Shown here: positions 1 through 64,000 of the stretch, piece after piece
How the letters are laid out: each line of letters begins with the position of its first letter
Numbering within the stretch: position 1 is the first letter of the stretch
Assembly (NCBI RefSeq): GCF_030813495.1
Contig: NZ_JAUSUI010000006.1
Coordinates: 372,001 to 436,000 of the forward strand
Source of the DNA: Ancylobacter polymorphus
GTDB lineage: Bacteria > Pseudomonadota > Alphaproteobacteria > Rhizobiales > Xanthobacteraceae
DNA length: 64,000 nucleotides
Reading direction: 5' to 3'
Notes under the pieces: generated by a model
What the model was told of the DNA's origin: nothing
Seen by the model: the letters and a program-made list of their open reading frames with translations, nothing else
The model's database searches: none
Position numbers and translations under genes: made by a program

Positions 1-801
1 ATGAACCGCACGCTGTTCTTCGGCCAGTACAAGCGCACCTCGAGCTATTTCCAGAACACCGAGCTCGCCTCTTCGGGCCTGCCGACTGGCAAGGAGCTGG
101 AGATTCTGGAAAGCGTCCGCGACAAGATTCCCGAAAGCGTCTTCACCAAGCCTTATGAGAACCCGCCGTCGGGCAGCGAGGGCATTCGCCGCTCCAATCT
201 GCGCGAGGCGGCGCAGCTTCTGCGCGCGGCCGGCTATGAGGTGAAGGACGGCAAGCTGGTGAATGCCAAGGGTGAGCCCTTCACGCTTGAGATTCTGATC
301 GGCAACCCGGCCTTCGAGCGCGTCGCCCTGTTCTACAAGCCGTCGCTGGAACGGCTCGGGATCACTGTCACCGTCCGTCAGGTCGACACGTCGCAGTACA
401 TCAACCGCACCCGCGCCCGCGATTATGACATGATCATCACCGGCTGGGGGCAGTCGCTCTCGCCCGGCAATGAGCAGCGCGACTTCTGGGGCTCCAGCGC
501 CGCTGACCGCGAGGGATCGGGCAACCATGCCGGCATCAAGGACCCCGGCATCGACGCGCTGATCGAGAAGGTGATCTACGCCAAGGACCGCGAGGAGCTC
601 GTCGCCGCCACCCATGCGCTCGACCGGGTGCTGCTGGCGCATGACTATGTGATCCCGAGCTGGACCTACCCCAACACCCGGACGGCGCGCTGGAACCGCT
701 TCAGCCATCCCGAGAAAATGCCGGAATATGGCGGCGACGCCTTCCCCACCATCTGGTGGTGGGACGCGGAGAAGGCGGCCAAGACCGGGGCGGCACGATG
801 A
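1..801 (+). CDS. Peptide ABC transporter substrate-binding protein, C-terminal part (YejA-like, copy 1)
   Basis: Family 5 extracellular solute-binding protein, truncated at its N-terminus by the window edge: only about the last 266 residues of a protein normally near 600 residues are visible. It aligns along its whole visible length with the next gene (shared features include the SYFQN / SFFEN block, the LLREAG / LLRAAG block and a tryptophan-rich end), so the two are tandem paralogues. It should bind an oligopeptide or microcin-C-like ligand in the periplasm and deliver it to the YejBEF membrane complex downstream. Its TGA overlaps the next start as ATGA, indicating translational coupling. 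The in-frame ATG at base 1 is an internal methionine, not a start. Confidence 0.85.
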   Translation: MNRTLFFGQYKRTSSYFQNTELASSGLPTGKELEILESVRDKIPESVFTKPYENPPSGSEGIRRSNLREAAQLLRAAGYEVKDGKLVNAKGEPFTLEILIGNPAFERVALFYKPSLERLGITVTVRQVDTSQYINRTRARDYDMIITGWGQSLSPGNEQRDFWGSSAADREGSGNHAGIKDPGIDALIEKVIYAKDREELVAATHALDRVLLAHDYVIPSWTYPNTRTARWNRFSHPEKMPEYGGDAFPTIWWWDAEKAAKTGAAR

Positions 802-2717
802 GCGGGCCGCTGCCGGCCCCGCTTTCCCGCCGCGCTCTGATGGCGCTGGCGGCCGGTACCGTAGCCTTGCCCTGGCTCGGTCGCCGCGCCGTGGCGCAGC
901 CGGCGCCGGCAGCTCCCTCGACGGCGGTCGCGCCGGATTCCACCCTCGGGCCGGAGCGCCACGGCCTCTCCATTTTCGGCGATCTGAAATACCCCGCCGA
1001 TTTTGCCCATTTCGACTATGTCGATCCGGCGTCTCCGAAGGGCGGCACCTTCTCGCAGATCGGTCCCACCATCGCCTTCAACCAGTCGTTCCAGACCTTC
1101 AACACGCTGAACGGCTATATCCTCAAGGGCGATGCGGCGCAGGGCGTCGAGCTGCTCTTCGACACGCTGATGACGCGCGCCTATGACGAGCCGGACGCGC
1201 TCTACGGGTTGGTGGCGCAGAGCGTCGCCGTTTCGGAGGACGGCACGCTCTACCGCTTCCGCCTGCGCCCGCAGGCGCGCTTCCATGACGGCTCCAAGCT
1301 CACCGCCGAGGATGTCGCTTACTCGCTCACCCTGCTGAAGGAGAAGGGCCATCCCGTCATCGCGCAGAATCTGCGCGATCTCGTGAGCGCGCAGGCGGAG
1401 GGCGAGGAGGTCGCCGTGCTCCGCTTCGCGCCGACGCGGGCACGCGATGTGCCGCTGTTCGCCGCCTCGCTGCCGATCTTCTCCAAGGCCTATTACAGCG
1501 CCCATCCCTTCGACGCGAGCACGCTGGAGGTGCCGCTCGGTTCCGGCCCCTATCGCGTGGGTCCGTTCGAGGTCGGCCGTTACATCGAATATCGCCGCGA
1601 CCCCGCCTATTGGGGCAACGGGCTGCCGGTGAATGTTGGCGTGAATAATTTCGACGTGCTGCGCTACGAGTATTTCCGCGATCGCGAGGTCGGCTTCGAG
1701 GCGTTCAAGGCGCGGGCCTATCTGTTCCGGCAGGAATTCACCGCGCGCAGCTGGGCCACGGGCTATAATTTCCCGGCGCTGAACGAGGGCAGGGTGAAGC
1801 GCGAGACCCTGCCCGATCGCACCCCCTCCGGGGCGCAGGGCTGGTTCCTCAATCTGCGCCGGCCGAAATTTGCCGATCCGCGCGTGCGCGAGGCGCTGTC
1901 CTATGCGTTCGATTTCGAGTGGACCAACAAGAACCTGATGTTCGATGCCTATAGGCGCACGACATCCTTCTTCGAGAATTCCGACCTTGAAGCGCAAGGT
2001 CCGGCCGGGCCGGACGAAGTGGCGCTGATCGAACGCATCGCTGGCCGGCTCACGCCGGAAGACATCGCCGTGCTCAAGGCGCCGCCCTGGAGCCCGCCGG
2101 TCTCCGATGGCTCCGGCCAGGATCGCGCTTTGCTGCGCAAGGGCACGCAGCTGCTGCGCGAGGCGGGATGGGTCATCAAGGATGGCCGCCTCGTCGACCC
2201 GCAGGGCAACGGGCTTTCCATCGAGTTTCTCGACGACGAGAACGGGCTGGAACGTCACACCGCGCCCTTCATCAAGAACCTCAAGCTGCTCGGCATCGAA
2301 GCGCATTTCCGCCTGGTCGATTCGCCGCAATATCAGCGCCGGCTCAACGATTTCGACTTCGACACAACGGTGCGGCGCTTCTCCATGTCGACCGTGCCGG
2401 GCGAGTCGCTGCGCAATTATTTCGGCTCGGCGGCAGCCTCCATTCCGGGCTCCAACAACCTCTCCGGCATCGCCGATCCGGTGGTTGATCTTTTGATCGA
2501 GGAAGTGATCACGGCGCCGACGCGCGACAAGCTGCGCACCGCCTGCCGCGTCCTCGACCGCCGCCTGCGGGCCGGGCGCTACTGGGTGCCGCAATGGTAC
2601 TCTGCCGAATTCCGCATCGCCTTCTGGGACGAGTTCGGCTGGCCAAGCGCGCCGCGCCCCACCTATGCCCGCGCCATACCGGACATCTGGTCGCCGCGTA
2701 CGCGCTCGGCGGGGTGA
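798..2717 (+). CDS. Peptide ABC transporter substrate-binding protein (YejA-like, copy 2)
   Basis: Second family 5 solute-binding protein, 639 aa. The start at 798 is chosen because it overlaps the upstream stop (ATGA) and gives a twin-arginine-like leader (SRRALMALAAG, then a hydrophobic stretch and an AVAQP cleavage region); an in-frame upstream ATG at 756 would lie inside the previous gene. The body has the usual SBP_bac_5 features: early GLSIFGDLKYP, the FHDGSKLTAEDV block and the GSGPYRVG block. It is the periplasmic binding component of the Yej-type importer encoded next. Having two different binding proteins ahead of one permease set suggests two related ligands. Confidence 0.9.
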   Translation: MSGPLPAPLSRRALMALAAGTVALPWLGRRAVAQPAPAAPSTAVAPDSTLGPERHGLSIFGDLKYPADFAHFDYVDPASPKGGTFSQIGPTIAFNQSFQTFNTLNGYILKGDAAQGVELLFDTLMTRAYDEPDALYGLVAQSVAVSEDGTLYRFRLRPQARFHDGSKLTAEDVAYSLTLLKEKGHPVIAQNLRDLVSAQAEGEEVAVLRFAPTRARDVPLFAASLPIFSKAYYSAHPFDASTLEVPLGSGPYRVGPFEVGRYIEYRRDPAYWGNGLPVNVGVNNFDVLRYEYFRDREVGFEAFKARAYLFRQEFTARSWATGYNFPALNEGRVKRETLPDRTPSGAQGWFLNLRRPKFADPRVREALSYAFDFEWTNKNLMFDAYRRTTSFFENSDLEAQGPAGPDEVALIERIAGRLTPEDIAVLKAPPWSPPVSDGSGQDRALLRKGTQLLREAGWVIKDGRLVDPQGNGLSIEFLDDENGLERHTAPFIKNLKLLGIEAHFRLVDSPQYQRRLNDFDFDTTVRRFSMSTVPGESLRNYFGSAAASIPGSNNLSGIADPVVDLLIEEVITAPTRDKLRTACRVLDRRLRAGRYWVPQWYSAEFRIAFWDEFGWPSAPRPTYARAIPDIWSPRTRSAG

Positions 2718-2815
2718 GACCGGCAGCACCCGTTGTCGCGCATGAACGGACGTTAAGTTGACGCGGCCCCGACCGCCCGCCACCTTGGACCCGCCTCGCG
2801 GAGAAACCCGACCGA

Positions 2816-3922
2816 ATGCTCGCCTATATCGTCCGACGCATCGCGCTGATGGTGCCGACCGTGATCGGCATCATGCTGATTTCCTTCGTGGTGGTGCAGT
2901 TTGCGCCTGGCGGGCCGGTGGAGCGGGTGATCGCCGAGCTGACCGGGCAGGGGAGTTCAGCCACCGCCCGCATCTCCGGCAGCGGCGGCGATTTCGGCGG
3001 CATGCCGCAGAGTGCGCCGGGGGGTGATCCTGTCTCCTCGAAATATCGCGGCGCGCAGGGGCTGGACCCCGCCTTCATCAAGGAATTGGAGCGGCAATTC
3101 GGCTTCGATAAACCGGCGCATGAGCGCTTCTTCAAGATGCTGTGGGACTATGCCCGCTTCGATTTCGGCCGGTCCTATTTCCGCGATGTCTCGGTGGTCG
3201 ACCTCGTCATCGAGAAAATGCCGGTGTCGATCTCGCTTGGCCTGTGGATGATGCTGATCAGCTACGGCATTTCCATCCCGCTCGGCATTGCCAAAGCCGT
3301 GCGGGATGGTTCGCGCTTCGACATGTGGACCTCGGCGGTCATCGTGGTCGGCTATGCGATACCCGGCTTCCTGTTCGCCATCCTGCTGGTCATCCTGTTC
3401 GCCGGAGGCTCGTTCTTCTCCTGGTTCCCGTTGCGCGGGCTGACCTCCGACAATTGGGAGCAGCTTTCGCTGACCGGAAAGATACTCGATTATTTCTGGC
3501 ACCTGGTGCTGCCGATCACCTCCATGGTGCTGGGGGCCTTCGCCACCACGGCCTTGCTGACCAAGAATTCGTTCCTTGACGAGATCCGGAAGCAATATGT
3601 CGTCACCGCGCGGATGAAGGGGCTCTCCGAGCGGCGCGTCCTTTACGGCCACGTGTTCCGTAACGCCATGCTGATCGTCATCGCCGGCTTTCCAGGCGCC
3701 TTCGTCGGCGCCTTCTTCACCGGCTCGCTGCTGATCGAAACCATCTTCTCGCTCGACGGTCTCGGCCTTCTCGGCTTCGAGAGCGTGCTCAACCGCGACT
3801 ATCCCGTGGTGTTCGCCAATCTCTACATCTTCTCGCTGGTGGGGCTGGTGGTGAACCTCATTTCCGACCTCACCTATACCTGGGTCGATCCGCGCATCGA
3901 CTTCGACACGCGGGACGTCTGA
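2816..3922 (+). CDS. yejB: Microcin C/peptide ABC transporter permease YejB
   Basis: Inner-membrane permease of 368 aa, binding-protein-dependent transport family. The N-terminus (MLAYIVRRIALMVPTVIGIM) is the classic first helix of DppB/OppB/YejB permeases. The extended periplasmic segment after helix 1 (about residues 45-100) and the length over 360 aa favour YejB over DppB, which is shorter. The EAA-type cytoplasmic loop is seen near YVVTARMKGLSERRVLYGHVFRNA. It lies 98 bp downstream of the second binding protein and 2 bp before yejE, so it is in the same operon. Confidence 0.9.
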   Translation: MLAYIVRRIALMVPTVIGIMLISFVVVQFAPGGPVERVIAELTGQGSSATARISGSGGDFGGMPQSAPGGDPVSSKYRGAQGLDPAFIKELERQFGFDKPAHERFFKMLWDYARFDFGRSYFRDVSVVDLVIEKMPVSISLGLWMMLISYGISIPLGIAKAVRDGSRFDMWTSAVIVVGYAIPGFLFAILLVILFAGGSFFSWFPLRGLTSDNWEQLSLTGKILDYFWHLVLPITSMVLGAFATTALLTKNSFLDEIRKQYVVTARMKGLSERRVLYGHVFRNAMLIVIAGFPGAFVGAFFTGSLLIETIFSLDGLGLLGFESVLNRDYPVVFANLYIFSLVGLVVNLISDLTYTWVDPRIDFDTRDV

Positions 3923-3924
3923 AC

Positions 3925-5082
3925 ATGGACGCCAACGCCGCCGTGCCGACCGACCCCGCCGCCTCCGCCGCGCCGCGCCGCCCGTGGCTCTCACCGCTGA
4001 ACCAGCGCCGCCTCGCCAATTTCAAGCGCAACCGGCGCGGCTGGTGGAGCTTCTGGATTTTCTCGGTGCTGTTCATCCTCAGCCTCGGCGCGGAGCTCAT
4101 CGCCAACGACAAGCCGTTCCTGGTGGAATATGACGGCGGCTATTATTTCCCCGGCCTCGTCGCGTATCCGGAGACCACCTTCGGCGGCGATTTCGAGACC
4201 GAGGCGGACTACCGCGACCCCTATTTGCAGAACCTGGTCCGCGAGAAGGGCGGCTGGATGGTGTGGCCGCCGATCCGCTACTCCTATTCCACCCATAATC
4301 TCGACCTGCCGACCCCGGCCCCTTCGCCCCCGACCTGGATGCTGACCGAAGCGCAATGCGCGCCTGTCGTGGAGAAGCTCGGCCGCACCGGCGGCTGCGA
4401 CGCGCTGGAGTGGAACTGGCTCGGGACGGACGATCAGGGCCGCGACGTGCTGGCCCGGCTGATCTACGGCTTCCGGCTGTCGGTGCTGTTCGGTCTGATC
4501 CTCACGCTGATCTCGTCGGTCGTCGGCGTGGCTGCGGGCGCGGTGCAGGGCTATTTCGGCGGCTGGACCGACCTCATCTTCCAGCGGTTCATCGAGATAT
4601 GGACCGCCATTCCGGCGCTCTATCTGCTGCTCATCATCTCCTCCATCCTCGCCCCCGGCTTCTGGGTGCTGCTCGGCATTCTGCTACTGTTCTCCTGGGT
4701 AGCGCTGGTGGGGCTGGTGCGGGCGGAATTCCTGCGCGCACGCAATTTCGAATATGTGCAGGCGGCGCGGGCGCTCGGCGTGTCCAACGCGGTGCTGATG
4801 TGGCGGCACATGCTGCCCAACGCGATGGTGGCGACGCTGACCATGCTGCCCTTCATCGTCTCCTCCTCGGTGATGACGCTGACCGCGCTGGATTTCCTCG
4901 GCTTCGGCCTGCCGCCCGGCTCGCCTTCGCTGGGCGAATTGCTGGCGCAGGGCAAGGCCAATGTGCAGGCGCCCTGGCTTGGCCTCACCGGCTTCTTCAC
5001 CCTCGCCATCATGCTAAGCCTGCTCATCTTCATCGGCGAAGCCGTGCGCGACGCCTTCGACCCGCGGAAGACCTTCCAGTGA
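3925..5082 (+). CDS. yejE: Microcin C/peptide ABC transporter permease YejE
   Basis: Second permease, 385 aa. An N-terminal OppC_N-type segment (SPLNQRRLANFKRNRRGWWS) precedes helix 1, followed by a long periplasmic insert with tyrosine and tryptophan-rich text (about residues 70-165) that is typical of YejE, then the transmembrane domain with an EAA loop (EYVQAARALGVSNAVLMWRH). It pairs with YejB to form the membrane channel. Its stop codon overlaps the GTG start of the ATPase gene. Confidence 0.9.
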   Translation: MDANAAVPTDPAASAAPRRPWLSPLNQRRLANFKRNRRGWWSFWIFSVLFILSLGAELIANDKPFLVEYDGGYYFPGLVAYPETTFGGDFETEADYRDPYLQNLVREKGGWMVWPPIRYSYSTHNLDLPTPAPSPPTWMLTEAQCAPVVEKLGRTGGCDALEWNWLGTDDQGRDVLARLIYGFRLSVLFGLILTLISSVVGVAAGAVQGYFGGWTDLIFQRFIEIWTAIPALYLLLIISSILAPGFWVLLGILLLFSWVALVGLVRAEFLRARNFEYVQAARALGVSNAVLMWRHMLPNAMVATLTMLPFIVSSSVMTLTALDFLGFGLPPGSPSLGELLAQGKANVQAPWLGLTGFFTLAIMLSLLIFIGEAVRDAFDPRKTFQ

Positions 5083-6710
5083 GCGAAACGCCGTTGAACG
5101 ACGACCCTCTTCTTTCCGTCCGCGATCTCTCCGTCGCCTTCGCCCAGGGCGGGCGGTCGATGCTGGCGGTCGATCGCGTCTCCTTCGATGTCCGCCGCGG
5201 CGAGACGGTGGCGCTGGTGGGCGAGAGCGGGTCGGGCAAGTCGGTCACCGCGCTGTCCATCCTCAAGCTGTTGCACTATCCCGCCGCCAGCCACCCCTCC
5301 GGCGAGGTGCTGTTCCAGGGCGAGAACCTGTTGGCCATGGAGGAGCGCGAGATACGGCGGGTGCGCGGCAATGACATCACCATGGTGTTCCAGGAACCCA
5401 TGAGTTCGCTCAACCCTCTGCACACGGTGGAACAGCAGATCGCCGAAATCCTGTTCCTCCATCGCGGCATGCGCGGGCCAGCGGCGCGGGCGCGGGTGAT
5501 CGAACTCCTTGCCGAGGTCGGCATTCCCGAGCCGGAGACCCGGCTCGGTTCCTATCCGCACCAGCTTTCCGGCGGCCAGCGCCAGCGGGTGATGATCGCC
5601 ATGGCGCTCGCCAATGAGCCGAAGCTGCTCATCGCCGATGAGCCGACCACCGCGCTCGATGTGACCGTGCAGGCGCAGATCCTCAAGCTGTTGAAGGAAC
5701 TGCAGCGGCGGCTCGGTATGGCCATGCTGTTCATCACCCATGATCTCGGTATCGTGCGCAAGATTGCCGACCGGGTCTGCGTGATGAACCATGGCAAGAT
5801 CGTCGAAGAAGGTCTCGTTGGCGAACTCTTCGCCCATCCCCGCCATCCCTATACCCAGGCGCTGATCGCCGCCCAGCCACGCGGCAACCCCGCCTCGCCC
5901 CATCCCGAGGCGCCGGTGGTGCTGGAGACCACGGGTCTGATGGTCTGGTTTCCGATCAAGGCCGGGGTGATGCGCCGTACCGTCGGCCACATCAAGGCGG
6001 TGGATGGCATCTCGGTGGAAATCCGGCGCGGCGAAACGCTGGGCGTGGTGGGCGAGAGCGGCTCGGGCAAGACCACGCTCGGCCTCGCCCTGCTGCGGCT
6101 GATCTCCAGCGAGGGGCCGATCGTTTTCATGGGTGATCCCATCGACCGGCTCGGTTTCAAGCAGATGCGCGCCCGCCGCCAGGCGATGCAGGTGGTGTTC
6201 CAGGATCCGTTCGGCTCGCTCAGCCCCCGCATGTCGGTGGCCGATATCATCGGCGAGGGGCTGCGCGTGCACCACCCGAGGCTGTCTGCCGACGAGCGCG
6301 ATGCCCGCGTCGTCGCGGCGCTCACCGATGTGGGCCTGGATCCCGAGGCGCGCCACCGCTATCCCCACGAATTCTCCGGCGGTCAGCGCCAGCGCATCGC
6401 CATTGCCCGCGCCGTCGTGTTGGAGCCCTCCTTCATCGTGCTGGACGAGCCGACCAGCGCGCTCGACATGATCGTGCAGGCGCAGATCGTCGACCTGCTG
6501 CGCGACCTGCAGCAGAGGCGCGGCCTGACCTATCTGTTCATCAGCCACGATCTGCGTGTCGTCGCGGCTCTGGCCTCGCGGGTCATGGTGATGAAGGGCG
6601 GCGTGGTCGTGGAGGAGGGGCCGGCGGCCGACCTCTTCGCCCAGCCGAAGACCGCTTACACCCGGGCCCTGTTCGCGGCGGCCTTCGACATGGAGACGGC
6701 GCCGTTATGA
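5079..6710 (+). CDS. yejF: Peptide ABC transporter, double ATP-binding protein YejF
   Basis: ATPase of 543 aa with two complete nucleotide-binding domains in one chain. Domain 1 has Walker A GESGSGKS at about residues 48-55 and signature LSGGQRQRV near 163. Domain 2 has a second GESGSGKT near 326 and [14 protein letters not shown] near 430. OppD/F-type C-terminal tails follow each domain. The GTG at 5079 is chosen because it overlaps the yejE stop (GTGA) and gives the canonical N-terminus; the reading frame is open further upstream but there it only shadows yejE. It powers the YejABE importer and overlaps the next gene by 4 bp. Confidence 0.92.
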
Positions 6711-7354
6711 GCGGGCGCGCCAAGGCGGGTGAGCTCGCGGATCGGTTCATCGCCGTCGACCTCAAGGCGCCGGAGAGCGTCGGAACCGGCTTCCGCCCCT
6801 ACCACCGTTTCATCGCCACCTTTGCCGGGGCGGGCGGGGCGCCGCTGCGCCAGCGCAGGGACATTCTGCGCGTCGGGCCGGTGGTGGGCGTGCTGGCCTA
6901 TGATCCCGGCGCGGCGTGTTTCGTGCTGATCCGCCAGTTCCGCCTCGGGGCGGAGCTGGCGACCGGGCAGGGGGAACTGGTGGAGATTGCCGCCGGCCTC
7001 ATCGATCCCGGCGAGGAGGCGGAGGCGGCGGCCCGGCGCGAATGCGTGGAAGAGATCGGCGTTGCCCCGCGCGCCCTGCTGCCCATGGCCCGCTTCCTTC
7101 CCAGCCCCGGCGTGACGGACGAGCACGCCACGATCTATCTCGGGCTGGTCGATTCGTCTGCCGTGCCCGACATCGCCGGCGAGCCGGGCGAGACCGAGCT
7201 GACCCTGCCGTTTCTGGTGCCGGTGGAGGAGGCGCTGGCGGCGCTTTCCGCCCCGTCTCCCGCGCCCGTCGCCAATGGCTTCGTGCTGATCGCCCTGCAT
7301 TGGTTCGCGTTGAACCGGGCGCGGGTGGACGCCTTCGTCGCGGCGAACGGCTAG
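6707..7354 (+). CDS. NUDIX hydrolase, ADP-ribose pyrophosphatase-like
   Basis: Cytoplasmic NUDIX protein of 215 aa. The Nudix box is complete: it starts at GLIDPGEEAEAAARRE and continues CVEEIGV, giving the G-x5-E-x7-REUxEExGU pattern. Sequence before it (VVGVLAYDPG...VLIRQFRLGAE) and the length fit ADP-ribose or nucleoside-diphosphate-sugar pyrophosphatases. It overlaps yejF by ATGA, so it is the last gene of the Yej operon. The role within a peptide importer operon is not obvious and could be housekeeping. Its TAG stop lies inside the left arm of the palindromic element that follows. Confidence 0.85.
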   Translation: MSGRAKAGELADRFIAVDLKAPESVGTGFRPYHRFIATFAGAGGAPLRQRRDILRVGPVVGVLAYDPGAACFVLIRQFRLGAELATGQGELVEIAAGLIDPGEEAEAAARRECVEEIGVAPRALLPMARFLPSPGVTDEHATIYLGLVDSSAVPDIAGEPGETELTLPFLVPVEEALAALSAPSPAPVANGFVLIALHWFALNRARVDAFVAANG

Positions 7355-7467
7355 AGCCTGATCCGATCAGGTTGAATCAACCTGATCGGTGAATCAGTCT
7401 CCAGAGTATTGATAGAGGACGTTTTACCGATCTGATTGCGATGCAGTCAGATCGGAACGTGCTCTAG
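7351..7467. repeat. Compound palindromic element between convergent genes
   Basis: A 117-bp element. Outer 7-bp arms CTAGAGC (7351-7357) and GCTCTAG (7461-7467) are perfect inverted repeats. Inside are a perfect 13-bp hairpin (CCGATCAGGTTGA 7363-7375, one-base spacer, complement 7377-7389) and a second hairpin with 9-bp arms (CCGATCTGA 7427-7435, TCAGATCGG 7447-7455). Both hairpins begin with CCGATC. The structure resembles the dispersed palindromic intergenic elements of rhizobia. It can act as a bidirectional terminator. The TAG stops of both flanking genes fall within its outer arms. Confidence 0.8.
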
Positions 7468-8312
7468 AGACGGCGGACGCTGCGCAGCGATGTGCCACTG
7501 GCCTCGATGCGGGCCAGCGCCGGTCCCAGCGGTTCGCGCACCACGGACATGAAATGCGCGGTCGCGTGCAGCAGCGTCGCGCCGTCCTCGACGATGCCGA
7601 CATGGCCGGGCCAGTAGAGCAGATCGCCGCGTCGCAACGCGCCGAGTTCACCGGAGAACGCCACTTCTGCCCCCACCGCTTTCTCCTGCATGTCGGTGTC
7701 GCGCGGGCAGGCATGGCCGCAGGCGGTGAGCGCCGCCTGCACCAGACCGGAACAGTCCAGCCCCAGGCTGGAGCGCCCGCCCCAGAGATAGGCGGCGCCG
7801 AGGAAGCGGGTGGCGACTGCGACGACGTCCGCCTCGAACGCATTGAGCGGCACGAGATGGTCGGCGAAGACGAAGCCGCCCTCTGCCGTCACTGCGAAAC
7901 GCTCCCGCGTGCTCGCGATGACGAGGCGGCTGCCAAAAGACAGCAGGTCGATCGGCGGCAGCTTGATCGATGGACCGGGAAACACCGGGGTGCGCAGGGC
8001 GCTCACCTTGTGCGTCGGCGCCGGGCCGGCTGGCGCGAGCGCCTCGGACGGGAGCCAGCCGACATAGGAATCCGCGTCGAGCTGGCCCCAGGCCCAGCCC
8101 TCGCCGGTGGTCTCATAGACCGTCACCGCCTCGCCATAGAGCGCTTCCGTGGTCAAGGGCGCCAGCGGGTCCGGCGTGGCGCGCACCGGCGCGGCCGGGC
8201 GGATGACGCGGTGCCGAGTGCCGTCGACAAAGCGCTCCGCCGTCACCACGCCCTGGAGATGGCGCGCGGCGAGGTCGGACCGGGCAGGGGTAAGGCGACG
8301 ATCGAAGGTCAC
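7464..8312 (-). CDS. C40 family peptidase (NlpC/P60 with SH3-like domain)
   Basis: Predicted peptidoglycan or peptide gamma-D-glutamyl hydrolase, 282 aa. The N-terminal part (about 35-100) looks like an SH3b domain (VRATPDPLAPLTTEAL...WGQLDADSYVGWL). The C-terminal NlpC/P60 domain carries the expected catalytic residues: Cys187 in LDCSGLVQ, His237 in PGHVGIVED and a third polar position at His249. No signal peptide is evident. The GTG start at 8312 is supported by AGGAG just upstream. It lies 30 bp after the MarR gene on the same strand, so the two are probably cotranscribed. Confidence 0.85.
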   Translation of the reverse strand: MTFDRRLTPARSDLAARHLQGVVTAERFVDGTRHRVIRPAAPVRATPDPLAPLTTEALYGEAVTVYETTGEGWAWGQLDADSYVGWLPSEALAPAGPAPTHKVSALRTPVFPGPSIKLPPIDLLSFGSRLVIASTRERFAVTAEGGFVFADHLVPLNAFEADVVAVATRFLGAAYLWGGRSSLGLDCSGLVQAALTACGHACPRDTDMQEKAVGAEVAFSGELGALRRGDLLYWPGHVGIVEDGATLLHATAHFMSVVREPLGPALARIEASGTSLRSVRRL

Positions 8313-8342
8313 AGGGCGCTCCTGCGCGAGGTGAGGCGACGT

Positions 8343-8693
8343 TCAGCGTGGCAGGGCACGGGCGGTGGCGACGACGAGATCGCCGAGCCGCTCCAGGTAG
8401 AGCGCGCCTTCCACCGTGCGCTGGATGATGACATTGCGTCGATCCGCCTCGTCGCGGCGCCGGGAGACAAGCCGTAACTGCCCCATCGTGTCGAGCGCGC
8501 GGGTAATCACGGGCTTGGTGACGCCCAACCGGGCGGCAAGCCCGCGCACCGTGTGCGGCGGCGCTTCGAGATAGACGCTGAGCAGGATGGCCAACTGGCG
8601 CTGGCTGAGATCGGGCGCGTCGTCGCGCACCTGCGCGAGGGAAAGCTCGTGCAGGAGACGCAACGCCTGCGATGGACGCAGCTCGACCGCCAT
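8343..8693 (-). CDS. MarR-family winged-helix regulator
   Basis: Small DNA-binding protein of 116 aa with a winged-helix core. The helix-turn-helix is visible at TVRGLAARLGVTKPVITRALDTMG, followed by the wing LRLVSRRRDEADRRNVIIQ, the DxRxx-type pattern of MarR proteins. It is shorter than most MarR proteins (about 140-150 aa) and lacks much of the helical dimerisation ends. It is the upstream gene of a two-gene unit with the NlpC/P60 peptidase, and its target is unknown. Confidence 0.75.
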   Translation of the reverse strand: MAVELRPSQALRLLHELSLAQVRDDAPDLSQRQLAILLSVYLEAPPHTVRGLAARLGVTKPVITRALDTMGQLRLVSRRRDEADRRNVIIQRTVEGALYLERLGDLVVATARALPR

Positions 8694-8809
8694 TGGCCTG
8701 TCCCCGGATCCGCAATCGTTACGGCTGCGGATTGTTCCGGACTATGGCGGGTCGGCGCCGAAGAAACCATTAACACCCGCGCGAGCGGCGTTCCGATCAT
8801 GCCGCAGCG

Positions 8810-10186
8810 TCAGCCGTAGCGCTCGGCCAGCAGCGCGTCGAGGGCGCGGATGGTCTGTGCCTCGCCGCCTTCCGGCCGGCCGGGGCGGGAGGTGGGGTTC
8901 CAGGCGAAGATGTCGAGGTGCAGCCACGCTCCGGCGCGGGAGACGAAGCGCTGGAGGAATAGCGCGGCGGTGATGGAGCCCGCGAAGCCGCTGCCGGGGG
9001 CGTTGTTCAGATCGGCAATCTTGCTGTCGAGCATCGAGGCATAGGGCTGCCACAGCGGCATCCGCCAAGAGGGATCGGCCTCGGCCGCGCCATGGCGGGC
9101 GAGGTCGGCGGCCAGCGGCTCGTCATCGGTATAGGCCGGCGGCAGCTGCGGCCCCAGCGCGACGCGGGCGGCGCCGGTGAGGGTGGCAAAGTCGATCAGC
9201 AGTTCAGGTGCTTCCTCGTCGGCCAGGCTGAGCGCGTCGGCGAGGATCAGCCGGCCTTCGGCATCGGTATTGCCGATCTCGACGGTGAGGCCCTTGCGCG
9301 AGGGGAACACGTCGCCGGGGCGGAAGGCGGAACCGTCAATGGCATTCTCCACCGCCGCCACGATCAGCCGCAGACGCAGCTTGAGCCCACGCGCCATGAT
9401 CATCTGCGCGAGGCCAATGGCATTGGCGGCACCGCCCATGTCCTTCTTCATCAGAAGCATGCCGCTGGACGGCTTGATATCAAGCCCGCCCGTGTCGAAG
9501 GCGACGCCCTTGCCGACCAGCGTCACCTTGGGCGCGCTTGGGTCGCCCCACGAAAGGTCGATGAGGCGGGGCGCGCGGGGAGAGGCACGGCCGACGGCAT
9601 GGACCAGCGGGAAATTGGCGGCCAGCAGATCGTCGCCAGTGGTCACGTTAACCTGCCCGCCAAACCGCGAGGCGAGGGTGCGCACCGCAGCCTCGATCTC
9701 GGCGGGGCCGAGGTCGTTGGCGGGTGTGTTGACGAGGTCGCGGGTCAGCGTCACCGCCTCGGCGGTGCGGCGCAGATAGGCCTCGTCGGTCCCCTCGGGC
9801 ACCACGAGCCGCACATCGGCGCCCGCATGCTTGCCGTAGCGGGTGAAGCGATAGCCGCCGAGCAGAAAGCCCAGGGCCGCCAGCCGGGGATCGACGGGGG
9901 CATGGGCGATGACATAGTCGCCGGCCGGCAGGGCCGTGGCGAGCTTGCCGAAGCTCAGCGGGTCACGCGGGGCGCCGTCGCAGCCGAACAGTACGCCGGC
10001 GATGGCGCCATCGGCGGCCGGCAGTACCAGCAGCGATCCGGCCTCGGCCTTGAAGCCCGTGGTCTCGCCGAAGGCGAGCGCAGGCGCCGGCAGGCCGCTC
10101 GCCACCTCGCGCCAGTTCTGCGGCGTGACGCACCAGATCGGACGGGGAGTGCGCGCCTCGTCGGCACGGATCAACTGGGCGCCCAT
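8810..10186 (-). CDS. Leucyl aminopeptidase family protein (M17)
   Basis: Cytosolic metallo-aminopeptidase of about 458 aa. The M17 metal-binding blocks are present: GKGVAFDTGGLDIKPSSGM, MKKDMGGAA and NTDAEGRLILADAL. Family members are di-zinc or di-manganese exopeptidases that release N-terminal residues in peptide turnover. The ATG at 10186 is preferred over the open frame to 10204 because GGAGAGG lies at the right distance. The N-terminal domain is short compared with E. coli PepA, as in the PepB-like alphaproteobacterial subgroup. Confidence 0.9.
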   Translation of the reverse strand: MGAQLIRADEARTPRPIWCVTPQNWREVASGLPAPALAFGETTGFKAEAGSLLVLPAADGAIAGVLFGCDGAPRDPLSFGKLATALPAGDYVIAHAPVDPRLAALGFLLGGYRFTRYGKHAGADVRLVVPEGTDEAYLRRTAEAVTLTRDLVNTPANDLGPAEIEAAVRTLASRFGGQVNVTTGDDLLAANFPLVHAVGRASPRAPRLIDLSWGDPSAPKVTLVGKGVAFDTGGLDIKPSSGMLLMKKDMGGAANAIGLAQMIMARGLKLRLRLIVAAVENAIDGSAFRPGDVFPSRKGLTVEIGNTDAEGRLILADALSLADEEAPELLIDFATLTGAARVALGPQLPPAYTDDEPLAADLARHGAAEADPSWRMPLWQPYASMLDSKIADLNNAPGSGFAGSITAALFLQRFVSRAGAWLHLDIFAWNPTSRPGRPEGGEAQTIRALDALLAERYG

Positions 10187-10209
10187 TCGGTGTCCTCTCC
10201 GCAAGAATG

Positions 10210-10797
10210 TCAGGCGACGGCGAGTTCGAACGCGCCGTTTTCAATGAGATAGACGGCCCCCTGGCGCACCGGAAGCTCCACCGCCTGTGCCGGCGGCATG
10301 CCGGCGAAGGCGTGCAGCATCGCGCGCACGACGCCGCCATGCGTCACCACCACCGCGTCGCCGGTGAGTTCGGCGACCGCTTCCAGCACCCGCGTCGAAA
10401 GCTCGGCATAACTCTCGCCACCGGGGGGAGAGAAGTTCCACGGGTCGGCATCGCGGGCGGCGAGGCTCACCGGGTCGCGCCGGCGCAGTTCCGGCCAGGT
10501 GGAGCCTTCCCAGCGGCCGAAGGTGATTTCGCGCAGGCGGGCATCGCGGCGGAAGGCGTCCGGCGGCAGGCCGAGTTCGGCGCGCAGGATCGCCATGGTC
10601 TGCGCGGCACGGCTGAGCGGGCTCGCGACGAAGTCGAGATGACGCGCGCCGCCGCTGAGACGTTCCACCACCCGCGCCGTCTCTGCCGCCTGCTCGCGGC
10701 CAAGATCGTTCAGCGGGATGTCATGCGAGCCTTGAAGGCGGCCGGCGAGATTCCAGTCGGTCTCGCCATGCCGAACGAGAAAGATGCGTCGGGTCAT
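10210..10797 (-). CDS. Histidine phosphatase family protein
   Basis: Phosphoglycerate-mutase-like phosphatase of 195 aa. The catalytic LVRHGETDWN motif sits at the N-terminus (His about residue 9). The second half of the catalytic pocket is visible at VVTHGGVVRAML near the C-terminus. The size and the RHGE motif fit small cobalamin-phosphatase or general phosphatase members, and the substrate cannot be assigned. Its ATG overlaps the stop of the preceding secreted-protein gene (ATGA), so the two are translationally coupled. Confidence 0.85.
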   Translation of the reverse strand: MTRRIFLVRHGETDWNLAGRLQGSHDIPLNDLGREQAAETARVVERLSGGARHLDFVASPLSRAAQTMAILRAELGLPPDAFRRDARLREITFGRWEGSTWPELRRRDPVSLAARDADPWNFSPPGGESYAELSTRVLEAVAELTGDAVVVTHGGVVRAMLHAFAGMPPAQAVELPVRQGAVYLIENGAFELAVA

Positions 10798-11414
10798 TTG
10801 GAAGGCAGGCTCACGACATGCGTGTAGCTGATCCGCTTGAACGGGTAGGCAACCCGCAGCGTCACAGTCGAGCCGGCGGGGGCGCGGCCCTTGGCCGTGA
10901 CCAGCACGCCGCCCACGGTGCGACCCACGCAGCGATGCGAGCCGCCGTCGACGCCGGTGGCGGTGAACTTGCCGATGCTGAAGTTCAGCTTCACGCCGGG
11001 CGGGGCGGAGAGCACCTTCACCTGCGGGGCCTGCGTCATCTGGCACAGCGAATCGGCCGAGCCGGCGGCGAACAGCACCGGCCCCTGGCGACCGCCGGTG
11101 AGATAGCCGCGCCGATCCTGGTCGTCGCGCCCGTCGCTGGGGCTGACATAGCCGGGGAAGATGGCGCCGCCGAAGCCGAAGATCCGGTTCATCAGCGGGT
11201 ATTGCTGGAAGGTCGGCGGCACGCCGCTGTCCTGCGCGTCCGGCGGGGGAATATAGGGCAGGTTTGAAAGCCCCGACCCCGGCGGCGGGTTGACGATGAT
11301 GGGGCCGGACTGCGCCGCCGCCGGCTGCAGGCCGGCCAGAGCGAGCACCAGTGTCCCTGCCGCCAGAGCGGGCAAGGCGTGGCGGCGAAAGAGCGATATC
11401 AGGCGGGCTTTCAT
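10794..11414 (-). CDS. Hypothetical secreted protein
   Basis: Protein of about 206 aa of unknown function. It begins with a clear signal peptide (positive MKARLISLFRRH, a hydrophobic stretch, then a PAAAQS cleavage-like site). The mature part is proline-rich at first (IIVNPPPGSG...IPPPDAQ), has two cysteines (in DSLCQM and SHRCVG) that could form a disulfide, and ends in a basic, beta-rich region. An adjacent ATG at 11417 is an equally possible start. It lies between fabI (29 bp upstream) and the histidine phosphatase, with which it overlaps by 4 bp. I recognise no family. Confidence 0.65.
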   Translation of the reverse strand: MKARLISLFRRHALPALAAGTLVLALAGLQPAAAQSGPIIVNPPPGSGLSNLPYIPPPDAQDSGVPPTFQQYPLMNRIFGFGGAIFPGYVSPSDGRDDQDRRGYLTGGRQGPVLFAAGSADSLCQMTQAPQVKVLSAPPGVKLNFSIGKFTATGVDGGSHRCVGRTVGGVLVTAKGRAPAGSTVTLRVAYPFKRISYTHVVSLPSK

Positions 11415-11443
11415 CATGGCGCGTGCTCCGCTGGGGGGTCGGC

Positions 11444-12268
11444 TCAGTCCCGGTCGAGGGTGAGGTCGGGCGCGTCCGGGTTCTTCATGCCGACGATATG
11501 ATAGCCGGCATCGACATGATGCACCTCGCCAGTGACGGCGCGGCCGAGGTCGGAGAGCAGATACATCCCCGTATCGCCGACTTCGTCGATGGTGACGGTG
11601 CGGCGCAGCGGGGCGTTGAGCTCGTTCCACTTCAGGATATAGCGGAAATCGCCGATGCCGGAGGCCGCCAGCGTCTTGATCGGGCCGGCGGAAATGGCAT
11701 TGACGCGAATGTTCTTCGGGCCGAGATCGGCGGCGAGATAGCGCACGCTTGCCTCCAGCGCGGCCTTGGCGACGCCCATGACATTGTAATGGGGCATCCA
11801 CTTCTCGGCGCCGTAATAGGTCAGCGTCAGCATCGAGCCGCCATTCGTCATCAGCTTCTCCGCGCGCTGGGCGACGGCGGTGAAGCTGTAGCAGGAGATC
11901 AGCATGGTTTTGCTGAAATTGTCCGCCGTGGTGTCGACATAGCGCCCGTCGAGCTCGTTCTTGTCCGAAAAGGCGATGGCGTGAACGAGGAAGTCGAGAC
12001 CGCCGAGCTGGCGCTCCGTCTCGGCGAAGACCGCGTCGATGGTGGCGGGGTCGGTGACGTCGCAATGGCCGACGATGGCCGCGTCGAGCTCGGCTGCGAG
12101 CGGCTCGACACGCTTGCGCAGCGGTTCGCCCTGATAGGTGAGGGCGAGTGTCGCCCCCTGCGCGTGGGCCGCCTTCGCGATGCCCCAGGCGATGGAGCGA
12201 TTATTCGCCACTCCCATCACCAGGCCGCGCTTGCCGCTCATCAATCCGCCCGATGCCATGCTCGTCAC
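11444..12268 (-). CDS. fabI: Enoyl-[acyl-carrier-protein] reductase FabI
   Basis: NADH-dependent enoyl-ACP reductase, 274 aa, last step of each fatty-acid elongation cycle, cytoplasmic. FabI features visible: GVANNRSIAWGIA nucleotide-binding block, the YYGAEKWMPHYNVMGVAK active site with the Y-x6-K spacing specific to FabI, and the C-terminal HVDAGYHIVGM block. The GTG at 12268 has GGAG a few bases upstream; an ATG at 12259 is an alternative. A secreted protein and a phosphatase follow on the same strand, probably in one transcript. Confidence 0.95.
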   Translation of the reverse strand: MTSMASGGLMSGKRGLVMGVANNRSIAWGIAKAAHAQGATLALTYQGEPLRKRVEPLAAELDAAIVGHCDVTDPATIDAVFAETERQLGGLDFLVHAIAFSDKNELDGRYVDTTADNFSKTMLISCYSFTAVAQRAEKLMTNGGSMLTLTYYGAEKWMPHYNVMGVAKAALEASVRYLAADLGPKNIRVNAISAGPIKTLAASGIGDFRYILKWNELNAPLRRTVTIDEVGDTGMYLLSDLGRAVTGEVHHVDAGYHIVGMKNPDAPDLTLDRD

Positions 12269-12377
12269 GATGCTCCGTACCGTTGCCCGTCTCTCCGGGC
12301 GCAGGTTCCTATCGCACAGCAGCAGGACCCGCTCAAGCGAGCGGTCGCGCGCGACAGGCGTGCGCCGTCGGCGGGGC

Positions 12378-13328
12378 TCAGCCGGCGCCGTCGCGCCGCT
12401 TGCGCATCAGCTCTTCGAGCTGCGGGTCCGGCGCCTCGGGAAGCATGATCCGCATGGTGGCGAGCAGATCGCCAAAGCCACCGTCCGCCTTGGGCAGGCC
12501 CTTGCCGCGCAGCCGGAAGGTGCGGCCCGACTGGGTGTGGGCGGGCACAGTGAGCGAGACCTCGCCGCCGAGCGTCGGCACCCGCACCTTGCCGCCCAGC
12601 ACCGCATCGGCGAGCGGCAAGGCCACATCGGCGCGCAAATCCGTGCCCTCGATGCGGAAATGCCGGTGCGGGGCATAGGCCACCACCACATAGGCATCGC
12701 CCGGCGCGCCGCCGAACGGACTCGGCTCGCCCTGTCCCTTCAGCCGCATGCGGTGGCCTTCGACGGCGCCGGCGGGAATTTTCACCTCGACCACACGCCC
12801 ATTGGGCAGGTGGACCTTCACCGACCCGCCCTCGACGATGCGCTCCAGCGCCACCGGCACGGTGATGTCGACATCGCCGCCGCGCGGCGTTTCTCCGCCC
12901 GCGCCGCGTCCCCGCCCGCGCCCGCCAAGGCCGCCGAGAATGTCGGCGATCACGTCGTCGAAGCCGCCCGCGTCATGCGGGCCATGGCCGGAGCGGCGGG
13001 CACCCTCGGGACCGAAGGAGAAACTCTCATAGGCGGCGTCCCCCGGCGGGGGGCGACGGAATCCGCGCCCGAAGCCGCCGCCGGGAAAGCCCTCGAAGCC
13101 GCGCGGCTTGCCTTCGGCGTCGATCTCGCCACGGTCGAACTGGCCACGCTTCTCCACATCGGAGAGGATTTCGTGTGCGGCGTTCAGTTCGGCGAACTGG
13201 TCCTGCGCCTTCGGGTTGTCCTTGTTGGCGTCGGGATGCAGCTTCTTGGCGAGCTTGCGGAAGGCTCGCTTGATTTCGTTCTGGTCGGCGTTACGGGCCA
13301 CGCCGAGAATGTCATAGGGATCGCGCAT
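12378..13328 (-). CDS. DnaJ C-terminal domain co-chaperone (CbpA-like)
   Basis: Type II J-domain protein of 316 aa. The J domain is at residues 1-70 with the HPD motif at 31-33 ([10 protein letters not shown]), which stimulates DnaK ATPase. A glycine/phenylalanine-rich linker ([16 protein letters not shown]) follows, then the two beta-barrel client-binding domains of the DnaJ C-terminus. There is no cysteine-rich zinc finger, so it belongs with CbpA/DjlA-type proteins and not canonical DnaJ. The start at 13328 puts the J domain at the very N-terminus ([10 protein letters not shown]); the open frame extends to 13367. Confidence 0.9.
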
Positions 13329-13437
13329 GAATGGTAATCTCGTCCGGCGGTTCCGGCTTCCTTCCATGTAGGGAGGGTGTTGCGGGGATGCAACGGCTTC
13401 CCGCGCCTGTCGGCGGACATCGCGATGAGCGAGCGAC

Positions 13438-13929
13438 TCAGCGGTCGAGCAGGCGGGCCTGATCGACCTTCCAGCCGCTCTTGCCGGCGCGGCAGGCCTC
13501 GCCCTGCAGCCAGTCTTCCTGTTTCTCGCGCACGAAGCTCATCAGGAATTCGCGGCATTTGCCGTCGTCGCCGGTCTCGCCGAGCGGCGTCACCGTGCCG
13601 CGCGTCGCGCTGGCATAGTTCTCCCAGGGAACGCTGGGAGCGGCCTGCTTCTCGCGCAGCGCCTCGGCGAGGGCGGTGCGGGCGGCGGCCCAGTCATCGG
13701 GGGCGATGCCTTTCGGCACTGGCTCGCGGGCATAGGCGCTCGGGGGCACCGAGCCGGTCGCCAGCGTGTCGAGGTCCGGCCCGGTGGAGCAGCCGGCGAC
13801 GAGAAGCGCCGCGCCGATCAAAGTGAGCACGTTGGGTGCTGTGCGGAATGAAGCCGGGAGCGTATATGGAGGACGTGCGCCGTCCCGTTTGCGCGCTGCC
13901 TGCTCCCGCCACCTGTGGAACGTTTCCAT
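13438..13929 (-). CDS. Hypothetical lipoprotein (surface-antigen-like)
   Basis: Protein of 163 aa if started at 13929. A lipobox-like LVAGC follows a hydrophobic stretch ([13 protein letters not shown]), suggesting a lipid-anchored envelope protein. The annotated start places about 45 residues before that cysteine, long for a lipoprotein signal; a GTG at 13830 would give a very short one, so the true N-terminus is uncertain. The C-terminal half ([24 protein letters not shown]) resembles the RT0821/Lpp0805-type surface-antigen domain found in many Hyphomicrobiales. It is divergent from pdxH with little intergenic space. Confidence 0.65.
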
Positions 13930-13962
13930 GGGTCCCGTACTCGACCGTCCGAAGTTGTCGTT

Positions 13963-14589
13963 ATGGAAGCGTCCGAACCGTTAACATCCGGTGATTTCAC
14001 CACCGCCACCGAACCTTTCCTGCTGTTCGAGGAATGGTTTGCGCAGGCGAAGGAGAGCGAGCCCAACGACCCCAACGCCATGGCGCTCGCCACCGTGGAC
14101 GCCGACGGCCTGCCGGATGTGCGCATGGTGCTGCTGAACCAGCGCGATACGCGCGGCTTCGTGTTCTTCACCAATACCGGCAGCGCCAAGGGGCGCGAAC
14201 TTGCTGTCACGCCCAAGGCGGCGGTGGTGTTTCACTGGAAGTCGCTGCGCCGGCAGGTGCGCGTGCGCGGCCCGGTGGAGCAGGTGAGCGAAGCCGAGGC
14301 GGACGCCTATTTCGCCTCCCGTCCACGCCTGTCGCAGATCGGTGCCTGGGCGAGCCAGCAGTCGCGGCCGATGGAAGGGCGCTTCGCGCTGGAGACGGCG
14401 GTGGCCAAGGTGACGGCGCAATACGCGCTCGGCACGGTGCCGCGCCCGCCGCACTGGACCGGCTTCCGCATCCGCCCCCTGCAAATCGAATTCTGGCACG
14501 ACCGGCCCTTCCGCCTGCATGATCGCGTCGTGTTCGCGCGCGAGACTGCCGAGGCGCCGGAATGGACCAAGACGCGACTTTACCCCTGA
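13963..14589 (+). CDS. pdxH: Pyridoxamine 5'-phosphate oxidase PdxH
   Basis: FMN-dependent oxidase of 208 aa that converts pyridoxine or pyridoxamine 5'-phosphate to pyridoxal 5'-phosphate in vitamin B6 metabolism. Family blocks: [47 protein letters not shown] and the C-terminal WTGFRIRP...[14 protein letters not shown], which holds the substrate-binding arginines. The start at 13963 fits the usual short leader before the FMN domain. A frame extension to 13915 overlaps the divergent gene and looks spurious. Confidence 0.94.
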
Positions 14590-14651
14590 TCGGCCTTTCC
14601 CTGGCGGCCTCGTCCCCTGACACCGCCCCGTCGCTGAGCTAGACATCGCCC

Positions 14652-15392
14652 ATGAACAACCAGCCTCGCCGCACTCTCCTGCTCACCGGCGCCTCCCGCG
14701 GCATCGGCCACGCCACCGTCAAGCGGTTCTCCGCCGCGGGGTGGCGTGTCATCACCTGCTCGCGCCACGCCTTCCCGGAAAACTGCCCCTGGGAGATGGG
14801 GCCGGAAGACCACATCCAGGTCGACCTGTCCGACCCCGCCGACACGCTGCGGGCGGTGGAGGAAATCAAGAACCGCCTGCCCGATGGCCAGCTCCACGCA
14901 CTGGTGAACAATGCCGGTATCTCGCCCAAGGGCGCGGGCGGGGCGCGGCTCGGTACCCTGAACACGCCGGAGGAAGACTGGCGGCGGGTGTTCCAGGTGA
15001 ATTTCTTCGCGCCCATCCTGCTGGCGCGCGGCCTGCTGGAAGAACTGAAGCGCACCCATGGCGCGGTGGTGAATGTCACGTCCATCGCCGGCTCGCGCGT
15101 GCATCCCTTCGCCGGGGCGGCTTATGCGACCTCCAAGGCGGCGCTGGCCGGTCTTACGCGCGAAATGGCGGCCGATTTCGGCCCGCTCGGCGTGCGGGTC
15201 AACGCCATCGCCCCCGGCGAGATCGACACCTCGATCCTGTCGCCCGGCACGGAGAAGCTGGTGGAGCAAATCCCGATGCAGCGGCTCGGCACGCCCGATG
15301 AGGTGGCCAAGATCATCTATGTGCTCTGCACCGAGACCTCGTCCTATCTGAACGGGGCGGAAATCCACATCAATGGCGGCCAGCACGTCTGA
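14652..15392 (+). CDS. SDR family oxidoreductase
   Basis: Short-chain dehydrogenase/reductase of 246 aa. It has an N-terminal Rossmann motif TGASRGIGHAT (about residues 12-22), NNAG near 97-100, the catalytic serine region VTSIAG and Y-x3-K in YATSKAAL. The C-terminal GAEIHINGGQHV is the classical end of this family. The substrate is unknown. It is convergent with corA across a strong hairpin. Confidence 0.9.
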   Translation: MNNQPRRTLLLTGASRGIGHATVKRFSAAGWRVITCSRHAFPENCPWEMGPEDHIQVDLSDPADTLRAVEEIKNRLPDGQLHALVNNAGISPKGAGGARLGTLNTPEEDWRRVFQVNFFAPILLARGLLEELKRTHGAVVNVTSIAGSRVHPFAGAAYATSKAALAGLTREMAADFGPLGVRVNAIAPGEIDTSILSPGTEKLVEQIPMQRLGTPDEVAKIIYVLCTETSSYLNGAEIHINGGQHV

Positions 15393-15408
15393 GCCGTGCC
15401 GGACATCC

Positions 15409-15445
15409 CGTCATCCCGGAAGGCGCCAGCCCGTCCGGGATGACG
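15409..15445. repeat. Inverted repeat / bidirectional terminator-like hairpin
   Basis: Perfect 12-bp arms CGTCATCCCGGA (15409-15420) and TCCGGGATGACG (15434-15445) separated by 13 bases, centred between the convergent SDR and corA stops. There is no T-tract on either strand. The GTCATCCCGGA...TCCGGGATGAC pattern matches a palindromic repeat commonly scattered between genes in rhizobial genomes, so it may be a repeat with a terminator role. Confidence 0.7.
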
Positions 15446-15448
15446 GCG

Positions 15449-16426
15449 CTACAGCCATCGCTTCCACTTGAAGAACAGATACGGCACCACCGCCGCCGCC
15501 AGCATGCCCGCCAGCGCCAGCGGGTAACCCCAGCGCTCGTCCAGTTCCGGCATGTGCTGGAAGTTCATGCCGTAAACCGAGGCGATCAGCGTCGGCGGCA
15601 TCAGCACCACCGAGAGCACCGCGAAAATCTTGATGATGTTGTTCTGCTCGATGCCCACCATGCCGAGCGTGGCATCGAGCAGGAAGGTGATCTTGTTGCC
15701 GAGATAGGAAACGTGGTCGTTCAGCGAGCCGACATCGCGCTGCATGCTTTTCAAGAGCGCGCGCTGCTCCTTGTCGAATCGCTGCGCCTCGCCCTCGGTG
15801 GACAGGAAGGTGACGAGACGGCCCATCGACACGAGGCTCTCGCGCACCTTGGAGGCAAGATCGCCGCGCCGCCCCAGCAGTTTCAATATGGTGCGGAAGC
15901 GCCGGCTGTCGCTCGGCCGGTCGGTGGCTTCCTCGAAGACCTGGCGCGACACGGCATCGATGTCGCTCGACAGGCGCTCGATGATGTCGGCGGCGCGGTC
16001 GATGATGGTGTCGAGCATGATCAGCAGCAGCCGGTCGCCGCGCGTGCCGGGCGGGCAGGCGCGATCGAGCTTGGCCACGACGAGGCGGAACGGCGTCGGC
16101 TCGTCATAGCGCACCGTGGTCAGGCGGTTGCCGGCAAGGATGAAGGAGATTTCTGCCAGGGAAGGGCGTTCGCCGTCGCTGTTGCAGACGATGGCGCCGG
16201 TCATGTAGCGCGCGCCGTTCTCCACCCGCAGGCGGCTCGACGGTTCGATCTCGACCATTTCCTCGCGCGTCGGCACGGAAAGGCCGAGCGCCTGCTCGAT
16301 GATCCGGTCCTCGCCCTCGCAGGGCCGGAACAGGTCGACCCAGACGGCGTCGTCCGGCATGTCGTCTACGGTCCGAACGGCGACGGGGGCGAGCAGTCCG
16401 TCGCGGACGCAATAGGCGGTGATCAT
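15449..16426 (-). CDS. corA: CorA family magnesium/divalent cation transporter
   Basis: Membrane channel of 325 aa. The large N-terminal cytoplasmic domain is followed by two C-terminal helices with the diagnostic selectivity motif YGMNF between them (about residues 283-287) and a basic tail (FKWKRWL). This topology is shared by CorA/ZntB proteins; the GMN followed by QHMPEL suits CorA. The ATG at 16426 has GGAGGAG immediately upstream, better than the open frame to 16501. Confidence 0.92.
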   Translation of the reverse strand: MITAYCVRDGLLAPVAVRTVDDMPDDAVWVDLFRPCEGEDRIIEQALGLSVPTREEMVEIEPSSRLRVENGARYMTGAIVCNSDGERPSLAEISFILAGNRLTTVRYDEPTPFRLVVAKLDRACPPGTRGDRLLLIMLDTIIDRAADIIERLSSDIDAVSRQVFEEATDRPSDSRRFRTILKLLGRRGDLASKVRESLVSMGRLVTFLSTEGEAQRFDKEQRALLKSMQRDVGSLNDHVSYLGNKITFLLDATLGMVGIEQNNIIKIFAVLSVVLMPPTLIASVYGMNFQHMPELDERWGYPLALAGMLAAAVVPYLFFKWKRWL

Positions 16427-16632
16427 AGCTCCTCCGGCACGGTCGCGGCGGCGCCGACCATGCTCTGGATCGCAGACAGATGCCAGCCGGCCCCCCGCCA
16501 AAGGCGCAGGGCCGTGTCGTAGCCGTCATCGCGGCGCGAATCAGGCGAGCCTTGCCCGGTCCGGGCGCGCATTTGCGCAGCACCCGGAGGAGGGCGGTTC
16601 GTCGTTCAGCGTCTCTGGGGGAAGAGGCGGCC

Positions 16633-16881
16633 TCAGGCCGCGAAATATTCTACGTCGCGAAGCGTGACGATTTTGGCTTCCGCATCATCGGTCCGCGCCG
16701 CGCCCGAAACGGGGGCATCGGATACCGTCTTCTTGGAGGAGGCGTAGCGGGCCGCAGCGGCAACCGCGGAAATGCCGATCTCGCGCCAATGTGCGCTCTG
16801 TTCCGCGCGGTCCCAGCGTTCGCTCGGTCGGGATTCGGGGGCGCGGCTCTGTTGGGCCGGGCTTTCTTCTTCGGTAGACAT
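16633..16881 (-). CDS. Small hypothetical protein
   Basis: Protein of 82 aa with no recognised family. The N-terminal third is charged and low-complexity (STEEESPAQQSRAPESRP); the rest contains a possible amphipathic helix (HWREIGISAVAAAARYASSKK). The ATG at 16881 has GGAGAG upstream and is preferred to the longer frame from 16950. It stands alone on the minus strand, about 205 bp after the corA start. Confidence 0.55.
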   Translation of the reverse strand: MSTEEESPAQQSRAPESRPSERWDRAEQSAHWREIGISAVAAAARYASSKKTVSDAPVSGAARTDDAEAKIVTLRDVEYFAA

Positions 16882-16993
16882 GACACTCTCCAGTTTGAAC
16901 TCCCCGCCTTTGCGGGCGGATGCCGACGAAGTGGGCGTCGACTGCGTCAAAAATATGCAAAGTCGCGGTCGGAGATAAGGCCTCTTGGCGCTT

Positions 16994-17016
16994 AGCCGGC
17001 TTCATCCCGGCTTTTT
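16994..17016 (+). terminator. Orphan rho-independent terminator-like hairpin
   Basis: AGCCGG (16994-16999) pairs with CCGGCT (17007-17012) and is followed by a run of T to 17016. On the plus strand this has terminator form, but no plus-strand gene precedes it, because the neighbouring gene at 16633-16881 is on the minus strand. It may end a short untranslated RNA or be chance. Confidence 0.3.
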
Positions 17017-17175
17017 CGACCTCTTCCAACGGAAGTGATGTTTTTTCGCAACAACTTATGGCGACGAACCGGTGGCAGTCATGTGGCCCCTTCAAGGCGG
17101 GTCCTACATGCGTTAATCGACGGACAGCGAGCGATTTGACGCGCATGGCGCGTGGCGGGATTCGGAGCTTTGGAT

Positions 17176-17778
17176 ATGGTTTTGCGCGGGGCGGCGGTGG
17201 TCCTGTTGGCGGTTCTTCTGGCGGCGTGCAGCAATGCGCAGCGCCAGCCGGCTCCCGAGGCGTCGCTGACGCCGCGGGACAAGAAGCTGCTGGCGGACGC
17301 ACCCTATAAGAAGGTTCAGCCGCCGGAGATGTATCAGCGCGCGATCGTCGACTATGCCGGCACCGAGAAGCCCGGCACGATCGTCGTCGATACCGACAAG
17401 AAGTTCCTCTATCTCGTCGAGGACAATGGCAAGGCGATCCGCTACGGCGTGACCGTCGGCGAAGAAGGCCTCGCCTTCAAGGGCGAAGCCAAGGTGGGCC
17501 GCAAGGCCGAATGGCCGACCTGGACCCCCACTCCGGAAATCAAGCAGCGCCTCGCCGGCATTCCGAACTTCGTCGGCCCCGGCCCGCATAACCCGATGGG
17601 GGCCCGCGCCCTCTATCTCTACCAGGGCAACAAGGACACGCTGTTCCGTATCCACGGCACCAACCAGCCCGAATATATCGGCTGGGCCATTTCCTCGGGC
17701 TGCATCCGCATGCTCAATGAGGACGTGATCGACCTCTATACCCGCGTGCCGCAGGGCGCCAACGTCGTCGTTCTCTGA
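17176..17778 (+). CDS. L,D-transpeptidase (YkuD domain) lipoprotein
   Basis: Cell-wall cross-linking enzyme of 200 aa. It begins with a lipoprotein signal (VLRGAAVVLLAVLLAACSNA, lipobox LAAC) and so is likely membrane-anchored on the periplasmic side. The YkuD domain has VDTDKKFLYLVEDNGKAIRY at its start and the catalytic HGTNQPEYIGWAISSGCIRM block, where the Cys of SSGCIRM is the nucleophile. The ATG at 17176 is chosen for GGAG about 9 bases upstream; GTG 17152 is an alternative. A strong terminator follows. Confidence 0.92.
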   Translation: MVLRGAAVVLLAVLLAACSNAQRQPAPEASLTPRDKKLLADAPYKKVQPPEMYQRAIVDYAGTEKPGTIVVDTDKKFLYLVEDNGKAIRYGVTVGEEGLAFKGEAKVGRKAEWPTWTPTPEIKQRLAGIPNFVGPGPHNPMGARALYLYQGNKDTLFRIHGTNQPEYIGWAISSGCIRMLNEDVIDLYTRVPQGANVVVL

Positions 17779-17800
17779 CGATCACGCCGGGTTCAAATGA

Positions 17801-17831
17801 AAAGGGCGCTGCCGCTGGCAGCGCCCTTTTT
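17801..17831 (+). terminator. Rho-independent terminator after the L,D-transpeptidase
   Basis: Perfect 13-bp stem: AAAGGGCGCTGCC (17801-17813), loop GCT, GGCAGCGCCCTTT (17817-17829), followed by more T to 17831. It lies 22 bases after the stop codon and, being A-rich on the other side, could also serve transcripts from the minus strand. Confidence 0.92.
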
Positions 17832-17916
17832 GTTTGCCGGTGCTGCGCCTTGCGACCTCCTGAGCCTAGCGGCCCCAAGGTCAGGGGCCCCGGCGCTCGG
17901 CCGGAGCCCCGTCGCG

Positions 17917-19299
17917 TCAGGCCGCCAGCAGGTTCTCGCGCACGGCGTAGTCCAGCGTCTTGTCGAGCGCGCGGGTGAGGCGGTCGAACAATTCGTCGAT
18001 CTCCGCCGGGGAGATGACCAGCGGCGGGCAGATGGTGACCGCGTCGCCGAACACGTTGCGCAGGATCAGCCCTTCCTGCTGACAGAAGGCCACGCATTTG
18101 GCCGCCATGCCCAGCTTGGGGTCGAACTGGCGCTTGGTCTTCTTGTCCGCCACCAGCTCCACAGCGCCCACCAGCCCCTTGCCGCGCGCCTCGCCCACCA
18201 GCGGGTGGTCTTCCAGCGCGGCGCGGCGAGCGTCGAACTGCGGGATCTTCGCCCGCACCCGTTCGAAGATGCTCTCGCGCTCGTAGATTTCCAGCGTCTT
18301 CACCGCCACGGCGGCGGCCACGGGGTGGCCGGAATAGGTGTAGCCATGGCCGAAGCTGCCGAGCTTGCTGCTCTCGGTGAGCATCGCCTCATACATCAGT
18401 TCGGGCACCATCACCGCGCCGATCGGCTGGTAGGCCGAGGACAGAGCCTTGGCGACGGAGATCGAGTCGGGCCGCATCTCCATCGCCTCGCTGCCAAAGG
18501 CGGTGCCGAGACGGCCGAAGCCGGTGATGACCTCGTCGCCGATGAAGAACACGTCGTACTTTTTCAGCACGGCCTGGATTTTCGGGTAGTAGGTCGCCGG
18601 CGGCACGATCACCCCGCCCGCGCCCATGACAGGCTCGGCGATGAAGGCGGCGACGGTCTCCGGTCCCTCGGCGATGATGAGGGCTTCGAGATCGGCGGCG
18701 AGGCGGGTGGCGAAGTCCGCCTCGCTCTCGCCGGGCTCGGCCAGACGATAGTGATGCGGCGCGGTGGTGTGCCGGATGCCGGCGATCGGCAGGTCGAAAT
18801 CATTATGGTTGCCGGCGAGGCCGGTCAGCGAGGCGGCGGCGATGGTCACGCCGTGATAGCCGCGCATGCGGGCGATGATCTTCTTCTTCTTCGGCCGACC
18901 AAGCGCATTGTTCATGTACCAGACGAGCTTCATCTGGGTGTCGTTGGCCTCGGAGCCGGACGAGGTGAAGAACACCTTGGAGATCGGCACGGGCGCGATC
19001 TCCTTCAGCTTTTCCGCCAGTTCGATCGCGGGGTCGTGGCTCTTGCCGCCGAAAATATGGGTGAAGGGCAGCTTGCGCATCTGCGTCGCTGCCGCCTCGA
19101 CCAGCTCTTCATTGCCGTAGCCGAGCGCCGTGCACCAGAGGCCGGCCATGCCTTCGAGATAGGGCTTGCCGTCGACATCGTGCACCCACACGCCCTTGCC
19201 TCGTTCCAGGATCAGCGGCCCGGTCTCGCGCACGGCGACAAGGTTGGTATAGGGATGGATCAGCGTCTCGACGTCGCGAGCCTGAAGATTGGTAAGCAT
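17917..19299 (-). CDS. Class III PLP-dependent aminotransferase (omega-aminotransferase)
   Basis: Aminotransferase of 460 aa with fold type I class III features: GYHGVTIAAASLTG, FIAEPVMGAGGVIVPP, FIGDEVITGFGRLGTAF and the PLP lysine in SVAKALSSAYQPIGAVMV. Members of this clade transfer amino groups from omega-amino acids or diamines to pyruvate; the exact substrate cannot be read from the sequence. It stands alone on the minus strand, facing the L,D-transpeptidase terminator. Confidence 0.9.
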   Translation of the reverse strand: MLTNLQARDVETLIHPYTNLVAVRETGPLILERGKGVWVHDVDGKPYLEGMAGLWCTALGYGNEELVEAAATQMRKLPFTHIFGGKSHDPAIELAEKLKEIAPVPISKVFFTSSGSEANDTQMKLVWYMNNALGRPKKKKIIARMRGYHGVTIAAASLTGLAGNHNDFDLPIAGIRHTTAPHHYRLAEPGESEADFATRLAADLEALIIAEGPETVAAFIAEPVMGAGGVIVPPATYYPKIQAVLKKYDVFFIGDEVITGFGRLGTAFGSEAMEMRPDSISVAKALSSAYQPIGAVMVPELMYEAMLTESSKLGSFGHGYTYSGHPVAAAVAVKTLEIYERESIFERVRAKIPQFDARRAALEDHPLVGEARGKGLVGAVELVADKKTKRQFDPKLGMAAKCVAFCQQEGLILRNVFGDAVTICPPLVISPAEIDELFDRLTRALDKTLDYAVRENLLAA

Positions 19300-19389
19300 G
19301 GCAGCTACTCCGCCGGCCGGGTGGAACCGACTCCACCCTAGAGCGGCGGCGGGCGCGCCGGAAGCGGGCCCTTGGTCGGAACCCCCGAC

Positions 19390-20748
19390 CTATTGACTTG
19401 TGCCGGGGTTTTCGACTGCGTTGGAGGCCGGCGGCGCCTCCTCATCCGCCCCTTCCGTAGCGTCCGCCGCGGCGGGCGCGTCCGGCTTGCGCGGCGGGCT
19501 CGGCACCTTGGCCGTCGCTTCGGCCACAGCCCATTGGCACAGCACCGCGCCGCTGCGCCGCTCGGCCCGATCCACGTGCAGATGCTGCTCGTGATAGCCG
19601 TCCGAGCCGGGCCCGAGGATGGTTGTGAAGTCGGCGCAGGCGCTGGCCTTGATCAATTCCTGGAAGGCGACGGGCATGGCCGCGTCGCTACTGCCGGGTA
19701 CCGGGGCGCCGATGACGAAACGCCGCCCGTCCTTCAGCACATAGCCCCGCGTGTCCATCGCATTGCCGCGCCCGTGCTCGCTGGTGCGGGCGCCGACAAC
19801 GCGGTTGCGCGGGCGGCATTGCTGCGAGCCGGCGACGAGCACTTTGTCGAGCGGCGCGCCGAGCGTCGCCACCGCCGGTTCGATTCCCTCGCGGACCCAG
19901 CGCGCCACGGCGGCGGCCATTTCGCAGCGCAGGGTCGCCGCTGGTTCCAGCGTCACCAGCCGCCCGTCCTTCATGCGGATGGCCGATAGCGAGACGCCCC
20001 GGTCGACGGTGCAGGCGGTGTTGGTGGCGGTCACCGCTACGGGCGTGAACACGCCGAGTGATTCGTTGGAGAGTTCCGGGCAGATGGTGGGCTCGGGCGT
20101 GCCGGCTGGCGGCTCGGGGGCGGCCGCCGGCGCGGCTGGCGCCGGCGGCGGCAGAGCGGCAAGGCGCGGCTCGGGAGACGGCGGGGGCAGGGGAACGGGA
20201 GCCGTCCCTAGGGCCGCCTCGTCGGTCGCCGCCTTCTCCACAGGCGGCTCGGGAGCGGCGGGTGGGGGGGCTGGGGTGGGCGGTGCCGCCGGCTCGGGTG
20301 TCGCCGCCGCTGTTTCGGCGGCGGCGGCGGATTCCGCCGGTGCGGCGCCCCGGCCGGGGCGGGGATCGCGCGGGGGTAGGGCGGGTGCCACCGCCACCGG
20401 GGTCACGGGCTCGGCGTCGTCAGACGGTACTCTCGTTTTCTTGCTCGTGTCGCCCTCGGCGGGCGTCGCCGACGGCTCGGCGGCGATGTCCTGCGGGCGC
20501 GGCGGCGGCAGGGGAATGGCCGCCGCCTTGGCCCGCGTCGCGTTGCGCGAGCGCGCCGGCCGGTCCGGCGCCACGCCGAGCCAGTCGCCCAACTGGCGAT
20601 TGACCGCCGTGCCGGCCTCGTCAATCGAGCGCTTGAGCTCCCGCACGGGCTCGGCAGCAAGCGGCGCGGCGCCGGAAGCCAGCAGCGCGAGCCCGGCAAT
20701 GCCGGACAGGGCGCTGCGGTGGGCGGATGGGAGCCGGGGAAAATCCAT
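19390..20748 (-). CDS. Extensin-like family protein, secreted, proline-rich
   Basis: Protein of 452 aa. It has a signal peptide at the N-terminus (SALSGIAGLALLASGAAPLAAEP), a long proline/alanine-rich low-complexity linker (about residues 70-240), then an extensin-like C-terminal domain with conserved cysteines (TICPEL, NTACTVD, LRCEMA, QQCRPR, SACADF, VLCQWA), SEHGRGNAMD and YHEQHLHVD. The HGxGxAxD and HxHxD motifs resemble LAS/VanY-type zinc peptidases. The start at 20748 is chosen because it opens the signal peptide; the frame extends to 20952. Confidence 0.85.
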   Translation of the reverse strand: MDFPRLPSAHRSALSGIAGLALLASGAAPLAAEPVRELKRSIDEAGTAVNRQLGDWLGVAPDRPARSRNATRAKAAAIPLPPPRPQDIAAEPSATPAEGDTSKKTRVPSDDAEPVTPVAVAPALPPRDPRPGRGAAPAESAAAAETAAATPEPAAPPTPAPPPAAPEPPVEKAATDEAALGTAPVPLPPPSPEPRLAALPPPAPAAPAAAPEPPAGTPEPTICPELSNESLGVFTPVAVTATNTACTVDRGVSLSAIRMKDGRLVTLEPAATLRCEMAAAVARWVREGIEPAVATLGAPLDKVLVAGSQQCRPRNRVVGARTSEHGRGNAMDTRGYVLKDGRRFVIGAPVPGSSDAAMPVAFQELIKASACADFTTILGPGSDGYHEQHLHVDRAERRSGAVLCQWAVAEATAKVPSPPRKPDAPAAADATEGADEEAPPASNAVENPGTSQ

Positions 20749-20805
20749 GCTATCAGGCCTCCATTGCCGGCTTGCCTGCCCGGACGAACTGGATTGCGAC
20801 AGACT

Positions 20806-21534
20806 GTGAACGCTCCTCGCGCCATTCTGTTCGACAAGGATGGTACTCTTGTCGACTTCGACCACACCTGGGGACCTGCCGCCGGTGCGGTGATGCGGCG
20901 TCTGGCCGGCGACGAGGGCCCGACGCTGGCACGGCTGTTTGACGCCAGCCATTATGTCGCCGAGGAGCGGCGCTTCCTGCAGACCTCGCCGCTCATCGCC
21001 GGGTCCTCACGCCAATATGGGCCGCTCTGGGCCGACATCCTGGCGCGGGCAGCCGATGCCGCCTTCTATGAACAGGTCGATCATCTGTTCTGCGAGGAAG
21101 GCGCGCGCTACCTCACCCCCATCGGCCGGCCGGCCGAAACACTGGCGCGGCTGCACGCGGTGGGGCTGCCGCTCGGCATCGCCACCAATGACGCGGAGCC
21201 GAATGCGCGGCTGCAGGCCGACCGGCTCGGCCTCTCGCCCTATCTCAGCGCGGTGTATGGGCATGATTCGGGTTATGGCTCGAAGCCGAACCCCGGCATG
21301 ATCGATGCCTTCGCCGCGCTCACCGGCCTGCCGGCGTCCGCCATCGCGCTGGTCGGCGACACCCGGCACGATCTTGAAACCGCGCGGGCGGCGGGGGCGA
21401 TGGCGATCCTTGTGCGCTGCGGACCCGCGCCGGTGGACGACTTCGCGCATGAGGCCGATCTCGTGGTGGATTCGGTGGAGGAACTGGCCGCGCTGATCCT
21501 CGGTGCGGACGCTGGCCAGCCGGCGGTGGCCTGA
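20806..21534 (+). CDS. HAD family hydrolase (phosphoglycolate phosphatase-like)
   Basis: Haloacid-dehalogenase phosphatase of 242 aa. Motif I is ILFDKDGTLVDFD (nucleophile Asp and acid/base Asp in DKDGT), motif II is near GIATNDAE, the lysine region is YGSKPNPGM and motif III/IV is ALVGDTRHDLETA. The helical cap between motifs I and II is of the PGP/Gph type. The GTG at 20806 is the closest start to motif I; the open frame continues upstream into the extensin promoter region, so the start is uncertain. Confidence 0.85.
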   Translation: MNAPRAILFDKDGTLVDFDHTWGPAAGAVMRRLAGDEGPTLARLFDASHYVAEERRFLQTSPLIAGSSRQYGPLWADILARAADAAFYEQVDHLFCEEGARYLTPIGRPAETLARLHAVGLPLGIATNDAEPNARLQADRLGLSPYLSAVYGHDSGYGSKPNPGMIDAFAALTGLPASAIALVGDTRHDLETARAAGAMAILVRCGPAPVDDFAHEADLVVDSVEELAALILGADAGQPAVA

Positions 21535-21556
21535 GACGGGCGGGGGAGGGGCAGCA

Positions 21557-22342
21557 ATGATCCGCCGGAGGCTCTACATCGAGGAACGCATGTCGCGGCT
21601 CGCCGTATGGAGCCTGCGCACCGCCATCTTCGCCTTTCCCGTCACCTTCATCGGCGCCGCGCTGTTCGCCACCGAGACGCTGGATTTCCGCAGCGCGCTC
21701 TACACCGTGCTGGCCGGCGTCGCGGTGGCGGTGCTAGCGTTGATGCTGGCCCTGGCGGGCTTCGTGGTGATCTGGAATGACGGGCTGAAAGGGCTGTGGC
21801 GGGTGATCGGAGCGGCGGCGCTGGCGCTGGTGCTCATCATGCCGACGGCGACGCTCGCCGCGCTCGGCATGGGCGTACGCAACTTGCCCGACGTGACCAC
21901 CGATACGGAAGACCCGCCATCCTTCGTCACCCTTGGCGCGGTTCGCTCGCGCACCGCCAACAGCCTCGCCTATCCCGGCGACCGTCTGGCGGCGCTGCAG
22001 CTCGACCTGTATCCCGGCATCAAGCCGATGAGCTTCGAGGCGCCGCCGGACGAGATCTTCCGCGGCCTGCTGGCGCTGGTGAAGCGGCACAAATGGCTGG
22101 TGGTCGAGGCGGTGCCGCCGCGTGACGGGCGCGACGGGCGGCTGGAAGCGGTGGCGCGCAGCCTGCCCTTTGGCCTGCGCGACGATCTCGTCATCCGCGT
22201 TCGCCCCATCGCCACGGGCACGCGGGTGGATATCCGCTCCACCGCGCGCAGCGGCGATGCCGATTTCGGTTCCAATGCAAGGCGCATTTCCCAGCTCTTC
22301 GCCGAACTGGCCGACCAGCAGGGCCGCCCGCTGCGCCGCTGA
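21557..22342 (+). CDS. DUF1499 domain-containing membrane protein
   Basis: Protein of 261 aa, function unknown. It has three hydrophobic segments in the first half (about residues 15-35, 45-70 and 80-105) followed by a soluble DUF1499 domain (from DLYPGIKPMSFEAPP to SNARRISQLFAEL) with the typical WLVVEAVPPRDGRDGRLEAV and VRPIATGTRVDIRS blocks. The ATG at 21557 is preceded by GGGGGAGGGG. It is 22 bp after the HAD gene, so probably cotranscribed. Confidence 0.8.
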   Translation: MIRRRLYIEERMSRLAVWSLRTAIFAFPVTFIGAALFATETLDFRSALYTVLAGVAVAVLALMLALAGFVVIWNDGLKGLWRVIGAAALALVLIMPTATLAALGMGVRNLPDVTTDTEDPPSFVTLGAVRSRTANSLAYPGDRLAALQLDLYPGIKPMSFEAPPDEIFRGLLALVKRHKWLVVEAVPPRDGRDGRLEAVARSLPFGLRDDLVIRVRPIATGTRVDIRSTARSGDADFGSNARRISQLFAELADQQGRPLRR

Positions 22343-22354
22343 CGCCTTGGCGGC

Positions 22355-23266
22355 TCAGGGCAGGCGGTAGAGGCCGGCGAGCACGGCGGGGCCGTCGGTG
22401 AGCACGTCGCCGCGCTCCACCAGATCTTCGAGATGCGCCAGGGTGGAGAGCCCGGCCGCGCCGGCGAGGCGGGGGTCGAGGCCGAAATAGATCGCCCGTA
22501 CAATGTCCGGTATCCTGCGCGGGCCCCGCTCCAGCGCCCGCATTATCGCGGTTTCGCGCGCCAGCCGGTGGCGCAGGAAGCGCTCGACGAAGGCCGGCCC
22601 CTGGGTAATCACACCACCATGGCCGGGGAAATAGAGCGTCTCCGGCCGCTGCCCGAGCCGGCGCAGCGACTGCATATAGTCGTTCATCGACCCGTCCGGC
22701 GGCGCCACCACCGTGGTCGACCAGCCCATCACATGATCGCCGACGAAGATCGCCCCGGCTTCTTCCAGCACGAAGGCCATGTGATTGGCGGTGTGGCCGG
22801 GCGTCGCCAGTGCCGCGAGCGTCCAGCCGGCGCCCTCCACCCGGGCGCCGTCGGCCAGCGCGACATCGGGGAGAAAGCCACGGTCGCCGGCGGAATCGAG
22901 CGTGTTGACTTCCTGAGCGTGCAGCGGCCGGGCGGCGCGGTGGGGGCCCTCGCCGTAGGTCGGGGCGCCGGTTGCCGCCTTCAGAGCCGCCAGCGCGCCG
23001 CTATGGTCGCGATGGGTGTGGGTGAGAAAGAGATGCGTCACCGTCTCCGCCTCCACCGCCGCCAGCACGGCAGCGATATGCGAGGCGTCGTCCGGGCCGG
23101 GGTCGATGATCGCCACCTCGCCGCGCCCGACGATATAGGTGCAGGTGCCGGTGAAGGTGAAAGGCCCGGGATTGGGTGCGAGCACCCGGCGCACGCCCGG
23201 CGCCACCTCCTCCACGACCCCCGGCACGGCGGTGAAGCGCCGCTCGAAGGGAATGTCATCCGCCAT
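22355..23266 (-). CDS. MBL-fold metallo-hydrolase (LACTB2-like)
   Basis: Metallo-beta-lactamase-fold hydrolase of 303 aa. The zinc motif HTHRDHSG is at about residues 88-95, the downstream histidine is in ATPGHTANHMA and the Asp in GDHVMGWS. The C-terminal segment (MRALERGPRRIPDIVRAIYFG) is the winged-helix extension of LACTB2/BLACT proteins. The ATG at 23266 has GGAGG upstream. The substrate is unknown; relatives include RNA- or thioester-hydrolysing enzymes. Confidence 0.87.
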   Translation of the reverse strand: MADDIPFERRFTAVPGVVEEVAPGVRRVLAPNPGPFTFTGTCTYIVGRGEVAIIDPGPDDASHIAAVLAAVEAETVTHLFLTHTHRDHSGALAALKAATGAPTYGEGPHRAARPLHAQEVNTLDSAGDRGFLPDVALADGARVEGAGWTLAALATPGHTANHMAFVLEEAGAIFVGDHVMGWSTTVVAPPDGSMNDYMQSLRRLGQRPETLYFPGHGGVITQGPAFVERFLRHRLARETAIMRALERGPRRIPDIVRAIYFGLDPRLAGAAGLSTLAHLEDLVERGDVLTDGPAVLAGLYRLP

Positions 23267-23373
23267 CAAGGCCTCCGGCTTGCGCGTTCGTGCGGTCCGG
23301 GCATGGCGTTTGCACGCCAGCGCCGGCACGTCTATTCAGCTACTGCGCGGACTGCCTATCGCAAGGGTGAGGG

Positions 23374-23988
23374 ATGGACAAACTGCTCGACGGCTATCAC
23401 CGCTTCCGTGCCACCGGCTGGCCGGAGCGCAAGGCGCTTTTTGAACGGCTGGCGGCTCTGGGGCAGAAGCCGCAGACCCTCGTCATCGCCTGTTCCGACA
23501 GCCGCGTCGACCCGTCCATGATCTTCGACGCCGGGCCGGGCGAGTTGTTCGTCGTGCGCAACGTCGCCAATCTGGTGCCGGCCTATTCGACGCCGGACCA
23601 CCAGCACCATGGCACCAGCGCCGCCATCGAATTCGCCGTGCGCGTGCTTGAGGTGCGGGAGATCGTCGTGCTCGGCCATGCGCTGTGCGGCGGCGCCGGC
23701 GCGTTGATCGACGGTGCTCCTCCCCAGGCGCAGGACTTCCTGCCGGATTGGATTCGCATCGGCGCGCCGGCGCGCGACATCGCTCTCAATCTCAGCGACG
23801 ATCCGGCCGAGCGGCGCACCATTGTCGAGTATCAGTGCGTCAAGCTGTCCCTGCGTAATCTCGCGACCTTCCCCTGGGTGCGGGAGCGGCTCGAGGATGG
23901 CCGGCTGGCTCTGCAAGGCGCTTATTTCGCCGTCGCCACCGGCGTCCTGGAGCGGCTGGGTCCGGACGGCACCTTCGCCCCCGCCTGA
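23374..23988 (+). CDS. Beta-class carbonic anhydrase
   Basis: Zinc enzyme of 204 aa interconverting CO2 and bicarbonate. Zinc ligands and partner residues are visible: Cys and Asp-Arg in VIACSDSRVDP, then His and Cys in VLGHALCGGAGA. The FVVRNVANLVP and ASAIEFAV-like blocks match the beta class. It is divergent from the MBL gene. Confidence 0.92.
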   Translation: MDKLLDGYHRFRATGWPERKALFERLAALGQKPQTLVIACSDSRVDPSMIFDAGPGELFVVRNVANLVPAYSTPDHQHHGTSAAIEFAVRVLEVREIVVLGHALCGGAGALIDGAPPQAQDFLPDWIRIGAPARDIALNLSDDPAERRTIVEYQCVKLSLRNLATFPWVRERLEDGRLALQGAYFAVATGVLERLGPDGTFAPA

Positions 23989-24086
23989 TACTTTCGGTTG
24001 AGACGCCCGGAACTTCCACTTCGTACCCGCGTTTGGCGCTCGACCGGCGATGCTGGTCCATCAGCCAAAAGGCGGGAGGACGTGCC

Positions 24087-24632
24087 GTGGGACTGCTCTC
24101 AAAAGATATCAGGTCGCTTGACGACCTTCTGATCCAGGGGCTCGGCGAGCTTCTCTACACCGAGCGCCGGATCGCCAAGACGCTCGCGGCGCTGGCCGGC
24201 AAGGTTTCCGATCCGGCGCTGCGCCGCGATCTCGAAGACGGCCTTGCCGCGAGTAACGGCAATATTGTGCAGATCGAGGAAGTCTGCCGCCGCCGCGACT
24301 GCCGCCCGCATGTCGCGGAATCCCCGGCGATCGACGGCATCTTCATCAGCGCGGAAGAGCTGGCCGGCGAGATTGACGACGACCATGTGCTCGACATCGC
24401 CATCGCCGGCGCGGTGCAGGCCGCTGCGGCCTATACCGCCGCGCGCTATGCCGGCCTCATCACCAGCCTCGTGGGCGTCGGCCGGACGGATTGCTGCCGC
24501 CTGCTGCAGGCAGGGCTGGTCCATCACCAGCGCGTCGCCGACATGCTGCGCCTGCTCGCCGAGAAGCGCCTCAATCCCCGCGCGCTGAGCCGTGGCGGGC
24601 GCGGGCCGATACCGGTGGCGATTGCCAGCTGA
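24087..24632 (+). CDS. DUF892 / YciE-YciF-type ferritin-like protein
   Basis: Helical bundle protein of 181 aa. SLDDLLIQGLGELLYTERRI is the characteristic DUF892 start (SLxDLfxxxLxdlyxaExQl). Ferritin-like glutamates and histidines occur at intervals (YTERR, DLEDGL, VQIEEV, HHQRVAD). Such proteins are linked to stress responses but have no established reaction. GTG at 24087 is used because GGGAGGA precedes it. Convergent with the amidoligase 22 bp away. Confidence 0.75.
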   Translation: MGLLSKDIRSLDDLLIQGLGELLYTERRIAKTLAALAGKVSDPALRRDLEDGLAASNGNIVQIEEVCRRRDCRPHVAESPAIDGIFISAEELAGEIDDDHVLDIAIAGAVQAAAAYTAARYAGLITSLVGVGRTDCCRLLQAGLVHHQRVADMLRLLAEKRLNPRALSRGGRGPIPVAIAS

Positions 24633-24654
24633 ACGGAACAGAGCTGCCGCCAGC

Positions 24655-25560
24655 CTATCGAAGGGCCTGCCGGCACGCCTCGGCGAGCCGGCTGGGGTTA
24701 GCGGCCAGCGCCTCCACCGCCACCCAGCGATTCCAGTCGGCCGCCAGGCTCCAGCCCGGCCGGCCGACATAGGCGAGAGGCAGCCGGTAATGCAGCACGG
24801 CGCGCGGCTTCACCTTGCCGCTGATGCGATCCCCGATGGCCGGGAACAGCTCCAGGAACAGCGGCAGCAGATCGAGCGAGCGCTTGCGCGTCGGATTGGC
24901 CGCGACATAGTCGGCGCAAAGCGTGGCGAGGTCGGGCCGGTAGTCGGCTGAAATGACCCGCCTGACATAGTCAGCGGGGTAGGGCGGTGGCGCGTGGAAG
25001 CGCATCAGCCGGCTCGTCAGTGTCGCTTGGCGCAAGGCCGGTTCGCTCACCAGATAGGCCTGTAGCAGCCGCAGCAGCGTCCCGGCATCCGTGGCTTCCG
25101 GCATGACGTTGAAATGCAGGCCGAGCGAATCGGTGAATATCACCCCTTCGCCCCCCGCTCCCGCCGCGTGCAGCGCCTGAACCACACCATCCAATTCGCT
25201 GAGCCTCTCCACCGGCAATGGCCCGGTGATGAGTTCGCGCGGCACGAGCGGGCTCACCACCGCGCCGAGCCAGAGCGAGAGTGGCCCCAGTCGCCGGCCC
25301 GGGCCCTCGCGTCCGGGATGGACATGGCGCATATCGAGTTCGATGCCGAGGTTGCCGAGCCGTGAACCCGTGAGCCGAAAGGCGTGTGGGTCCTCCTTCT
25401 CCACCGTGCCCCCGATGAGGGCGCTGAGGCACTGCGCGGCGCCGCGCTCCGATAAGCGTGTGAATTCGATCTCGACGCCGACCAGCCGTGCGCGGCGGTC
25501 ACGGGTCAGCGGCGCGGGCAGGGGCTGAAAGGGCGGGCGTGGCGCGCTCACGCGCGGCAC
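24655..25560 (-). CDS. Putative amidoligase family protein
   Basis: Protein of 301 aa matching the amidoligase family of the glutamine-synthetase-like (COOH-NH2 ligase) superfamily. It opens with the strand LVGVEIEF, whose glutamates bind metal-ATP, followed by LGIELDMRHVHPG, the IFTDSLGLHFNVMPE block with another acidic/histidine set, and the YPADYVRRVISADYRPDLATLCADYV region. In described family members the gene is paired with a class I glutamine amidotransferase-like hydrolase; here no partner is present. The GTG at 25560 is tentative, with GTG 25551 also possible. The substrate is unknown. Confidence 0.7.
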   Translation of the reverse strand: MPRVSAPRPPFQPLPAPLTRDRRARLVGVEIEFTRLSERGAAQCLSALIGGTVEKEDPHAFRLTGSRLGNLGIELDMRHVHPGREGPGRRLGPLSLWLGAVVSPLVPRELITGPLPVERLSELDGVVQALHAAGAGGEGVIFTDSLGLHFNVMPEATDAGTLLRLLQAYLVSEPALRQATLTSRLMRFHAPPPYPADYVRRVISADYRPDLATLCADYVAANPTRKRSLDLLPLFLELFPAIGDRISGKVKPRAVLHYRLPLAYVGRPGWSLAADWNRWVAVEALAANPSRLAEACRQALR

Positions 25561-25983
25561 CGGGGCAGTTGGCTCATCAGCCGCATATGGGGAAGAACCG
25601 CGCCGTGTCCAGACGCTGCGGTGCTGCGTCCGAGGGGAGCCGCTCCGCGTCAGCTCCGGCGGACAGAAAACACCTTACGACATGTTAGGACCGCGCAAGC
25701 CCTGCGGCCCACCTTGGGGAAAGGGGCGACGTGCGGCCTCTTGGCCTCTTTGCTTCGCCGCGCCGCTTCCCATCGCCCGCATCAGAAAACCAGCCCATTC
25801 GTGCGCGCTTGACCCGCGTGGCCAAAGCGTTCACGAGGGCGGAAGGGGCGCGGGTGGTGAGGCGGCAGGGGCCTTGATGACCCCTTCTGGATGTCGCGAC
25901 CGGCGAGCAGGCTGTAGGTGCGCCAGTGGGGGGCGCTCCGCCTGATCTGCCAGCGTCCGCTTGGCTGCGAGGAGTCCCGCCAA
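25561..25983. other. 423-bp intergenic stretch, no gene recognised
   Basis: It lies between the amidoligase start and the small CDS at 25984, so promoters for both must be here. Short open frames occur on both strands but none has a convincing start, codon pattern or relative. An AT-richer patch near 25668-25690 is the likeliest promoter location. I looked for SRP RNA, tmRNA and 6S signatures and saw none. Confidence 0.5.
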
Positions 25984-26220
25984 ATGTCCACCACCTATTA
26001 TGTCGTGCTGTCCTTCGTCGCCAACGAGGAAGGCGACCTCATCCCCGAAGAGCCGCGCGAGGCGCAGAGCCGGGGGCAGGCGGAAGCCATGGCACGCGCG
26101 CTCAAGGGCCAGAAGGCGGGCGTGGTCGCTTTTTCACGGACGGGGGACCCGAACCTCGGGGATTTCCAGCCGGCGGTCGAGATCGTGCGTTACGGCCACG
26201 TACCGGACGACCTTGAATAA
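25984..26220 (+). CDS. Small conserved hypothetical protein
   Basis: Protein of 78 aa with an even, non-repetitive composition (TTYYVVLSFVANEEGDLIPE at the start, VEIVRYGHVPDDLE at the end). The ATG at 25984 has GAGGAG upstream and gives a compact domain; the open frame continues to 25918. It looks like a small alpha/beta protein of unknown function. Confidence 0.65.
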   Translation: MSTTYYVVLSFVANEEGDLIPEEPREAQSRGQAEAMARALKGQKAGVVAFSRTGDPNLGDFQPAVEIVRYGHVPDDLE

Positions 26221-26278
26221 CGGCTTAGGTCTGTCGGCGCCCTTGTGAGCGCATCTCTCAGGGCCCTGGTGCGCCCAT

Positions 26279-26306
26279 GTCCCAAGACATTGATAAGTCT
26301 TGGGAC
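26279..26306. repeat. Inverted repeat downstream of tRNA-Pro
   Basis: Perfect 10-bp arms GTCCCAAGAC (26279-26288) and GTCTTGGGAC (26297-26306) with an 8-base loop, just beyond the 3' end of the minus-strand tRNA-Pro gene. No T-tract follows on either strand, so termination or 3' processing is only a guess. Confidence 0.6.
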
Positions 26307-26310
26307 CGCG

Positions 26311-26387
26311 TGGTCGGAGTGGCAGGATTTGAACCTGCGACCCCCTCGTCCCGAACGAGGTGCGCTACCAGGCTGCGCTACACTCCG
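26311..26387 (-). tRNA. tRNA-Pro (anticodon CGG)
   Basis: A 77-base cloverleaf on the minus strand: acceptor CGGAGTG pairs with CACTCCG, D-loop GCGCAGCCTGGTAGCGC, anticodon stem CCTCG/CGAGG around loop TTCGGGA (anticodon CGG), T-loop GGTTCAAATCC and an encoded CCA at 26313-26311. Confidence 0.97.
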
Positions 26388-26562
26388 CCGCGGCGCGCAG
26401 CCTGTAACATGGCAATGAGCCGCCCGGCAAGGGCCCCACCACCACTTGCGCAGCGAGCAGTGGATAAGCCTGTTGTGGCCGGCGGATGCGTCGAGGTTGA
26501 AAGCCGCGTCAAGCTGTGGCTATGTCCGCCCCCACGGAACGCGCCGATAGCGGTGCGACCAT

Positions 26563-26637
26563 TGGGGCGTCGCCAAGCGGTAAGGCAGGGGATTTTGATT
26601 CCCCCATGCGGAGGTTCGAATCCTCCCGCCCCAGCCA
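26563..26637 (+). tRNA. tRNA-Gln (anticodon TTG)
   Basis: A 75-base cloverleaf: acceptor TGGGGCG pairs with CGCCCCA, D-arm GCCAAGCGGTAAGGC, anticodon stem GGGGA/TCCCC around TTTTGAT (anticodon TTG), T-arm GGAGGTTCGAATCCTCC, then GCCA with an encoded CCA. A compact SPFH mini-operon starts about 150 bp downstream. Confidence 0.97.
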
Positions 26638-26784
26638 AAAATCTGTTTAAAATCAAGGCGCTGCATTCTCGGCGCGGTCGACATTCACGATCAGCACGCT
26701 CGCCGATCCCGGTTCCCCCACCATGTTCCGCCGAGCCGAAGCCGCCGACGCACTCTGCATCGCTATGCCGATCTAGGTCTAACG

Positions 26785-26886
26785 ATGGCGGCCCTTACCT
26801 TCATTGGCGCCCGCGTGGTAGCCCTGCTGATCGCCCGTGGTCTTACGTCATGGTTCGACCCCAAGCGTAAAGGAGAAACCGAATGA
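26785..26886 (+). CDS. 33-aa small membrane-like ORF, first of the SPFH mini-operon
   Basis: Short frame reading MAALTFIGARVVALLIARGL and ending in a basic/acidic tail (FDPKRKGETE). The first 20 residues could form one membrane helix. Its stop overlaps the ATG of the SPFH gene as ATGA, and the SPFH gene's AAAGGAG lies within it, which argues for a real, coupled gene. No strong Shine-Dalgarno sequence precedes its own start, and no family is recognised. Confidence 0.4.
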   Translation: MAALTFIGARVVALLIARGLTSWFDPKRKGETE

Positions 26887-27752
26887 CCCGCGTCGTCTCC
26901 CTCGTCACAGGCGGCATCGCGCTCTTGATCGGCCTCACCGTGTTGCTGGGCGGTTGGTACACGATCGATCAGCGCGAGCGCGGCGTCATCCTGCGCCACG
27001 GCGCCTTTATCGGCGAGGCCGCGCCGGGCCTGCATTTCAAGCTGCCACTGGTGGACAGCATCGTTACGGTGCCGCTCGAAACACAGGTCATCAAGTACGA
27101 GCAGCTGCCCGCCTATTCGCGGGACCAACAGCCCGCCGAAATCGATCTGTCGGTCATCTATCGAGTGCCATCGACCGAGGTGGCGGATCTCTACAGCCGC
27201 TTCGGCGACACCCAGCGTGTTGCGGATCGCATCATCACCCCCAAGGTAAAGGAGCAGGTCAAGAACGTCTTCGGCCGCTACAACGCCGTGACCGCCATTC
27301 AGGAGCGAACCCGTCTGAATGCCGACATAGCGGCGGCCGTGCACGAGGGCATCCGCTCGCTCGACGCGCCCGTGACCATTGAGGCCGTCCAGATCGAAAA
27401 CATCGATTTCAGCGACGCCTACGAGAAGTCTATCGAGCAGCGCATGCTCGCCGAAGTCGAGGTTCAGAAGCTCCGCCAGAATGCCGAGCGCGAGAAGGTG
27501 CAGGCCGAGATCGTCGTGACGCAGGCTCACGCCTCCGCCGACGCCGTTCGTGCCGCCGCCCAGGCGGAAGCTGACGCCATACGCCTTCGTGGCGAGGCCG
27601 AAGCGCTCGCCATCCGCGCCAAGGGCGAGGCCGTGCGCGACAACCCCCACCTTGTGCCGCTCACCACAGCGGAGAAGTGGGACGGAAAGCTGCCGGCCAC
27701 CATGCCGCCTGGCTCAACGGTGCCCTTCCTGTCTCTTCAGGCCCAGCCATGA
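26883..27752 (+). CDS. SPFH/Band 7 (prohibitin-HflC-like) protein
   Basis: Membrane-anchored protein of 289 aa. It has an N-terminal helix (about residues 5-25), then a Band 7 domain (from YTIDQRERGVILRHG through VQIENIDFSDAYEKSIEQRM) and a C-terminal alanine/glutamate-rich coiled coil (about 190-255, with repeats of AEA and QAEADA). AAAGGAG precedes the ATG. This compact prohibitin-like type is common on phages and prophages, and together with the flanking overlapping ORFs and the tRNA-Gln next door it suggests an element remnant. The cellular role is unknown; relatives scaffold membrane proteases. Confidence 0.8.
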   Translation: MTRVVSLVTGGIALLIGLTVLLGGWYTIDQRERGVILRHGAFIGEAAPGLHFKLPLVDSIVTVPLETQVIKYEQLPAYSRDQQPAEIDLSVIYRVPSTEVADLYSRFGDTQRVADRIITPKVKEQVKNVFGRYNAVTAIQERTRLNADIAAAVHEGIRSLDAPVTIEAVQIENIDFSDAYEKSIEQRMLAEVEVQKLRQNAEREKVQAEIVVTQAHASADAVRAAAQAEADAIRLRGEAEALAIRAKGEAVRDNPHLVPLTTAEKWDGKLPATMPPGSTVPFLSLQAQP

Positions 27753-27874
27753 GCGAGACGCGCAAGCGTAACAACCCGCTTTATCGGGCCGCCGGGCCAC
27801 AGGCGCATCCGGCGAACCCGGAGTTTCGTCTGCCGTCGATTGACGAAGTTGCTTTCCAGGACGCCGAGCCGTGA
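27749..27874 (+). CDS. 41-aa small ORF coupled to the SPFH gene
   Basis: Hydrophilic peptide beginning MSETRKRNNPLYRAAGPQAH and ending DEVAFQDAEP. Its ATG overlaps the SPFH stop (ATGA), the same arrangement as at the other end of the SPFH gene. It could be an intact small phage-type gene or the start of a longer one cut by a deletion. No relative is recognised. Confidence 0.4.
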   Translation: MSETRKRNNPLYRAAGPQAHPANPEFRLPSIDEVAFQDAEP

Positions 27875-28194
27875 AAAGCGCCTCTATCTCGCCGGCTCCG
27901 AAGTCTTCCGGCCCGACGCTGTCGCCGATGGCGTGCGGTTGAACGGCCCTCGCCTAGGCCGCTGGCGCGGAAAGCACTCCGCTCGGCCTTCGGTGTCCCG
28001 CCAAGCCGACGCTGGCTCGTGGAACTCAGACGGCGCATAGCGGCGCTGACCCTAAAGGCTACTCCGCGAAATCGGAGCAGGCTCCAGCTGGAAAGCAGGA
28101 GGCCTGCCACCCGCGTCCCCGCCGGCCCTTCTGTTCGCCTGCGAAATGGCGCCAGTCGGGGCCGGCGGGGCATGGTTATTCCGCCAACTGCCGC
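27875..28194. other. 320-bp gene-free stretch with a long-looped inverted repeat
   Basis: No convincing gene. It contains perfect 11-bp arms CCCCGCCGGCC (28117-28127) and GGCCGGCGGGG (28160-28170) with a 32-base loop, just beyond the stop of the minus-strand ABC exporter, where a terminator would be expected. No T-tract is present. The left part may be decayed sequence of the SPFH element. Confidence 0.4.
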
Positions 28195-29994
28195 TCATCC
28201 CGCCTGCGTTTCCGCGATCTGGGCCATTCCGTCCGATTGCCGTTCGAAAAGGCGGCGGTAGCGACCGCCCTGACGCGCCAGCAGATCGCCATGCCGTCCA
28301 TCCTCAAGAATCCGGCCATGCTCGAAGACGAGGATGCGGTCCATGGCCCGCACCGTGGAAAGCCGGTGCGCGATGACGATGGCGGTGCGCCCCTGCATCA
28401 GCCGCTCCATCGCCTGCTGGATCGCGGCTTCCGATTCCGAATCGAGGCTGGAGGTCGCCTCGTCCAGAATGAGGATCGGGGCGTCGGCCAGGAAGGCGCG
28501 GGCGATCGCCACGCGCTGGCGCTCGCCGCCGGAGAGCTTCACGCCGCGTTCGCCGACGAGCGTGCGATAGCCCTTCGGCAGCCGCTCGATGAAGTCGTGG
28601 GCATTGGCGAGCCGCGCTGCATGCTCGATCTCCGCGGCGCTGGCACCGGGTCTGGCATAGGCGATGTTCTCCGCCAGCGTGCGGTGGAACAGGATCGGCT
28701 CCTGCTGCACGATGGCGATCTGCTGGCGCAGCGAGGCCTGGGCCACCTCCCGTACATCATGGCCGTCGATCATCACCCGGCCGCCGCTGACATCGTAGAG
28801 CCGCTGCAGCAGCTTGACGAAGGTGGTCTTGCCCGAGCCGGACGGCCCGACGAGGCCAACGCGCTGCCCGGCCGGGATCACCACATCCAGCCCGTCGAAC
28901 AGCGGCGCGGCATGGCGGCCATAATGAAAGGTAACGTGCTCGAAGCGCACCTCGCCACCGCGCACCGCCAGAGGCTTCGCGGCGTCGCGGTCGGCGACCC
29001 CGGCGGTGAGGGCGTGCAGATCGACCATCTCCTCCATGTCGTTCACCGCCCGCTGGAGATTGTGCACATGCTGGCCGATCTCGCGGAGATAGCCGTGCAG
29101 TACGAAATAGGTGGTGAGCACATAGGTGACGTCTCCCGGCGTGGCGCGGCCCTGCCACCACAGCCAGAGCGCCGTGGCGGTGACGGTGGTGCGCACCAGC
29201 CAGAGCAGCGCGAACTCGCCGCTGGCGCTCCAGGTCGACAGCATCCAGGTGCGCCACACCCGCCGCCGCCAGCGCGTGACCACGGCGCCGAGGCGTTCAT
29301 CCTCGCGCGCCTCGGCTCCGAAGGCCTTCACCACCTGGTTGGCGCCGAGCGTGTCGGAGAGGATGCCGCCGATGCGGGTGTCCCAGGCATTGGAGAGCCG
29401 CGCAGCCGGCGCGACGACGCGGGTCGCCAGCAGGACGGTGAGCGCGCCATAGGCCAGCGCGCCCGCCGCCATCACCAGCCCCATCACTGGCCAGTGCAGC
29501 ATCAGCAGCAGCACCGTGCCAGCCAGCACCACCACGGAAGGTAGCAGCGAGAGCAGAAGCACGTCGTTGATGACGTCGAGCGCCCACATGCCGCGGGTGA
29601 TCTTGCGCACTGTGGAGCCGGCGAAGCTATTGGCGTGCCAGTCGCTGGAGAAGCGCTGCACGCGGTGGAAAGCCTCGCGCACCACATCCGACATGATGCC
29701 CAGCGTCAGCGGCACCACGCCCCACCAGGCGAGATGGCGCAGCAGCACCATCACGAGGCCGAGCCCCGCCATCATGACAAAGGCCTGCAGCGCGGCGGGC
29801 GCCTCGCTCTTGCCGGCGGTCAGGGCGTCGATCAGCCGCCCGGCATAGAGCGGCACGAACACCTCGGTCAGCGTCGCCACAACGATGGCCGCGCCGATGC
29901 CGGCTGCCATCGGCCATCGGCGCGCCCAGTGGCGGAAGGTGAAGGCAAGCACGTTGCGCAGCGCGTCGCTGCCGCGTTCAATCGGAAATGACAT
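28195..29994 (-). CDS. ABC exporter, fused membrane and ATPase domains
   Basis: Half-transporter of 599 aa, membrane domain first (six hydrophobic segments within about residues 25-320) and ATPase second. ATPase motifs: Walker A GPSGSGKTT near residue 390, Q-loop IVQQEPILF, signature LSGGERQRVAIARA, Walker B ILILDEATSSLDSE and the H-loop IAHRLST. Size and layout match MsbA-like exporters and also the D-type exporters of lasso-peptide clusters. It is on the same strand as and downstream of the DUF6065 gene (243 bp gap), so it may export the peptide made by this locus, but a general lipid or drug exporter is possible. A hairpin separates AGGAG from the ATG. Confidence 0.88.
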   Translation of the reverse strand: MSFPIERGSDALRNVLAFTFRHWARRWPMAAGIGAAIVVATLTEVFVPLYAGRLIDALTAGKSEAPAALQAFVMMAGLGLVMVLLRHLAWWGVVPLTLGIMSDVVREAFHRVQRFSSDWHANSFAGSTVRKITRGMWALDVINDVLLLSLLPSVVVLAGTVLLLMLHWPVMGLVMAAGALAYGALTVLLATRVVAPAARLSNAWDTRIGGILSDTLGANQVVKAFGAEAREDERLGAVVTRWRRRVWRTWMLSTWSASGEFALLWLVRTTVTATALWLWWQGRATPGDVTYVLTTYFVLHGYLREIGQHVHNLQRAVNDMEEMVDLHALTAGVADRDAAKPLAVRGGEVRFEHVTFHYGRHAAPLFDGLDVVIPAGQRVGLVGPSGSGKTTFVKLLQRLYDVSGGRVMIDGHDVREVAQASLRQQIAIVQQEPILFHRTLAENIAYARPGASAAEIEHAARLANAHDFIERLPKGYRTLVGERGVKLSGGERQRVAIARAFLADAPILILDEATSSLDSESEAAIQQAMERLMQGRTAIVIAHRLSTVRAMDRILVFEHGRILEDGRHGDLLARQGGRYRRLFERQSDGMAQIAETQAG

Positions 29995-30003
29995 GGGACG
30001 TGC

Positions 30004-30022
30004 AGGCGCGAAAGACGCGCCT
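30004..30022 (-). promoter_or_regulatory. Hairpin between Shine-Dalgarno and start of the ABC exporter
   Basis: On the minus strand, AGGAG (30027-30023) directly abuts a perfect 7-bp stem with a 5-base loop (AGGCGCG, TCTTT, CGCGCCT; 30022-30004), and nine bases follow before the ATG at 29994. If the hairpin forms, AGGAG would sit about nine bases from the start; without it the spacing is too long. Confidence 0.4.
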
Positions 30023-30101
30023 CTCCTGCGAACAGAAATCAGTTCAGAGCGGGAAATGGGTGATGGAGCGGCGGGGGAGCGCGGCTCCGCAGCCGGCCGA
30101 A

Positions 30102-30152
30102 CTAGCCGTGCCGAATCCCAGCCGGGGTGGGCCGACGAAACAGAATAGTCAT
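30102..30152 (-). CDS. Possible 16-aa leader ORF upstream of the ABC exporter
   Basis: The frame encodes MTILFRRPTPAGIRHG and has a strong GGGAGGGG six bases before its ATG. It lies between the DUF6065 gene and the exporter on the same strand. It could be a leader peptide, a decayed precursor gene or chance; the ribosome-binding site is the only support. Confidence 0.25.
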   Translation of the reverse strand: MTILFRRPTPAGIRHG

Positions 30153-30237
30153 GCGTGCCCCTCCCTGGTTCGCAATATCACTATCCCCACCCATACCATG
30201 ATCCGCCGGCGCCGACAATCGAATGGGGAGGGGGCTT

Positions 30238-31302
30238 TCAGCCGACGCGGGCAATGGCGTGGCGGGCGAGCAGGTCCGCGGCCAGTTGCAGCATGTCGGC
30301 CGCCAGCCTCTCCCGCTCCACGTCGAAGTCGTCGAGCAGGGTGTCGATGATGCTGGCCAGAGAGCGGGTGCCATCCATCAGCGCAACCGCGAGACGCGCC
30401 GTCTCGTTCATCTCTGTCGCCTCGTCGACGGCGGTGTCCGCCGCAACGGCCCTGAACACGGCGGTTTCATCGAGGCCGGCGCCGTCCGTTTGCGCGGGGG
30501 GGTGGTCGCCCGTCCCATGCACATAGCTCATGCCCTGCGGCGCCAGATCGCCGAAACCGGCGTCGCGCTCGGGGGATGCCAGCCGACGCTTGATGCGGTG
30601 GTCCTCGGTCGCCCGCAGCCGGCCGGTGGGGGACTGGCCCTGCAGGTAGAAGCGCTGCCATTTCTGCGCCTGCGCCTCGGGGTCCTGCTCTGCCAGCTTC
30701 CGGTTGAAGGCAAGGCGGGAGTCCCGCCAGCTGGCATATTCCCGCTCCAGATCGGGGTCGGACGCCAGCGGGCGCAGGCGCGGCGTCACGTTCTCAAGCG
30801 CCACGCTGGGCCAGAGGCTTAAGAAGCAGAACGGCTCTCCGGCGGCGAAGCGCACGCTGCCGGGCTGGAGGAAGCGCCAGTTCATGGTGAAGGTGAACGG
30901 TGCCCAGTTGGTCTCGACGATACCGTCGAGCGGCGCGATTCCCGGCTTCATGCGGTTGGGCGATCCGCGGCACCAGATCACCCAGTCCGGGTCGGTGCGG
31001 AAGAGATAGCCGGTCTGGAAGGTGAGGATGCCGGAGCCGAAATGCGACGACGCATAGGCTGGCACGCTGCCATCGTCGGCACGGACGACGATATCCTCCA
31101 GGCCGGCGCCGCCATTCCAGCTCGCGGTCAGGTCGACGGGATTGATGAGTTCCCAGCCGGAGGCATTGGCGATGGAGAGCGGCGTGCAGCGATAGGCGAA
31201 GCGGTCCGGCGTGCCGTCCATCCAATCGCGCTCGGAGGCCCCGGGCACGATCAGCGGTGGGTCGTTGAACAGGGGATAGCAGTCGAGGCGCAGCCCAGCC
31301 AT
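30238..31302 (-). CDS. DUF6065-like protein with C-terminal PqqD-like domain (RiPP locus)
   Basis: Protein of 354 aa in two parts. Residues 1 to about 255 match the uncharacterised DUF6065 family as I recall it: an early RFAYRCTPLSIANASGWELI block, the SHFGSGILTFQTGYLFRT block, SPNRMKPGIAPLDGIVETNW, then FTMNWRF and GEPFCF. The last 65 residues align clearly with the C-terminal half of the PqqD-like protein at 32727 (shared MDG-R-LA-I, L-DDF-V-R, D-L-L-LL pattern), so the enzyme seems to carry its own peptide-recognition domain. It lies 70 bp after the hairpin that ends the precursor 1 region, same strand. The reaction is unknown; modification of the adjacent peptides is inferred from context. 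Confidence 0.75.
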   Translation of the reverse strand: MAGLRLDCYPLFNDPPLIVPGASERDWMDGTPDRFAYRCTPLSIANASGWELINPVDLTASWNGGAGLEDIVVRADDGSVPAYASSHFGSGILTFQTGYLFRTDPDWVIWCRGSPNRMKPGIAPLDGIVETNWAPFTFTMNWRFLQPGSVRFAAGEPFCFLSLWPSVALENVTPRLRPLASDPDLEREYASWRDSRLAFNRKLAEQDPEAQAQKWQRFYLQGQSPTGRLRATEDHRIKRRLASPERDAGFGDLAPQGMSYVHGTGDHPPAQTDGAGLDETAVFRAVAADTAVDEATEMNETARLAVALMDGTRSLASIIDTLLDDFDVERERLAADMLQLAADLLARHAIARVG

Positions 31303-31371
31303 GTCCGCGTTTCCATGTCAGCCGGCCCGGGAGACGTGCACGCCGCCATGAGGTGGAGCGCACATATATAA

Positions 31372-31395
31372 GGCCCATCCTGCCAAGGATGGGCC
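31372..31395 (-). terminator. Hairpin downstream of precursor 1, terminator-like
   Basis: Perfect 9-bp stem (GGCCCATCC 31372-31380, loop of six, GGATGGGCC 31387-31395). On the minus strand it is followed by TTATATAT. It starts 53 bases after the precursor 1 stop and probably separates abundant precursor transcript from the DUF6065 gene. Confidence 0.65.
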
Positions 31396-31447
31396 TGCAC
31401 GTTCTGAAATGCCAAGACGCGTGGCGCTCACGCCTGCACGTCGAGCC

Positions 31448-31606
31448 TCACGGCGGCGGCGGGGGAGGAGGCGGCGGAGGCGGGGGAGGAGGCGGCGCCG
31501 GCGGCACAAACGGCACTCCAGACACCGGGATAACCGGCGCAGGAGCCGAGGCTGAACTCAGCCGAACGGTCTGCGTGACCATTGGCGGCACGTATGGTTT
31601 TTTCAT
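31448..31606 (-). CDS. RiPP precursor-like peptide 1 with polyproline tail
   Basis: Peptide of 52 aa. Residues 1-36 match precursors 2 and 3: MKKPYVPPMVTQTVRL, a serine/alanine stretch, then PVIPVSGVPFVPP. The leader-like Y5-x-x-P8-x-V10 resembles the YxxPxL motif that lasso leaders present to the B1/PqqD-like protein, but the later leader glycine is absent. Unlike its sisters, which stop right after VPP-x, it continues after Ala37 with 15 consecutive prolines encoded by a CCG/CCT/CCC repeat. GGGGGAGGGA precedes the ATG. It has its own promoter copy. Core boundaries are unknown. Confidence 0.72.
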   Translation of the reverse strand: MKKPYVPPMVTQTVRLSSASAPAPVIPVSGVPFVPPAPPPPPPPPPPPPPPP

Positions 31607-31626
31607 TCCCTCCCCCATGTTCCGAC

Positions 31627-31680
31627 GTAAATCGCAACATTCATTCACATGTCATTGCCCAATTGGGGTGTCAACGCTCT
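31627..31680 (-). promoter_or_regulatory. Promoter cassette of precursor 1
   Basis: On the minus strand a TTGACA -35 box (31674-31669) is followed by the palindrome CCCAATTGGG (31667-31658) in the spacer and a weak -10 near CATGTG (31651-31646). These 54 bases match 32091-32144 at 52 positions, so they are a duplicated promoter and 5' leader. A palindrome between -35 and -10 is a natural repressor site. Confidence 0.6.
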
Positions 31681-31870
31681 CCAAGGACAAGCTGCGGGAC
31701 CGCGCGACAATGGTGTCCAGGTGCGGTCTTGCTGACACAGTCGTGCTCGTCGCTGTGCCAGAGGCGGCCTGTGCCTTCTGGCCCAATGCCTCTGGGCGCG
31801 AACATATTCGCTTTGAAAATGCCGTCCGCCCTCTGGCATGGGGAACGGAGCTTCCTAACGTGAAGGAGGC

Positions 31871-31897
31871 GTCTCCGGCGCCTGTCGCGCCGGAGAC
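31871..31897 (-). terminator. Hairpin downstream of precursor 2
   Basis: Perfect 11-bp stem GTCTCCGGCGC (31871-31881) with GCGCCGGAGAC (31887-31897), five-base loop. It begins 58 bases after the precursor 2 stop, the same distance as the equivalent hairpin after precursor 3. There is no T-tract, so it may protect the 3' end of the mRNA or be a rho-assisted stop. Confidence 0.6.
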
Positions 31898-31954
31898 GAT
31901 CACGTATTGGCCAAGACGACAAAGCGCGGTGCGAAAACGCACGCGCTACACCGC

Positions 31955-32068
31955 TCAGGTCGGCGGCACGAGCGGCGCCCCGGACACCGGGACAACCGGC
32001 GCAGGAGCCGACGCGGAGGTCAAACGGACCGTCGGCGTGACCATTGGCGGCACATACGGCTTCTTCAT
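31955..32068 (-). CDS. RiPP precursor-like peptide 2
   Basis: Peptide of 37 aa: begins MKKPYVPPMVTPTVRL and ends PVVPVSGAPLVPPT. It is the same length as precursor 3, with the Y5/P8/V10 leader pattern and invariant Ser29-Gly30. GGGG-rich sequence with GGGGA lies just upstream of the ATG. The start-to-start distance to precursor 1 is 462 bp, and the upstream 54 bases are nearly identical to those of precursor 1, so these are tandem duplicates. Conserved Ser29 is a candidate site for the HprK-like kinase encoded nearby (inference). Confidence 0.75.
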   Translation of the reverse strand: MKKPYVPPMVTPTVRLTSASAPAPVVPVSGAPLVPPT

Positions 32069-32090
32069 TCCCCAAACCCCTAATTTAGAA

Positions 32091-32144
32091 GTAAATCGCA
32101 ACATTCATTCACATGTCATCGCCCATTTGGGGTGTCAACGCTCT
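32091..32144 (-). promoter_or_regulatory. Promoter cassette of precursor 2
   Basis: Minus-strand TTGACA (32138-32133) is followed by the spacer palindrome-like CCCAAATGGG (32131-32122). It differs from the precursor 1 cassette at only two of 54 positions, one of them inside the palindrome. Confidence 0.6.
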
Positions 32145-32328
32145 TCAAATGGGAAGCAGCGGGCCGCGCGAAGTCGGTCGCCTCGCGTCGCATTGCCGAC
32201 ACAGCCGTTCGACTCGCCGGTGTGAAAAAGGGGGTGTGCCCTGGATCGCGCGCGTCGGCAGCACGCATGCGCTTGCGAACGCCGCGCCGGGTCTGCGGTC
32301 GCAGCCGCGTGCCATTCGGGATGGAAGT

Positions 32329-32355
32329 ATCCCCAGCGCCTGACGCGCCGGGGAT
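32329..32355 (-). terminator. Hairpin downstream of precursor 3
   Basis: ATCCCCAGCGC (32329-32339) pairs with GCGCCGGGGAT (32345-32355) with one mismatch and a five-base loop. It lies 58 bases after the precursor 3 stop, matching the precursor 2 arrangement in position and loop sequence (CTGAC against CTGTC) although the stem differs. No T-tract. Confidence 0.55.
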
Positions 32356-32412
32356 GAGTATGTGATGGCGGAGACGGAAAACGCGCGGCGCGGAGCGCCT
32401 GCGCTCGGATAC

Positions 32413-32526
32413 TCAGCCGGGCGGTACGATTGGCGCGCCGGACACCGGGACAACCGGATCGACGCCCGACGCGGCGGTCAAGCGAACCGTCGGCGTGACC
32501 ATCGGTGGCACATAAGGCTTCTTCAT
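32413..32526 (-). CDS. RiPP precursor-like peptide 3
   Basis: Peptide of 37 aa: begins MKKPYVPPMVTPTVRL, diverges in the middle (TAASGVDP where the others have SASAPAP), then PVVPVSGAPIVPPG. The first 16 residues and the PV-x-PVSG-x-P-x-VPP frame are shared with the other two, so both ends are under constraint and the middle varies. AAGGGG and GGGA lie upstream of the ATG. It is nearest to the divergent modification operon, 458 bp before precursor 2. Confidence 0.75.
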   Translation of the reverse strand: MKKPYVPPMVTPTVRLTAASGVDPVVPVSGAPIVPPG

Positions 32527-32540
32527 TCCCAACCCCTTGT

Positions 32541-32600
32541 TTCGACTTAAATTGCAACGTTGATACACATCACTACTCAGGTAGGGTGTCAATCGGCTCC
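32541..32600 (-). promoter_or_regulatory. Promoter cassette of precursor 3
   Basis: A third, more diverged copy: TTGACACCC (from 32592 leftwards) is kept, the spacer palindrome becomes CTACCTGAGTAG, and TTGCAATTTAAG replaces the TTGCGATTTAC of the other two. This segment also lies in the divergent region from which the PqqD operon is transcribed. Confidence 0.5.
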
Positions 32601-32726
32601 AGAGATGCCGGCACGGTGGCCCGTTGGCATTTGCATGTCGACACCACGCTGCCTCTGGTGCGTGTGGCCCGCGCGTGGCATGGGAGACCGCTCAACGTGT
32701 CGCCACACGCTGGCGGGGAGGACGAA

Positions 32727-33011
32727 TTGGAACTGGACTGTGTGCTTCGCGTTTCCCCACTCGCCAGCTTCCAGCCGCTCGGCGACAGTGCCGTGGTTCT
32801 GCGCATCGACAGTGGTCAGCTGTATTCGGCGAATGCCACGGCGCAGGCGCTGCTCTCCGCCATGGATGGGGAGCGCACCCTCGCGGACATCGCCTCCCTC
32901 CTCATGGACGACTTCCACGTCGACCGTGATGTTCTGGAGCGGGATCTGCTGGCGCTGAGCCGGCAGCTTCTGGACGACGGTATCGTGGATCAGGTGCCCT
33001 CCGCGTCATGA
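32727..33011 (+). CDS. PqqD-like peptide recognition protein (RiPP recognition element)
   Basis: Protein of 94 aa with the PqqD fold pattern: beta strands in SPLASFQPLGDSAVVLRIDSGQLYSAN followed by helices in LLSAMDGERTLADIASLLMDDF and the final LLALSRQLLDDGIVDQV. PqqD-like/B1 proteins bind leader peptides and present them to modifying enzymes. The TTG at 32727 is chosen because GGGGAGGA lies just upstream and the fold starts there; the open frame extends to 32505 into the promoter of precursor 3. Its stop overlaps the B2 gene (ATGA). It resembles the PqqD proteins described with HprK-related kinase A systems. Confidence 0.82.
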   Translation: MELDCVLRVSPLASFQPLGDSAVVLRIDSGQLYSANATAQALLSAMDGERTLADIASLLMDDFHVDRDVLERDLLALSRQLLDDGIVDQVPSAS

Positions 33012-33418
33012 TCCGGGCGGCGCTGCGTCGACGGCTGTGGTGGGAGGCGCGCTTTCTGCCGCTTCGGGTCCTGGGGCGGGACTTTGCCGGTCTCCTGGCG
33101 CTCGCGAACCGTCCGCTCCGCAACGTTGACGCGCAGGGCCTGCCGGCGGCGGAGATCGTTGCCGCCGTGGTTGCAGCGACCCGGCGACCCTGGATGATGC
33201 GCAACCGCCGCTGCCTGCGGCAGGGACTTCTGGCCTTCCGCGCCCTTCACAGTGCCGGCCACCGGCCCGCGCTGCATTTCGGCGTCGATGCGGCAGGTCT
33301 GAAGGACCGGGATGGCGTGGTGCATTGCTGGATCGTGGTCGCGGGCGAGGTCGTTCTCAACCCTCCCAATCCGGGAATGACGACCGTATTCATTCATTCC
33401 TTGCCGGATCCGGGCTGA
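33008..33418 (+). CDS. Lasso peptide biosynthesis B2-like protease
   Basis: Transglutaminase-like cysteine protease of 136 aa, the class that removes leader peptides in lasso biosynthesis. Cys69 lies in NRRCLRQGLLAFRAL and His107 in VHCWIVVAGEVVLNPP, both in family-typical context, followed by the usual substrate-side block. The third triad residue, normally an Asp about 12 residues after the His, appears as Asn118-Pro-Pro, so activity needs testing. It overlaps pqqD-like by ATGA and the kinase by TGATG, so it is tightly coupled. Confidence 0.82.
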   Translation: MIRAALRRRLWWEARFLPLRVLGRDFAGLLALANRPLRNVDAQGLPAAEIVAAVVAATRRPWMMRNRRCLRQGLLAFRALHSAGHRPALHFGVDAAGLKDRDGVVHCWIVVAGEVVLNPPNPGMTTVFIHSLPDPG

Positions 33419-34401
33419 TGCACAGGCTCTGCTTTGCCCTTGGCGCAGAGAGCTGGGTGGTGGAGGGCTCCGATGCCTGCCTGCTTCCACCCCTGCGCGC
33501 CCTTCTCGGCGGGCTCGAACGCGATCCCGCCGCGGCCGCGCCGCCGACATGGCGCCTGGAACTTGGCCGGCCCGACATCACTGGAACGCAGGGGCTTGTG
33601 CTGCACGAAGGGCAGATGGAAACCGGCCCGCCTTTCCGCCTGTTTGAGACCACCGACGCACTCGTCCTGCTCTGTGGCAGCGAACTGCGCATCGAGGCCA
33701 ATCGCGCGGATGGCACCGGGTGGGCGATGGTGGCGCCCGGCAGTGAGAGACTGCTCATGGGTCAGGCCGGCGTCTTCATGATGTCGGCCGCGCTCGACAG
33801 CGTGGGGCAGCAACTCGTCCATGCCGCCGCTCTGGTGCGACCCGGCGGGACCGGCGCCATTCTGCTGGCGGCGCCGAGCGGGGCGGGCAAGACCACCACG
33901 GCGCTCGCGCTTGCCCAGCAGGGTTTCGGCCTGATGTCCGATGATGGCGCGGTGCTTTGTCCCGGTGCCGGGGGCGTGGGAGTCTGGGGGCTCCCCCGTC
34001 GTCCAAAAGTCCACCGGGCGACGGCTGCGCTGTTGCCCTCGCTCGAACCGGGCCTTGGCAGCGACTGGGACGCCGCAGGCGAGCAGCCGCTCGACCTCGC
34101 GCGCCTCAGCGGGCTCGGCGTGGCGCCGCCCGGCCTCGTGCTGCCGCTGGAAGCGCTTATCTGGCTGGCTGGGCGCCGGGCGGGGGCGGCGCGCTGCGCG
34201 CCGATGGCCCGGGATGTTTTTCTCTCCGGCTTCGCGGCCGACAATCTCAATCGCGGGACGACGGGCGTGCCCCAGCACCATCTGAGGCGATTCGTGGCCA
34301 TGAGCCGGGCGGTCGGCCACGCGCCCACCTATGAGCTGCGGGTCGGCGACGATCTCGCCGATGTGGGCGAGGCGCTCCGGCGGGGGCTCGCCCAGGCATG
34401 A
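33418..34401 (+). CDS. HprK-like serine kinase (RiPP locus)
   Basis: Protein of 327 aa related to the kinase domain of HPr kinase/phosphorylase. It has LVHAAALV at about 134-141, Walker A APSGAGKTT at 152-160, then the acidic SDDGAVL at 174-180 as the Mg/Walker B-like element. The N-terminal 130 residues are specific to this group. In paeninodin-type lasso clusters such kinases phosphorylate a precursor serine; here Ser29 of the peptides is a candidate. It overlaps its neighbours on both sides (TGATG, ATGA). It matches what is called HprK-related kinase A. Confidence 0.8.
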   Translation: MHRLCFALGAESWVVEGSDACLLPPLRALLGGLERDPAAAAPPTWRLELGRPDITGTQGLVLHEGQMETGPPFRLFETTDALVLLCGSELRIEANRADGTGWAMVAPGSERLLMGQAGVFMMSAALDSVGQQLVHAAALVRPGGTGAILLAAPSGAGKTTTALALAQQGFGLMSDDGAVLCPGAGGVGVWGLPRRPKVHRATAALLPSLEPGLGSDWDAAGEQPLDLARLSGLGVAPPGLVLPLEALIWLAGRRAGAARCAPMARDVFLSGFAADNLNRGTTGVPQHHLRRFVAMSRAVGHAPTYELRVGDDLADVGEALRRGLAQA

Positions 34402-35393
34402 GCCTAACTCAGCTCGCCCCCACCCATGCCTGCTGGCTGCTCGCCCTTTCCGACCCTGAGGGGCCGGGGCCGGACCTGTCGACCCTTCCTCCCGCCGCCG
34501 TGCCGGAACTGCTGGCGGCGGCGCGGGCGCATCTCATCCTGCCCGTCCTGTGGCGCCGTCTTCGCGAGATGCGGACGGCGGAAACCGCGGTGGCGCTCGA
34601 TAAGGCGCATGGGGAATTGGAACTGCTCACTGCCCACGGCCTGCTGCTGACCCATTATGCCGGCCGCATCGCCGCGGCTCTGGCGGCCGCGCAGGCGCGC
34701 TTCGCCATCGTCAAGGGGCGCGCCTTCGCACCGCTCTACCCGCATGCCTCCGACCGGCCTTTCACCGATATCGATATGCTGGTGCAGCCCGAGGACCGGG
34801 CGATGGTCGAGGCGGCGCTCGAGGCGCTGGATTTCGTGCCGGTTCCGCGCAAGACCATCGACCATTCAGCCGCCTATGGCGAATTCAAATGGACCGCCCG
34901 TCAGGCCCCGAATGTGCTGGTCGAGGTTCACCTGAACCTGGTGCATTATCCGTTGCTGCGCCGCACCGTGTCCCTGTCGCTGGATGACCTCGCCGCGTTC
35001 GGCGGCGCCGAGGCGCCGGCCGGCCGGCTCATGGTCGCCGTGGCCCATGCCGCCGCCGGCCACAAATTTCACGCGCTGCGGCTGATCGTCGACGTGCTGC
35101 AGGCCGCGCGGGCGATGGATGTGCAGACGGCGCAGACCTTTGCCGAGACGGCCGTGCAGCGCGGCTGGGCGCTGGAGGCCGGCATCGCGCTCGATCTTGC
35201 CGCGCGGCTTTATGGCGATGCGCGGACCGCCGCCATCGCCGCCTTGCTGCCATCGATGCCTGCACGGGCGCTTGCCGCCCGCCTGCTGTCGGAGACGGCG
35301 ATCCTCGACGCCCCGCAGCACGGCATCGCCTCCCGTCTCCGCCGCACCCTGGTGCGCGGCCTGCAGCATGTGCGGCCGACGCGCCGGCGATGA
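34398..35393 (+). CDS. Nucleotidyltransferase family protein (RiPP locus)
   Basis: Protein of 331 aa of the NTP_transf_5-like family. The active-site region reads FAIVKGRAFAPLYPHASDR then PFTDIDMLVQ, giving the KG motif (106-107) and the metal-binding D-x-D (Asp124, Asp126). The rest is helical and alanine-rich. Proteins of this type occur in lasso and related RiPP clusters near HprK-like kinases; whether they nucleotidylate the peptide is not settled. Last gene of the overlapping four-gene operon, convergent with the efflux adaptor 18 bp away. Confidence 0.8.
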   Translation: MSLTQLAPTHACWLLALSDPEGPGPDLSTLPPAAVPELLAAARAHLILPVLWRRLREMRTAETAVALDKAHGELELLTAHGLLLTHYAGRIAAALAAAQARFAIVKGRAFAPLYPHASDRPFTDIDMLVQPEDRAMVEAALEALDFVPVPRKTIDHSAAYGEFKWTARQAPNVLVEVHLNLVHYPLLRRTVSLSLDDLAAFGGAEAPAGRLMVAVAHAAAGHKFHALRLIVDVLQAARAMDVQTAQTFAETAVQRGWALEAGIALDLAARLYGDARTAAIAALLPSMPARALAARLLSETAILDAPQHGIASRLRRTLVRGLQHVRPTRRR

Positions 35394-35411
35394 TGGCGGG
35401 CACTCGGCCAG

Positions 35412-36320
35412 TCAGCCGCCCGACCCGTCGCCAGTGATGGAGACGGTCGCCGTGAGCCCGGCGACGAGGGTGATGCCTGGCGGCACGGGGTCGAGCACCA
35501 CGCGCACAGGCACGCGCTGGGCCAAACGGACCCAGGTGAAGACCGGATTCACCGTCGCGAGGCCGGAACCGTCGGGCTGCGCGTTGGGCACCGCGATGCC
35601 GCGCCCGACGCCCGTGACCTTGCCGCTCAGCGTGCCGGGATAGGCCATCAGCGCCACCCGCGCCGTATCCCCGACATGGATGCCGCTCAGCACCGATTCC
35701 TCGAAATAGGCGTCGACCCAGAAGCTGTCGCTGTCCACCACCGACAGCGCGCGCTGGCCGCTGGTAGCATAGTCGCCGGGCTGGGCCAGAAGATTGGTGA
35801 CGTAGCCATTGACCGGCGAGACGATCCGCGTGCGGCTGAGATTGAGCCGCGCCTGATCGCGATTGGCCAACGCCTGCTGATAGGCACCCTGCGCCATCTC
35901 TGCGGCGGCGGCGAAGGCCTGCTGCTCCTCCTTGGAAACGGCGAGGGCATCGAGATCGGCGCGCCGCTGCGCCTGCGCCTGCTTGTTGTCGAGATCGGCC
36001 TTGGCCCGGGTCACGGCGGCGTCGGCATTGGCGAGCGCGATCTGATAGTCGTCGGGCTCGATCACCATGAGAACATCGCCCTTGTGTACGAACTGGTCGT
36101 CCTTGACCGGCAGTTCGATGATGCGGCCGGAGACCTGCGGGGTGACGGTCACTACATAGGCGCGCACCGTGCCGTCGCGCGTCCACGGGGTATCCATATA
36201 GGACCGCCAGGTCCACCAGCCGAGCAGGCCGGCGGCGGCGAGGGCGCAGAGAGTGAACCCCACCGACAGCAGGGCGCGAAAGGTCGACGGCCGCTCCGCG
36301 GCCGGGTTGAGCATGGTCAT
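35412..36320 (-). CDS. HlyD-family efflux adaptor (AaeA-like)
   Basis: Membrane-fusion protein of 302 aa: one N-terminal helix (about residues 15-37), a lipoyl/barrel-sandwich half (VRAYVVTVTPQVSGRIIEL), a coiled-coil hairpin (about 90-165, rich in A, Q, K and E), the second half (TRIVSPVNGYVTNLL) and a beta-barrel end. It bridges an inner-membrane pump and the outer membrane. Overlaps the DUF1656 gene (ATGA) and follows the FUSC gene, matching the aaeX-aaeA-aaeB gene set. ATG 36314 is an alternative start. Confidence 0.88.
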   Translation of the reverse strand: MTMLNPAAERPSTFRALLSVGFTLCALAAAGLLGWWTWRSYMDTPWTRDGTVRAYVVTVTPQVSGRIIELPVKDDQFVHKGDVLMVIEPDDYQIALANADAAVTRAKADLDNKQAQAQRRADLDALAVSKEEQQAFAAAAEMAQGAYQQALANRDQARLNLSRTRIVSPVNGYVTNLLAQPGDYATSGQRALSVVDSDSFWVDAYFEESVLSGIHVGDTARVALMAYPGTLSGKVTGVGRGIAVPNAQPDGSGLATVNPVFTWVRLAQRVPVRVVLDPVPPGITLVAGLTATVSITGDGSGG

Positions 36321-36523
36321 GGCCGTGGCCCCACAGAAAGGACGATGAGCGAAAGCAGGATGATGTAGATGCAGAGGTTGAACAGGCCGGGATGCCAGAC
36401 GTGGCGCGACAGGCTGAAATGATTGGCGATCCGGCTGAGGGGAAAGGTCGCCACCCAGGCGGCCAGCATCATCACCGCGAAGGGGGCGACATAGACCCCG
36501 AGAATGTCGATCTCTCTGAACAT
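36317..36523 (-). CDS. DUF1656 small membrane protein (AaeX-like)
   Basis: Protein of 68 aa with two hydrophobic segments (VYVAPFAVMMLAAWVATF and the LFNLCIYIILLSLIVLSV end), opening with FREIDILGVY as in AaeX/YtcA proteins. Always found with an HlyD adaptor and a FUSC pump, as here. The start at 36523 fits the family; the frame runs on to 36541. It overlaps the adaptor gene by 4 bp. Confidence 0.85.
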   Translation of the reverse strand: MFREIDILGVYVAPFAVMMLAAWVATFPLSRIANHFSLSRHVWHPGLFNLCIYIILLSLIVLSVGPRP

Positions 36524-36537
36524 GTCGTTCGGCCTTT

Positions 36538-38574
36538 TCAAAGAAGCGGGGACCGGGCAACGGCCCCGGCGCTGAGCAGTTCGGGGTGCAGGTCGATCGT
36601 GTCGCGGATCACGTCGATCGCGGCACGCGCCTTCAGTTGCTGCCGGCCCGGCGGGTCGTCCGTGATCGCTCCCGCGAGAGCGGCCTTCGACAGCGCGTCG
36701 CGCGCGATGGAGACCTGCCCAGCGGCGAGCGCGTCGAGGGCATGCTGCAGGGCGCGGCCCGTCGGGGCGTCGGTCGCCAGCGCCCGCAGTTGCAGGACGG
36801 CCTGCCCGAGGGCGAGCAGCGCCATCAGGCTTCCGGCCTGCTCCGGCGTCGCCTGCGGCGGCAGCGCTTCGGCCCGCCGGGTTAGCCGGGCGGCCCAGCG
36901 CGCAGCGGTGCCGGCTGTGGCGACACGCGGGAGGCGGCGGAAGTCGCGCAGCGAAAGGCCGATGAGCCGGCGGGCGCGGTGCTGCGGCGGGACCATCGGC
37001 AGGAGGACGAAGAACAGTGTGCCGATGACCGTGCCGGTGACGATCGACAGAGCGAGATTGAAATAGGCGGCGGCGTCATAGCTGGTCGGATTGCCAACCC
37101 CCAGAAGCGGCAGCGCGGCGATGGACATGCCGAGAAAGGCGACATTGTGCCAACTGCCTGCTTGGAGCATACCGAGCGGAACGTAGAGCAGGAACAGCAG
37201 GGCGAGCAGGGCGGGGAAAGTCGAGAGCCCCGGCAGCACGGCGAAATAGAGCACGCCGCCCAGCCCCACCATCGTTGCCGCTCCCATCGCGTAATCCTTG
37301 GCGAAGGTGCGCGCCTGGTCGCCGAAGGAGCCGAAGACCAGCGTGCCGATGGCGGCGAAGACGATGGCGAAGGCCCCGTTCGGCCAGGCCGACACCACCC
37401 AGAAGGCGGAGGTGAGCAGCACCGCGAGGAAGACGCGCAGCCCGTTCAGCAGCGCCGGCAGCGGGTCGGCAACCACGAAGGGGCGGCGTAGCGGCGCGAG
37501 GCGTGGGCTGTTGCGTTCCCGCAGCAGGAGGATGGCGTCGGCGAGGCCGGCAAAGCCGCAGACGACCTCGCGCGTGGCGTCGAGAGCGATGCGGCCGGCG
37601 CCGTTGCTGGCGGGAAGCGTTTCAATCTGTGCCGCGACCTCCTCGGCCGCCTGCCGCAGCTGCCGGGGGGCATGGTCGAGCTGTGCCGGGTCGAGGCGTT
37701 CCAGCAGTGGAACGAGAAGGTCGCGGATCGACGTGCGGCTCTCGCTGTGAAGGGTGAGATGCGCGCCGGCATTGCGCCAGCCGACGAGCGCGCCGACCAG
37801 GCCGTCCATCATCCGCTGCAGATTGCCGGCGCGGGAGCGCAGATAGGAGGATTCGCCGATGGCCGCGTCGATCTGCGCATGCAGCAGACCGAGGCTGCCC
37901 GCGAGACCGCGCCGCGCGGCGACGAGGTCGGGCGTCTCGCCCCCCTGCCGCAGCGTTGCGAGGAAGCCATCCCTGAGCTGCCCCGCCGTGCCGCGCAATG
38001 TGCCGGCCAATTGCTGGCGCGCCGCGCCGAAATCGGTCAGCACCATCACGAAACCGGCCGAGGCGATGCCGATACAAATCTCGCCGACGCGGATGACGGC
38101 GAGAAAGAACGCCGTGTCCGGATTCGCCAGCGTGTCGGCGAAGATGATCACCGCGGTGATGCCGGACAGCGCCGCCGCATAGGAGGCGAAGTTGCGCAGC
38201 AGCACCACCGCGACCCCGCACAGGCCGCACCAGAGGGCGAGGCAGAACAGCAGCGCGTCGCGTTGCTGTGGAAACGCCGCCAGCATCGCCACTATCATCA
38301 GCCCGCCGACAATGGTGCCAATGGCGCGGAAGCGGCCCTTCTGGAGCGAGGCGCCGAGATTGGGTTGGCAGACGATGGCAGCCGTGGTCGCGGCCCAGAA
38401 CGAGTTCTGCAGTTCGAGATAATAGGTGATGTAGAGCGCGAGGCTGACCGAGGCGGCGAGGCGCAGCCCGAAGAGAAGGCGCGGCCGAAGCGGGGCGAAG
38501 AAGGACAGTGCCGCCGCCAGAGCGGGGGGCGTGCTGCGAAGCTTCAGCGCTGGAGCATTGTGAGCGTCGCTCAT
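36538..38574 (-). CDS. FUSC family aromatic-acid efflux pump (AaeB-like)
   Basis: Inner-membrane protein of 678 aa with two blocks of hydrophobic helices (roughly residues 30-190 and 360-510) each followed by a cytoplasmic helical region, the FUSC layout. The family exports hydroxybenzoic and fusaric-type acids with the adaptor and small protein encoded just downstream. The ATG at 38574 (MSDAHN) is preferred to 38637 because it begins the usual short polar N-terminus. Confidence 0.88.
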   Translation of the reverse strand: MSDAHNAPALKLRSTPPALAAALSFFAPLRPRLLFGLRLAASVSLALYITYYLELQNSFWAATTAAIVCQPNLGASLQKGRFRAIGTIVGGLMIVAMLAAFPQQRDALLFCLALWCGLCGVAVVLLRNFASYAAALSGITAVIIFADTLANPDTAFFLAVIRVGEICIGIASAGFVMVLTDFGAARQQLAGTLRGTAGQLRDGFLATLRQGGETPDLVAARRGLAGSLGLLHAQIDAAIGESSYLRSRAGNLQRMMDGLVGALVGWRNAGAHLTLHSESRTSIRDLLVPLLERLDPAQLDHAPRQLRQAAEEVAAQIETLPASNGAGRIALDATREVVCGFAGLADAILLLRERNSPRLAPLRRPFVVADPLPALLNGLRVFLAVLLTSAFWVVSAWPNGAFAIVFAAIGTLVFGSFGDQARTFAKDYAMGAATMVGLGGVLYFAVLPGLSTFPALLALLFLLYVPLGMLQAGSWHNVAFLGMSIAALPLLGVGNPTSYDAAAYFNLALSIVTGTVIGTLFFVLLPMVPPQHRARRLIGLSLRDFRRLPRVATAGTAARWAARLTRRAEALPPQATPEQAGSLMALLALGQAVLQLRALATDAPTGRALQHALDALAAGQVSIARDALSKAALAGAITDDPPGRQQLKARAAIDVIRDTIDLHPELLSAGAVARSPLL

Positions 38575-38757
38575 CGTGTCGCCTGCCGGGAGAGTGGATG
38601 AGCCCAGCATAGGCGGTGCGCCGCCGGCGGAAATCATACGGCCGTTCCGGCCTCTAGCGCTTTGGTATGGCCCGGATTTCCGGCTGGCCGGACGCGAAGA
38701 AGCGGCGATGCCCGCAAAGGCACCGCCGCCGTCTGGATTGGTTCGTTCGCCGCCCGC

Positions 38758-39594
38758 TCAGGCCTGGATGAAGGCGAGCAGGTCCGGGTTGATGACATCG
38801 GCATGGGTGGTGAGCATGCCGTGCGGGAAGCCCGGATAGGTCTTCAGCGTACCGTTTTGCACCAGCTTCACCGCGAGATGGGCGGAGTTGGCGATCGGTA
38901 CGATCTGGTCGTCCTCGCCATGCATCACCAGCACCGGCACGCTGATGGCCTTGAGATCTTCCGTCTGGTCGGTCTCGGAGAAGGCCTTGATGCCCTCATA
39001 ATGCGCCTTGGCGCTGCCCATCATGCCCTGGCGCCACCAATTATTGATCGCGCCTTGGGAGACCTGCGCGCCCTCGCGGTTGAAGCCGTAGAACGGGCCG
39101 GAGGCGACATCGAGGAAGAACTGCGCGCGGTTGGCGGCGAGCGCGGAACGAAAGCCGTCGAACACCTCGATCGGCAGGCCGCCCGGATAGGCCTCCGTCT
39201 TCAGCATGATCGGGGGAACGGCGGAGACCAGCACCGCCTTGGCGACGCGGCCCTGCGGCTCGCCGAACTTGGCGACATAGCGCGCCACCTGGCCGCCGCC
39301 GGTGGAATGGCCGATATGCACCGCATTCTTCAGGTCGAGATGCTCCACCACGGCCGAGACATCGGCGGCGTAGTGGTCCATGTCATGGCCTTCGCTGACC
39401 TGGGCCGAGCGGCCATGGCCGCGGCGGTCGCTGGCGACGACGCGGAATCCCTTGCCGAGGAAATACAGCATCTGCGCGTCCCAGTCGTCGGAGGACAGCG
39501 GCCAGCCGTGATGAAAGACGATGGGCTGGGCGTCCTTCGGGCCCCAATCCTTGAAGAAGATCTCAACGCCGTCCTTGGTCGTGACGTAACCCAT
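38758..39594 (-). CDS. Alpha/beta hydrolase (non-heme chloroperoxidase/arylesterase-like)
   Basis: Hydrolase of 278 aa. Features: VFHHGWPLSSDDWDAQMLYF (oxyanion region), DRRGHGRS, nucleophile elbow GHSTGGG (Ser about residue 98), acid in HGEDDQIVP and the catalytic His in GFPHGMLTTH. This set is typical of bacterial perhydrolase/arylesterases. The ATG at 39594 removes a spurious N-terminal extension. The promoter region carries two inverted repeats that look like repressor sites. Confidence 0.9.
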   Translation of the reverse strand: MGYVTTKDGVEIFFKDWGPKDAQPIVFHHGWPLSSDDWDAQMLYFLGKGFRVVASDRRGHGRSAQVSEGHDMDHYAADVSAVVEHLDLKNAVHIGHSTGGGQVARYVAKFGEPQGRVAKAVLVSAVPPIMLKTEAYPGGLPIEVFDGFRSALAANRAQFFLDVASGPFYGFNREGAQVSQGAINNWWRQGMMGSAKAHYEGIKAFSETDQTEDLKAISVPVLVMHGEDDQIVPIANSAHLAVKLVQNGTLKTYPGFPHGMLTTHADVINPDLLAFIQA

Positions 39595-39713
39595 AGCGAT
39601 ATTCCTTTGATGGAGGGGATAGAAACCAGTCTCTTCCTGCGCTTCCTGGGAGGGCGCGGGAAACCCGTGATGCGCGGCCAGCGTTCGTAAGGCGTCGCTG
39701 CATCGTTCGCGAT

Positions 39714-39752
39714 AATATATAGCGCGATATATTTTTTCGTGAAAGAACGAAA
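39714..39752 (-). promoter_or_regulatory. AT-rich double inverted repeat upstream of the alpha/beta hydrolase
   Basis: AATATAT (39714-39720) and ATATATT (39727-39733) flank AGCGCG, and directly next to it TTTCGT (39735-39740) and ACGAAA (39747-39752) flank six bases. This is among the most AT-rich spots of the window, about 120-160 bases before the hydrolase start. The shape suits a MarR/TetR-type operator overlapping a promoter. Confidence 0.5.
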
Positions 39753-39869
39753 TGCGGGCGCGGGCACCTTTTTGTGTGTGCATGCCTGCATGGCAGATAT
39801 GCGTGGCGCTTTCGCGAAACCGCCGGGAGGCCTGCCGGATACCGGCAGGGGCGGCAAGCGGGGCGTGCG

Positions 39870-40445
39870 TCAGAAGCCGATGGCGGCGCGCGTCTCGGCT
39901 GCCGCCGAGCGGCCCGGCCAGCCGGCGGCCATCACGGCGAGCGGGGTGCAGGCACCGCGGTCGCGGCGCGTCGCCATCTGCGCCTTTTCCGCCTTAAACC
40001 GGCGGGCTTCAGCCACCCGCCAGTGCCGCGGCGTGTCACCCACGACACGTTTGAACACCGTGGTGAAATGCGCCTGCGTCTGGAAGCCGACCGCGAGGGC
40101 GATGTCGATCACCCGCTGGTTGGTGCCCGCCAGCAATTCCTGCGCGACTTCGATCCGGCAGCGCAGCAGATAGTCATGCGGCCGCAGCCCGGTCGCCAGA
40201 CGGAATTGGGCGGCGAAATGCATGCGGCTCAGCCCGGCGGCGCCAGCCATGTCGGCGAGGGTGATGCGCTCGCCAATGTTCATTTTCACATGGTCGATCA
40301 CGCGCTTGAGACGCCATTTCGGCAGCGCCGACCTGACCCGCGCATTGCGGTCAATGGCAGTGATCGCGCCGTCTGCTTCCTGAAGGCGTTCTGCGCTCTC
40401 GCAATACACGCCGCTGTCGGTGGTGTTCGCTGCGGGGGAATGCAT
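39870..40445 (-). CDS. AraC family transcriptional regulator
   Basis: Short AraC-type regulator of 191 aa containing essentially only the DNA-binding part. The two helix-turn-helix units are in ITLADMAGAAGLSRMHFAAQF and VIDIALAVGFQTQAHFTTVF, followed by GDTPRHWR, the standard family end. A C-terminal tail of about 30 residues is basic and poorly conserved. No ligand domain is present. The ATG at 40445 has GAGAGGA upstream; the open frame to 40706 lacks such support. It may control the adjacent hydrolase. Confidence 0.85.
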   Translation of the reverse strand: MHSPAANTTDSGVYCESAERLQEADGAITAIDRNARVRSALPKWRLKRVIDHVKMNIGERITLADMAGAAGLSRMHFAAQFRLATGLRPHDYLLRCRIEVAQELLAGTNQRVIDIALAVGFQTQAHFTTVFKRVVGDTPRHWRVAEARRFKAEKAQMATRRDRGACTPLAVMAAGWPGRSAAAETRAAIGF

Positions 40446-40798
40446 CTGAAATCCTCTCAAGATCATCAGGCAATTCGATGAGTTGAGAGTAGACGGCTGG
40501 CCACCAGACAAAATCGTACCAGCGTTTCGTTCTCTATGCTCTTGGGTGTCCGCTTTCATACCTTGGTATGTATGGCGAGGCGCCCGGAGATACCGAAGGG
40601 GACATTGCCCCGACGGCACCGCGCTGGGGCGGGATAAACTATGAGAATACCTCTGAGCCAAGGAGCTGAGCGCGGGAGGATGCCGGCGGCCGCGCCGCAT
40701 CTTCATTGGACCGTGCGAACAGGATAGCTTTCATCAGCCCCTTCAACCGTCATGCGCCGTCTGACGGAAGGTCAGGGCGGCGGGAGCGACGAGGTGGC
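40446..40798. promoter_or_regulatory. Divergent regulatory region of araC-like and histidine kinase genes
   Basis: 353 bp without a gene. It contains a perfect palindrome, CATACCTTGGTATG, at 40557-40570, the best operator candidate here. A GTATGAT sequence near 42896 ahead of the second response regulator shares only the GTATG half. No other structure was seen. Confidence 0.45.
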
Positions 40799-42226
40799 AT
40801 GACGGGAAAATCACCGTATTTCTTTCCGGCTCTGGCCGTCGTCATGGCGGCACCGATCTTCGCCGTCGACACGCTCACCCCGCTCGATACCGCCATCGCC
40901 GTTCTCTACGTCGCCGTCATCATGCCGTCGGCGCATTTCCTCGGCCGTCGCGGCGTGCTGGCGGTCTCGGGCACCTGCGTCGCGCTGACGCTCACCAGCT
41001 TCGTCATCGTGCATCAGGACGACTGGGAGGGCTCGGCGCTGGTGCGGTTGATCGTCAGCCTGTCCGCTATCCTCATCACCAGCCTGCTCACCCTGCGCAA
41101 CCAGCAGGTGACCTCGGCGCTGCGGGAGCAGGCCAACCTTCTCAATCTCACCCACGACGCCATTTTCGTGCGCGATCTCGCCGACAGGATCACCTACTGG
41201 AACCGTGGGGCCGAAGAACTTTATGGCTGGAGCCGGGCGGAGGCGCTGGGCCAGACGGCCGCCAGCCTGCTGCGTACCCGCTTTCCCGACACGCCGGCGC
41301 GCATCCACGCGGCGTTGCTGGCGGACTCGCAATGGGCGGGCGAGTTGACCCATTTCAAGCGCGACGGTGCGCAGGTCACGGTGCTCAGCCGATGGTCGTT
41401 GCAACGCGACAAATCCGGCCGCCCGATTGCTGTTATGGAGACCAATAACGACATCACCGAACGCAAACGCTCCGAAGTCATGCTGCAAAAGGCCCAGACC
41501 GAGCTTGCCCATGCCGCGCGCGTGGCGACCATGGGCGAGCTCACCGCCTCCATTGCCCATGAGGTGAACCAGCCGCTTGCCGCCGTCGTCACCAATGGCG
41601 AGGCGTGCCTGCGCTGGCTGGGGCGCGACGTGCCGGACCTTGGTGAGGCCCGTGCCTCGGTGGAGCGGATGATCAGCAACGGACGGCGCGCCAGCAATGT
41701 GGTTTCCCGCCTGCGGGCGCTGGCCCGGCGCGACGATCCCGATCATGTCGCGCTCAACCTCAACGACGTCGTCGAGGACGCGTTGGCGCTGGTGGAACGG
41801 GAGGCGGATTCGCACCATGTCGCGGTCCAGATCGACCTCCAGCTCGCGCTGCCGGCTGTTTCCGGCGACCGCGTGCAGTTGCAGCAGGTGGTGATCAACC
41901 TGATGATGAACGCGATTCAGGCCATGGCCGGCGTCTCCGGCCGGGCGCGGCGCCTTGCGGTCGCTACCCGGCAGGAGGGTGCGGCCGGCGGCGCCGGCTG
42001 CGTGACGGTGGAGGTCCGCGACACCGGCATTGGTGTGGACGCGCAGGGGGCGGAACATCTGTTCACCGCCTTCTACAGCACCAAGAAGGAGGGGCTCGGT
42101 ATGGGGCTGTCGATCTGCCGCTCGATCATCGAGGCTCATGGCGGGCGCATCGCCTTCGCCGCCAATCCCGATCACGGGATGAAGTTCACCGTCAAGCTGC
42201 CCGCACTGAAGGAGCCGGCGCCGTGA
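40799..42226 (+). CDS. PAS-domain sensor histidine kinase
   Basis: Membrane sensor kinase of 475 aa. About three hydrophobic helices at the N-terminus (residues 8-100), a PAS domain (from NLTHDAIFVRDLADRITYWNRG to ITERKR), dimerisation/phosphoacceptor segment with His in GELTASIAHEVNQPLAAVV, then N-box NLMMNAIQAM, G1 DTGIGV and G2 GLGMGLSI of the ATPase. The ATG at 40799 with GAGG upstream is preferred to 40706. It overlaps the FixJ-type regulator gene (GTGA), its likely partner. Confidence 0.9.
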   Translation: MTGKSPYFFPALAVVMAAPIFAVDTLTPLDTAIAVLYVAVIMPSAHFLGRRGVLAVSGTCVALTLTSFVIVHQDDWEGSALVRLIVSLSAILITSLLTLRNQQVTSALREQANLLNLTHDAIFVRDLADRITYWNRGAEELYGWSRAEALGQTAASLLRTRFPDTPARIHAALLADSQWAGELTHFKRDGAQVTVLSRWSLQRDKSGRPIAVMETNNDITERKRSEVMLQKAQTELAHAARVATMGELTASIAHEVNQPLAAVVTNGEACLRWLGRDVPDLGEARASVERMISNGRRASNVVSRLRALARRDDPDHVALNLNDVVEDALALVEREADSHHVAVQIDLQLALPAVSGDRVQLQQVVINLMMNAIQAMAGVSGRARRLAVATRQEGAAGGAGCVTVEVRDTGIGVDAQGAEHLFTAFYSTKKEGLGMGLSICRSIIEAHGGRIAFAANPDHGMKFTVKLPALKEPAP

Positions 42227-42882
42227 TTTCGCATACCTCGTCCAGCCGCCCGCCCGCCGCCGCGCCCGCGCCGACAGTGATCGTCGTCGATGACGACGAG
42301 GCGTTGCGCGAGGCGCTGAGCAGCCTGTTTCGCTCGGTCGGGCTGCGGGTCGAACTCTATGGCTCGGCGGCGGAACTGCTCGCCGCCAAGCCGCCCGCCG
42401 CGCCGCGCTGCCTGGTGCTCGACATCCGCCTGCCGGGGGTGAGCGGGTTGGACTTCCAGGCCCAGATCGCCGCCTCGCCGATGAACATGCCCATCATCTT
42501 CATGACCGGTCACGGCGATATCCCGATGACCGTTCGGGCGATGAAGGCGGGCGCGGTGGACTTTCTCACCAAGCCGTTCCGCGACCAGGACATGCTCGAC
42601 GCGGTCACGACGGCGCTGGAGCATGACCGCCGGCAGAGCGAGGCCAACAAGGCAGCCACCGACATCCGCGACCTCTATCAGTCGCTCACCGCCCGCGAGA
42701 AGGAGGTGATGGCGCTCGTCACCTCCGGTCTGATGAACAAGCAGGTGGCGGCGCAGATCAATCTGTCGGAGATCACCGTGAAGATCCACCGCGGGCACGT
42801 CATGCGTAAAATGAACGCCAAGTCCTTGGCGGATCTGGTCCGGATGGCCGAAACGCTCGGCCTCGGCATCACAAAGGCTTAA
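42223..42882 (+). CDS. FixJ/LuxR-type response regulator
   Basis: Response regulator of 219 aa. Receiver domain with acidic pair VVDDDEALREAL, phosphoacceptor Asp in LVLDIRLPGVSG, Thr in FMTGHGDIPMTVRAMKAGAVDF and Lys in LTKPF. The LuxR-type DNA-binding helix-turn-helix is at LTAREKEVMALVTSGLMNKQVAAQINLSE (residues 150 on). GTG start overlaps the kinase stop, so the two are made together. Confidence 0.93.
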   Translation: MISHTSSSRPPAAAPAPTVIVVDDDEALREALSSLFRSVGLRVELYGSAAELLAAKPPAAPRCLVLDIRLPGVSGLDFQAQIAASPMNMPIIFMTGHGDIPMTVRAMKAGAVDFLTKPFRDQDMLDAVTTALEHDRRQSEANKAATDIRDLYQSLTAREKEVMALVTSGLMNKQVAAQINLSEITVKIHRGHVMRKMNAKSLADLVRMAETLGLGITKA

Positions 42883-42980
42883 ATTGCAAACCTCCGTATG
42901 ATTTGAATCCCGGACCTTTCGCGCCATCCTTCAGGGAACGCGCCAAGGCGTGCCGCTTTGACCGCGAAAGGAACTCCCCC

Positions 42981-43364
42981 GTGTCTGAAGTCCCGATGAT
43001 CGCCATCGTCGATGATGATGAGTCGGTTCGCGTGGCCACCTCCAGCCTTGTCCGGTCCTTCGGCTTCAAGACGACGGTGTTCGCGTCGGCGGAAGATTTT
43101 CTGGCGTCGCCGACGATGCCGCGCACCGCCTGCCTCGTCACCGATGTGCAGATGCCGACCATGAGTGGCATCGAACTGTTCGAGGCGTTGCGGGCGCGGG
43201 GCGTCGCCCTTCCCGTGATCTTCATCACCAGCTTTCCCGAGGAGCGGGTGAAGCGGCGGGCGCAGGAGGCGGGCGCCGCCGGCTTCCTCGCCAAGCCGTT
43301 CGACGCCGACACCATGATGGGCTGCGTGTTTGAAGCCCTCAAGGGCCAGCCGCTGCCGCGCTAG
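42981..43364 (+). CDS. Single-domain response regulator
   Basis: Receiver-only protein of 127 aa: AIVDDDESVRVAT, phosphoacceptor Asp in LVTDVQMPTMSG, then VIFITSFPEERV and FLAKPFDADTM. There is no output domain. AAAGGA lies upstream of the GTG at 42981. With the kinase and FixJ-type regulator just before it, it may act as a phosphate sink or as a competing receiver. Separate promoter possible in the 98-bp gap. Confidence 0.88.
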   Translation: MSEVPMIAIVDDDESVRVATSSLVRSFGFKTTVFASAEDFLASPTMPRTACLVTDVQMPTMSGIELFEALRARGVALPVIFITSFPEERVKRRAQEAGAAGFLAKPFDADTMMGCVFEALKGQPLPR

Positions 43365-43480
43365 CGCCGGTCCGCCGCCACCGTTCAAGCCGACAAGACG
43401 AGCGCCGCTTCGGGGCGCATGCTGACGCTTGTCCTGTATTCGACCCCATGCGCCCCCGCACCGAGCCTCAGGAGCCTGTT

Positions 43481-44008
43481 ATGGACATCGAAGCTATCAA
43501 GAAGCGCCGCCTCGCCCCGCTGGGGACCCCCACCGCCTTGCCCTCCAACGCCGTCGCCGACATCGCCGCCGCCCTGACCACGCTGCTGGCCGACGTGTTC
43601 ACTCTCTACATCAAGACCAAGAACTTCCACTGGCACCTCTCGGGCCCGCATTTCCGCGATTATCACCTCATGCTCGACGAGCAGGGCGATCAGCTCTTCG
43701 CAATGACCGATGACATCGCCGAGCGCGTGCGCAAGCTCGGCGGCGTGACGTTACGTTCGATCGGCCACATCGCCCGGCTGTCGCGGCTCGACGACAATGA
43801 CGCCGATTTCGTCACCGCCCAGGACATGCTGGCCGAACTGTGCAGCGACAATGTCGCGCTCGCCGGCTTCCTGCGCGCCACCCACGCGCTGTGCGACGAG
43901 CATGGCGATGTCGCCAGTGCCAGCCTGATCGAGAACTGGATCGACGAGACCGAGCGCCGGACCTGGTTCCTCTACGAATCCGGCCGCCGCGACGAGGGGC
44001 GGGGCTGA
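43481..44008 (+). CDS. dps: Dps family DNA-binding ferritin-like protein
   Basis: Dps-type protein of 175 aa that would store iron and protect DNA under stress as a dodecamer. The ferroxidase-site signature is KTKNFHWHLSGPHFRDYHLMLDEQGDQLF, with His and Asp/Glu ligands, followed by DDIAERVRKLGG. The ATG at 43481 has AGGAG ten bases upstream; an earlier ATG at 43448 lacks this. Confidence 0.9.
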   Translation: MDIEAIKKRRLAPLGTPTALPSNAVADIAAALTTLLADVFTLYIKTKNFHWHLSGPHFRDYHLMLDEQGDQLFAMTDDIAERVRKLGGVTLRSIGHIARLSRLDDNDADFVTAQDMLAELCSDNVALAGFLRATHALCDEHGDVASASLIENWIDETERRTWFLYESGRRDEGRG

Positions 44009-44184
44009 GCCGCCCCGCTCCACACACCCGTTTCCTCCCCGAAGACCCACCTGGCCGTCGCTGTACCGCAGCGGCGGCCGCTTCTTGTCGGGACCGGCCG
44101 GACGGTGCGGGCGCTGCCGGATCGAACCAACATCGCCGGCAGCCGTTTTCCGCGGGGAGATGGCCGGCAGAAGGAGGCTTTGGC

Positions 44185-44901
44185 GTGAGCGACTATGAGT
44201 TCTACTACTGGCCGCTGCCGTTTCGCGGTCAGTTCATCCGGGCGCTTCTGGCCCATGCCGGCAAGAGCTGGGACGAGCACGGGACGGGGGAGATCGAGGC
44301 GCTGATGCAGCTCGATCCGACCGACCAGCCCATTGCCTTCATGGGACCGCCGGTGCTCGTCGAGCGCGCCACTGGCCTCGCCTTGTCGCAGATGCCCGCC
44401 ATCGCGATCTATCTCGGCGAGAGTCTCGGCCTCATCGCCGACGATCCCGCCCGGCGGGCGCTGACAGCGAAAGTGGTCAATGATGCCAATGACGTGCTGG
44501 ACGAGGTGACGCTGGATGGCGGTCGGCAGATGTGGACGCGCGAGCGTTGGGAGGCTTTCATTCCCCGGCTGGTCCATTGGATGCGGATCGGCGAGGCGAT
44601 GGGCCGGCGTCACGGCTTGACGGCGGAGCGCGGCACGCTGCTCGGCACCCCGGAGCCGGGTGTCGCCGACATCGTCACCAGCACGCTGTGGTGCACCATG
44701 GGCGAGCGCTTTCCTGCCATTAAGGCGTTGCTGGAAGAGAACGCGCCTCAACTCGCCGGCCTGACGCGGCGCGTCGCCGCCATCCCCGCCCTCGCCACGC
44801 TGCGGGAGCGCTCGCGTCAGCTCTATGGCGACGCCTATTGCGGCGGCGAGATCGAAAAATCGCTGCGGCAGGTTCTGCTTGCCCCCACTGGCCGTTCCTG
44901 A
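44185..44901 (+). CDS. Glutathione S-transferase-like protein
   Basis: Protein of 238 aa with an N-terminal thioredoxin-like half (YEFYYWPLPFRGQFIRALLAHAG, then MGPPVLVERATGLALSQMPAIAIYL, the usual cis-Pro and glutathione-binding S-Q-M region altered to SQMPAI) and an all-helical C-terminal half. AAGGAGG precedes the GTG at 44185; the open frame upstream overlaps dps and is not used. Substrate unknown. Confidence 0.82.
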   Translation: MSDYEFYYWPLPFRGQFIRALLAHAGKSWDEHGTGEIEALMQLDPTDQPIAFMGPPVLVERATGLALSQMPAIAIYLGESLGLIADDPARRALTAKVVNDANDVLDEVTLDGGRQMWTRERWEAFIPRLVHWMRIGEAMGRRHGLTAERGTLLGTPEPGVADIVTSTLWCTMGERFPAIKALLEENAPQLAGLTRRVAAIPALATLRERSRQLYGDAYCGGEIEKSLRQVLLAPTGRS

Positions 44902-44917
44902 CCGCGAGGGGCGCCGC

Positions 44918-45379
44918 TCAGCCGAGTTTGCGCAGCAGCCGCAGCACTTCCACGCGTTCGCTCGGGGTCAGCGGTTCGAGCGTGGCGGCGCTGATCTCTT
45001 TGGCCACCTGGATCGCGACATCGGCGACGTCGCGGCCACGGGCGGACAGGTCGAGAGTGCGGCGGCGGCGGTCGCGCGGATCGTCGGTTATGGCGAGCAG
45101 CGCGCGCGCCTCCAGCCGGTCGACCACGCCCTTGATGGTGGCGGCATCGAGATGGATCAGCCGCCCGAGCTGGTTCTGCGAGCAGGGGCCGATCTCGCGG
45201 AGCTTGGCGAGGGCGGCGAATTGCGGCGGCGTCAGCCCTTCGACCATGCGGGCCGCGAAAAGCGCGGTGTGGCGTTGGCTGGCGACGCGGATAAGAAAGC
45301 CGACCTGTGCGTCGACGTGATAGCCAGCGCCGGATCCGGCGCTGGCGCCGTTCGGCTGGTCCGCGCCATCGCTGTTCAT
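44918..45379 (-). CDS. MarR family transcriptional regulator
   Basis: Regulator of 153 aa. Winged helix: LTPPQFAALAKLREIG, SQNQLGRLIHLDAATIKGVVDRLEARAL, then the wing with DPRDRRRRTLDLSARG. Typical full-length MarR. It lies about 100 bp beyond livF on the same strand, so it could regulate the importer operon. ATG 45379 follows AGAGGGGGG; ATG 45406 is an alternative. Confidence 0.87.
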   Translation of the reverse strand: MNSDGADQPNGASAGSGAGYHVDAQVGFLIRVASQRHTALFAARMVEGLTPPQFAALAKLREIGPCSQNQLGRLIHLDAATIKGVVDRLEARALLAITDDPRDRRRRTLDLSARGRDVADVAIQVAKEISAATLEPLTPSERVEVLRLLRKLG

Positions 45380-45482
45380 GACGATGCCCCCCTCTGATAC
45401 CGTCATCGCATCAGAGCACAGCCCGGCCATCGCGCAAGAGAAAATTGTGCGTATAGAAGCACTCGCGCGGCGGTGGGGCTGC

Positions 45483-46169
45483 CTAGGGCGGTGGCGCCGG
45501 CGCCGGTCCGCGCAGTTCGCCCTGCTCGATCCGCAGAACCCGGTCGCAGAGCCCGGCGCAGAGGTCCGAATTCTCCTCGCAGATCAGCAGCGAGAGGCCG
45601 GTCGCCTTCAGCCGCGCCAGCGCCCGGCCCATCTGCTCGACCACGATCGGCGCCACCCCTTCCGAGGGCTCGTCGAGCAGCAGCAGCGCCGGGTTGCCGA
45701 TCAGCGCGCGGGCCACGGCCAGCATCTGCTGTTCGCCGCCCGACATCTGCCCGCCGCGACGCTCACGCATGTCGCCGAGCTGAGGGAACAGCTCGAACAC
45801 GGCCTCGAGCGTCCACGCGGCGCGGCCCGCGCCGGGCCGTGGCGGGCGGCGGCCGAGGTCGAGATTTTCCCGGACGGTGAGTTCGGTGAAGATGCGGCGA
45901 TCCTCCGGCACATAGCCGATGCCGAGGCGGGCGATGGCGTGGGTCGGCAGCGGGATAAGGTCGGTGCCGCCGAAGCTCAGCCGGCGTGCCCGCCGGCGGA
46001 CAAGCCCAATGATCGCTTTCAGCGTGGTCGACTTTCCGGCACCGTTGCGTCCGACCAGCGCCACCGCCTCGCCCGGCGCCACTTGCAGCGACAGGCCGAA
46101 CAGGATCTTAGCCTCGCCGTACCAGGCGTCGAGGCCCTCCATCTCCAGCAGCGGAGCGAGCGTGCTCAT
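45483..46169 (-). CDS. livF: Branched-chain amino acid-type ABC transporter ATPase LivF
   Basis: ATPase of 228 aa of the LivF type: LDAWYGEAKILFGLSLQVAPGE start, Walker A GRNGAGKST, Q-loop YVPEDRRIF, signature MSGGEQQMLAVARAL, Walker B LLLLDEPSEGVAP. It pairs with LivG. Its ATG overlaps the livG stop (ATGA). Confidence 0.93.
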   Translation of the reverse strand: MSTLAPLLEMEGLDAWYGEAKILFGLSLQVAPGEAVALVGRNGAGKSTTLKAIIGLVRRRARRLSFGGTDLIPLPTHAIARLGIGYVPEDRRIFTELTVRENLDLGRRPPRPGAGRAAWTLEAVFELFPQLGDMRERRGGQMSGGEQQMLAVARALIGNPALLLLDEPSEGVAPIVVEQMGRALARLKATGLSLLICEENSDLCAGLCDRVLRIEQGELRGPAPAPPP

Positions 46170-46942
46170 GGCGCCTCGCTCGCAGCCGGCGTGACACCCC
46201 CGAGATAGGCGGCGCGCACCGCCGGGTCGTTCCGCACCTCCTCGACGCTGCCATTGGCGATCAGCCGCCCACGCGCCAGCACCACCACGCGGTCAGCATG
46301 GCCGAACACCACATCCATCGCGTGCTCGGTGAACAGCACGGCGAGGTCCCGCGCCCGGGTGAGGCTGCGCACCAGCGCGATCATCGCCTGCCGCTCCTCG
46401 CCCGACATGCCGGCGGTGGGTTCGTCCATCAGTAGGAGGCCGGGGTCGCCGGCCAGCGCCATGGAGAGTTCGAGCCGCTTCACATCGCCATAGGCGAGGG
46501 TGGCGGCGGGGCGTTCGGCCTGTGCGGCCATGCCGGTCTGTTGCAGCAGCGCCAGCGCCTCCTCCCGCGCCATGCGGTGCGCCGGCGCCCACAGGCGAAA
46601 AACCTGCCCGCGCGCCGCGATCAGCGCCATCTGCACATTTTCCCGCACCGTCATCGAGCCGAACACGCTGGCGACCTGGAAGGTGCGGCCCACGCCCAGC
46701 CGGGCGATGCGGCGGGGAGCGAGCCCGGTGATGTCGCGGCCCTTGAGCCGCACCTCGCCGGCATCCGGCCGCAGCTGGCCGTTGACGATGTTGAAGCAGG
46801 TGGATTTGCCGGCGCCGTTCGGGCCGATCAGCGCCAGCAATTCGCCCGGCGCGATGGCAAAGCTCACCCCGTCCAGCGCCCGCACGCCGCCATAATGCTT
46901 TGTTAGCGCTGAGATTTCGAGAACCGGCGTGCTCACGTTCAT
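46166..46942 (-). CDS. livG: Branched-chain amino acid-type ABC transporter ATPase LivG
   Basis: ATPase of 258 aa: LTKHYGGVRALDGVSFAIAPGE start, Walker A GPNGAGKST, RTFQVASVFGSMTVREN (LivG-type Q-loop), a degenerate signature region LAYGDVKRLELSMAL, Walker B GLLLMDEPTAGMS. The LSGGxxR signature of canonical ABC proteins reads LAYGDVKR here, which is normal for this subgroup. Its ATG overlaps the fused permease stop. The frame is open far upstream but only as a shadow of that permease. Confidence 0.92.
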   Translation of the reverse strand: MNVSTPVLEISALTKHYGGVRALDGVSFAIAPGELLALIGPNGAGKSTCFNIVNGQLRPDAGEVRLKGRDITGLAPRRIARLGVGRTFQVASVFGSMTVRENVQMALIAARGQVFRLWAPAHRMAREEALALLQQTGMAAQAERPAATLAYGDVKRLELSMALAGDPGLLLMDEPTAGMSGEERQAMIALVRSLTRARDLAVLFTEHAMDVVFGHADRVVVLARGRLIANGSVEEVRNDPAVRAAYLGGVTPAASEAP

Positions 46943-48825
46943 GGCGTGCTCCGCACGCGGCGCAGCCCGCCGGCGAGGCCGGAGGGGAAGGCGAGTACGA
47001 GCGCGAGGATGAGCAGGCCGAGCAGGCCGCGCCAAAAGGGGCTCTCGCGCATCACCATGTCTTGCAGCAGCGTCAGGCCGCCGGCGCCGAGCAGCGGGCC
47101 CATCAGGCTGTGCACGCCGCCCAGCAGCACCATCACCAGCCCGTCGATCGAGCGCCCGACCGAGATCGCCTCCGGCGAGATCGATCCCTTGGCGAAGGCG
47201 AACAGCCCACCCGCCGCGCCGCACAGCGTGCCGGCCACGGCGAAGGCGAGCCAGCGCACCTTTTCCACCGCGATTCCAGAGGCTTCCGCCCGCAGTCGCG
47301 AATCCCGCGCCGCCCGCAGGGCGAGGCCGAGCGGGGCGAAGACGAGGCGGCGGAGAAGCACGAGGCCGAGCACGGTGACCGCCAGCGCGGCGAGATAGAG
47401 CCCGCCCGCGCTGTCGAAAGGCGCGTCCGGCCACACGCCGAACAGCCCGTTCGAGCCGCCGGTGACCTCTTCCCATTGATGGGCGATCGACCAGACGATC
47501 TGGGCGAAGGCGAGGGTGAGCATGGCGAAATACACGCCCTCCAGCCGCACGCAGAACCAGCCGAACAGCACGGCGCCGGCAGAAGCGGTAATGATTCCAA
47601 CGCCTAAGGCGAGCGGCGTCGGCAGGCCGAGCACGGTCGCGGCATAGGCGGTGCCATAGGCACCCAGCCCGAAATAGGCGGCGTGGCCGAAGGAGGCGAG
47701 GCCGCCGGGGCCCATGAGAAGGTGCAGCGAGGCGGCGAACAGCGCGGCAATCACCATGTCGAGCGCCAGCACCGGCGCGTAGCTGGACACCAGGCCGAAC
47801 AGCGGCACGGCGGCGAACAGCGCCAGCGCCGCCAGCACGAGGAACCGGCCCCGCTGTCCCAATGGGGCGAGCGGCGCCTCCATGTCGCCGCGCCGGGCGG
47901 CGGGGGGCAGCGGCCGGCCGAACAGGCCGTGCGGGCGCACCACCAGCACCACCGCCATGACGAGGAATTCCGCCACCAGGGTCAGCCTCGACATGTTGAA
48001 GGTGAAGCCGGCCACCTCCACTATCCCTAGAGCGGTGCACAGCGCTTTCACCTCCGCGACCAGCAGGGCGGCGAGATAGGCGCCGCGGATCGAACCCAGG
48101 CCGCCGATCACCACCACCACAAAGGCATCGCCGAGCACGGAGAGGTCGAGCGCGAGATTGGCCGGCTCGCGGGCCATCTGCAGCGCGCCGCCGAAGCCGG
48201 CGATGCCGGTGCCGAGCGCGAAGACGGCGGTGAACAGCACGGCCTCGTTGATGCCGAGCGCGGCGACCATTTCGCGGTCCTGCGTCGCCGCCCGCACCAG
48301 CCGCCCGAAGCGGGTGCGCGTGAGTACGATGTGGAGGACGATGAGGACGATTGGACCGATGAGAGCGAGGAAAATGTCGGAATCCGGCAGCTGGCGGCCG
48401 AGGAGCTCGACCGTCCCCGTCAGCCCCGGCGCGCGGGGGCCGAGAATGTCCTCCGGCCCCCACAAAGCGAGGGTGGCGTCGCTGAGGATGAGCAGCAGCG
48501 CGAAGGTGGCGAGCAGCTGGTAGAGTTCCGGCGCGGCATAGATGCGCCGCAGCAGCAGAACCTCCACCAGCGCGCCCAGCGCCGCCGTGATCAGCGCGGC
48601 ACCGAGGATCGCGCCCCAGAAGCCGAGCGCATCGCCGAACACCTCGCCGAGCCGGGGCGCCAGCGTCACCGCAAGGTACAACCCCAGCATGTAAAAGGAG
48701 CCATGCGCCATGTTGACGATGCGGGTGACGCCGAAAATGATCGACAGCCCCGCCGCGACGAGGAACAGGCCGGAGGCCGAGGCGAAGCCGTTGACCGCCT
48801 GGAACAGCAGCGACTCAAACGACAT
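46939..48825 (-). CDS. Fused LivH-LivM ABC transporter permease
   Basis: Inner-membrane protein of 628 aa in which two permeases that are usually separate are one chain. Residues 1 to about 290 match LivH (SIIFGVTRIVNMAHGSFYML, GINEAVLFTAVFALGTGIAG, GGLGSIRGAYLAALLVAEV). After a short linker (RRGDMEAPLAPLGQRGRF) residues from about 320 match LivM (LHLLMGPGGLASFGHAAYFG, GTLCGAAGGLFAFAKGSISP). One gene therefore supplies both halves of the channel. It overlaps livG by ATGA and follows the binding-protein gene by 24 bp. Confidence 0.92.
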   Translation of the reverse strand: MSFESLLFQAVNGFASASGLFLVAAGLSIIFGVTRIVNMAHGSFYMLGLYLAVTLAPRLGEVFGDALGFWGAILGAALITAALGALVEVLLLRRIYAAPELYQLLATFALLLILSDATLALWGPEDILGPRAPGLTGTVELLGRQLPDSDIFLALIGPIVLIVLHIVLTRTRFGRLVRAATQDREMVAALGINEAVLFTAVFALGTGIAGFGGALQMAREPANLALDLSVLGDAFVVVVIGGLGSIRGAYLAALLVAEVKALCTALGIVEVAGFTFNMSRLTLVAEFLVMAVVLVVRPHGLFGRPLPPAARRGDMEAPLAPLGQRGRFLVLAALALFAAVPLFGLVSSYAPVLALDMVIAALFAASLHLLMGPGGLASFGHAAYFGLGAYGTAYAATVLGLPTPLALGVGIITASAGAVLFGWFCVRLEGVYFAMLTLAFAQIVWSIAHQWEEVTGGSNGLFGVWPDAPFDSAGGLYLAALAVTVLGLVLLRRLVFAPLGLALRAARDSRLRAEASGIAVEKVRWLAFAVAGTLCGAAGGLFAFAKGSISPEAISVGRSIDGLVMVLLGGVHSLMGPLLGAGGLTLLQDMVMRESPFWRGLLGLLILALVLAFPSGLAGGLRRVRSTP

Positions 48826-48849
48826 CGCGTCTTCCCGCCCGCCGTCCGC

Positions 48850-50094
48850 TCAGTTCGCCGCCGGTCGCAGCTTCAATACCTCGGCGTCCGAGGGCAGGAC
48901 GCTGGCGCCGTCGACATAGACGGGGTCAAGCATGATGCCGCGCCCGTGCTTCACCGCCAGCGTGCCGACAAAGGCGCCCACCGTCGCCTGGTGGTCGCTG
49001 GCGCGGTAGGTGAAGGGGCCGAACGGCCCGTCCACTTCCAGCCCCTCGAACGCCTCGACCAGCTTCTCGCTGTCGGTGCTGCCGGCCTTGGCGAGGCCGG
49101 CGGCGAGCGACTTGATGGTGGCGTAGCCGACGATGGAGCCGAGGCGGGGATAGTCATTGTAGGCGGCGCGATAAGCGTCGAGGAACGCCTGATGCGCGGG
49201 GATCGTGATCGAATACCAGGGATAGCCGGTGACGACCCAGCCGATCGGCGCCTCCTCCTTCAGCGGGTCGAGATATTCCGGCTCGCCCGACAGGAGACTG
49301 ACGACGAAGGTGCCATCCAGCGCCTTGCGGGTATTGGCCTCGCGCACGAAGCGGGCGAGATCGGCGGCGAACAGCACGTTGAACACCGCATCGGGCTTGG
49401 CGTCGGCGATGGCCTGCGCCACCGGGCCGGCGTCGATCTTGCCGAGCGGGGTCGCCTGTTCGGCGACGAATTCCACATCCGGCTGCGCCGCCTTCAGCAG
49501 CGTCTTGAAGGTCTGCGCGGCGGACTGGCCGTATTCGTAATTGGGATAGACGATGGCCCAGCGCTTGCGGTTGGCCTTCACCGCCTCCGGCATCAGCATC
49601 GCCACCTGCATATAGGTGGAGGGGCGCAGGCGGAACGTGTAGCGGTTGCCGTCGGCCCAGGTCAGCTTGTCGGTCAGCGGCTCGGCGGCGAGGAAGAACA
49701 CTTTGCGCCGTTTGGCCAGCTCTGCCACCGCCAGCCCGACATGGGAGAGGAAGGTGCCGGTGAGCAGGTCCACTTTGTCGCGGGTCAGCAATTCGGTGGC
49801 GACGCGCACAGCGTCGCCGGGATTGCCGCCATCGTCGCGGGAGATGAGTTCGAGTGGCCGCCCGAGCACGCCGCCGGCGTCGTTCACCTGTTTCAGCGCC
49901 AGTTCCATGCCCTTGCGATAGGGGTCGAGAAAGGCGGCCTGCGCCTTGTAGCTGTTGAGTTCACCGATGCGGATCGGTTCCGCCGCCCCGGCCGGCAGCG
50001 CGGGCAGCAGCGCGAGGGCGGCGAGGGCGATCAGCGCCGCGCGCCGGCGCAGGAGGGGCACCGAGGGGAACGGCGCGGCCTTTTGGGGGCGCAT
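48850..50094 (-). CDS. ABC transporter substrate-binding protein (Leu/Ile/Val-type)
   Basis: Periplasmic protein of 414 aa, peripla_BP_6 type. Signal peptide RRRAALIALAALALLPALPAGAAEP, then IRIGELNSYKAQAAFLDPYRKGMELALKQVNDAGGVLGRP, the standard first lobe of these receptors. The ligand is unknown; relatives in this subgroup sit with amino-acid, amide or aromatic-acid transporters. First gene of the importer operon with the fused permease, livG and livF. Confidence 0.9.
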   Translation of the reverse strand: MRPQKAAPFPSVPLLRRRAALIALAALALLPALPAGAAEPIRIGELNSYKAQAAFLDPYRKGMELALKQVNDAGGVLGRPLELISRDDGGNPGDAVRVATELLTRDKVDLLTGTFLSHVGLAVAELAKRRKVFFLAAEPLTDKLTWADGNRYTFRLRPSTYMQVAMLMPEAVKANRKRWAIVYPNYEYGQSAAQTFKTLLKAAQPDVEFVAEQATPLGKIDAGPVAQAIADAKPDAVFNVLFAADLARFVREANTRKALDGTFVVSLLSGEPEYLDPLKEEAPIGWVVTGYPWYSITIPAHQAFLDAYRAAYNDYPRLGSIVGYATIKSLAAGLAKAGSTDSEKLVEAFEGLEVDGPFGPFTYRASDHQATVGAFVGTLAVKHGRGIMLDPVYVDGASVLPSDAEVLKLRPAAN

Positions 50095-50197
50095 CGGAGA
50101 ACTCCGGGTGGCACGAGGAGGGGAGAGAAGGGGCGTGTCGCGGCCTAACCTACCGCCTTGCGGCGCGGGGTCCAGCCCCGCACCGGTGAAGCGCAGC

Positions 50198-51112
50198 CTA
50201 CGGACCGACCTCGACTTCGGCTTCCTGCAGCCGGCTGCGCCGCGACGCGATGAGCGCGCCGCCGGCGATGAGCGCCGCGCCGGCCAGCGTGCTGGGGGCG
50301 GGAATCTCGCTGAACGCCACCAGCCCGATCACCAGCGCCCACAGGAAGGCGGTGTACTCGAACACGCCGAGCCGGCTCGCATCCGCCCGTCCATAGGCCC
50401 AGGCCATGCACAGATGCCCCGCCGTGCCGAGCACGCCGATGAGCACGAAAAGCCCCATCTCCCCCATCGACACCGGCGCCCATTGCCAGGCGCCGAGCGG
50501 CGTCACCCAGAGGCAGGCGAAGGCGTTCTGCAGCAGCACGATGGTCGGGATCGGATCGCGCGCGGCGCGGCTCTTCAGCGTCACCATGGCGAGCGCATAG
50601 GTAAGCGCCGACACCAGCGCCGCGAGGATGCCCGGCCCATTGGCGAGGCTGCCGCCGGCGCTCATGTCCAGTTCGTTCCACAGCACGACCAGCACCCCGG
50701 CAAAGCCGAGGCCGAGCGCCAGCAGGATCGATTTGCCCGGCCGCTCGCCGAGGAACAGGGCCGCGAACAGGGCGATGAACAGCGGCGAGGTGAAGGAGAG
50801 CGCCAGCGCCACGGCGAGCTGCAGCACGGAGAGCGAATAGAAGAAGGTCAGCGCCGTGATCGACACCAGCACCGAGCGCCACAGATGCGGGCGCAGCATG
50901 GAAGGGCCGGGCAGGGCCGTGCGGCAGGCGACGAACACCGCGCCGGCCGCCAAGGCGCCGATGGCGTAGCGCAGCATGGCGATCTGCCCGGTGCCGTGGC
51001 TGGCCGCGACATATTTGATGACGCCGTCCATGATCGACAGGATGCCGATGGCGGCGATGGTCACCAGGGCGGGGCCGTTGAGCACGGCGCGCTTGAAGGT
51101 TGCCTGCAACAT
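50198..51112 (-). CDS. DMT family (EamA) transporter
   Basis: Inner-membrane protein of 304 aa with about ten hydrophobic helices in two EamA repeats (ILSIMDGVIKYVAASHG start of repeat 1, LAALVSALTYALAMVTLKSRAA start of repeat 2). The family exports metabolites or amino acids; substrate unknown. It starts six bases after the GNAT gene on the same strand, so the two form an operon. Confidence 0.88.
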   Translation of the reverse strand: MLQATFKRAVLNGPALVTIAAIGILSIMDGVIKYVAASHGTGQIAMLRYAIGALAAGAVFVACRTALPGPSMLRPHLWRSVLVSITALTFFYSLSVLQLAVALALSFTSPLFIALFAALFLGERPGKSILLALGLGFAGVLVVLWNELDMSAGGSLANGPGILAALVSALTYALAMVTLKSRAARDPIPTIVLLQNAFACLWVTPLGAWQWAPVSMGEMGLFVLIGVLGTAGHLCMAWAYGRADASRLGVFEYTAFLWALVIGLVAFSEIPAPSTLAGAALIAGGALIASRRSRLQEAEVEVGP

Positions 51113-51118
51113 GGAAAT

Positions 51119-51646
51119 TCAGCCTTCGCCCGTCGCGGCCGCCGCGAGGGACCGGCGGTAGAGATATTCCCAGGTGGCGGAAAGGTCGTGGCACTCGCGC
51201 GCCGCGCCATGCCGGGTGAAGCCGCAGCGCTCATAGAAGCGGTGGGCGTCGGTGAAGCGTGTGTCGGTCCATAGCCGGATTTCCGGCGCGCCGGCAGTGT
51301 GGGCGGCGGCGAGGGCGGTGTCGAACAGGGCGCGGGCGATGCCACGGCGCCGGGCGGCGCGGGCGACATAAACCTTGAAGATCTCCTGCCCGCCGGCCGG
51401 GGCATCGGGGTCGCGGGTCGGGGCCAGCGCCATCGAGCCGATGACGCCTTCCGCCGCTTGCGCCACCCAGATAGTGCCGCCGCGCGCGGCGAAATGGCTG
51501 GCGATGGCATCGAGTTCGGGAAATTCGGCGGCGCGGTCGAACACGCAGCCCTCATATTCGGCGAAGGCGGCGGCGATGAGCGCGGCGATGGCATCGCCAT
51601 CCGCGTCGGTCGCCGGCCGGATCAGGAAATCGGTCACGTCACTCAC
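51119..51646 (-). CDS. GNAT family N-acetyltransferase
   Basis: Acetyltransferase of 175 aa: IRPATDADGDAIAALI start, KVYVARAARRRGIARALFDTAL acetyl-CoA-binding motif A (RRRGIA) and AHRFYERCGFTRHG motif B. The GTG at 51646 is used. Substrate unknown; operon with the DMT exporter hints at a small amine or amino acid. Confidence 0.87.
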   Translation of the reverse strand: MSDVTDFLIRPATDADGDAIAALIAAAFAEYEGCVFDRAAEFPELDAIASHFAARGGTIWVAQAAEGVIGSMALAPTRDPDAPAGGQEIFKVYVARAARRRGIARALFDTALAAAHTAGAPEIRLWTDTRFTDAHRFYERCGFTRHGAARECHDLSATWEYLYRRSLAAAATGEG

Positions 51647-51838
51647 TCCGGCCCGGCGCGGTCCATTTTCTCGCCGGGTAAGGCTGGGAGAGTTCGACGG
51701 CGGGGCGCGGGCGGACTATGTTCGGCTCGTCTTCTGGCGTAAAGACCATTCATTATGCCCGATACATGGATCTGAAATGGCGGGCTGGTGCTTAACCGCT
51801 GCTATCCGCCTGTTTGGCCTTCCGTTCCGGAGTGCTCG

Positions 51839-52318
51839 ATGAACCTGTCCCGCCCTGTTCTCCGCCTGGCTTCGGCCGCCGCTCTCGCCGCCCTGCTGGC
51901 CGGCTGCGCCTCCGCGCCGTCGCCGCAGCCGATCGAGCCGCCGCGCCCGCAGTTCACCTCGCCGATCACGGCGCAGCAGGTGGAAGGCAAATGGGGGCTG
52001 GCCGCCTATCACCGGCCGGAGGATGCGGCGCGCACCGAGGCGCAGGCCCGCCAGGGCTGCCGGCAGCCCTATGTCATCAATATCGGCCCGTCGGGCGGGT
52101 TCATGATGTATCTCGCCGATGATTCGTCCCCCTCCGAGGTGGTGTCGAAGCAGGTCGGCAACGGCCCGATCTATATCGGCCTGCCGGACGAGCCGCCGGG
52201 CGCGCGCTCGGACCGCGAAGTGGTTCGCTTCGACGGGCAGGTGCTGGTGCTCAAATGGCTCGACCCGGAAGTCGCCGGCCGCTACGGCACCATGGTCTAT
52301 GTCCGTTGCCCGGCGTGA
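51839..52318 (+). CDS. Hypothetical lipoprotein
   Basis: Envelope lipoprotein of 159 aa: signal with lipobox LAGC (LRLASAAALAALLAGCASAPS), then a short proline linker and a beta-rich domain (ITAQQVEGKWGLAAYHRPED, then INIGPSGGFMMYLADDS, and GTMVYVRCPA). Two cysteines in the mature part (QGCRQP, VRCPA) may form a disulfide. GGAG precedes the ATG at 51839. Common in Hyphomicrobiales without an assigned role. Confidence 0.75.
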   Translation: MNLSRPVLRLASAAALAALLAGCASAPSPQPIEPPRPQFTSPITAQQVEGKWGLAAYHRPEDAARTEAQARQGCRQPYVINIGPSGGFMMYLADDSSPSEVVSKQVGNGPIYIGLPDEPPGARSDREVVRFDGQVLVLKWLDPEVAGRYGTMVYVRCPA

Positions 52319-52464
52319 GCGGGCGGGACTGATTCGGAGCAGTCGCGACGAGCCGCCCGCGCAGGGCTGGGTTGCTCGCGGCTCCCGGCCGGCGGCTTGG
52401 AGGCACGGGGCCTCTCCGCTATGGTCCGGCCCGATTTCGGATCGAACGCGGGAGCCGCGCAGCC

Positions 52465-53253
52465 ATGGCGGGCGACACACAAGTGGTTGGCGACACACAG
52501 CAAGGCGCCGACACGCATTTCGGCTTCCGCACCGTGCCGCTGGAAGCCAAGCAGCGCATGGTCGACGAGGTGTTCCACTCGGTGGCGCGCCGCTACGACC
52601 TGATGAACGACCTCATGTCGATGGGCCTGCACCGGGTGTGGAAGGACCTGCTGGTCTCCCGCCTGCGCCCGCCGAAGAGTGATCGCGCCTTCCGCCTGCT
52701 CGATGTCGCCGGCGGCACGGGCGATGTGTCCTTCCGCACGGTGGAAGCCGGCGGGCCGGGCACCAGCGCTGTCGTCGCCGATATCAATGGCGGCATGCTC
52801 GGCGTCGGGCGGGAGCGGGCGCAGGGGCTCGGCCTCGCCGACCGCGTGGAGTTCGTCGAGGCCAACGCTGAATCGCTGCCCTTCGCCGACAAGAGTTTCG
52901 ACGCCGCAACGGTGGCCTTCGGCATCCGCAACGTGCCGCGCATGGACAAGGCGCTTGCCGAGATGCGGCGCGTGCTGAAGCCCGGCGGGCGCTGCTTCGT
53001 GCTGGAATTCTCCCGCGTCGACGTGCCGGGGTTGGACGCCATTTACGACGCCTATTCGTTCAAGTTAATTCCCGGCATGGGCAAGCTGGTGACGGGCGAC
53101 GCGGAGTCCTACCAGTATCTGGTCGAATCGATCCGCAAATTCCCCCCGCCGGAAGCCTTCGCCGATCTGATGCGCGGGGCGGGGTTCAGGCGCGTGGCGT
53201 GGCAGCCGCTCACCGGCGGCATCGTCGCGCTGCATTCCGGCGTGCGGATCTAG
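52465..53253 (+). CDS. ubiE: Ubiquinone/menaquinone methyltransferase UbiE
   Basis: SAM-dependent C-methyltransferase of 262 aa. Motifs: [53 protein letters not shown] (SAM motif I), [16 protein letters not shown] and [20 protein letters not shown], all diagnostic of UbiE. ATG 52465 is chosen over 52372 from motif positions. It is 4 bp before ubiB, as in most alphaproteobacteria. Confidence 0.95.
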
Positions 53254-53257
53254 CGCC

Positions 53258-54826
53258 GTGGCCACTCCCCTCGGCGATTATCTGCGCCTCGCGCGCGCCG
53301 GCTTCGTGATGGCACGCGAGGGTGTCGCCTCGCGCATCGACCCCGGCGTGCGCCCGCCCGGCTCCGAGCCGCTGTTCGCCCTCGCCGGGCTGATCGCGCG
53401 ACGCGGCCCGGCCTCCAGCGCCGCCCGGCTCGGCGCGGCGCTGTCCCGTCTCGGCCCGTCCTATGTGAAGCTGGGCCAGTTCCTCGCCACCCGCCCGGAT
53501 GTGGTCGGCCCGCAGCTCGCCCGCGACCTGGAGCTGCTGCAGGACCGCATGCCGCCCTTTCCGCAGGCGGTGGCGGAGGCGACCATCGCCCGCACCTTCG
53601 ACCGGCCTGTCGCCCAGGTCTATGCCCGGCTCGATCCGCCGCTCGCCGCCGCCTCGATCGCGCAGGTGCATCAGGGCGAGGTGATCGACCCCGACGGCAC
53701 CGCCCGCCGCGTGGCGGTGAAGGTGCTGCGCCCGGACGTGCAGCGCCGCTTCCGCATCGACCTCTCCTCCTTCTACCGCGCCGCCCGGCTCGGCGAGAGC
53801 ACCTCGCCCGAGGGCAAGCGGCTGCGGCTGGTGGCGGTGGTCGATACACTGGCGCGCTCGGTGTCGATGGAGATGGACCTGCGGCTGGAAGCGGCCGCCA
53901 TGTCCGAACTGGCGCAGAACACCGGCGAGGACGCCGATTTCCGCGTGCCCGCGGTCGACTGGGACCGCACCGGGCGCGAGGTGCTGACCACCGAATGGGT
54001 GGAGGGCATCAAGCTGAACAATCTGGAGGCGCTGCGCCAGGCCGGCCACGACCTGCCGCGCCTCGGCCAGATCGTCATGCAGTCCTTCCTGCGCCACGCG
54101 CTGCGCGACGGCTTTTTCCACGCCGACATGCACCCCGGCAATCTGTTCGTCGACGCCGACGGCAAGCTGGTCGCGGTGGATTGCGGCATTATGGGCCGGC
54201 TCGGGCAGAAGGAGCGGCGCTTCCTCGCGGAAATCCTGTTCGGCTTCATCACCCGCGACTGGCTGCGCACGGCGCAGGTGCATTTCGAGGCCGGCTATGT
54301 GCCGCCGCACCATTCGGTGGAGGATTTCGCCCAGGCGATCCGCGCCATTGGCGAGCCGATCTATTCGCGCCGCGCCGACCAGATTTCCATGGCCAAGCTG
54401 CTGACCCTGCTGTTCGAGGTCACGGCGCTGTTCGACATGCAGACGCGGCCGGAATTGCTGCTGCTGCAGAAGACCATGGTGGTGGTGGAGGGCGTCGCCC
54501 GCAGCCTCGACCCGCAGCTCGACATGTGGAAGACCGCCGAGCCGGTGGTGCGGGCGTGGATCGAGCGCAATCTCGGCCCCGCCGGGCGCATCGAGGAAAT
54601 GGCGGTCGGCATCGGGGCGGTGGGCCGCTCGCTGCAGACGCTGCCGGAACTCATCGCCCATGGCCAGCGCATCGCCGTGCAGCTCGATGCGGCCACCCGC
54701 GACGGGCTCACCCTCTCGCCCGCCAGCACCGAGGCCATCGGCCGGGCGGAGGGGCGGGGCAATCGCTGGGTAGCCGGCGCGCTGTGGGCGATCGCCGCGC
54801 TGCTGCTGGCGCAGATGCTGTTCTGA
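53258..54826 (+). CDS. ubiB: Ubiquinone biosynthesis protein UbiB
   Basis: ABC1/ADCK-type atypical kinase of 522 aa needed for ubiquinone synthesis. Features: the KxGQ motif in VKLGQFLATRPDV, alanine-rich loop PLAAASIAQVHQGEV in place of the glycine loop, catalytic HADMHPGNLFVD and metal site AVDCGIMGRL, and a C-terminal hydrophobic segment (VAGALWAIAALLLAQMLF). GTG start four bases after ubiE. Confidence 0.95.
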   Translation: MATPLGDYLRLARAGFVMAREGVASRIDPGVRPPGSEPLFALAGLIARRGPASSAARLGAALSRLGPSYVKLGQFLATRPDVVGPQLARDLELLQDRMPPFPQAVAEATIARTFDRPVAQVYARLDPPLAAASIAQVHQGEVIDPDGTARRVAVKVLRPDVQRRFRIDLSSFYRAARLGESTSPEGKRLRLVAVVDTLARSVSMEMDLRLEAAAMSELAQNTGEDADFRVPAVDWDRTGREVLTTEWVEGIKLNNLEALRQAGHDLPRLGQIVMQSFLRHALRDGFFHADMHPGNLFVDADGKLVAVDCGIMGRLGQKERRFLAEILFGFITRDWLRTAQVHFEAGYVPPHHSVEDFAQAIRAIGEPIYSRRADQISMAKLLTLLFEVTALFDMQTRPELLLLQKTMVVVEGVARSLDPQLDMWKTAEPVVRAWIERNLGPAGRIEEMAVGIGAVGRSLQTLPELIAHGQRIAVQLDAATRDGLTLSPASTEAIGRAEGRGNRWVAGALWAIAALLLAQMLF

Positions 54827-54908
54827 GACCGGTCCGGATCAACACGGGTTGCGTTTGAGACTTTTTGCAATCTGAAGGTGCTAACTTACCCCAAATGGTG
54901 TAATTCTA

Positions 54909-54931
54909 CTCCCCGCAACCTTTGCGGGGAG
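54909..54931 (+). promoter_or_regulatory. Hairpin covering the Shine-Dalgarno of the CxxCH protein
   Basis: Perfect 9-bp stem: CTCCCCGCA (54909-54917), loop ACCTT, TGCGGGGAG (54923-54931). The right arm contains GGGGAG, the ribosome-binding site seven bases before the ATG at 54939. When paired, it would block initiation, a structure seen in RNA thermometers and other translational switches. Alternatively it is a fortuitous end of the UbiB transcript; there is no T-tract. Confidence 0.55.
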
Positions 54932-54938
54932 AGAGACC

Positions 54939-56489
54939 ATGCGTGCCCTCACCATGCTGTGCCTCGCCGGAGCGGTCGGCCTTGCCACCGCCGCCGCGCA
55001 ATATGCCTACAGCCAGTCGCCCTATGTGCCGGCGGCGCAGTTCTGCGCCAATGGCACCAGCGCGCCCTGCTCGATCATCCCGGCCTATATCGGGCCGGAC
55101 CCGATGCTCGCGAACGCCGTCGGCTATAACGGAATCATCGCGGCGCCGCCGACCAGTGCCGCCCAGGATTCCCAGACGCCGTTCGACAACATGTCGTGGC
55201 AGAGCTTCGTCGGGCTGAACTGGATTTCCGGCACCGAATCCGCCCCCGCTTCCACCGGCCTCGCCGCCAGCGGCGCGCGCGTGTGGCAGACCTGGGCGAA
55301 AGTGAATCAGGTGTTCGGCAATTCGCCGGTGCAAGCCTCCTGCGCCAACCCCTCAAACCTGCCTGTGATTTCCATCGGCAGCGACGGCAAGGGCAATCCT
55401 TCGCAGAAGAACGACGACTATTACCAGGCGTCCACCGACGTGCCGCTGATCGACATCAACGGCAACTGGACGCTCTATGAGCGGCGGCTCAACGTCACCG
55501 AGATCGCCTATCTCGCCGCTCCCGGCGGCAACCCGCTCAACACGCTGCTCACCGTGGCCGGCCAGAACCGTTTCGTCGCCGGTGGCAACACGGTCGCCTT
55601 CGCGGCCTCTTCCACCGACCCGCTGGGCGCGCGTGGCTCCATGGAGCTGAAGATCGCCTGGCGTATCCTGGGGCCGAATGACGATGCTTCCCGCTACATC
55701 ACCCAGAACGTGCTGCTGGCGGTGGCGCCGGACCTCGTAAGCAACACCCAGCCCATCTGCGCCAATGTGACGGTCGGCATGGTCGGCATGCACATCATTC
55801 AGCGCAACCCCGCTTACGCCAAGAACGCCGCCCTGCTGCCGGAATGGATCTGGTCGACCTTCGAGCATGTCGACAACGCGCCGCTGGCGGCAACGACCTG
55901 CGATCCGGCCGCTCCGGTCGGCTGCGTGAACCTGAATCAGCCCTCCTGCGGCGCGGCGGCAGCGGGAAGCGGGGTGGCTTCCTATTTCGTGCCGTCCACT
56001 AGCTCGACGACCAACGTTCCGCCGACAGCCTCGTCCACCCTGCCCAATTTCGTCTGGAGCCCGGCCCAGCCCTATGCCAAGGGCTATGCGCAGCCGGTGA
56101 GCGTGGGGGCGCGCACGCTTTATTCCGGCCCGCAGGTGGTGCGCTGCTGGCAGGTCTACAGTCTGACGGTCGCGCTCAACCGGCAATGGCAGAAGGCGCT
56201 CGCCGGTTCGCCGCTGGCCAATTACCAGCTGGTCGGCACCCAATGGGGCGCCTCTATCGACGGCCGGGTCGCCCCTTATCCCAACGACGCCGTGCCCGGC
56301 CTGCTCTCTAACGCGACGCTGGAAACCTACATCCAGAACAATACTCAGCCGACCGCCTCTGGCGGTGTGGGTTCCTGCATTGGCTGCCACCGCGCGGCGA
56401 CGCTGGTGGACGGCAAGACCCCGGCCGATTTCAGCTTCCTGCCGAGCCTCGCCGCGCCCGCACCGACGCGGTTTCAGTTCGCGCAGTAA
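54939..56489 (+). CDS. Secreted hypothetical protein with C-terminal heme-binding CxxCH
   Basis: Protein of 516 aa. Signal peptide at the N-terminus (RALTMLCLAGAVGLATAAAQ). The mature part contains DNMSWQSFVGLNWISGTES, a large region rich in N, S, T and A, a MVGMHIIQRN segment with histidine, and, close to the end, a single CIGCH motif in VGSCIGCHRAATLVDGK that would attach one heme c. Family not recognised, but the SWQSFVGLNW stretch recalls uncharacterised cytochrome-like proteins. It lies between ubiB and coaBC, behind a hairpin over its ribosome-binding site. Confidence 0.72.
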   Translation: MRALTMLCLAGAVGLATAAAQYAYSQSPYVPAAQFCANGTSAPCSIIPAYIGPDPMLANAVGYNGIIAAPPTSAAQDSQTPFDNMSWQSFVGLNWISGTESAPASTGLAASGARVWQTWAKVNQVFGNSPVQASCANPSNLPVISIGSDGKGNPSQKNDDYYQASTDVPLIDINGNWTLYERRLNVTEIAYLAAPGGNPLNTLLTVAGQNRFVAGGNTVAFAASSTDPLGARGSMELKIAWRILGPNDDASRYITQNVLLAVAPDLVSNTQPICANVTVGMVGMHIIQRNPAYAKNAALLPEWIWSTFEHVDNAPLAATTCDPAAPVGCVNLNQPSCGAAAAGSGVASYFVPSTSSTTNVPPTASSTLPNFVWSPAQPYAKGYAQPVSVGARTLYSGPQVVRCWQVYSLTVALNRQWQKALAGSPLANYQLVGTQWGASIDGRVAPYPNDAVPGLLSNATLETYIQNNTQPTASGGVGSCIGCHRAATLVDGKTPADFSFLPSLAAPAPTRFQFAQ

Positions 56490-56497
56490 GGCGCGCT

Positions 56498-56529
56498 CCC
56501 GCCGCCGGCGTCCTCCTGCCGGCGGCGGG
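56498..56529 (+). terminator. Hairpin after the CxxCH protein gene
   Basis: Perfect 12-bp stem CCCGCCGCCGGC (56498-56509), eight-base loop, GCCGGCGGCGGG (56518-56529), nine bases after the stop. There is no T-tract, but the position and strength suit a transcription stop before coaBC. Confidence 0.6.
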
Positions 56530-56618
56530 CGTTCAGCATGTTCGCGGTTGCCCTTCGGCCGAATCGGCGTTTGGCTGTATGAACGCCCGACCTCCCGCTC
56601 CGGCCTTCGGGAAACGCC

Positions 56619-57848
56619 ATGCTCGCCACCAAGCGCCTTCTGCTCATCATCGGCGGCGGTATCGCCGCCTATAAGAGCCTCGACCTGATCCGCCGGCTGA
56701 AGGAACGCGGCGCCTCGGTGCGGGTGGTGATGACCTCCGCCGCGCAGCATTTCATCACCCCGCTGGCCGCCGGCGCGCTTTCCCATGATCGTGTGTTCAC
56801 CGAGCTGTTCGACCGCGAGGCGGAGCAGGATGTCGGCCATATCCGCCTCTCGCGCGAGGCGGATCTCGTCATTGTCGCCCCCGCCACCGCCGATCTGATG
56901 GCGAAGATGGCGCATGGGCTCGCGGACGACCTTGCCTCCGCCGTGCTGCTGGCGAATACGCGCCCGGTGCTGCTCGCCCCGGCGATGAACCCGGCCATGT
57001 GGGCGAACGCCGCCACACGGCGCAACGCGGCGCAGCTTGCCGCCGACGGGGTGCGCTTCGTCGGGCCGAATGCCGGCGCCATGGCCGAGCGCGGCGAGGA
57101 CGGGGCGGGGCGCATGGCCGAGCCGCTGGAAATCGTCGCCGCCGCCGCGCGGCTTCTGGGAGGCGACGGCCCGCTCAAGGGGCGGCATGTGCTGGTGACA
57201 TCGGGCCCGACGCATGAGCCGATCGACCCGGTGCGCTACATCGCCAACCGCTCCTCCGGCAAGCAGGGCCACGCCATCGCCGCCGCCGCCGCGCAGGCTG
57301 GCGCACGGGTAACGCTGGTGAGCGGGCCGGTGAACCTGCCCGACCCGTTCGGCGTCGAGGTCTGCCGCGTCGAGAGCGCGCGGGAGATGCTGGCGGCGGT
57401 GGAGGCCGCACTGCCGGCCGATGTCGCCATCTTTGCCGCCGCCGTGGCCGACTGGCGCGCCGCGCGTGAGGCCAGCGAGAAGATGAAGAAGGATGGCGGC
57501 GCCCTGCCGACGCTGGCGCTGACCGAGAATCCCGACATCCTCGCCACCATCGCGCAGCGGGTCGAGGGGCGCCCCGGCCTCGTCATCGGCTTCGCGGCAG
57601 AGACGCAGAATGTGGTGGCGTATGCGCAGGCAAAGCGCGCCCGCAAGGGCTGCGACTGGATCGTCGCCAATGACGTTTCCGCCCAGAGCGGCATTCCCGG
57701 CGGGGTGATGGGCGGGGACAGCAACGAAGTCCGCCTCATCACCGAGGCCGGGGTGGAGGCGTGGCCGCCCGCCTCCAAGAGCGAGGTCGCCGCGCGCCTC
57801 ATCGCCCGCATCATCGCCGCAACCGGCCCTGAGGAGACCCGCCCGTGA
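56619..57848 (+). CDS. coaBC: Bifunctional phosphopantothenoylcysteine decarboxylase/synthetase CoaBC
   Basis: Coenzyme A synthesis enzyme of 409 aa. CoaC half: [25 protein letters not shown] site [20 protein letters not shown] and substrate site [17 protein letters not shown]. CoaB half: [45 protein letters not shown] and ENPDILATI. It makes 4'-phosphopantetheine from phosphopantothenate and cysteine. It overlaps dut by GTGA. Confidence 0.95.
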
Positions 57849-58318
57849 GCCTCGCTGTCACCGTCCGCGTCCTCCCCCATGGCGAGGGCCTGCCGCTGCC
57901 CGCCTATGCCACGCCGGGCGCGGCCGGGCTCGACCTGATGGCGGCGCTGCCGGAGGGGGAGGCGCTGACGCTCGCCCCGCTCGCCCGCGCGGCGGTGCCG
58001 ACCGGGCTGGCGCTGGCCTTGCCGGAAGGCTTCGAGGCGCAGGTGCGCCCGCGCTCCGGGCTGGCGCTGAAACAGGGGCTGACGGTGCTGAACGCGCCGG
58101 GCACGGTCGATTCCGACTATCGCGGCGAGGTGAAGGTGATCTTGGTCAATCTCGGCACCGAGCCGGTGGTGCTGGAGCGCGGGCAGCGCATCGCGCAGAT
58201 GGTGGTGGCGCCGGTGACGCGCATTAATCTGGTCGAGAGCGGGGATTTCGACGAAACAACGCGCGGAGATGGTGGATTTGGCTCGACGGGGCTCGACGGC
58301 CGGCAAATATCGCGCTAG
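57845..58318 (+). CDS. dut: dUTP diphosphatase
   Basis: Trimeric dUTPase of 157 aa. The five motifs are present: [19 protein letters not shown], the ATG/catalytic loop [26 protein letters not shown] and the C-terminal [10 protein letters not shown] arm. It removes dUTP and supplies dUMP. GTG start overlaps coaBC. Confidence 0.95.
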
Positions 58319-58327
58319 CCAAGAGCC

Positions 58328-58771
58328 ATGCCGCGCCTCTCCGATAAAAGCCTTCTCGCCATCGCCGCCGTCGTCGACGTGGCGTTGCACGCCCGTGGCG
58401 CACCGGTGGCGGCCAAGGCGCTCGCCGCGCGGCACGAATTGCCGCCGCGCCATCTGGAGCCGGTGCTGCAGGCCCTCGTCCATGCCGGCGTGCTCAAAGG
58501 CGTGCGCGGTCCGCGCGGCGGCTATGAGCTCGCCCGCGAGCGCCGGCGCATCACCGTGGCTGAAGTGGTCCGCGTGGTCGAGTCGGAAGGGGAGGAGGCG
58601 CTGGAAGGCTTCCCGCCCATCGTCCGCGACATCGTGCAGCCGGCGGTGGCCGAGGCCGAGCGCGCCTTCGAGACCGCGCTGGAAGGCGTGACGGTGGAAG
58701 ATCTCTGCCGCGCCGCCGCGCAGAACACGCTGCGCAAGGGCCTGCCGGAAGGCATAGATTTCACAATCTAG
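58328..58771 (+). CDS. Rrf2 family transcriptional regulator (CymR-like)
   Basis: Regulator of 147 aa. Rrf2 winged helix: KSLLAIAAVVDVALHARG, AAKALAARHELPPRHLEPVLQALVHAGVLKGVRGPRGGYELA. It lacks the three-cysteine cluster of IscR (a single Cys occurs late, in VEDLCRA), so it is not an Fe-S sensor of that type. Located ahead of cysK, it may sense sulfur or cysteine status as CymR does (inference from context). Confidence 0.85.
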   Translation: MPRLSDKSLLAIAAVVDVALHARGAPVAAKALAARHELPPRHLEPVLQALVHAGVLKGVRGPRGGYELARERRRITVAEVVRVVESEGEEALEGFPPIVRDIVQPAVAEAERAFETALEGVTVEDLCRAAAQNTLRKGLPEGIDFTI

Positions 58772-58886
58772 TTTTGTTCAAAATTTGTTTCCTCGACTTG
58801 GGAACGTGAATATGTTAGCGCTGCCGGCGAAAACAATTCGCCAATGACGGGCCGCGCGTGCGCCGGCCCGCTTGCTGGAGGCACCC
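58772..58886 (+). promoter_or_regulatory. AT-rich promoter region of cysK
   Basis: After the Rrf2 gene the sequence changes to AT-rich text (TTTTGTTCAAAATTTGTTTCC, then TTGGGAACGTGAATATG). GTTTCC and GGGAAC, ten bases apart, form a small imperfect inverted repeat that could be an Rrf2 site. GGAGG lies before the cysK ATG at 58887. Confidence 0.4.
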
Positions 58887-59873
<987 letters not shown>

Positions 59874-60019
59874 CCGGCCGCCACGCCTTGGCCTGTATAG
59901 GCCGCCTCCGGCCCTTCTAGAGCACACCCGGCTTCGCTAAAGTCGCGGTGATTCGATGCCCCGCCGCGCGCGGGGCGTCTGCCGGAGGTCGGCACGCGGC
60001 GAGGGGGAGACGGGCGCGG

Positions 60020-62632
60020 ATGGCGCATCCGGCCGACAACGGCGGGACGGGAGGCGACTGGCGCCGCGACGCGCGGGCCGGCATGCTTTCGCGCCCCTGG
60101 CGTCGGCAGCTGCGCCGCCTTGTGCGCCGTTCCGCGCGCCGCATGGCCGCGCTGCCGGGCGCTTCCCTTGCCCGCCTCGCGGTTCTGGCCGCCGCCACGC
60201 TTGCCGGCGGCGCGCTCGCCCTTTCCGGTGCGCGCGCCTATGCCCAGCCTGCCGGGGACGGCGTGTTCGCTGTGCTGGCGGTGCAGGACCCCAGCGCGCT
60301 GATCGGCCTCGCCCTCGTGGTCGGCCTCATCGTCTTCGCCGCCACCACCGCCATCGTGCATCTGCGCTACCGCCGGCAGTCGCTGCTGCGCGAGGCGGAA
60401 GCCTATGGCGAGATCGCCCGGCTGGAAGCGCAGATCGACGAGGCGCGCGCGCTGCTGATGGCGGAGCCGCAGATCGTCGTGGTCTGGCGCGATCCCGCCG
60501 GCGAGCCGGAGATCATCGGCAATACCCCCGCCTTTACCGGCGTGGTCGCGCCCGCCCGCATCCTCGCCTTCGGTTCCTGGCTGGTGCCGGCGGCGGCAAG
60601 CGAGATCGAGGCGGCGGTGGACCGGCTGCGGGCGCGCGGCACGCCGCTTACCGCCACGCTGGCGACGCAGGACGGGCGCTTCGTCGAGGCGGAAGGCCGC
60701 CCCGTCGGCTCGGCCGTGGTGCTGCGCCTGCGCGACATTACCGGCGTGCGGCTGGACCAGGCGCGGCTCGAAGTCGCCTATCGCGCCCTCGACGACGAGA
60801 CCACGGCGCTGCGCGCGCTGCTCGACGCGCTGCCCGCTCCCGTCTGGGTCGGCGGCGAGGACGGAAAGCTGCGCTGGAGCAACGCCGCCTACGCCCATGC
60901 GGTGGAAGCGCGCGACGGGCACGACGCGGCCGCGCGCGACCTCTGGCTGCTCGACCAGCAGAGCCGGGCCAAGGCGCAGAAGCTGCACGCGGCCAGCCTG
61001 CCGTTCAAGTCGCGCCAGCCGGTGGTGATCGCCGGCACGCGGCAGGTGCGCGATGTGCTGGAAGTGCCGGTCGGCGGCGGCGCCGCCGGCATCGCGCTCG
61101 ACGCCACCGAGGCGGAAACGGTGCGGGCCGAACTCGCCCATGTCATCGGCGCGCATCGCCGCACGCTGGACCAGCTCGCCACCGCGGTCGCCATCTTCGG
61201 CAAGGACCAGCGGCTGGTGTTTCACAATGCCGCCTATGCCAGCCTGTTCGAGCTCGACGCCGCCTTTCTCGACGACCGCCCGACCGACGGCGCGGTGCTC
61301 GACCGGCTGCGCGCGGCCCGGCGCCTGCCGGAACAGGCGGATTTCCGCGTCTGGCGCGAGGATCTGCACGCCGCCTACCGCGCCATCGAGCCGCGCGAGC
61401 ACTGGTGGCACCTTCCGGGTGGGCGCACGCTGCGCGTCGTCACCGCCCCGAACCCGGAAGGCGGCGTCACCTATCTGTTCGACGAAGTGACCGAGCGCCT
61501 GGCGCTGGAAAGCCGCTTCAATTCGCTCACCCGCATCCAGAGCGAGACGCTGGACGCGCTGGCCGAGGCGGTGGCGGTGTTCGGCAGCGACGGCCGGCTC
61601 GGCCTGTCCAACTCCGCCTTCCAGCGGCTCTGGCGTCTCGACAAGGCCGGGCTCGGCGCCCACCCGCATATCGACGCGGTGGCCGAGGCCTGCCGGCGCC
61701 TGACCGCCGACGGCACGGCCTGGCGCAAGCTGCGCGCCGCCGTCACCGGCATCGACGCGCGGGTGCCGACCGAATTCCGCCTGGAGCGCAGCGACGGCAT
61801 CATCCTCGACGGTTCCACCCAGCCGCTGCCGGATGGCGGCACGCTGGTGACGCTGCGCGACATCACCGACAGCGTGCAGGTGGAGCGCGCCCTGGTGGAG
61901 CGCAACGAGGCGCTGGTCGCCGCCGACCACCTCAAGAGCACGTTCGTCGGCCATGTCTCCTATGAGCTGCGCTCGCCGCTGACCACCATCATCGGCTTCG
62001 CCCAGTTGCTGGACGACACCGGCATCGGCCCGCTCAACCCCAAGCAGCGCGCCTATGTGAACCACATCACCGAGAGTAGCGCGGCGCTGCTTGCCATCAT
62101 CAACGACATTCTCGACCTCGCCACCATCGACGCCGGCGCGATGACGCTGGAACTCACCGATGTCGATCTGCGCGCGGCGATGGAGGCGGCGGCCGAAGGC
62201 GTGCGCGACCGCCTCGCCGAGGGCGGCATCCGCCTGTCCATCGAGCTGCCGCCCGCCGCCGGCACCTTCCGCGCCGATGCCAAGCGGGTGCGGCAGGTGC
62301 TCTATAACCTGCTCTCCAACGCCGTCGGCTTTGCGCCGGAGGGCTCCACCGTCACGCTCGCCGCCGAGCGGCGCGACGACAAGGTGGTGTTCCGCGTGCG
62401 CGACATGGGCCCGGGCATCCCGCCGGAAATCGGCGCGCGGGTGTTCGACCGTTTCGAGAGCCACACCGCCGGTTCGCGCCATCGCGGTGTCGGGCTCGGC
62501 CTGTCCATCGTGCGCTCGCTGGTGGCGCTGCATGGCGGTACGGTGAGCCTCAGCGCGGCGCCGGGCGGGGGCACGCTGGTGACCTGCATCTTCCCGCGCG
62601 CGGCGGATGCCGGCCGGGACGCGGCGGAGTAG
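60020..62632 (+). CDS. divL: DivL-type cell-cycle pseudo-histidine kinase (Tyr in place of His)
   Basis: Protein of 870 aa with two hydrophobic segments near the N-terminus, a long PAS-containing region and a histidine-kinase core at the C-terminus. The phosphoacceptor box reads HVSYELRSPLTTI: a Tyr (about residue 648 of this start) stands where kinases have His, which is the hallmark of DivL. The ATPase part retains N-box NLLSNAVGFAPEGS, G1 DMGPGIP and G2 GVGLGLSIV. DivL relays polarity signals to CckA. The ATG at 60020 is chosen for GAGG upstream; GTG 59948 is open too. Confidence 0.88.
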   Translation: MAHPADNGGTGGDWRRDARAGMLSRPWRRQLRRLVRRSARRMAALPGASLARLAVLAAATLAGGALALSGARAYAQPAGDGVFAVLAVQDPSALIGLALVVGLIVFAATTAIVHLRYRRQSLLREAEAYGEIARLEAQIDEARALLMAEPQIVVVWRDPAGEPEIIGNTPAFTGVVAPARILAFGSWLVPAAASEIEAAVDRLRARGTPLTATLATQDGRFVEAEGRPVGSAVVLRLRDITGVRLDQARLEVAYRALDDETTALRALLDALPAPVWVGGEDGKLRWSNAAYAHAVEARDGHDAAARDLWLLDQQSRAKAQKLHAASLPFKSRQPVVIAGTRQVRDVLEVPVGGGAAGIALDATEAETVRAELAHVIGAHRRTLDQLATAVAIFGKDQRLVFHNAAYASLFELDAAFLDDRPTDGAVLDRLRAARRLPEQADFRVWREDLHAAYRAIEPREHWWHLPGGRTLRVVTAPNPEGGVTYLFDEVTERLALESRFNSLTRIQSETLDALAEAVAVFGSDGRLGLSNSAFQRLWRLDKAGLGAHPHIDAVAEACRRLTADGTAWRKLRAAVTGIDARVPTEFRLERSDGIILDGSTQPLPDGGTLVTLRDITDSVQVERALVERNEALVAADHLKSTFVGHVSYELRSPLTTIIGFAQLLDDTGIGPLNPKQRAYVNHITESSAALLAIINDILDLATIDAGAMTLELTDVDLRAAMEAAAEGVRDRLAEGGIRLSIELPPAAGTFRADAKRVRQVLYNLLSNAVGFAPEGSTVTLAAERRDDKVVFRVRDMGPGIPPEIGARVFDRFESHTAGSRHRGVGLGLSIVRSLVALHGGTVSLSAAPGGGTLVTCIFPRAADAGRDAAE

Positions 62633-62636
62633 GGCG

Positions 62637-64000
62637 ATGATCGACAGCCGCAACACGGGTTCCGTTCCCACCTCGCCGGTGGCGCATTGGGACGTGGTGC
62701 TGCCGGACGAGACCGCCACCGGTCGCCTCGCCATGGACCTCGCCGCGCTGCTGCGGCCGGGCGATCTGGTGACGCTCGGCGGCGATCTCGGTGCCGGCAA
62801 GACCACGCTGGCGCGGGCGGTCATCCGCGAACTGGCGGGCGACCCCAACCTCGAAGTGCCGAGCCCGACCTTCACCCTGCTGCAGGCCTATGACCTGCCG
62901 CGCCACCGCGTGGTGCATGCCGACCTCTACCGCCTCGGCGATTCCTCCGAGCTCGACGAGCTCGGCTGGAGCGAGCAGACCGACGGGGCGGTGACGCTGG
63001 TGGAATGGGCCGAGCGCGCCGAGGGCGCCGTGCTGCGGCCCGACCGGATGGAAGTGCACATCACCCTGCCCACCGAGGGCGCGGAGAAGATGCGCCGGGT
63101 GCGCCTGCTCGGCTATGGCCGCATGGCGGGGGCGCTCTACCGCATGAAGGCGATACGCGCACTGATCGACCAGGTCGGCTTCGGCCCGGCGCAGCGCCGC
63201 TTCCTGCAGGGGGACGCCTCCGCGCGCTCCTATGAGCGGCTGATCGGCGCCAAGCGCAACGCCGTGCTGATGAATTCCCCGCGCCGGCCGGACGGCCCGC
63301 CGGTGCATAACGGCAAGCCCTACAGCGCCATCGCCCATCTCGCCGAGGATGTGAAGCCCTTTGTCGCCATGGCGCGGGCACTGCGGGCGCGCGGCTTCTC
63401 CGCACCGGCGATCTATGGCGGCGATCTCGATGCCGGGCTCCTGGTGATAGAGGACCTCGGCCATGAGGGCGTGCTCGACGGCACGCCGCCCGCCCCGGTG
63501 CCGGAGCGCTACGAACTGGCGGTGGACGTGCTGGCGGCGCTGCACGCGCAGGACCTGCCCTCCACCGTCGCCGTCACCACCGGCCTCGACCACCACATAC
63601 CGACCTATGATCTCGACGCGCTGCTGATCGAGGTCGAATTGCTGCTCGACTGGTACCTGCCGCATTCCGGCGGAAGGCTGTCGCCCGATGCCCGCCGCTC
63701 CTTCCGCCAGCTGTGGACGGCGGCGCTGGCGCCCTCGCTGGCGCAGAAGCCGGTCTGGGTGCTGCGCGACTACCATTCGCCGAACCTGATGTGGCTGCCC
63801 CAGCGCGCCGGGCTGGCGCGGGTCGGGCTGCTGGATTTCCAGGACGCGGTGATGGGCCCGCCGGCCTATGATGTCGTCTCGCTGGCGCAGGACGCGCGCG
63901 TCGACGTGCCCGAAGCGCTCGAACTGGCTTTGCTCTCGCGCTATGCGAAAGCGCGGCGCACCGCCGATCCCACCTTCGACACCAAGGGTTTCGCCGCCTC
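62637..64000 (+). CDS. tsaE: TsaE-phosphotransferase fusion (partial at window end)
   Basis: Open to the end of the window with at least 454 codons. The N-terminal 150 residues are TsaE: LLRPGDLVTLGGDLGAGKTT (Walker A), VPSPTFTLLQAY and HADLYRLGDSSELDELG, needed for the tRNA t6A modification. From about residue 190 an APH/AmgK-like phosphotransferase follows (QRRFLQGDASARSYERLI, LLVIEDLGHEGVLDG, catalytic VLRDYHSPNLMWL and metal site GLLDFQDAVMGPPAYDV). Fusions of this kind are usual in Hyphomicrobiales, where the second half probably acts on sugars for cell-wall recycling. Placed after divL. Confidence 0.88.
   Translation, partial: MIDSRNTGSVPTSPVAHWDVVLPDETATGRLAMDLAALLRPGDLVTLGGDLGAGKTTLARAVIRELAGDPNLEVPSPTFTLLQAYDLPRHRVVHADLYRLGDSSELDELGWSEQTDGAVTLVEWAERAEGAVLRPDRMEVHITLPTEGAEKMRRVRLLGYGRMAGALYRMKAIRALIDQVGFGPAQRRFLQGDASARSYERLIGAKRNAVLMNSPRRPDGPPVHNGKPYSAIAHLAEDVKPFVAMARALRARGFSAPAIYGGDLDAGLLVIEDLGHEGVLDGTPPAPVPERYELAVDVLAALHAQDLPSTVAVTTGLDHHIPTYDLDALLIEVELLLDWYLPHSGGRLSPDARRSFRQLWTAALAPSLAQKPVWVLRDYHSPNLMWLPQRAGLARVGLLDFQDAVMGPPAYDVVSLAQDARVDVPEALELALLSRYAKARRTADPTFDTKGFAA

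Follow-up and report, generated by a model that had tools for sequence, protein, structure and literature searches.

Gene content of the locus

The window analysed is a 64-kb stretch of DNA from Ancylobacter polymorphus. ORF coordinates place a PqqD-type RRE, a B2-type leader peptidase, an HprK-like kinase and a nucleotidyltransferase (NTase) in a single operon of overlapping genes. Also in the locus (28195-35393) are three precursor genes on the minus strand and the genes for an MsbA-type exporter and for a DUF6065 protein that itself carries a C-terminal RRE. Every gene named in an earlier, sequence-only reading of this DNA was recovered within these limits by profile searches and from the ORFs. 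The features are as follows.

28195..29994, minus strand: ABC exporter, MsbA-type, 599 aa (PF00005/PF00664)
30238..31302, minus strand: DUF6065 domain (residues ~6-241) with C-terminal PqqD/RRE domain (~281-352); PF19541, 2.7e-93
31448..31606, minus strand: precursor A, 52 aa, predicted core PAPVIPVSGVPFVPPA + 15 Pro; profile match 3.1e-9
31607..31680, minus strand: upstream block of precursor A; TTGACA at 31669-31674 (TGTCAA on the plus strand)
31955..32068, minus strand: precursor B, 37 aa, leader MKKPYVPPMVTPTVRLTSASA, predicted core PAPVVPVSGAPLVPPT; profile match 1.6e-11
32069..32145, minus strand: upstream block of precursor B; TTGACA at 32133-32138
32413..32526, minus strand: precursor C, 37 aa, predicted core VDPVVPVSGAPIVPPG; profile match 7e-12
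32527..32600, minus strand: upstream block of precursor C; TTGACA at 32587-32592
32505..33011, plus strand: discrete RRE (PqqD/B1); PF05402, 4.1e-13
33008..33418, plus strand: B2-type leader peptidase, 136 aa; NF033537, 46.8 bits (cut-off 33), 3.5e-12
33418..34401, plus strand: HprK-like kinase, 327 aa; HprK structure match by profile
34398..35393, plus strand: NTase, 331 aa; PF14907, 2.6e-24

The B2 start overlaps the RRE stop (ATGA), the kinase start overlaps the B2 stop (TGATG) and the NTase start overlaps the kinase stop. As listed, the RRE ORF runs over both precursor C and the block upstream of it; translation probably begins further inside the ORF, with the PqqD domain running from residue 96.

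Operon enzymes

The discrete RRE matched the lasso_PqqD_Strm model at 6.6e-6, under the cut-off. In an alignment of 19 B2 sequences the Cys and His were conserved. A catalytic Asp at His +12 was considered and rejected, the position being occupied by Ser, Asn or Gly (78 rows); since Gly is also found there in three Mesorhizobium lasso B2 proteins, no inference on the B2 triad was drawn. The alignments gave no assignable position for a third catalytic residue, and assignment was restricted to Cys and His. A PDB sequence search with B2 returned no useful match.

Kinase profile A1 matched the HprK structures 1ko7 and 1jb1 over the P-loop region (E 0.0011-0.0012), and residues H142, K165, D182 and D183 (A1 numbering) were invariant in 8/8. 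TIGR04352, 'HprK-related kinase A', describes an HprK-like P-loop kinase adjoining a PqqD-like protein. Both elements are common to the window, but the window kinase lies far under the family cut-off (31.9 bits against 200), and for that reason the label 'HprK-related kinase A', used in the earlier reading, is inapplicable. A plasmid search with the kinase gave no match.

Precursors and upstream blocks

Profile searches identified precursors A, B and C as members of a family also present elsewhere, with the leader pattern KxYxxPxL…VTA (consensus MKKxYxKPxLxKRExLSAVTA). Leader register was counted at a fixed offset from the Tyr at -17, with 3/94 rows unanchored: Pro(-14) was present in 80/91, Leu(-6) in 84/91, Thr or Val(-2) in 75/91 (Thr in 45/91) and Ala(-1) in 83/91. 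Many of the precursor rows are close relatives. Predicted cores had a median length of 11 aa and were 5-16 aa in 85/92 parsed precursors, giving 88 distinct cores.

Ser occupied core positions 3-5 in 72/88 distinct cores, compared with a mean of 29.5 and a maximum of 44 in within-core shuffles (0/5000 equalled the observed value). The core split used for this count favours leaders whose last residue is an Ala 16 positions after the Tyr (2/94 rows unparsed), so that the fixed-offset counts are cleaner, and the enrichment is partly selected for because the collecting profiles include core columns.

The window leader is YVPPMVTPTVRLTSASA. The window precursors have proline-rich cores and depart from their own family in two respects: the core Ser is at position 8 instead of 3-5, and position -2 carries Ser where the family mostly has Thr or Val. 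Alignment of five precursor copies, from the window and from the nearest relative (L055), showed a conserved TTGACA-bearing block upstream of each; the three blocks of the window went uncalled in a scan for consensus promoters. Codon differences among the five copies were largest at third positions in 9/10 pairs and tied with first positions in the remaining pair.

Recurrence of the cassette

Eighty loci were collected by kinase search. RRE, kinase and NTase were each present in 80/80 and B2 in 79/80. A lasso-C-like protein, AsnB-like by eye, was found in 1/80. Genes for an AMP-ligase, an ACP and a GNAT occurred in 8/80. The AMP-ligase near two examined Mesorhizobium cassettes is acetyl-CoA-synthetase-like and is probably no more than a neighbour.

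At least 8 of 199 genomes of the order carry the cassette. Fourteen further genomes had weak kinase matches, and in the seven of these that were examined no RRE, B2 or NTase was found; the count of eight is a minimum because the other seven lay outside the examined set. The precursor profile matched at E<=1e-6 in 7/199 genomes, each among the eight recognised cassette genomes, and in 0/191 others; the eighth, G161, gave weaker matches (best 7.7e-5). Linkage was scored over 87 stretches in all, which include at least two apparent duplicates (L036 = L110, L037 = L109). Linked precursors were present in 46/87, with up to 11 precursor matches per locus, and 41/87 had none. In G136, assembled as one contig, the precursor matches were distant from the cassette, and G069 had them on other contigs; linkage thus does not explain the co-occurrence of precursors and cassette. 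The sequence-only reading would have fallen if the small ORFs were not conserved in homologous loci. They were found in 8/8 cassette genomes, although their physical linkage held in just 46 of the 87 stretches.

DUF6065-RRE protein and exporter

The C-terminal end of the DUF6065 protein is a second PqqD/RRE domain, absent from the earlier reading, which marks the protein as a candidate for RRE-guided tailoring in the Ancylobacter lineage. The structural model of the DUF6065 domain appears to resemble dUTPase folds (dUTPase/dCTP-deaminase). DUF6065 was present in 1/80 cassette loci and gave a match in 26/199 genomes of the order. Around the other DUF6065 genes, none of 17 neighbourhoods, several of them ended by contig ends, contained an RRE, B2, kinase or NTase; one of the 17 (L239) contained an Asn-synthetase-like protein. 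DUF6065 was therefore rejected as a standard part of the cluster, and its earlier description as a lasso accessory was not upheld. A role as proline hydroxylase was unsupported by fold comparison or domain analysis.

The exporter is MsbA-like, yet scores under the MsbA cut-offs; peptide export is its proposed role. No ABC match was present in the examined flanks of L055. Neither the exporter nor DUF6065 is a conserved partner of the cassette.

Interpretation and rival explanations

No match to PF00733 (Asn-synthetase-like cyclase) was found in the 64-kb window, as the earlier description of lasso accessory enzymes without a cyclase had it; the six PF00733 matches of the genome all lie outside. 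We read the locus as a cyclase-free, lasso-related RiPP cluster that would make linear, phosphorylated peptides (probability about 0.7), a product predicted from the genes. It would best be seen as a counterpart, from Alphaproteobacteria and processed by B2, to the linear polyphosphorylated peptides (LPP) of Bacillota. Sequence shows directly which genes are present, that they recur with no cyclase, and that the precursors form a family with a fixed leader register and a preferred Ser zone; the leader-cleaved, phosphorylated, linear, proline-rich product proposed earlier is a prediction that these features and the characterised homologues support.

The proposed pathway would begin with expression of the three tiny precursors, each preceded by its conserved upstream block. 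By homology with characterised systems, the RRE would recognise Tyr(-17)-x-x-Pro(-14) and so capture the leader. The HprK-like kinase would then phosphorylate, perhaps polyphosphorylate, a core Ser (Ser8 of PVSG here, Ser 3-5 in most relatives), B2 would cut after residue -1 (ASA|PAPVV...) and the NTase would put a nucleotidyl or hexosyl group on the phosphate. Proximity, domain fusion and fold suggest that DUF6065-RRE may tailor or trim the modified proline-rich core and that the ABC exporter may secrete the peptide.

Phosphorylation could instead be a mere step in a cyclase-free RiPP pathway, activating Ser for group transfer by the NTase or, at other loci, for acylation by the AMP-ligase/ACP/GNAT set, so that the mature peptide is no phosphopeptide. 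This we consider unlikely. It would agree with an NTase as conserved as the kinase (80/80), with the trio at 8/80 loci, with the reported need for PsmN in placing hexose on phospho-Ser (PMC9266682) and with the account in PMC13381572 that LPP were named after an intermediate, their final product not having been found by the authors. At the window locus, however, no such trio was found, and none of the operon genes was identified as dedicated to supplying a sugar or nucleotide donor.

Closure of a lasso ring in trans is very unlikely. Two Asn-synthetase-like genes of the same genome (C1:106690 and C8:45048) adjoin PqqD and HprK-like genes, so the cell does possess a C-like partner. Each of the two loci, however, comes with a PqqD, a kinase, a sulfotransferase and tail-collar proteins of its own, and no B2 match was found near either gene. 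Precursors A and B contain no Asp or Glu, and C has a single Asp, at core 2; across the family, 6/88 distinct cores (four of them at L132) fit a lasso ring, with a residue 1 amine and Asp/Glu at 7-9. Cassette genomes G161 and G132 have only weak PF00733 matches genome-wide, and the lasso cyclase elsewhere, co-conserved with the locus, that would have told against the earlier reading was accordingly not borne out. Ring closure in trans was rejected on the missing acceptor in A and B and on cassette genomes without a strong cyclase match. On its sequence the window locus does not appear to be a lasso cluster, because precursors A and B are without Asp/Glu.

It is more improbable still that the small ORFs are not the substrates and that the cassette acts instead on a protein or on some other peptide. 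The 41/87 stretches without a linked precursor would fit, but the confinement of E<=1e-6 matches to recognised cassette genomes argues against it, as do leaders whose RRE motif sits in the same register as in BsfA, a characterised RRE substrate. Decay of a lasso cluster, now without cyclase and without product, for which the absent cyclase, the rarity of DUF6065 and the lack of an exporter beside the L055 cassette could be cited, is scarcely credible given four intact overlapping genes, precursor copies differing mostly at third codon positions and recurrence of the cyclase-less gene set in the fetched loci.

Within the preferred reading of a cyclase-free cluster for linear phosphorylated peptides, a bolder extension is possible but doubtful. 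In it, Alphaproteobacteria would have a large, separate RiPP family that retained the leader peptidase of lasso systems but, on very short peptides, has phosphate-centred chemistry in place of ring closure. In the Ancylobacter lineage the fusion of an RRE with a putative dUTPase-fold domain would then edit the phosphate or nucleotidyl group that kinase and NTase had attached to a proline-rich peptide. The LPP authors postulate a missing partner for their apparently inactive NTase (PMC13381572); if the extension is true, DUF6065-RRE could be the kind of partner meant.

The genes point to an uncharacterised natural-product family, with cluster and matching peptide genes in many related bacteria. 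They suggest that loss of the lasso cyclase with retention of the kinase-NTase pair is not confined to Bacillota, and that Alphaproteobacteria have a second form, processed by B2, whose own precursor family can be searched for. The products of HprK-like kinases and PF14907 NTases are left open by the LPP work as described in PMC13381572, and the present family would offer defined, very short substrates (median 11 residues, 88 distinct predicted cores) for probing them. The RRE-DUF6065 fusion would tie a family of unknown function to a testable substrate.

Comparison with known systems

Literature searches on RiPP and HprK in Alphaproteobacteria, HprK-related kinase, HPr-rel-A, DUF6065 and PF19541 found no description; they covered few subscription papers and no bioRxiv preprints, and an earlier description is possible. 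The sequence-only reading knew of no characterised product for such systems, which is incomplete in that the Bacillota LPP are a close, experimentally studied analogue (PMC13381572).

LPP were described in 2026 from the lpp cluster of Paenibacillus alginolyticus, and are restricted to Bacillota according to the authors. As given in PMC13381572, LPP clusters have a discrete RRE, an HprK-like kinase, an NTase, an MsbA-like exporter and a YxxP leader, lack a macrolactam cyclase and are often near lasso clusters; LppK phosphorylates Ser3 of the linear core, and deletion of lppN (NTase) made no visible change in the expression system. The window shares the discrete RRE, kinase, NTase, MsbA-like exporter, YxxP leader and absence of a cyclase, though the exporter was not seen beside the L055 cassette. 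Near-lasso placement recurs in G136, G069 and G105, where the cassette is ~9 to 27 kb away from a lasso-type C gene that has a B2 of its own.

The two differ in phylum, leader peptidase, leader and precursors. The LPP leader peptidase is an archaeal-type SpI (PMC13381572), whereas the window family keeps the lasso-type B2; TIGR02228 (SpI) matched in 0/8 cassette genomes, the identical search being positive in 8/14 control genomes. The LPP leader consensus YxxPxVLxHQxIxFETxxS was not seen in the window family. The LppA core is 45 aa and LPP clusters have one to three precursors (PMC13381572), against the very small and more numerous precursors found here.

RRE (B1) and B2 are common to the window and to lasso clusters; the macrolactam cyclase is absent, as is Asp/Glu at core 7-9 in A and B. 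As to the lasso leader pattern of YxxP at -17 and Thr at -2, Tyr and Pro fall in register in the family, but Thr(-2) occurs in 45/91 rows and the window precursors have Ser there. The phosphorylated lasso peptides BsfA, paeninodin and pseudomycoidin share the RRE, B2 and HprK-like kinase, and pseudomycoidin also the NTase; the mode of action of its PsmN is described as open in a review (PMC9266682). These three have a C protein and a ring on Asp/Glu, for which window precursors A and B have no acceptor. In the Bradymonas system, as reported in PMC10368454, BsfA carries YxxPxL at -17 to -12, BsfK phosphorylates Ser3 with the assistance of BsfB1, and BsfB2 removes the leader. The Y(-17)xxPxL register is thus common to BsfA and the window family, and the BsfA phosphosite falls within the family's Ser zone.

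Recurrence of the cassette

The locus in the window, read from its sequence as lasso-like and cyclase-free, is real as such. Some match to its HprK-like kinase was obtained in 22 of 199 genomes of the order, with a strong match in eight. In all seven strong-match genomes other than that of the window, the kinase was accompanied by the other members of the cassette: an RRE protein (PqqD/B1), a B2 leader peptidase and a nucleotidyltransferase (NTase, PF14907). No lasso cyclase (C protein, PF00733) was found around those seven cassettes (16-20 kb each). A phylum-wide draw of 398 genomes gave a strong match in 7, every one from the same order.

A scan of the genome collection with the kinase alignment returned 289 stretches and 114 relatives; the analysis covered the 80 best relatives (69 spanning >20.5 kb). 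RRE, kinase and NTase were each matched in 80/80 and B2 in 79/80, the exception being L100. These loci are mostly Mesorhizobium, so the 80 should not be counted as independent; Ancylobacter, Prosthecomicrobium, Hyphomicrobiaceae, Nitratireductor, Chelativorans and Roseovarius are also represented. A lasso-C-like protein was present in one of the 80 (L124) and looks AsnB-like from its sequence; flanks of up to 10 kb were covered, and genes at the edge may be missed. DUF6065 was likewise found once, in L055 (Ancylobacter vacuolatus), the closest relative of the window. Among the matches listed, fusions of DUF6065 with a sulfotransferase domain (PF00685) are common (e.g. P0009, P0021, P0029).

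Genes for an AMP-ligase, a GNAT protein and an ACP lie beside the cassette in 8/80 loci, none titled Mesorhizobium (Pfam checks: L040, L123, L132), which suggests acylated products in other lineages.
AMP-ligase/GNAT/ACP loci: L057, L058, L123, L124, L125, L131, L132, L134 (and L040)

Gene layout and kinase

The four plus-strand genes of the window overlap their neighbours by one to four bases and look like a single translationally coupled unit.
RRE stop / B2 start, plus strand: shared ATGA
B2 / kinase junction, plus strand: shared TGATG
Kinase / NTase junction, plus strand: shared ATGA

The minus strand carries three precursor genes, then a gene for a DUF6065 protein with a C-terminal PqqD/RRE domain, then an MsbA-type ABC exporter. 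Ahead of each precursor gene is a conserved block; the TTGACA with which it opens lies 66 to 70 bases before the start.
Precursor A, minus strand: MKKPYVPPMVTQTVRLSSASAPAPVIPVSGVPFVPPA plus 15 Pro
Precursor B, minus strand: MKKPYVPPMVTPTVRLTSASAPAPVVPVSGAPLVPPT
Precursor C, minus strand: MKKPYVPPMVTPTVRLTAASGVDPVVPVSGAPIVPPG
24655-25560, minus strand: Amidoligase_2 family protein (PF12224, 4.7e-29), ~2.6 kb left of the exporter

His142, Lys165, Asp182 and Asp183 are among the residues that do not vary in the alignment of eight kinases; we take them to correspond to the His-Lys-Asp-Asp set described as essential for lasso kinases (review PMC9266682).

Precursor family

An iterated profile started from eight seed precursors was run on 87 stretches and gave 91 matches in 46 of them, with up to 11 per locus (L123; 10 at L132). 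The register was anchored solely on the RRE-motif Tyr, set as -17 (n = 91). On this numbering Pro(-14) was found in 80/91, Leu(-6) in 84/91, Thr or Val(-2) in 75/91 and Ala(-1) in 83/91. Ser occurs at core positions 3-5 in 72 of 88 distinct cores (shuffles: mean 29.5, maximum 44). Counting the window, Ser or Thr occupies these positions in all precursors of 39/46 loci and in at least one precursor of 42/46. Exceptions include the window, L055 and L078 (Ancylobacter or near), with Ser at 7 or 8 after a proline-rich stretch.

Five precursor copies, those of the window and of L055, were compared by codon position (1/2/3). Differences were, for instance, 5/6/20 for A versus C and 3/2/7 for B versus one L055 copy; no third-position excess was seen between the two L055 copies (2/1/2).

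A second profile, built from 17 of the precursors, matched 7 of the same 199 genomes (E<=1e-6), each of them one of the eight cassette genomes; G161, the remaining one, gave matches at 7.7e-5 and weaker. Independent genomes would put the chance of such overlap at 3.6e-12; these are not independent, since three of them are closely related and part of the profile rows derive from these cassette genomes. In G136 the precursor matches shared the contig of the cassette at a large distance from it, and in G069 they were on other contigs; the best matches of G043 and G105 were also distant, with weak ones only beside the cassette. Linked precursors were missing in 41/87 stretches, and distant ones explain this only for the genomes tested.

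The unlinked precursors of G136 (C1:2838498-2843526, L165), a genome in the genus group of the Mesorhizobium genomes, and of G069 (C22, L166) have Cys-containing cores such as ACTPSTCPV and lie near glycosyltransferase-like, flavoprotein and patatin genes; those of G136 sit among GINT1_N, FAD_binding_3, 2-hydroxyacid dehydrogenase and patatin genes. Beside another cassette, a protein joins a family leader to a tail-fibre chaperone domain, Peptidase_S74 (L038:7857-8252, minus strand).

Cyclase-like genes elsewhere in the genomes

Two cassette genomes gave weak PF00733 matches only: three in G161 (100% complete; best 5.8e-5) and one in G132 (99% complete; 1e-8). They sit in frames of 415-450 aa and we take them for other enzymes of the superfamily. 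A separate C gene with its own B2 lies roughly 9 kb (G136), 25 kb (G069) and 27 kb (G105) from the cassette. The C locus examined (L051, from G069) also encodes a separate RRE, and its lasso precursor, with Gly1 and Asp9, scores above the NCBI lasso_cyano cut-off. The sequence-only reading had proposed counting C proteins within 15 kb of the gene set; a lasso-type C was found at that distance in 1/8 cassette genomes (G136).

The genome of the window has two C-like genes, each in a locus with PqqD and HprK-like genes; no B2 match was found near either. In both loci the Asn-synthetase-like protein carries a GATase domain, the HprK-like proteins score below the Pfam cut-off, and a sulfotransferase and phage tail-collar proteins are also encoded.
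C8:29000-48999 (L044): C-like system
C1:98000-117999 (L045): C-like system
C3:368448-368828, minus strand (L186): orphan B2-like protein (5.7e-24); PF00733 was not matched on this contig

Comparison with characterized systems

In the phosphorylated lasso system of Bradymonas, as described in PMC10368454, the precursor BsfA carries YxxPxL at -17 to -12, BsfB2 with BsfB1 removes its leader and BsfK phosphorylates Ser3. In the linear polyphosphorylated peptides (LPP) of Bacillota, Ser3 is phosphorylated by LppK and a cyclase is absent in the account of PMC13381572. The locus was tested for the cyclase and ring acceptor of lasso clusters and for the peptidase and leader motif of LPP; none of these was found, and it is thus a member of neither group. 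It goes beyond a lasso cluster that lacks one gene. By analogy, it would work in the manner of LPP and phosphorylated lasso biosynthesis, minus ring closure.
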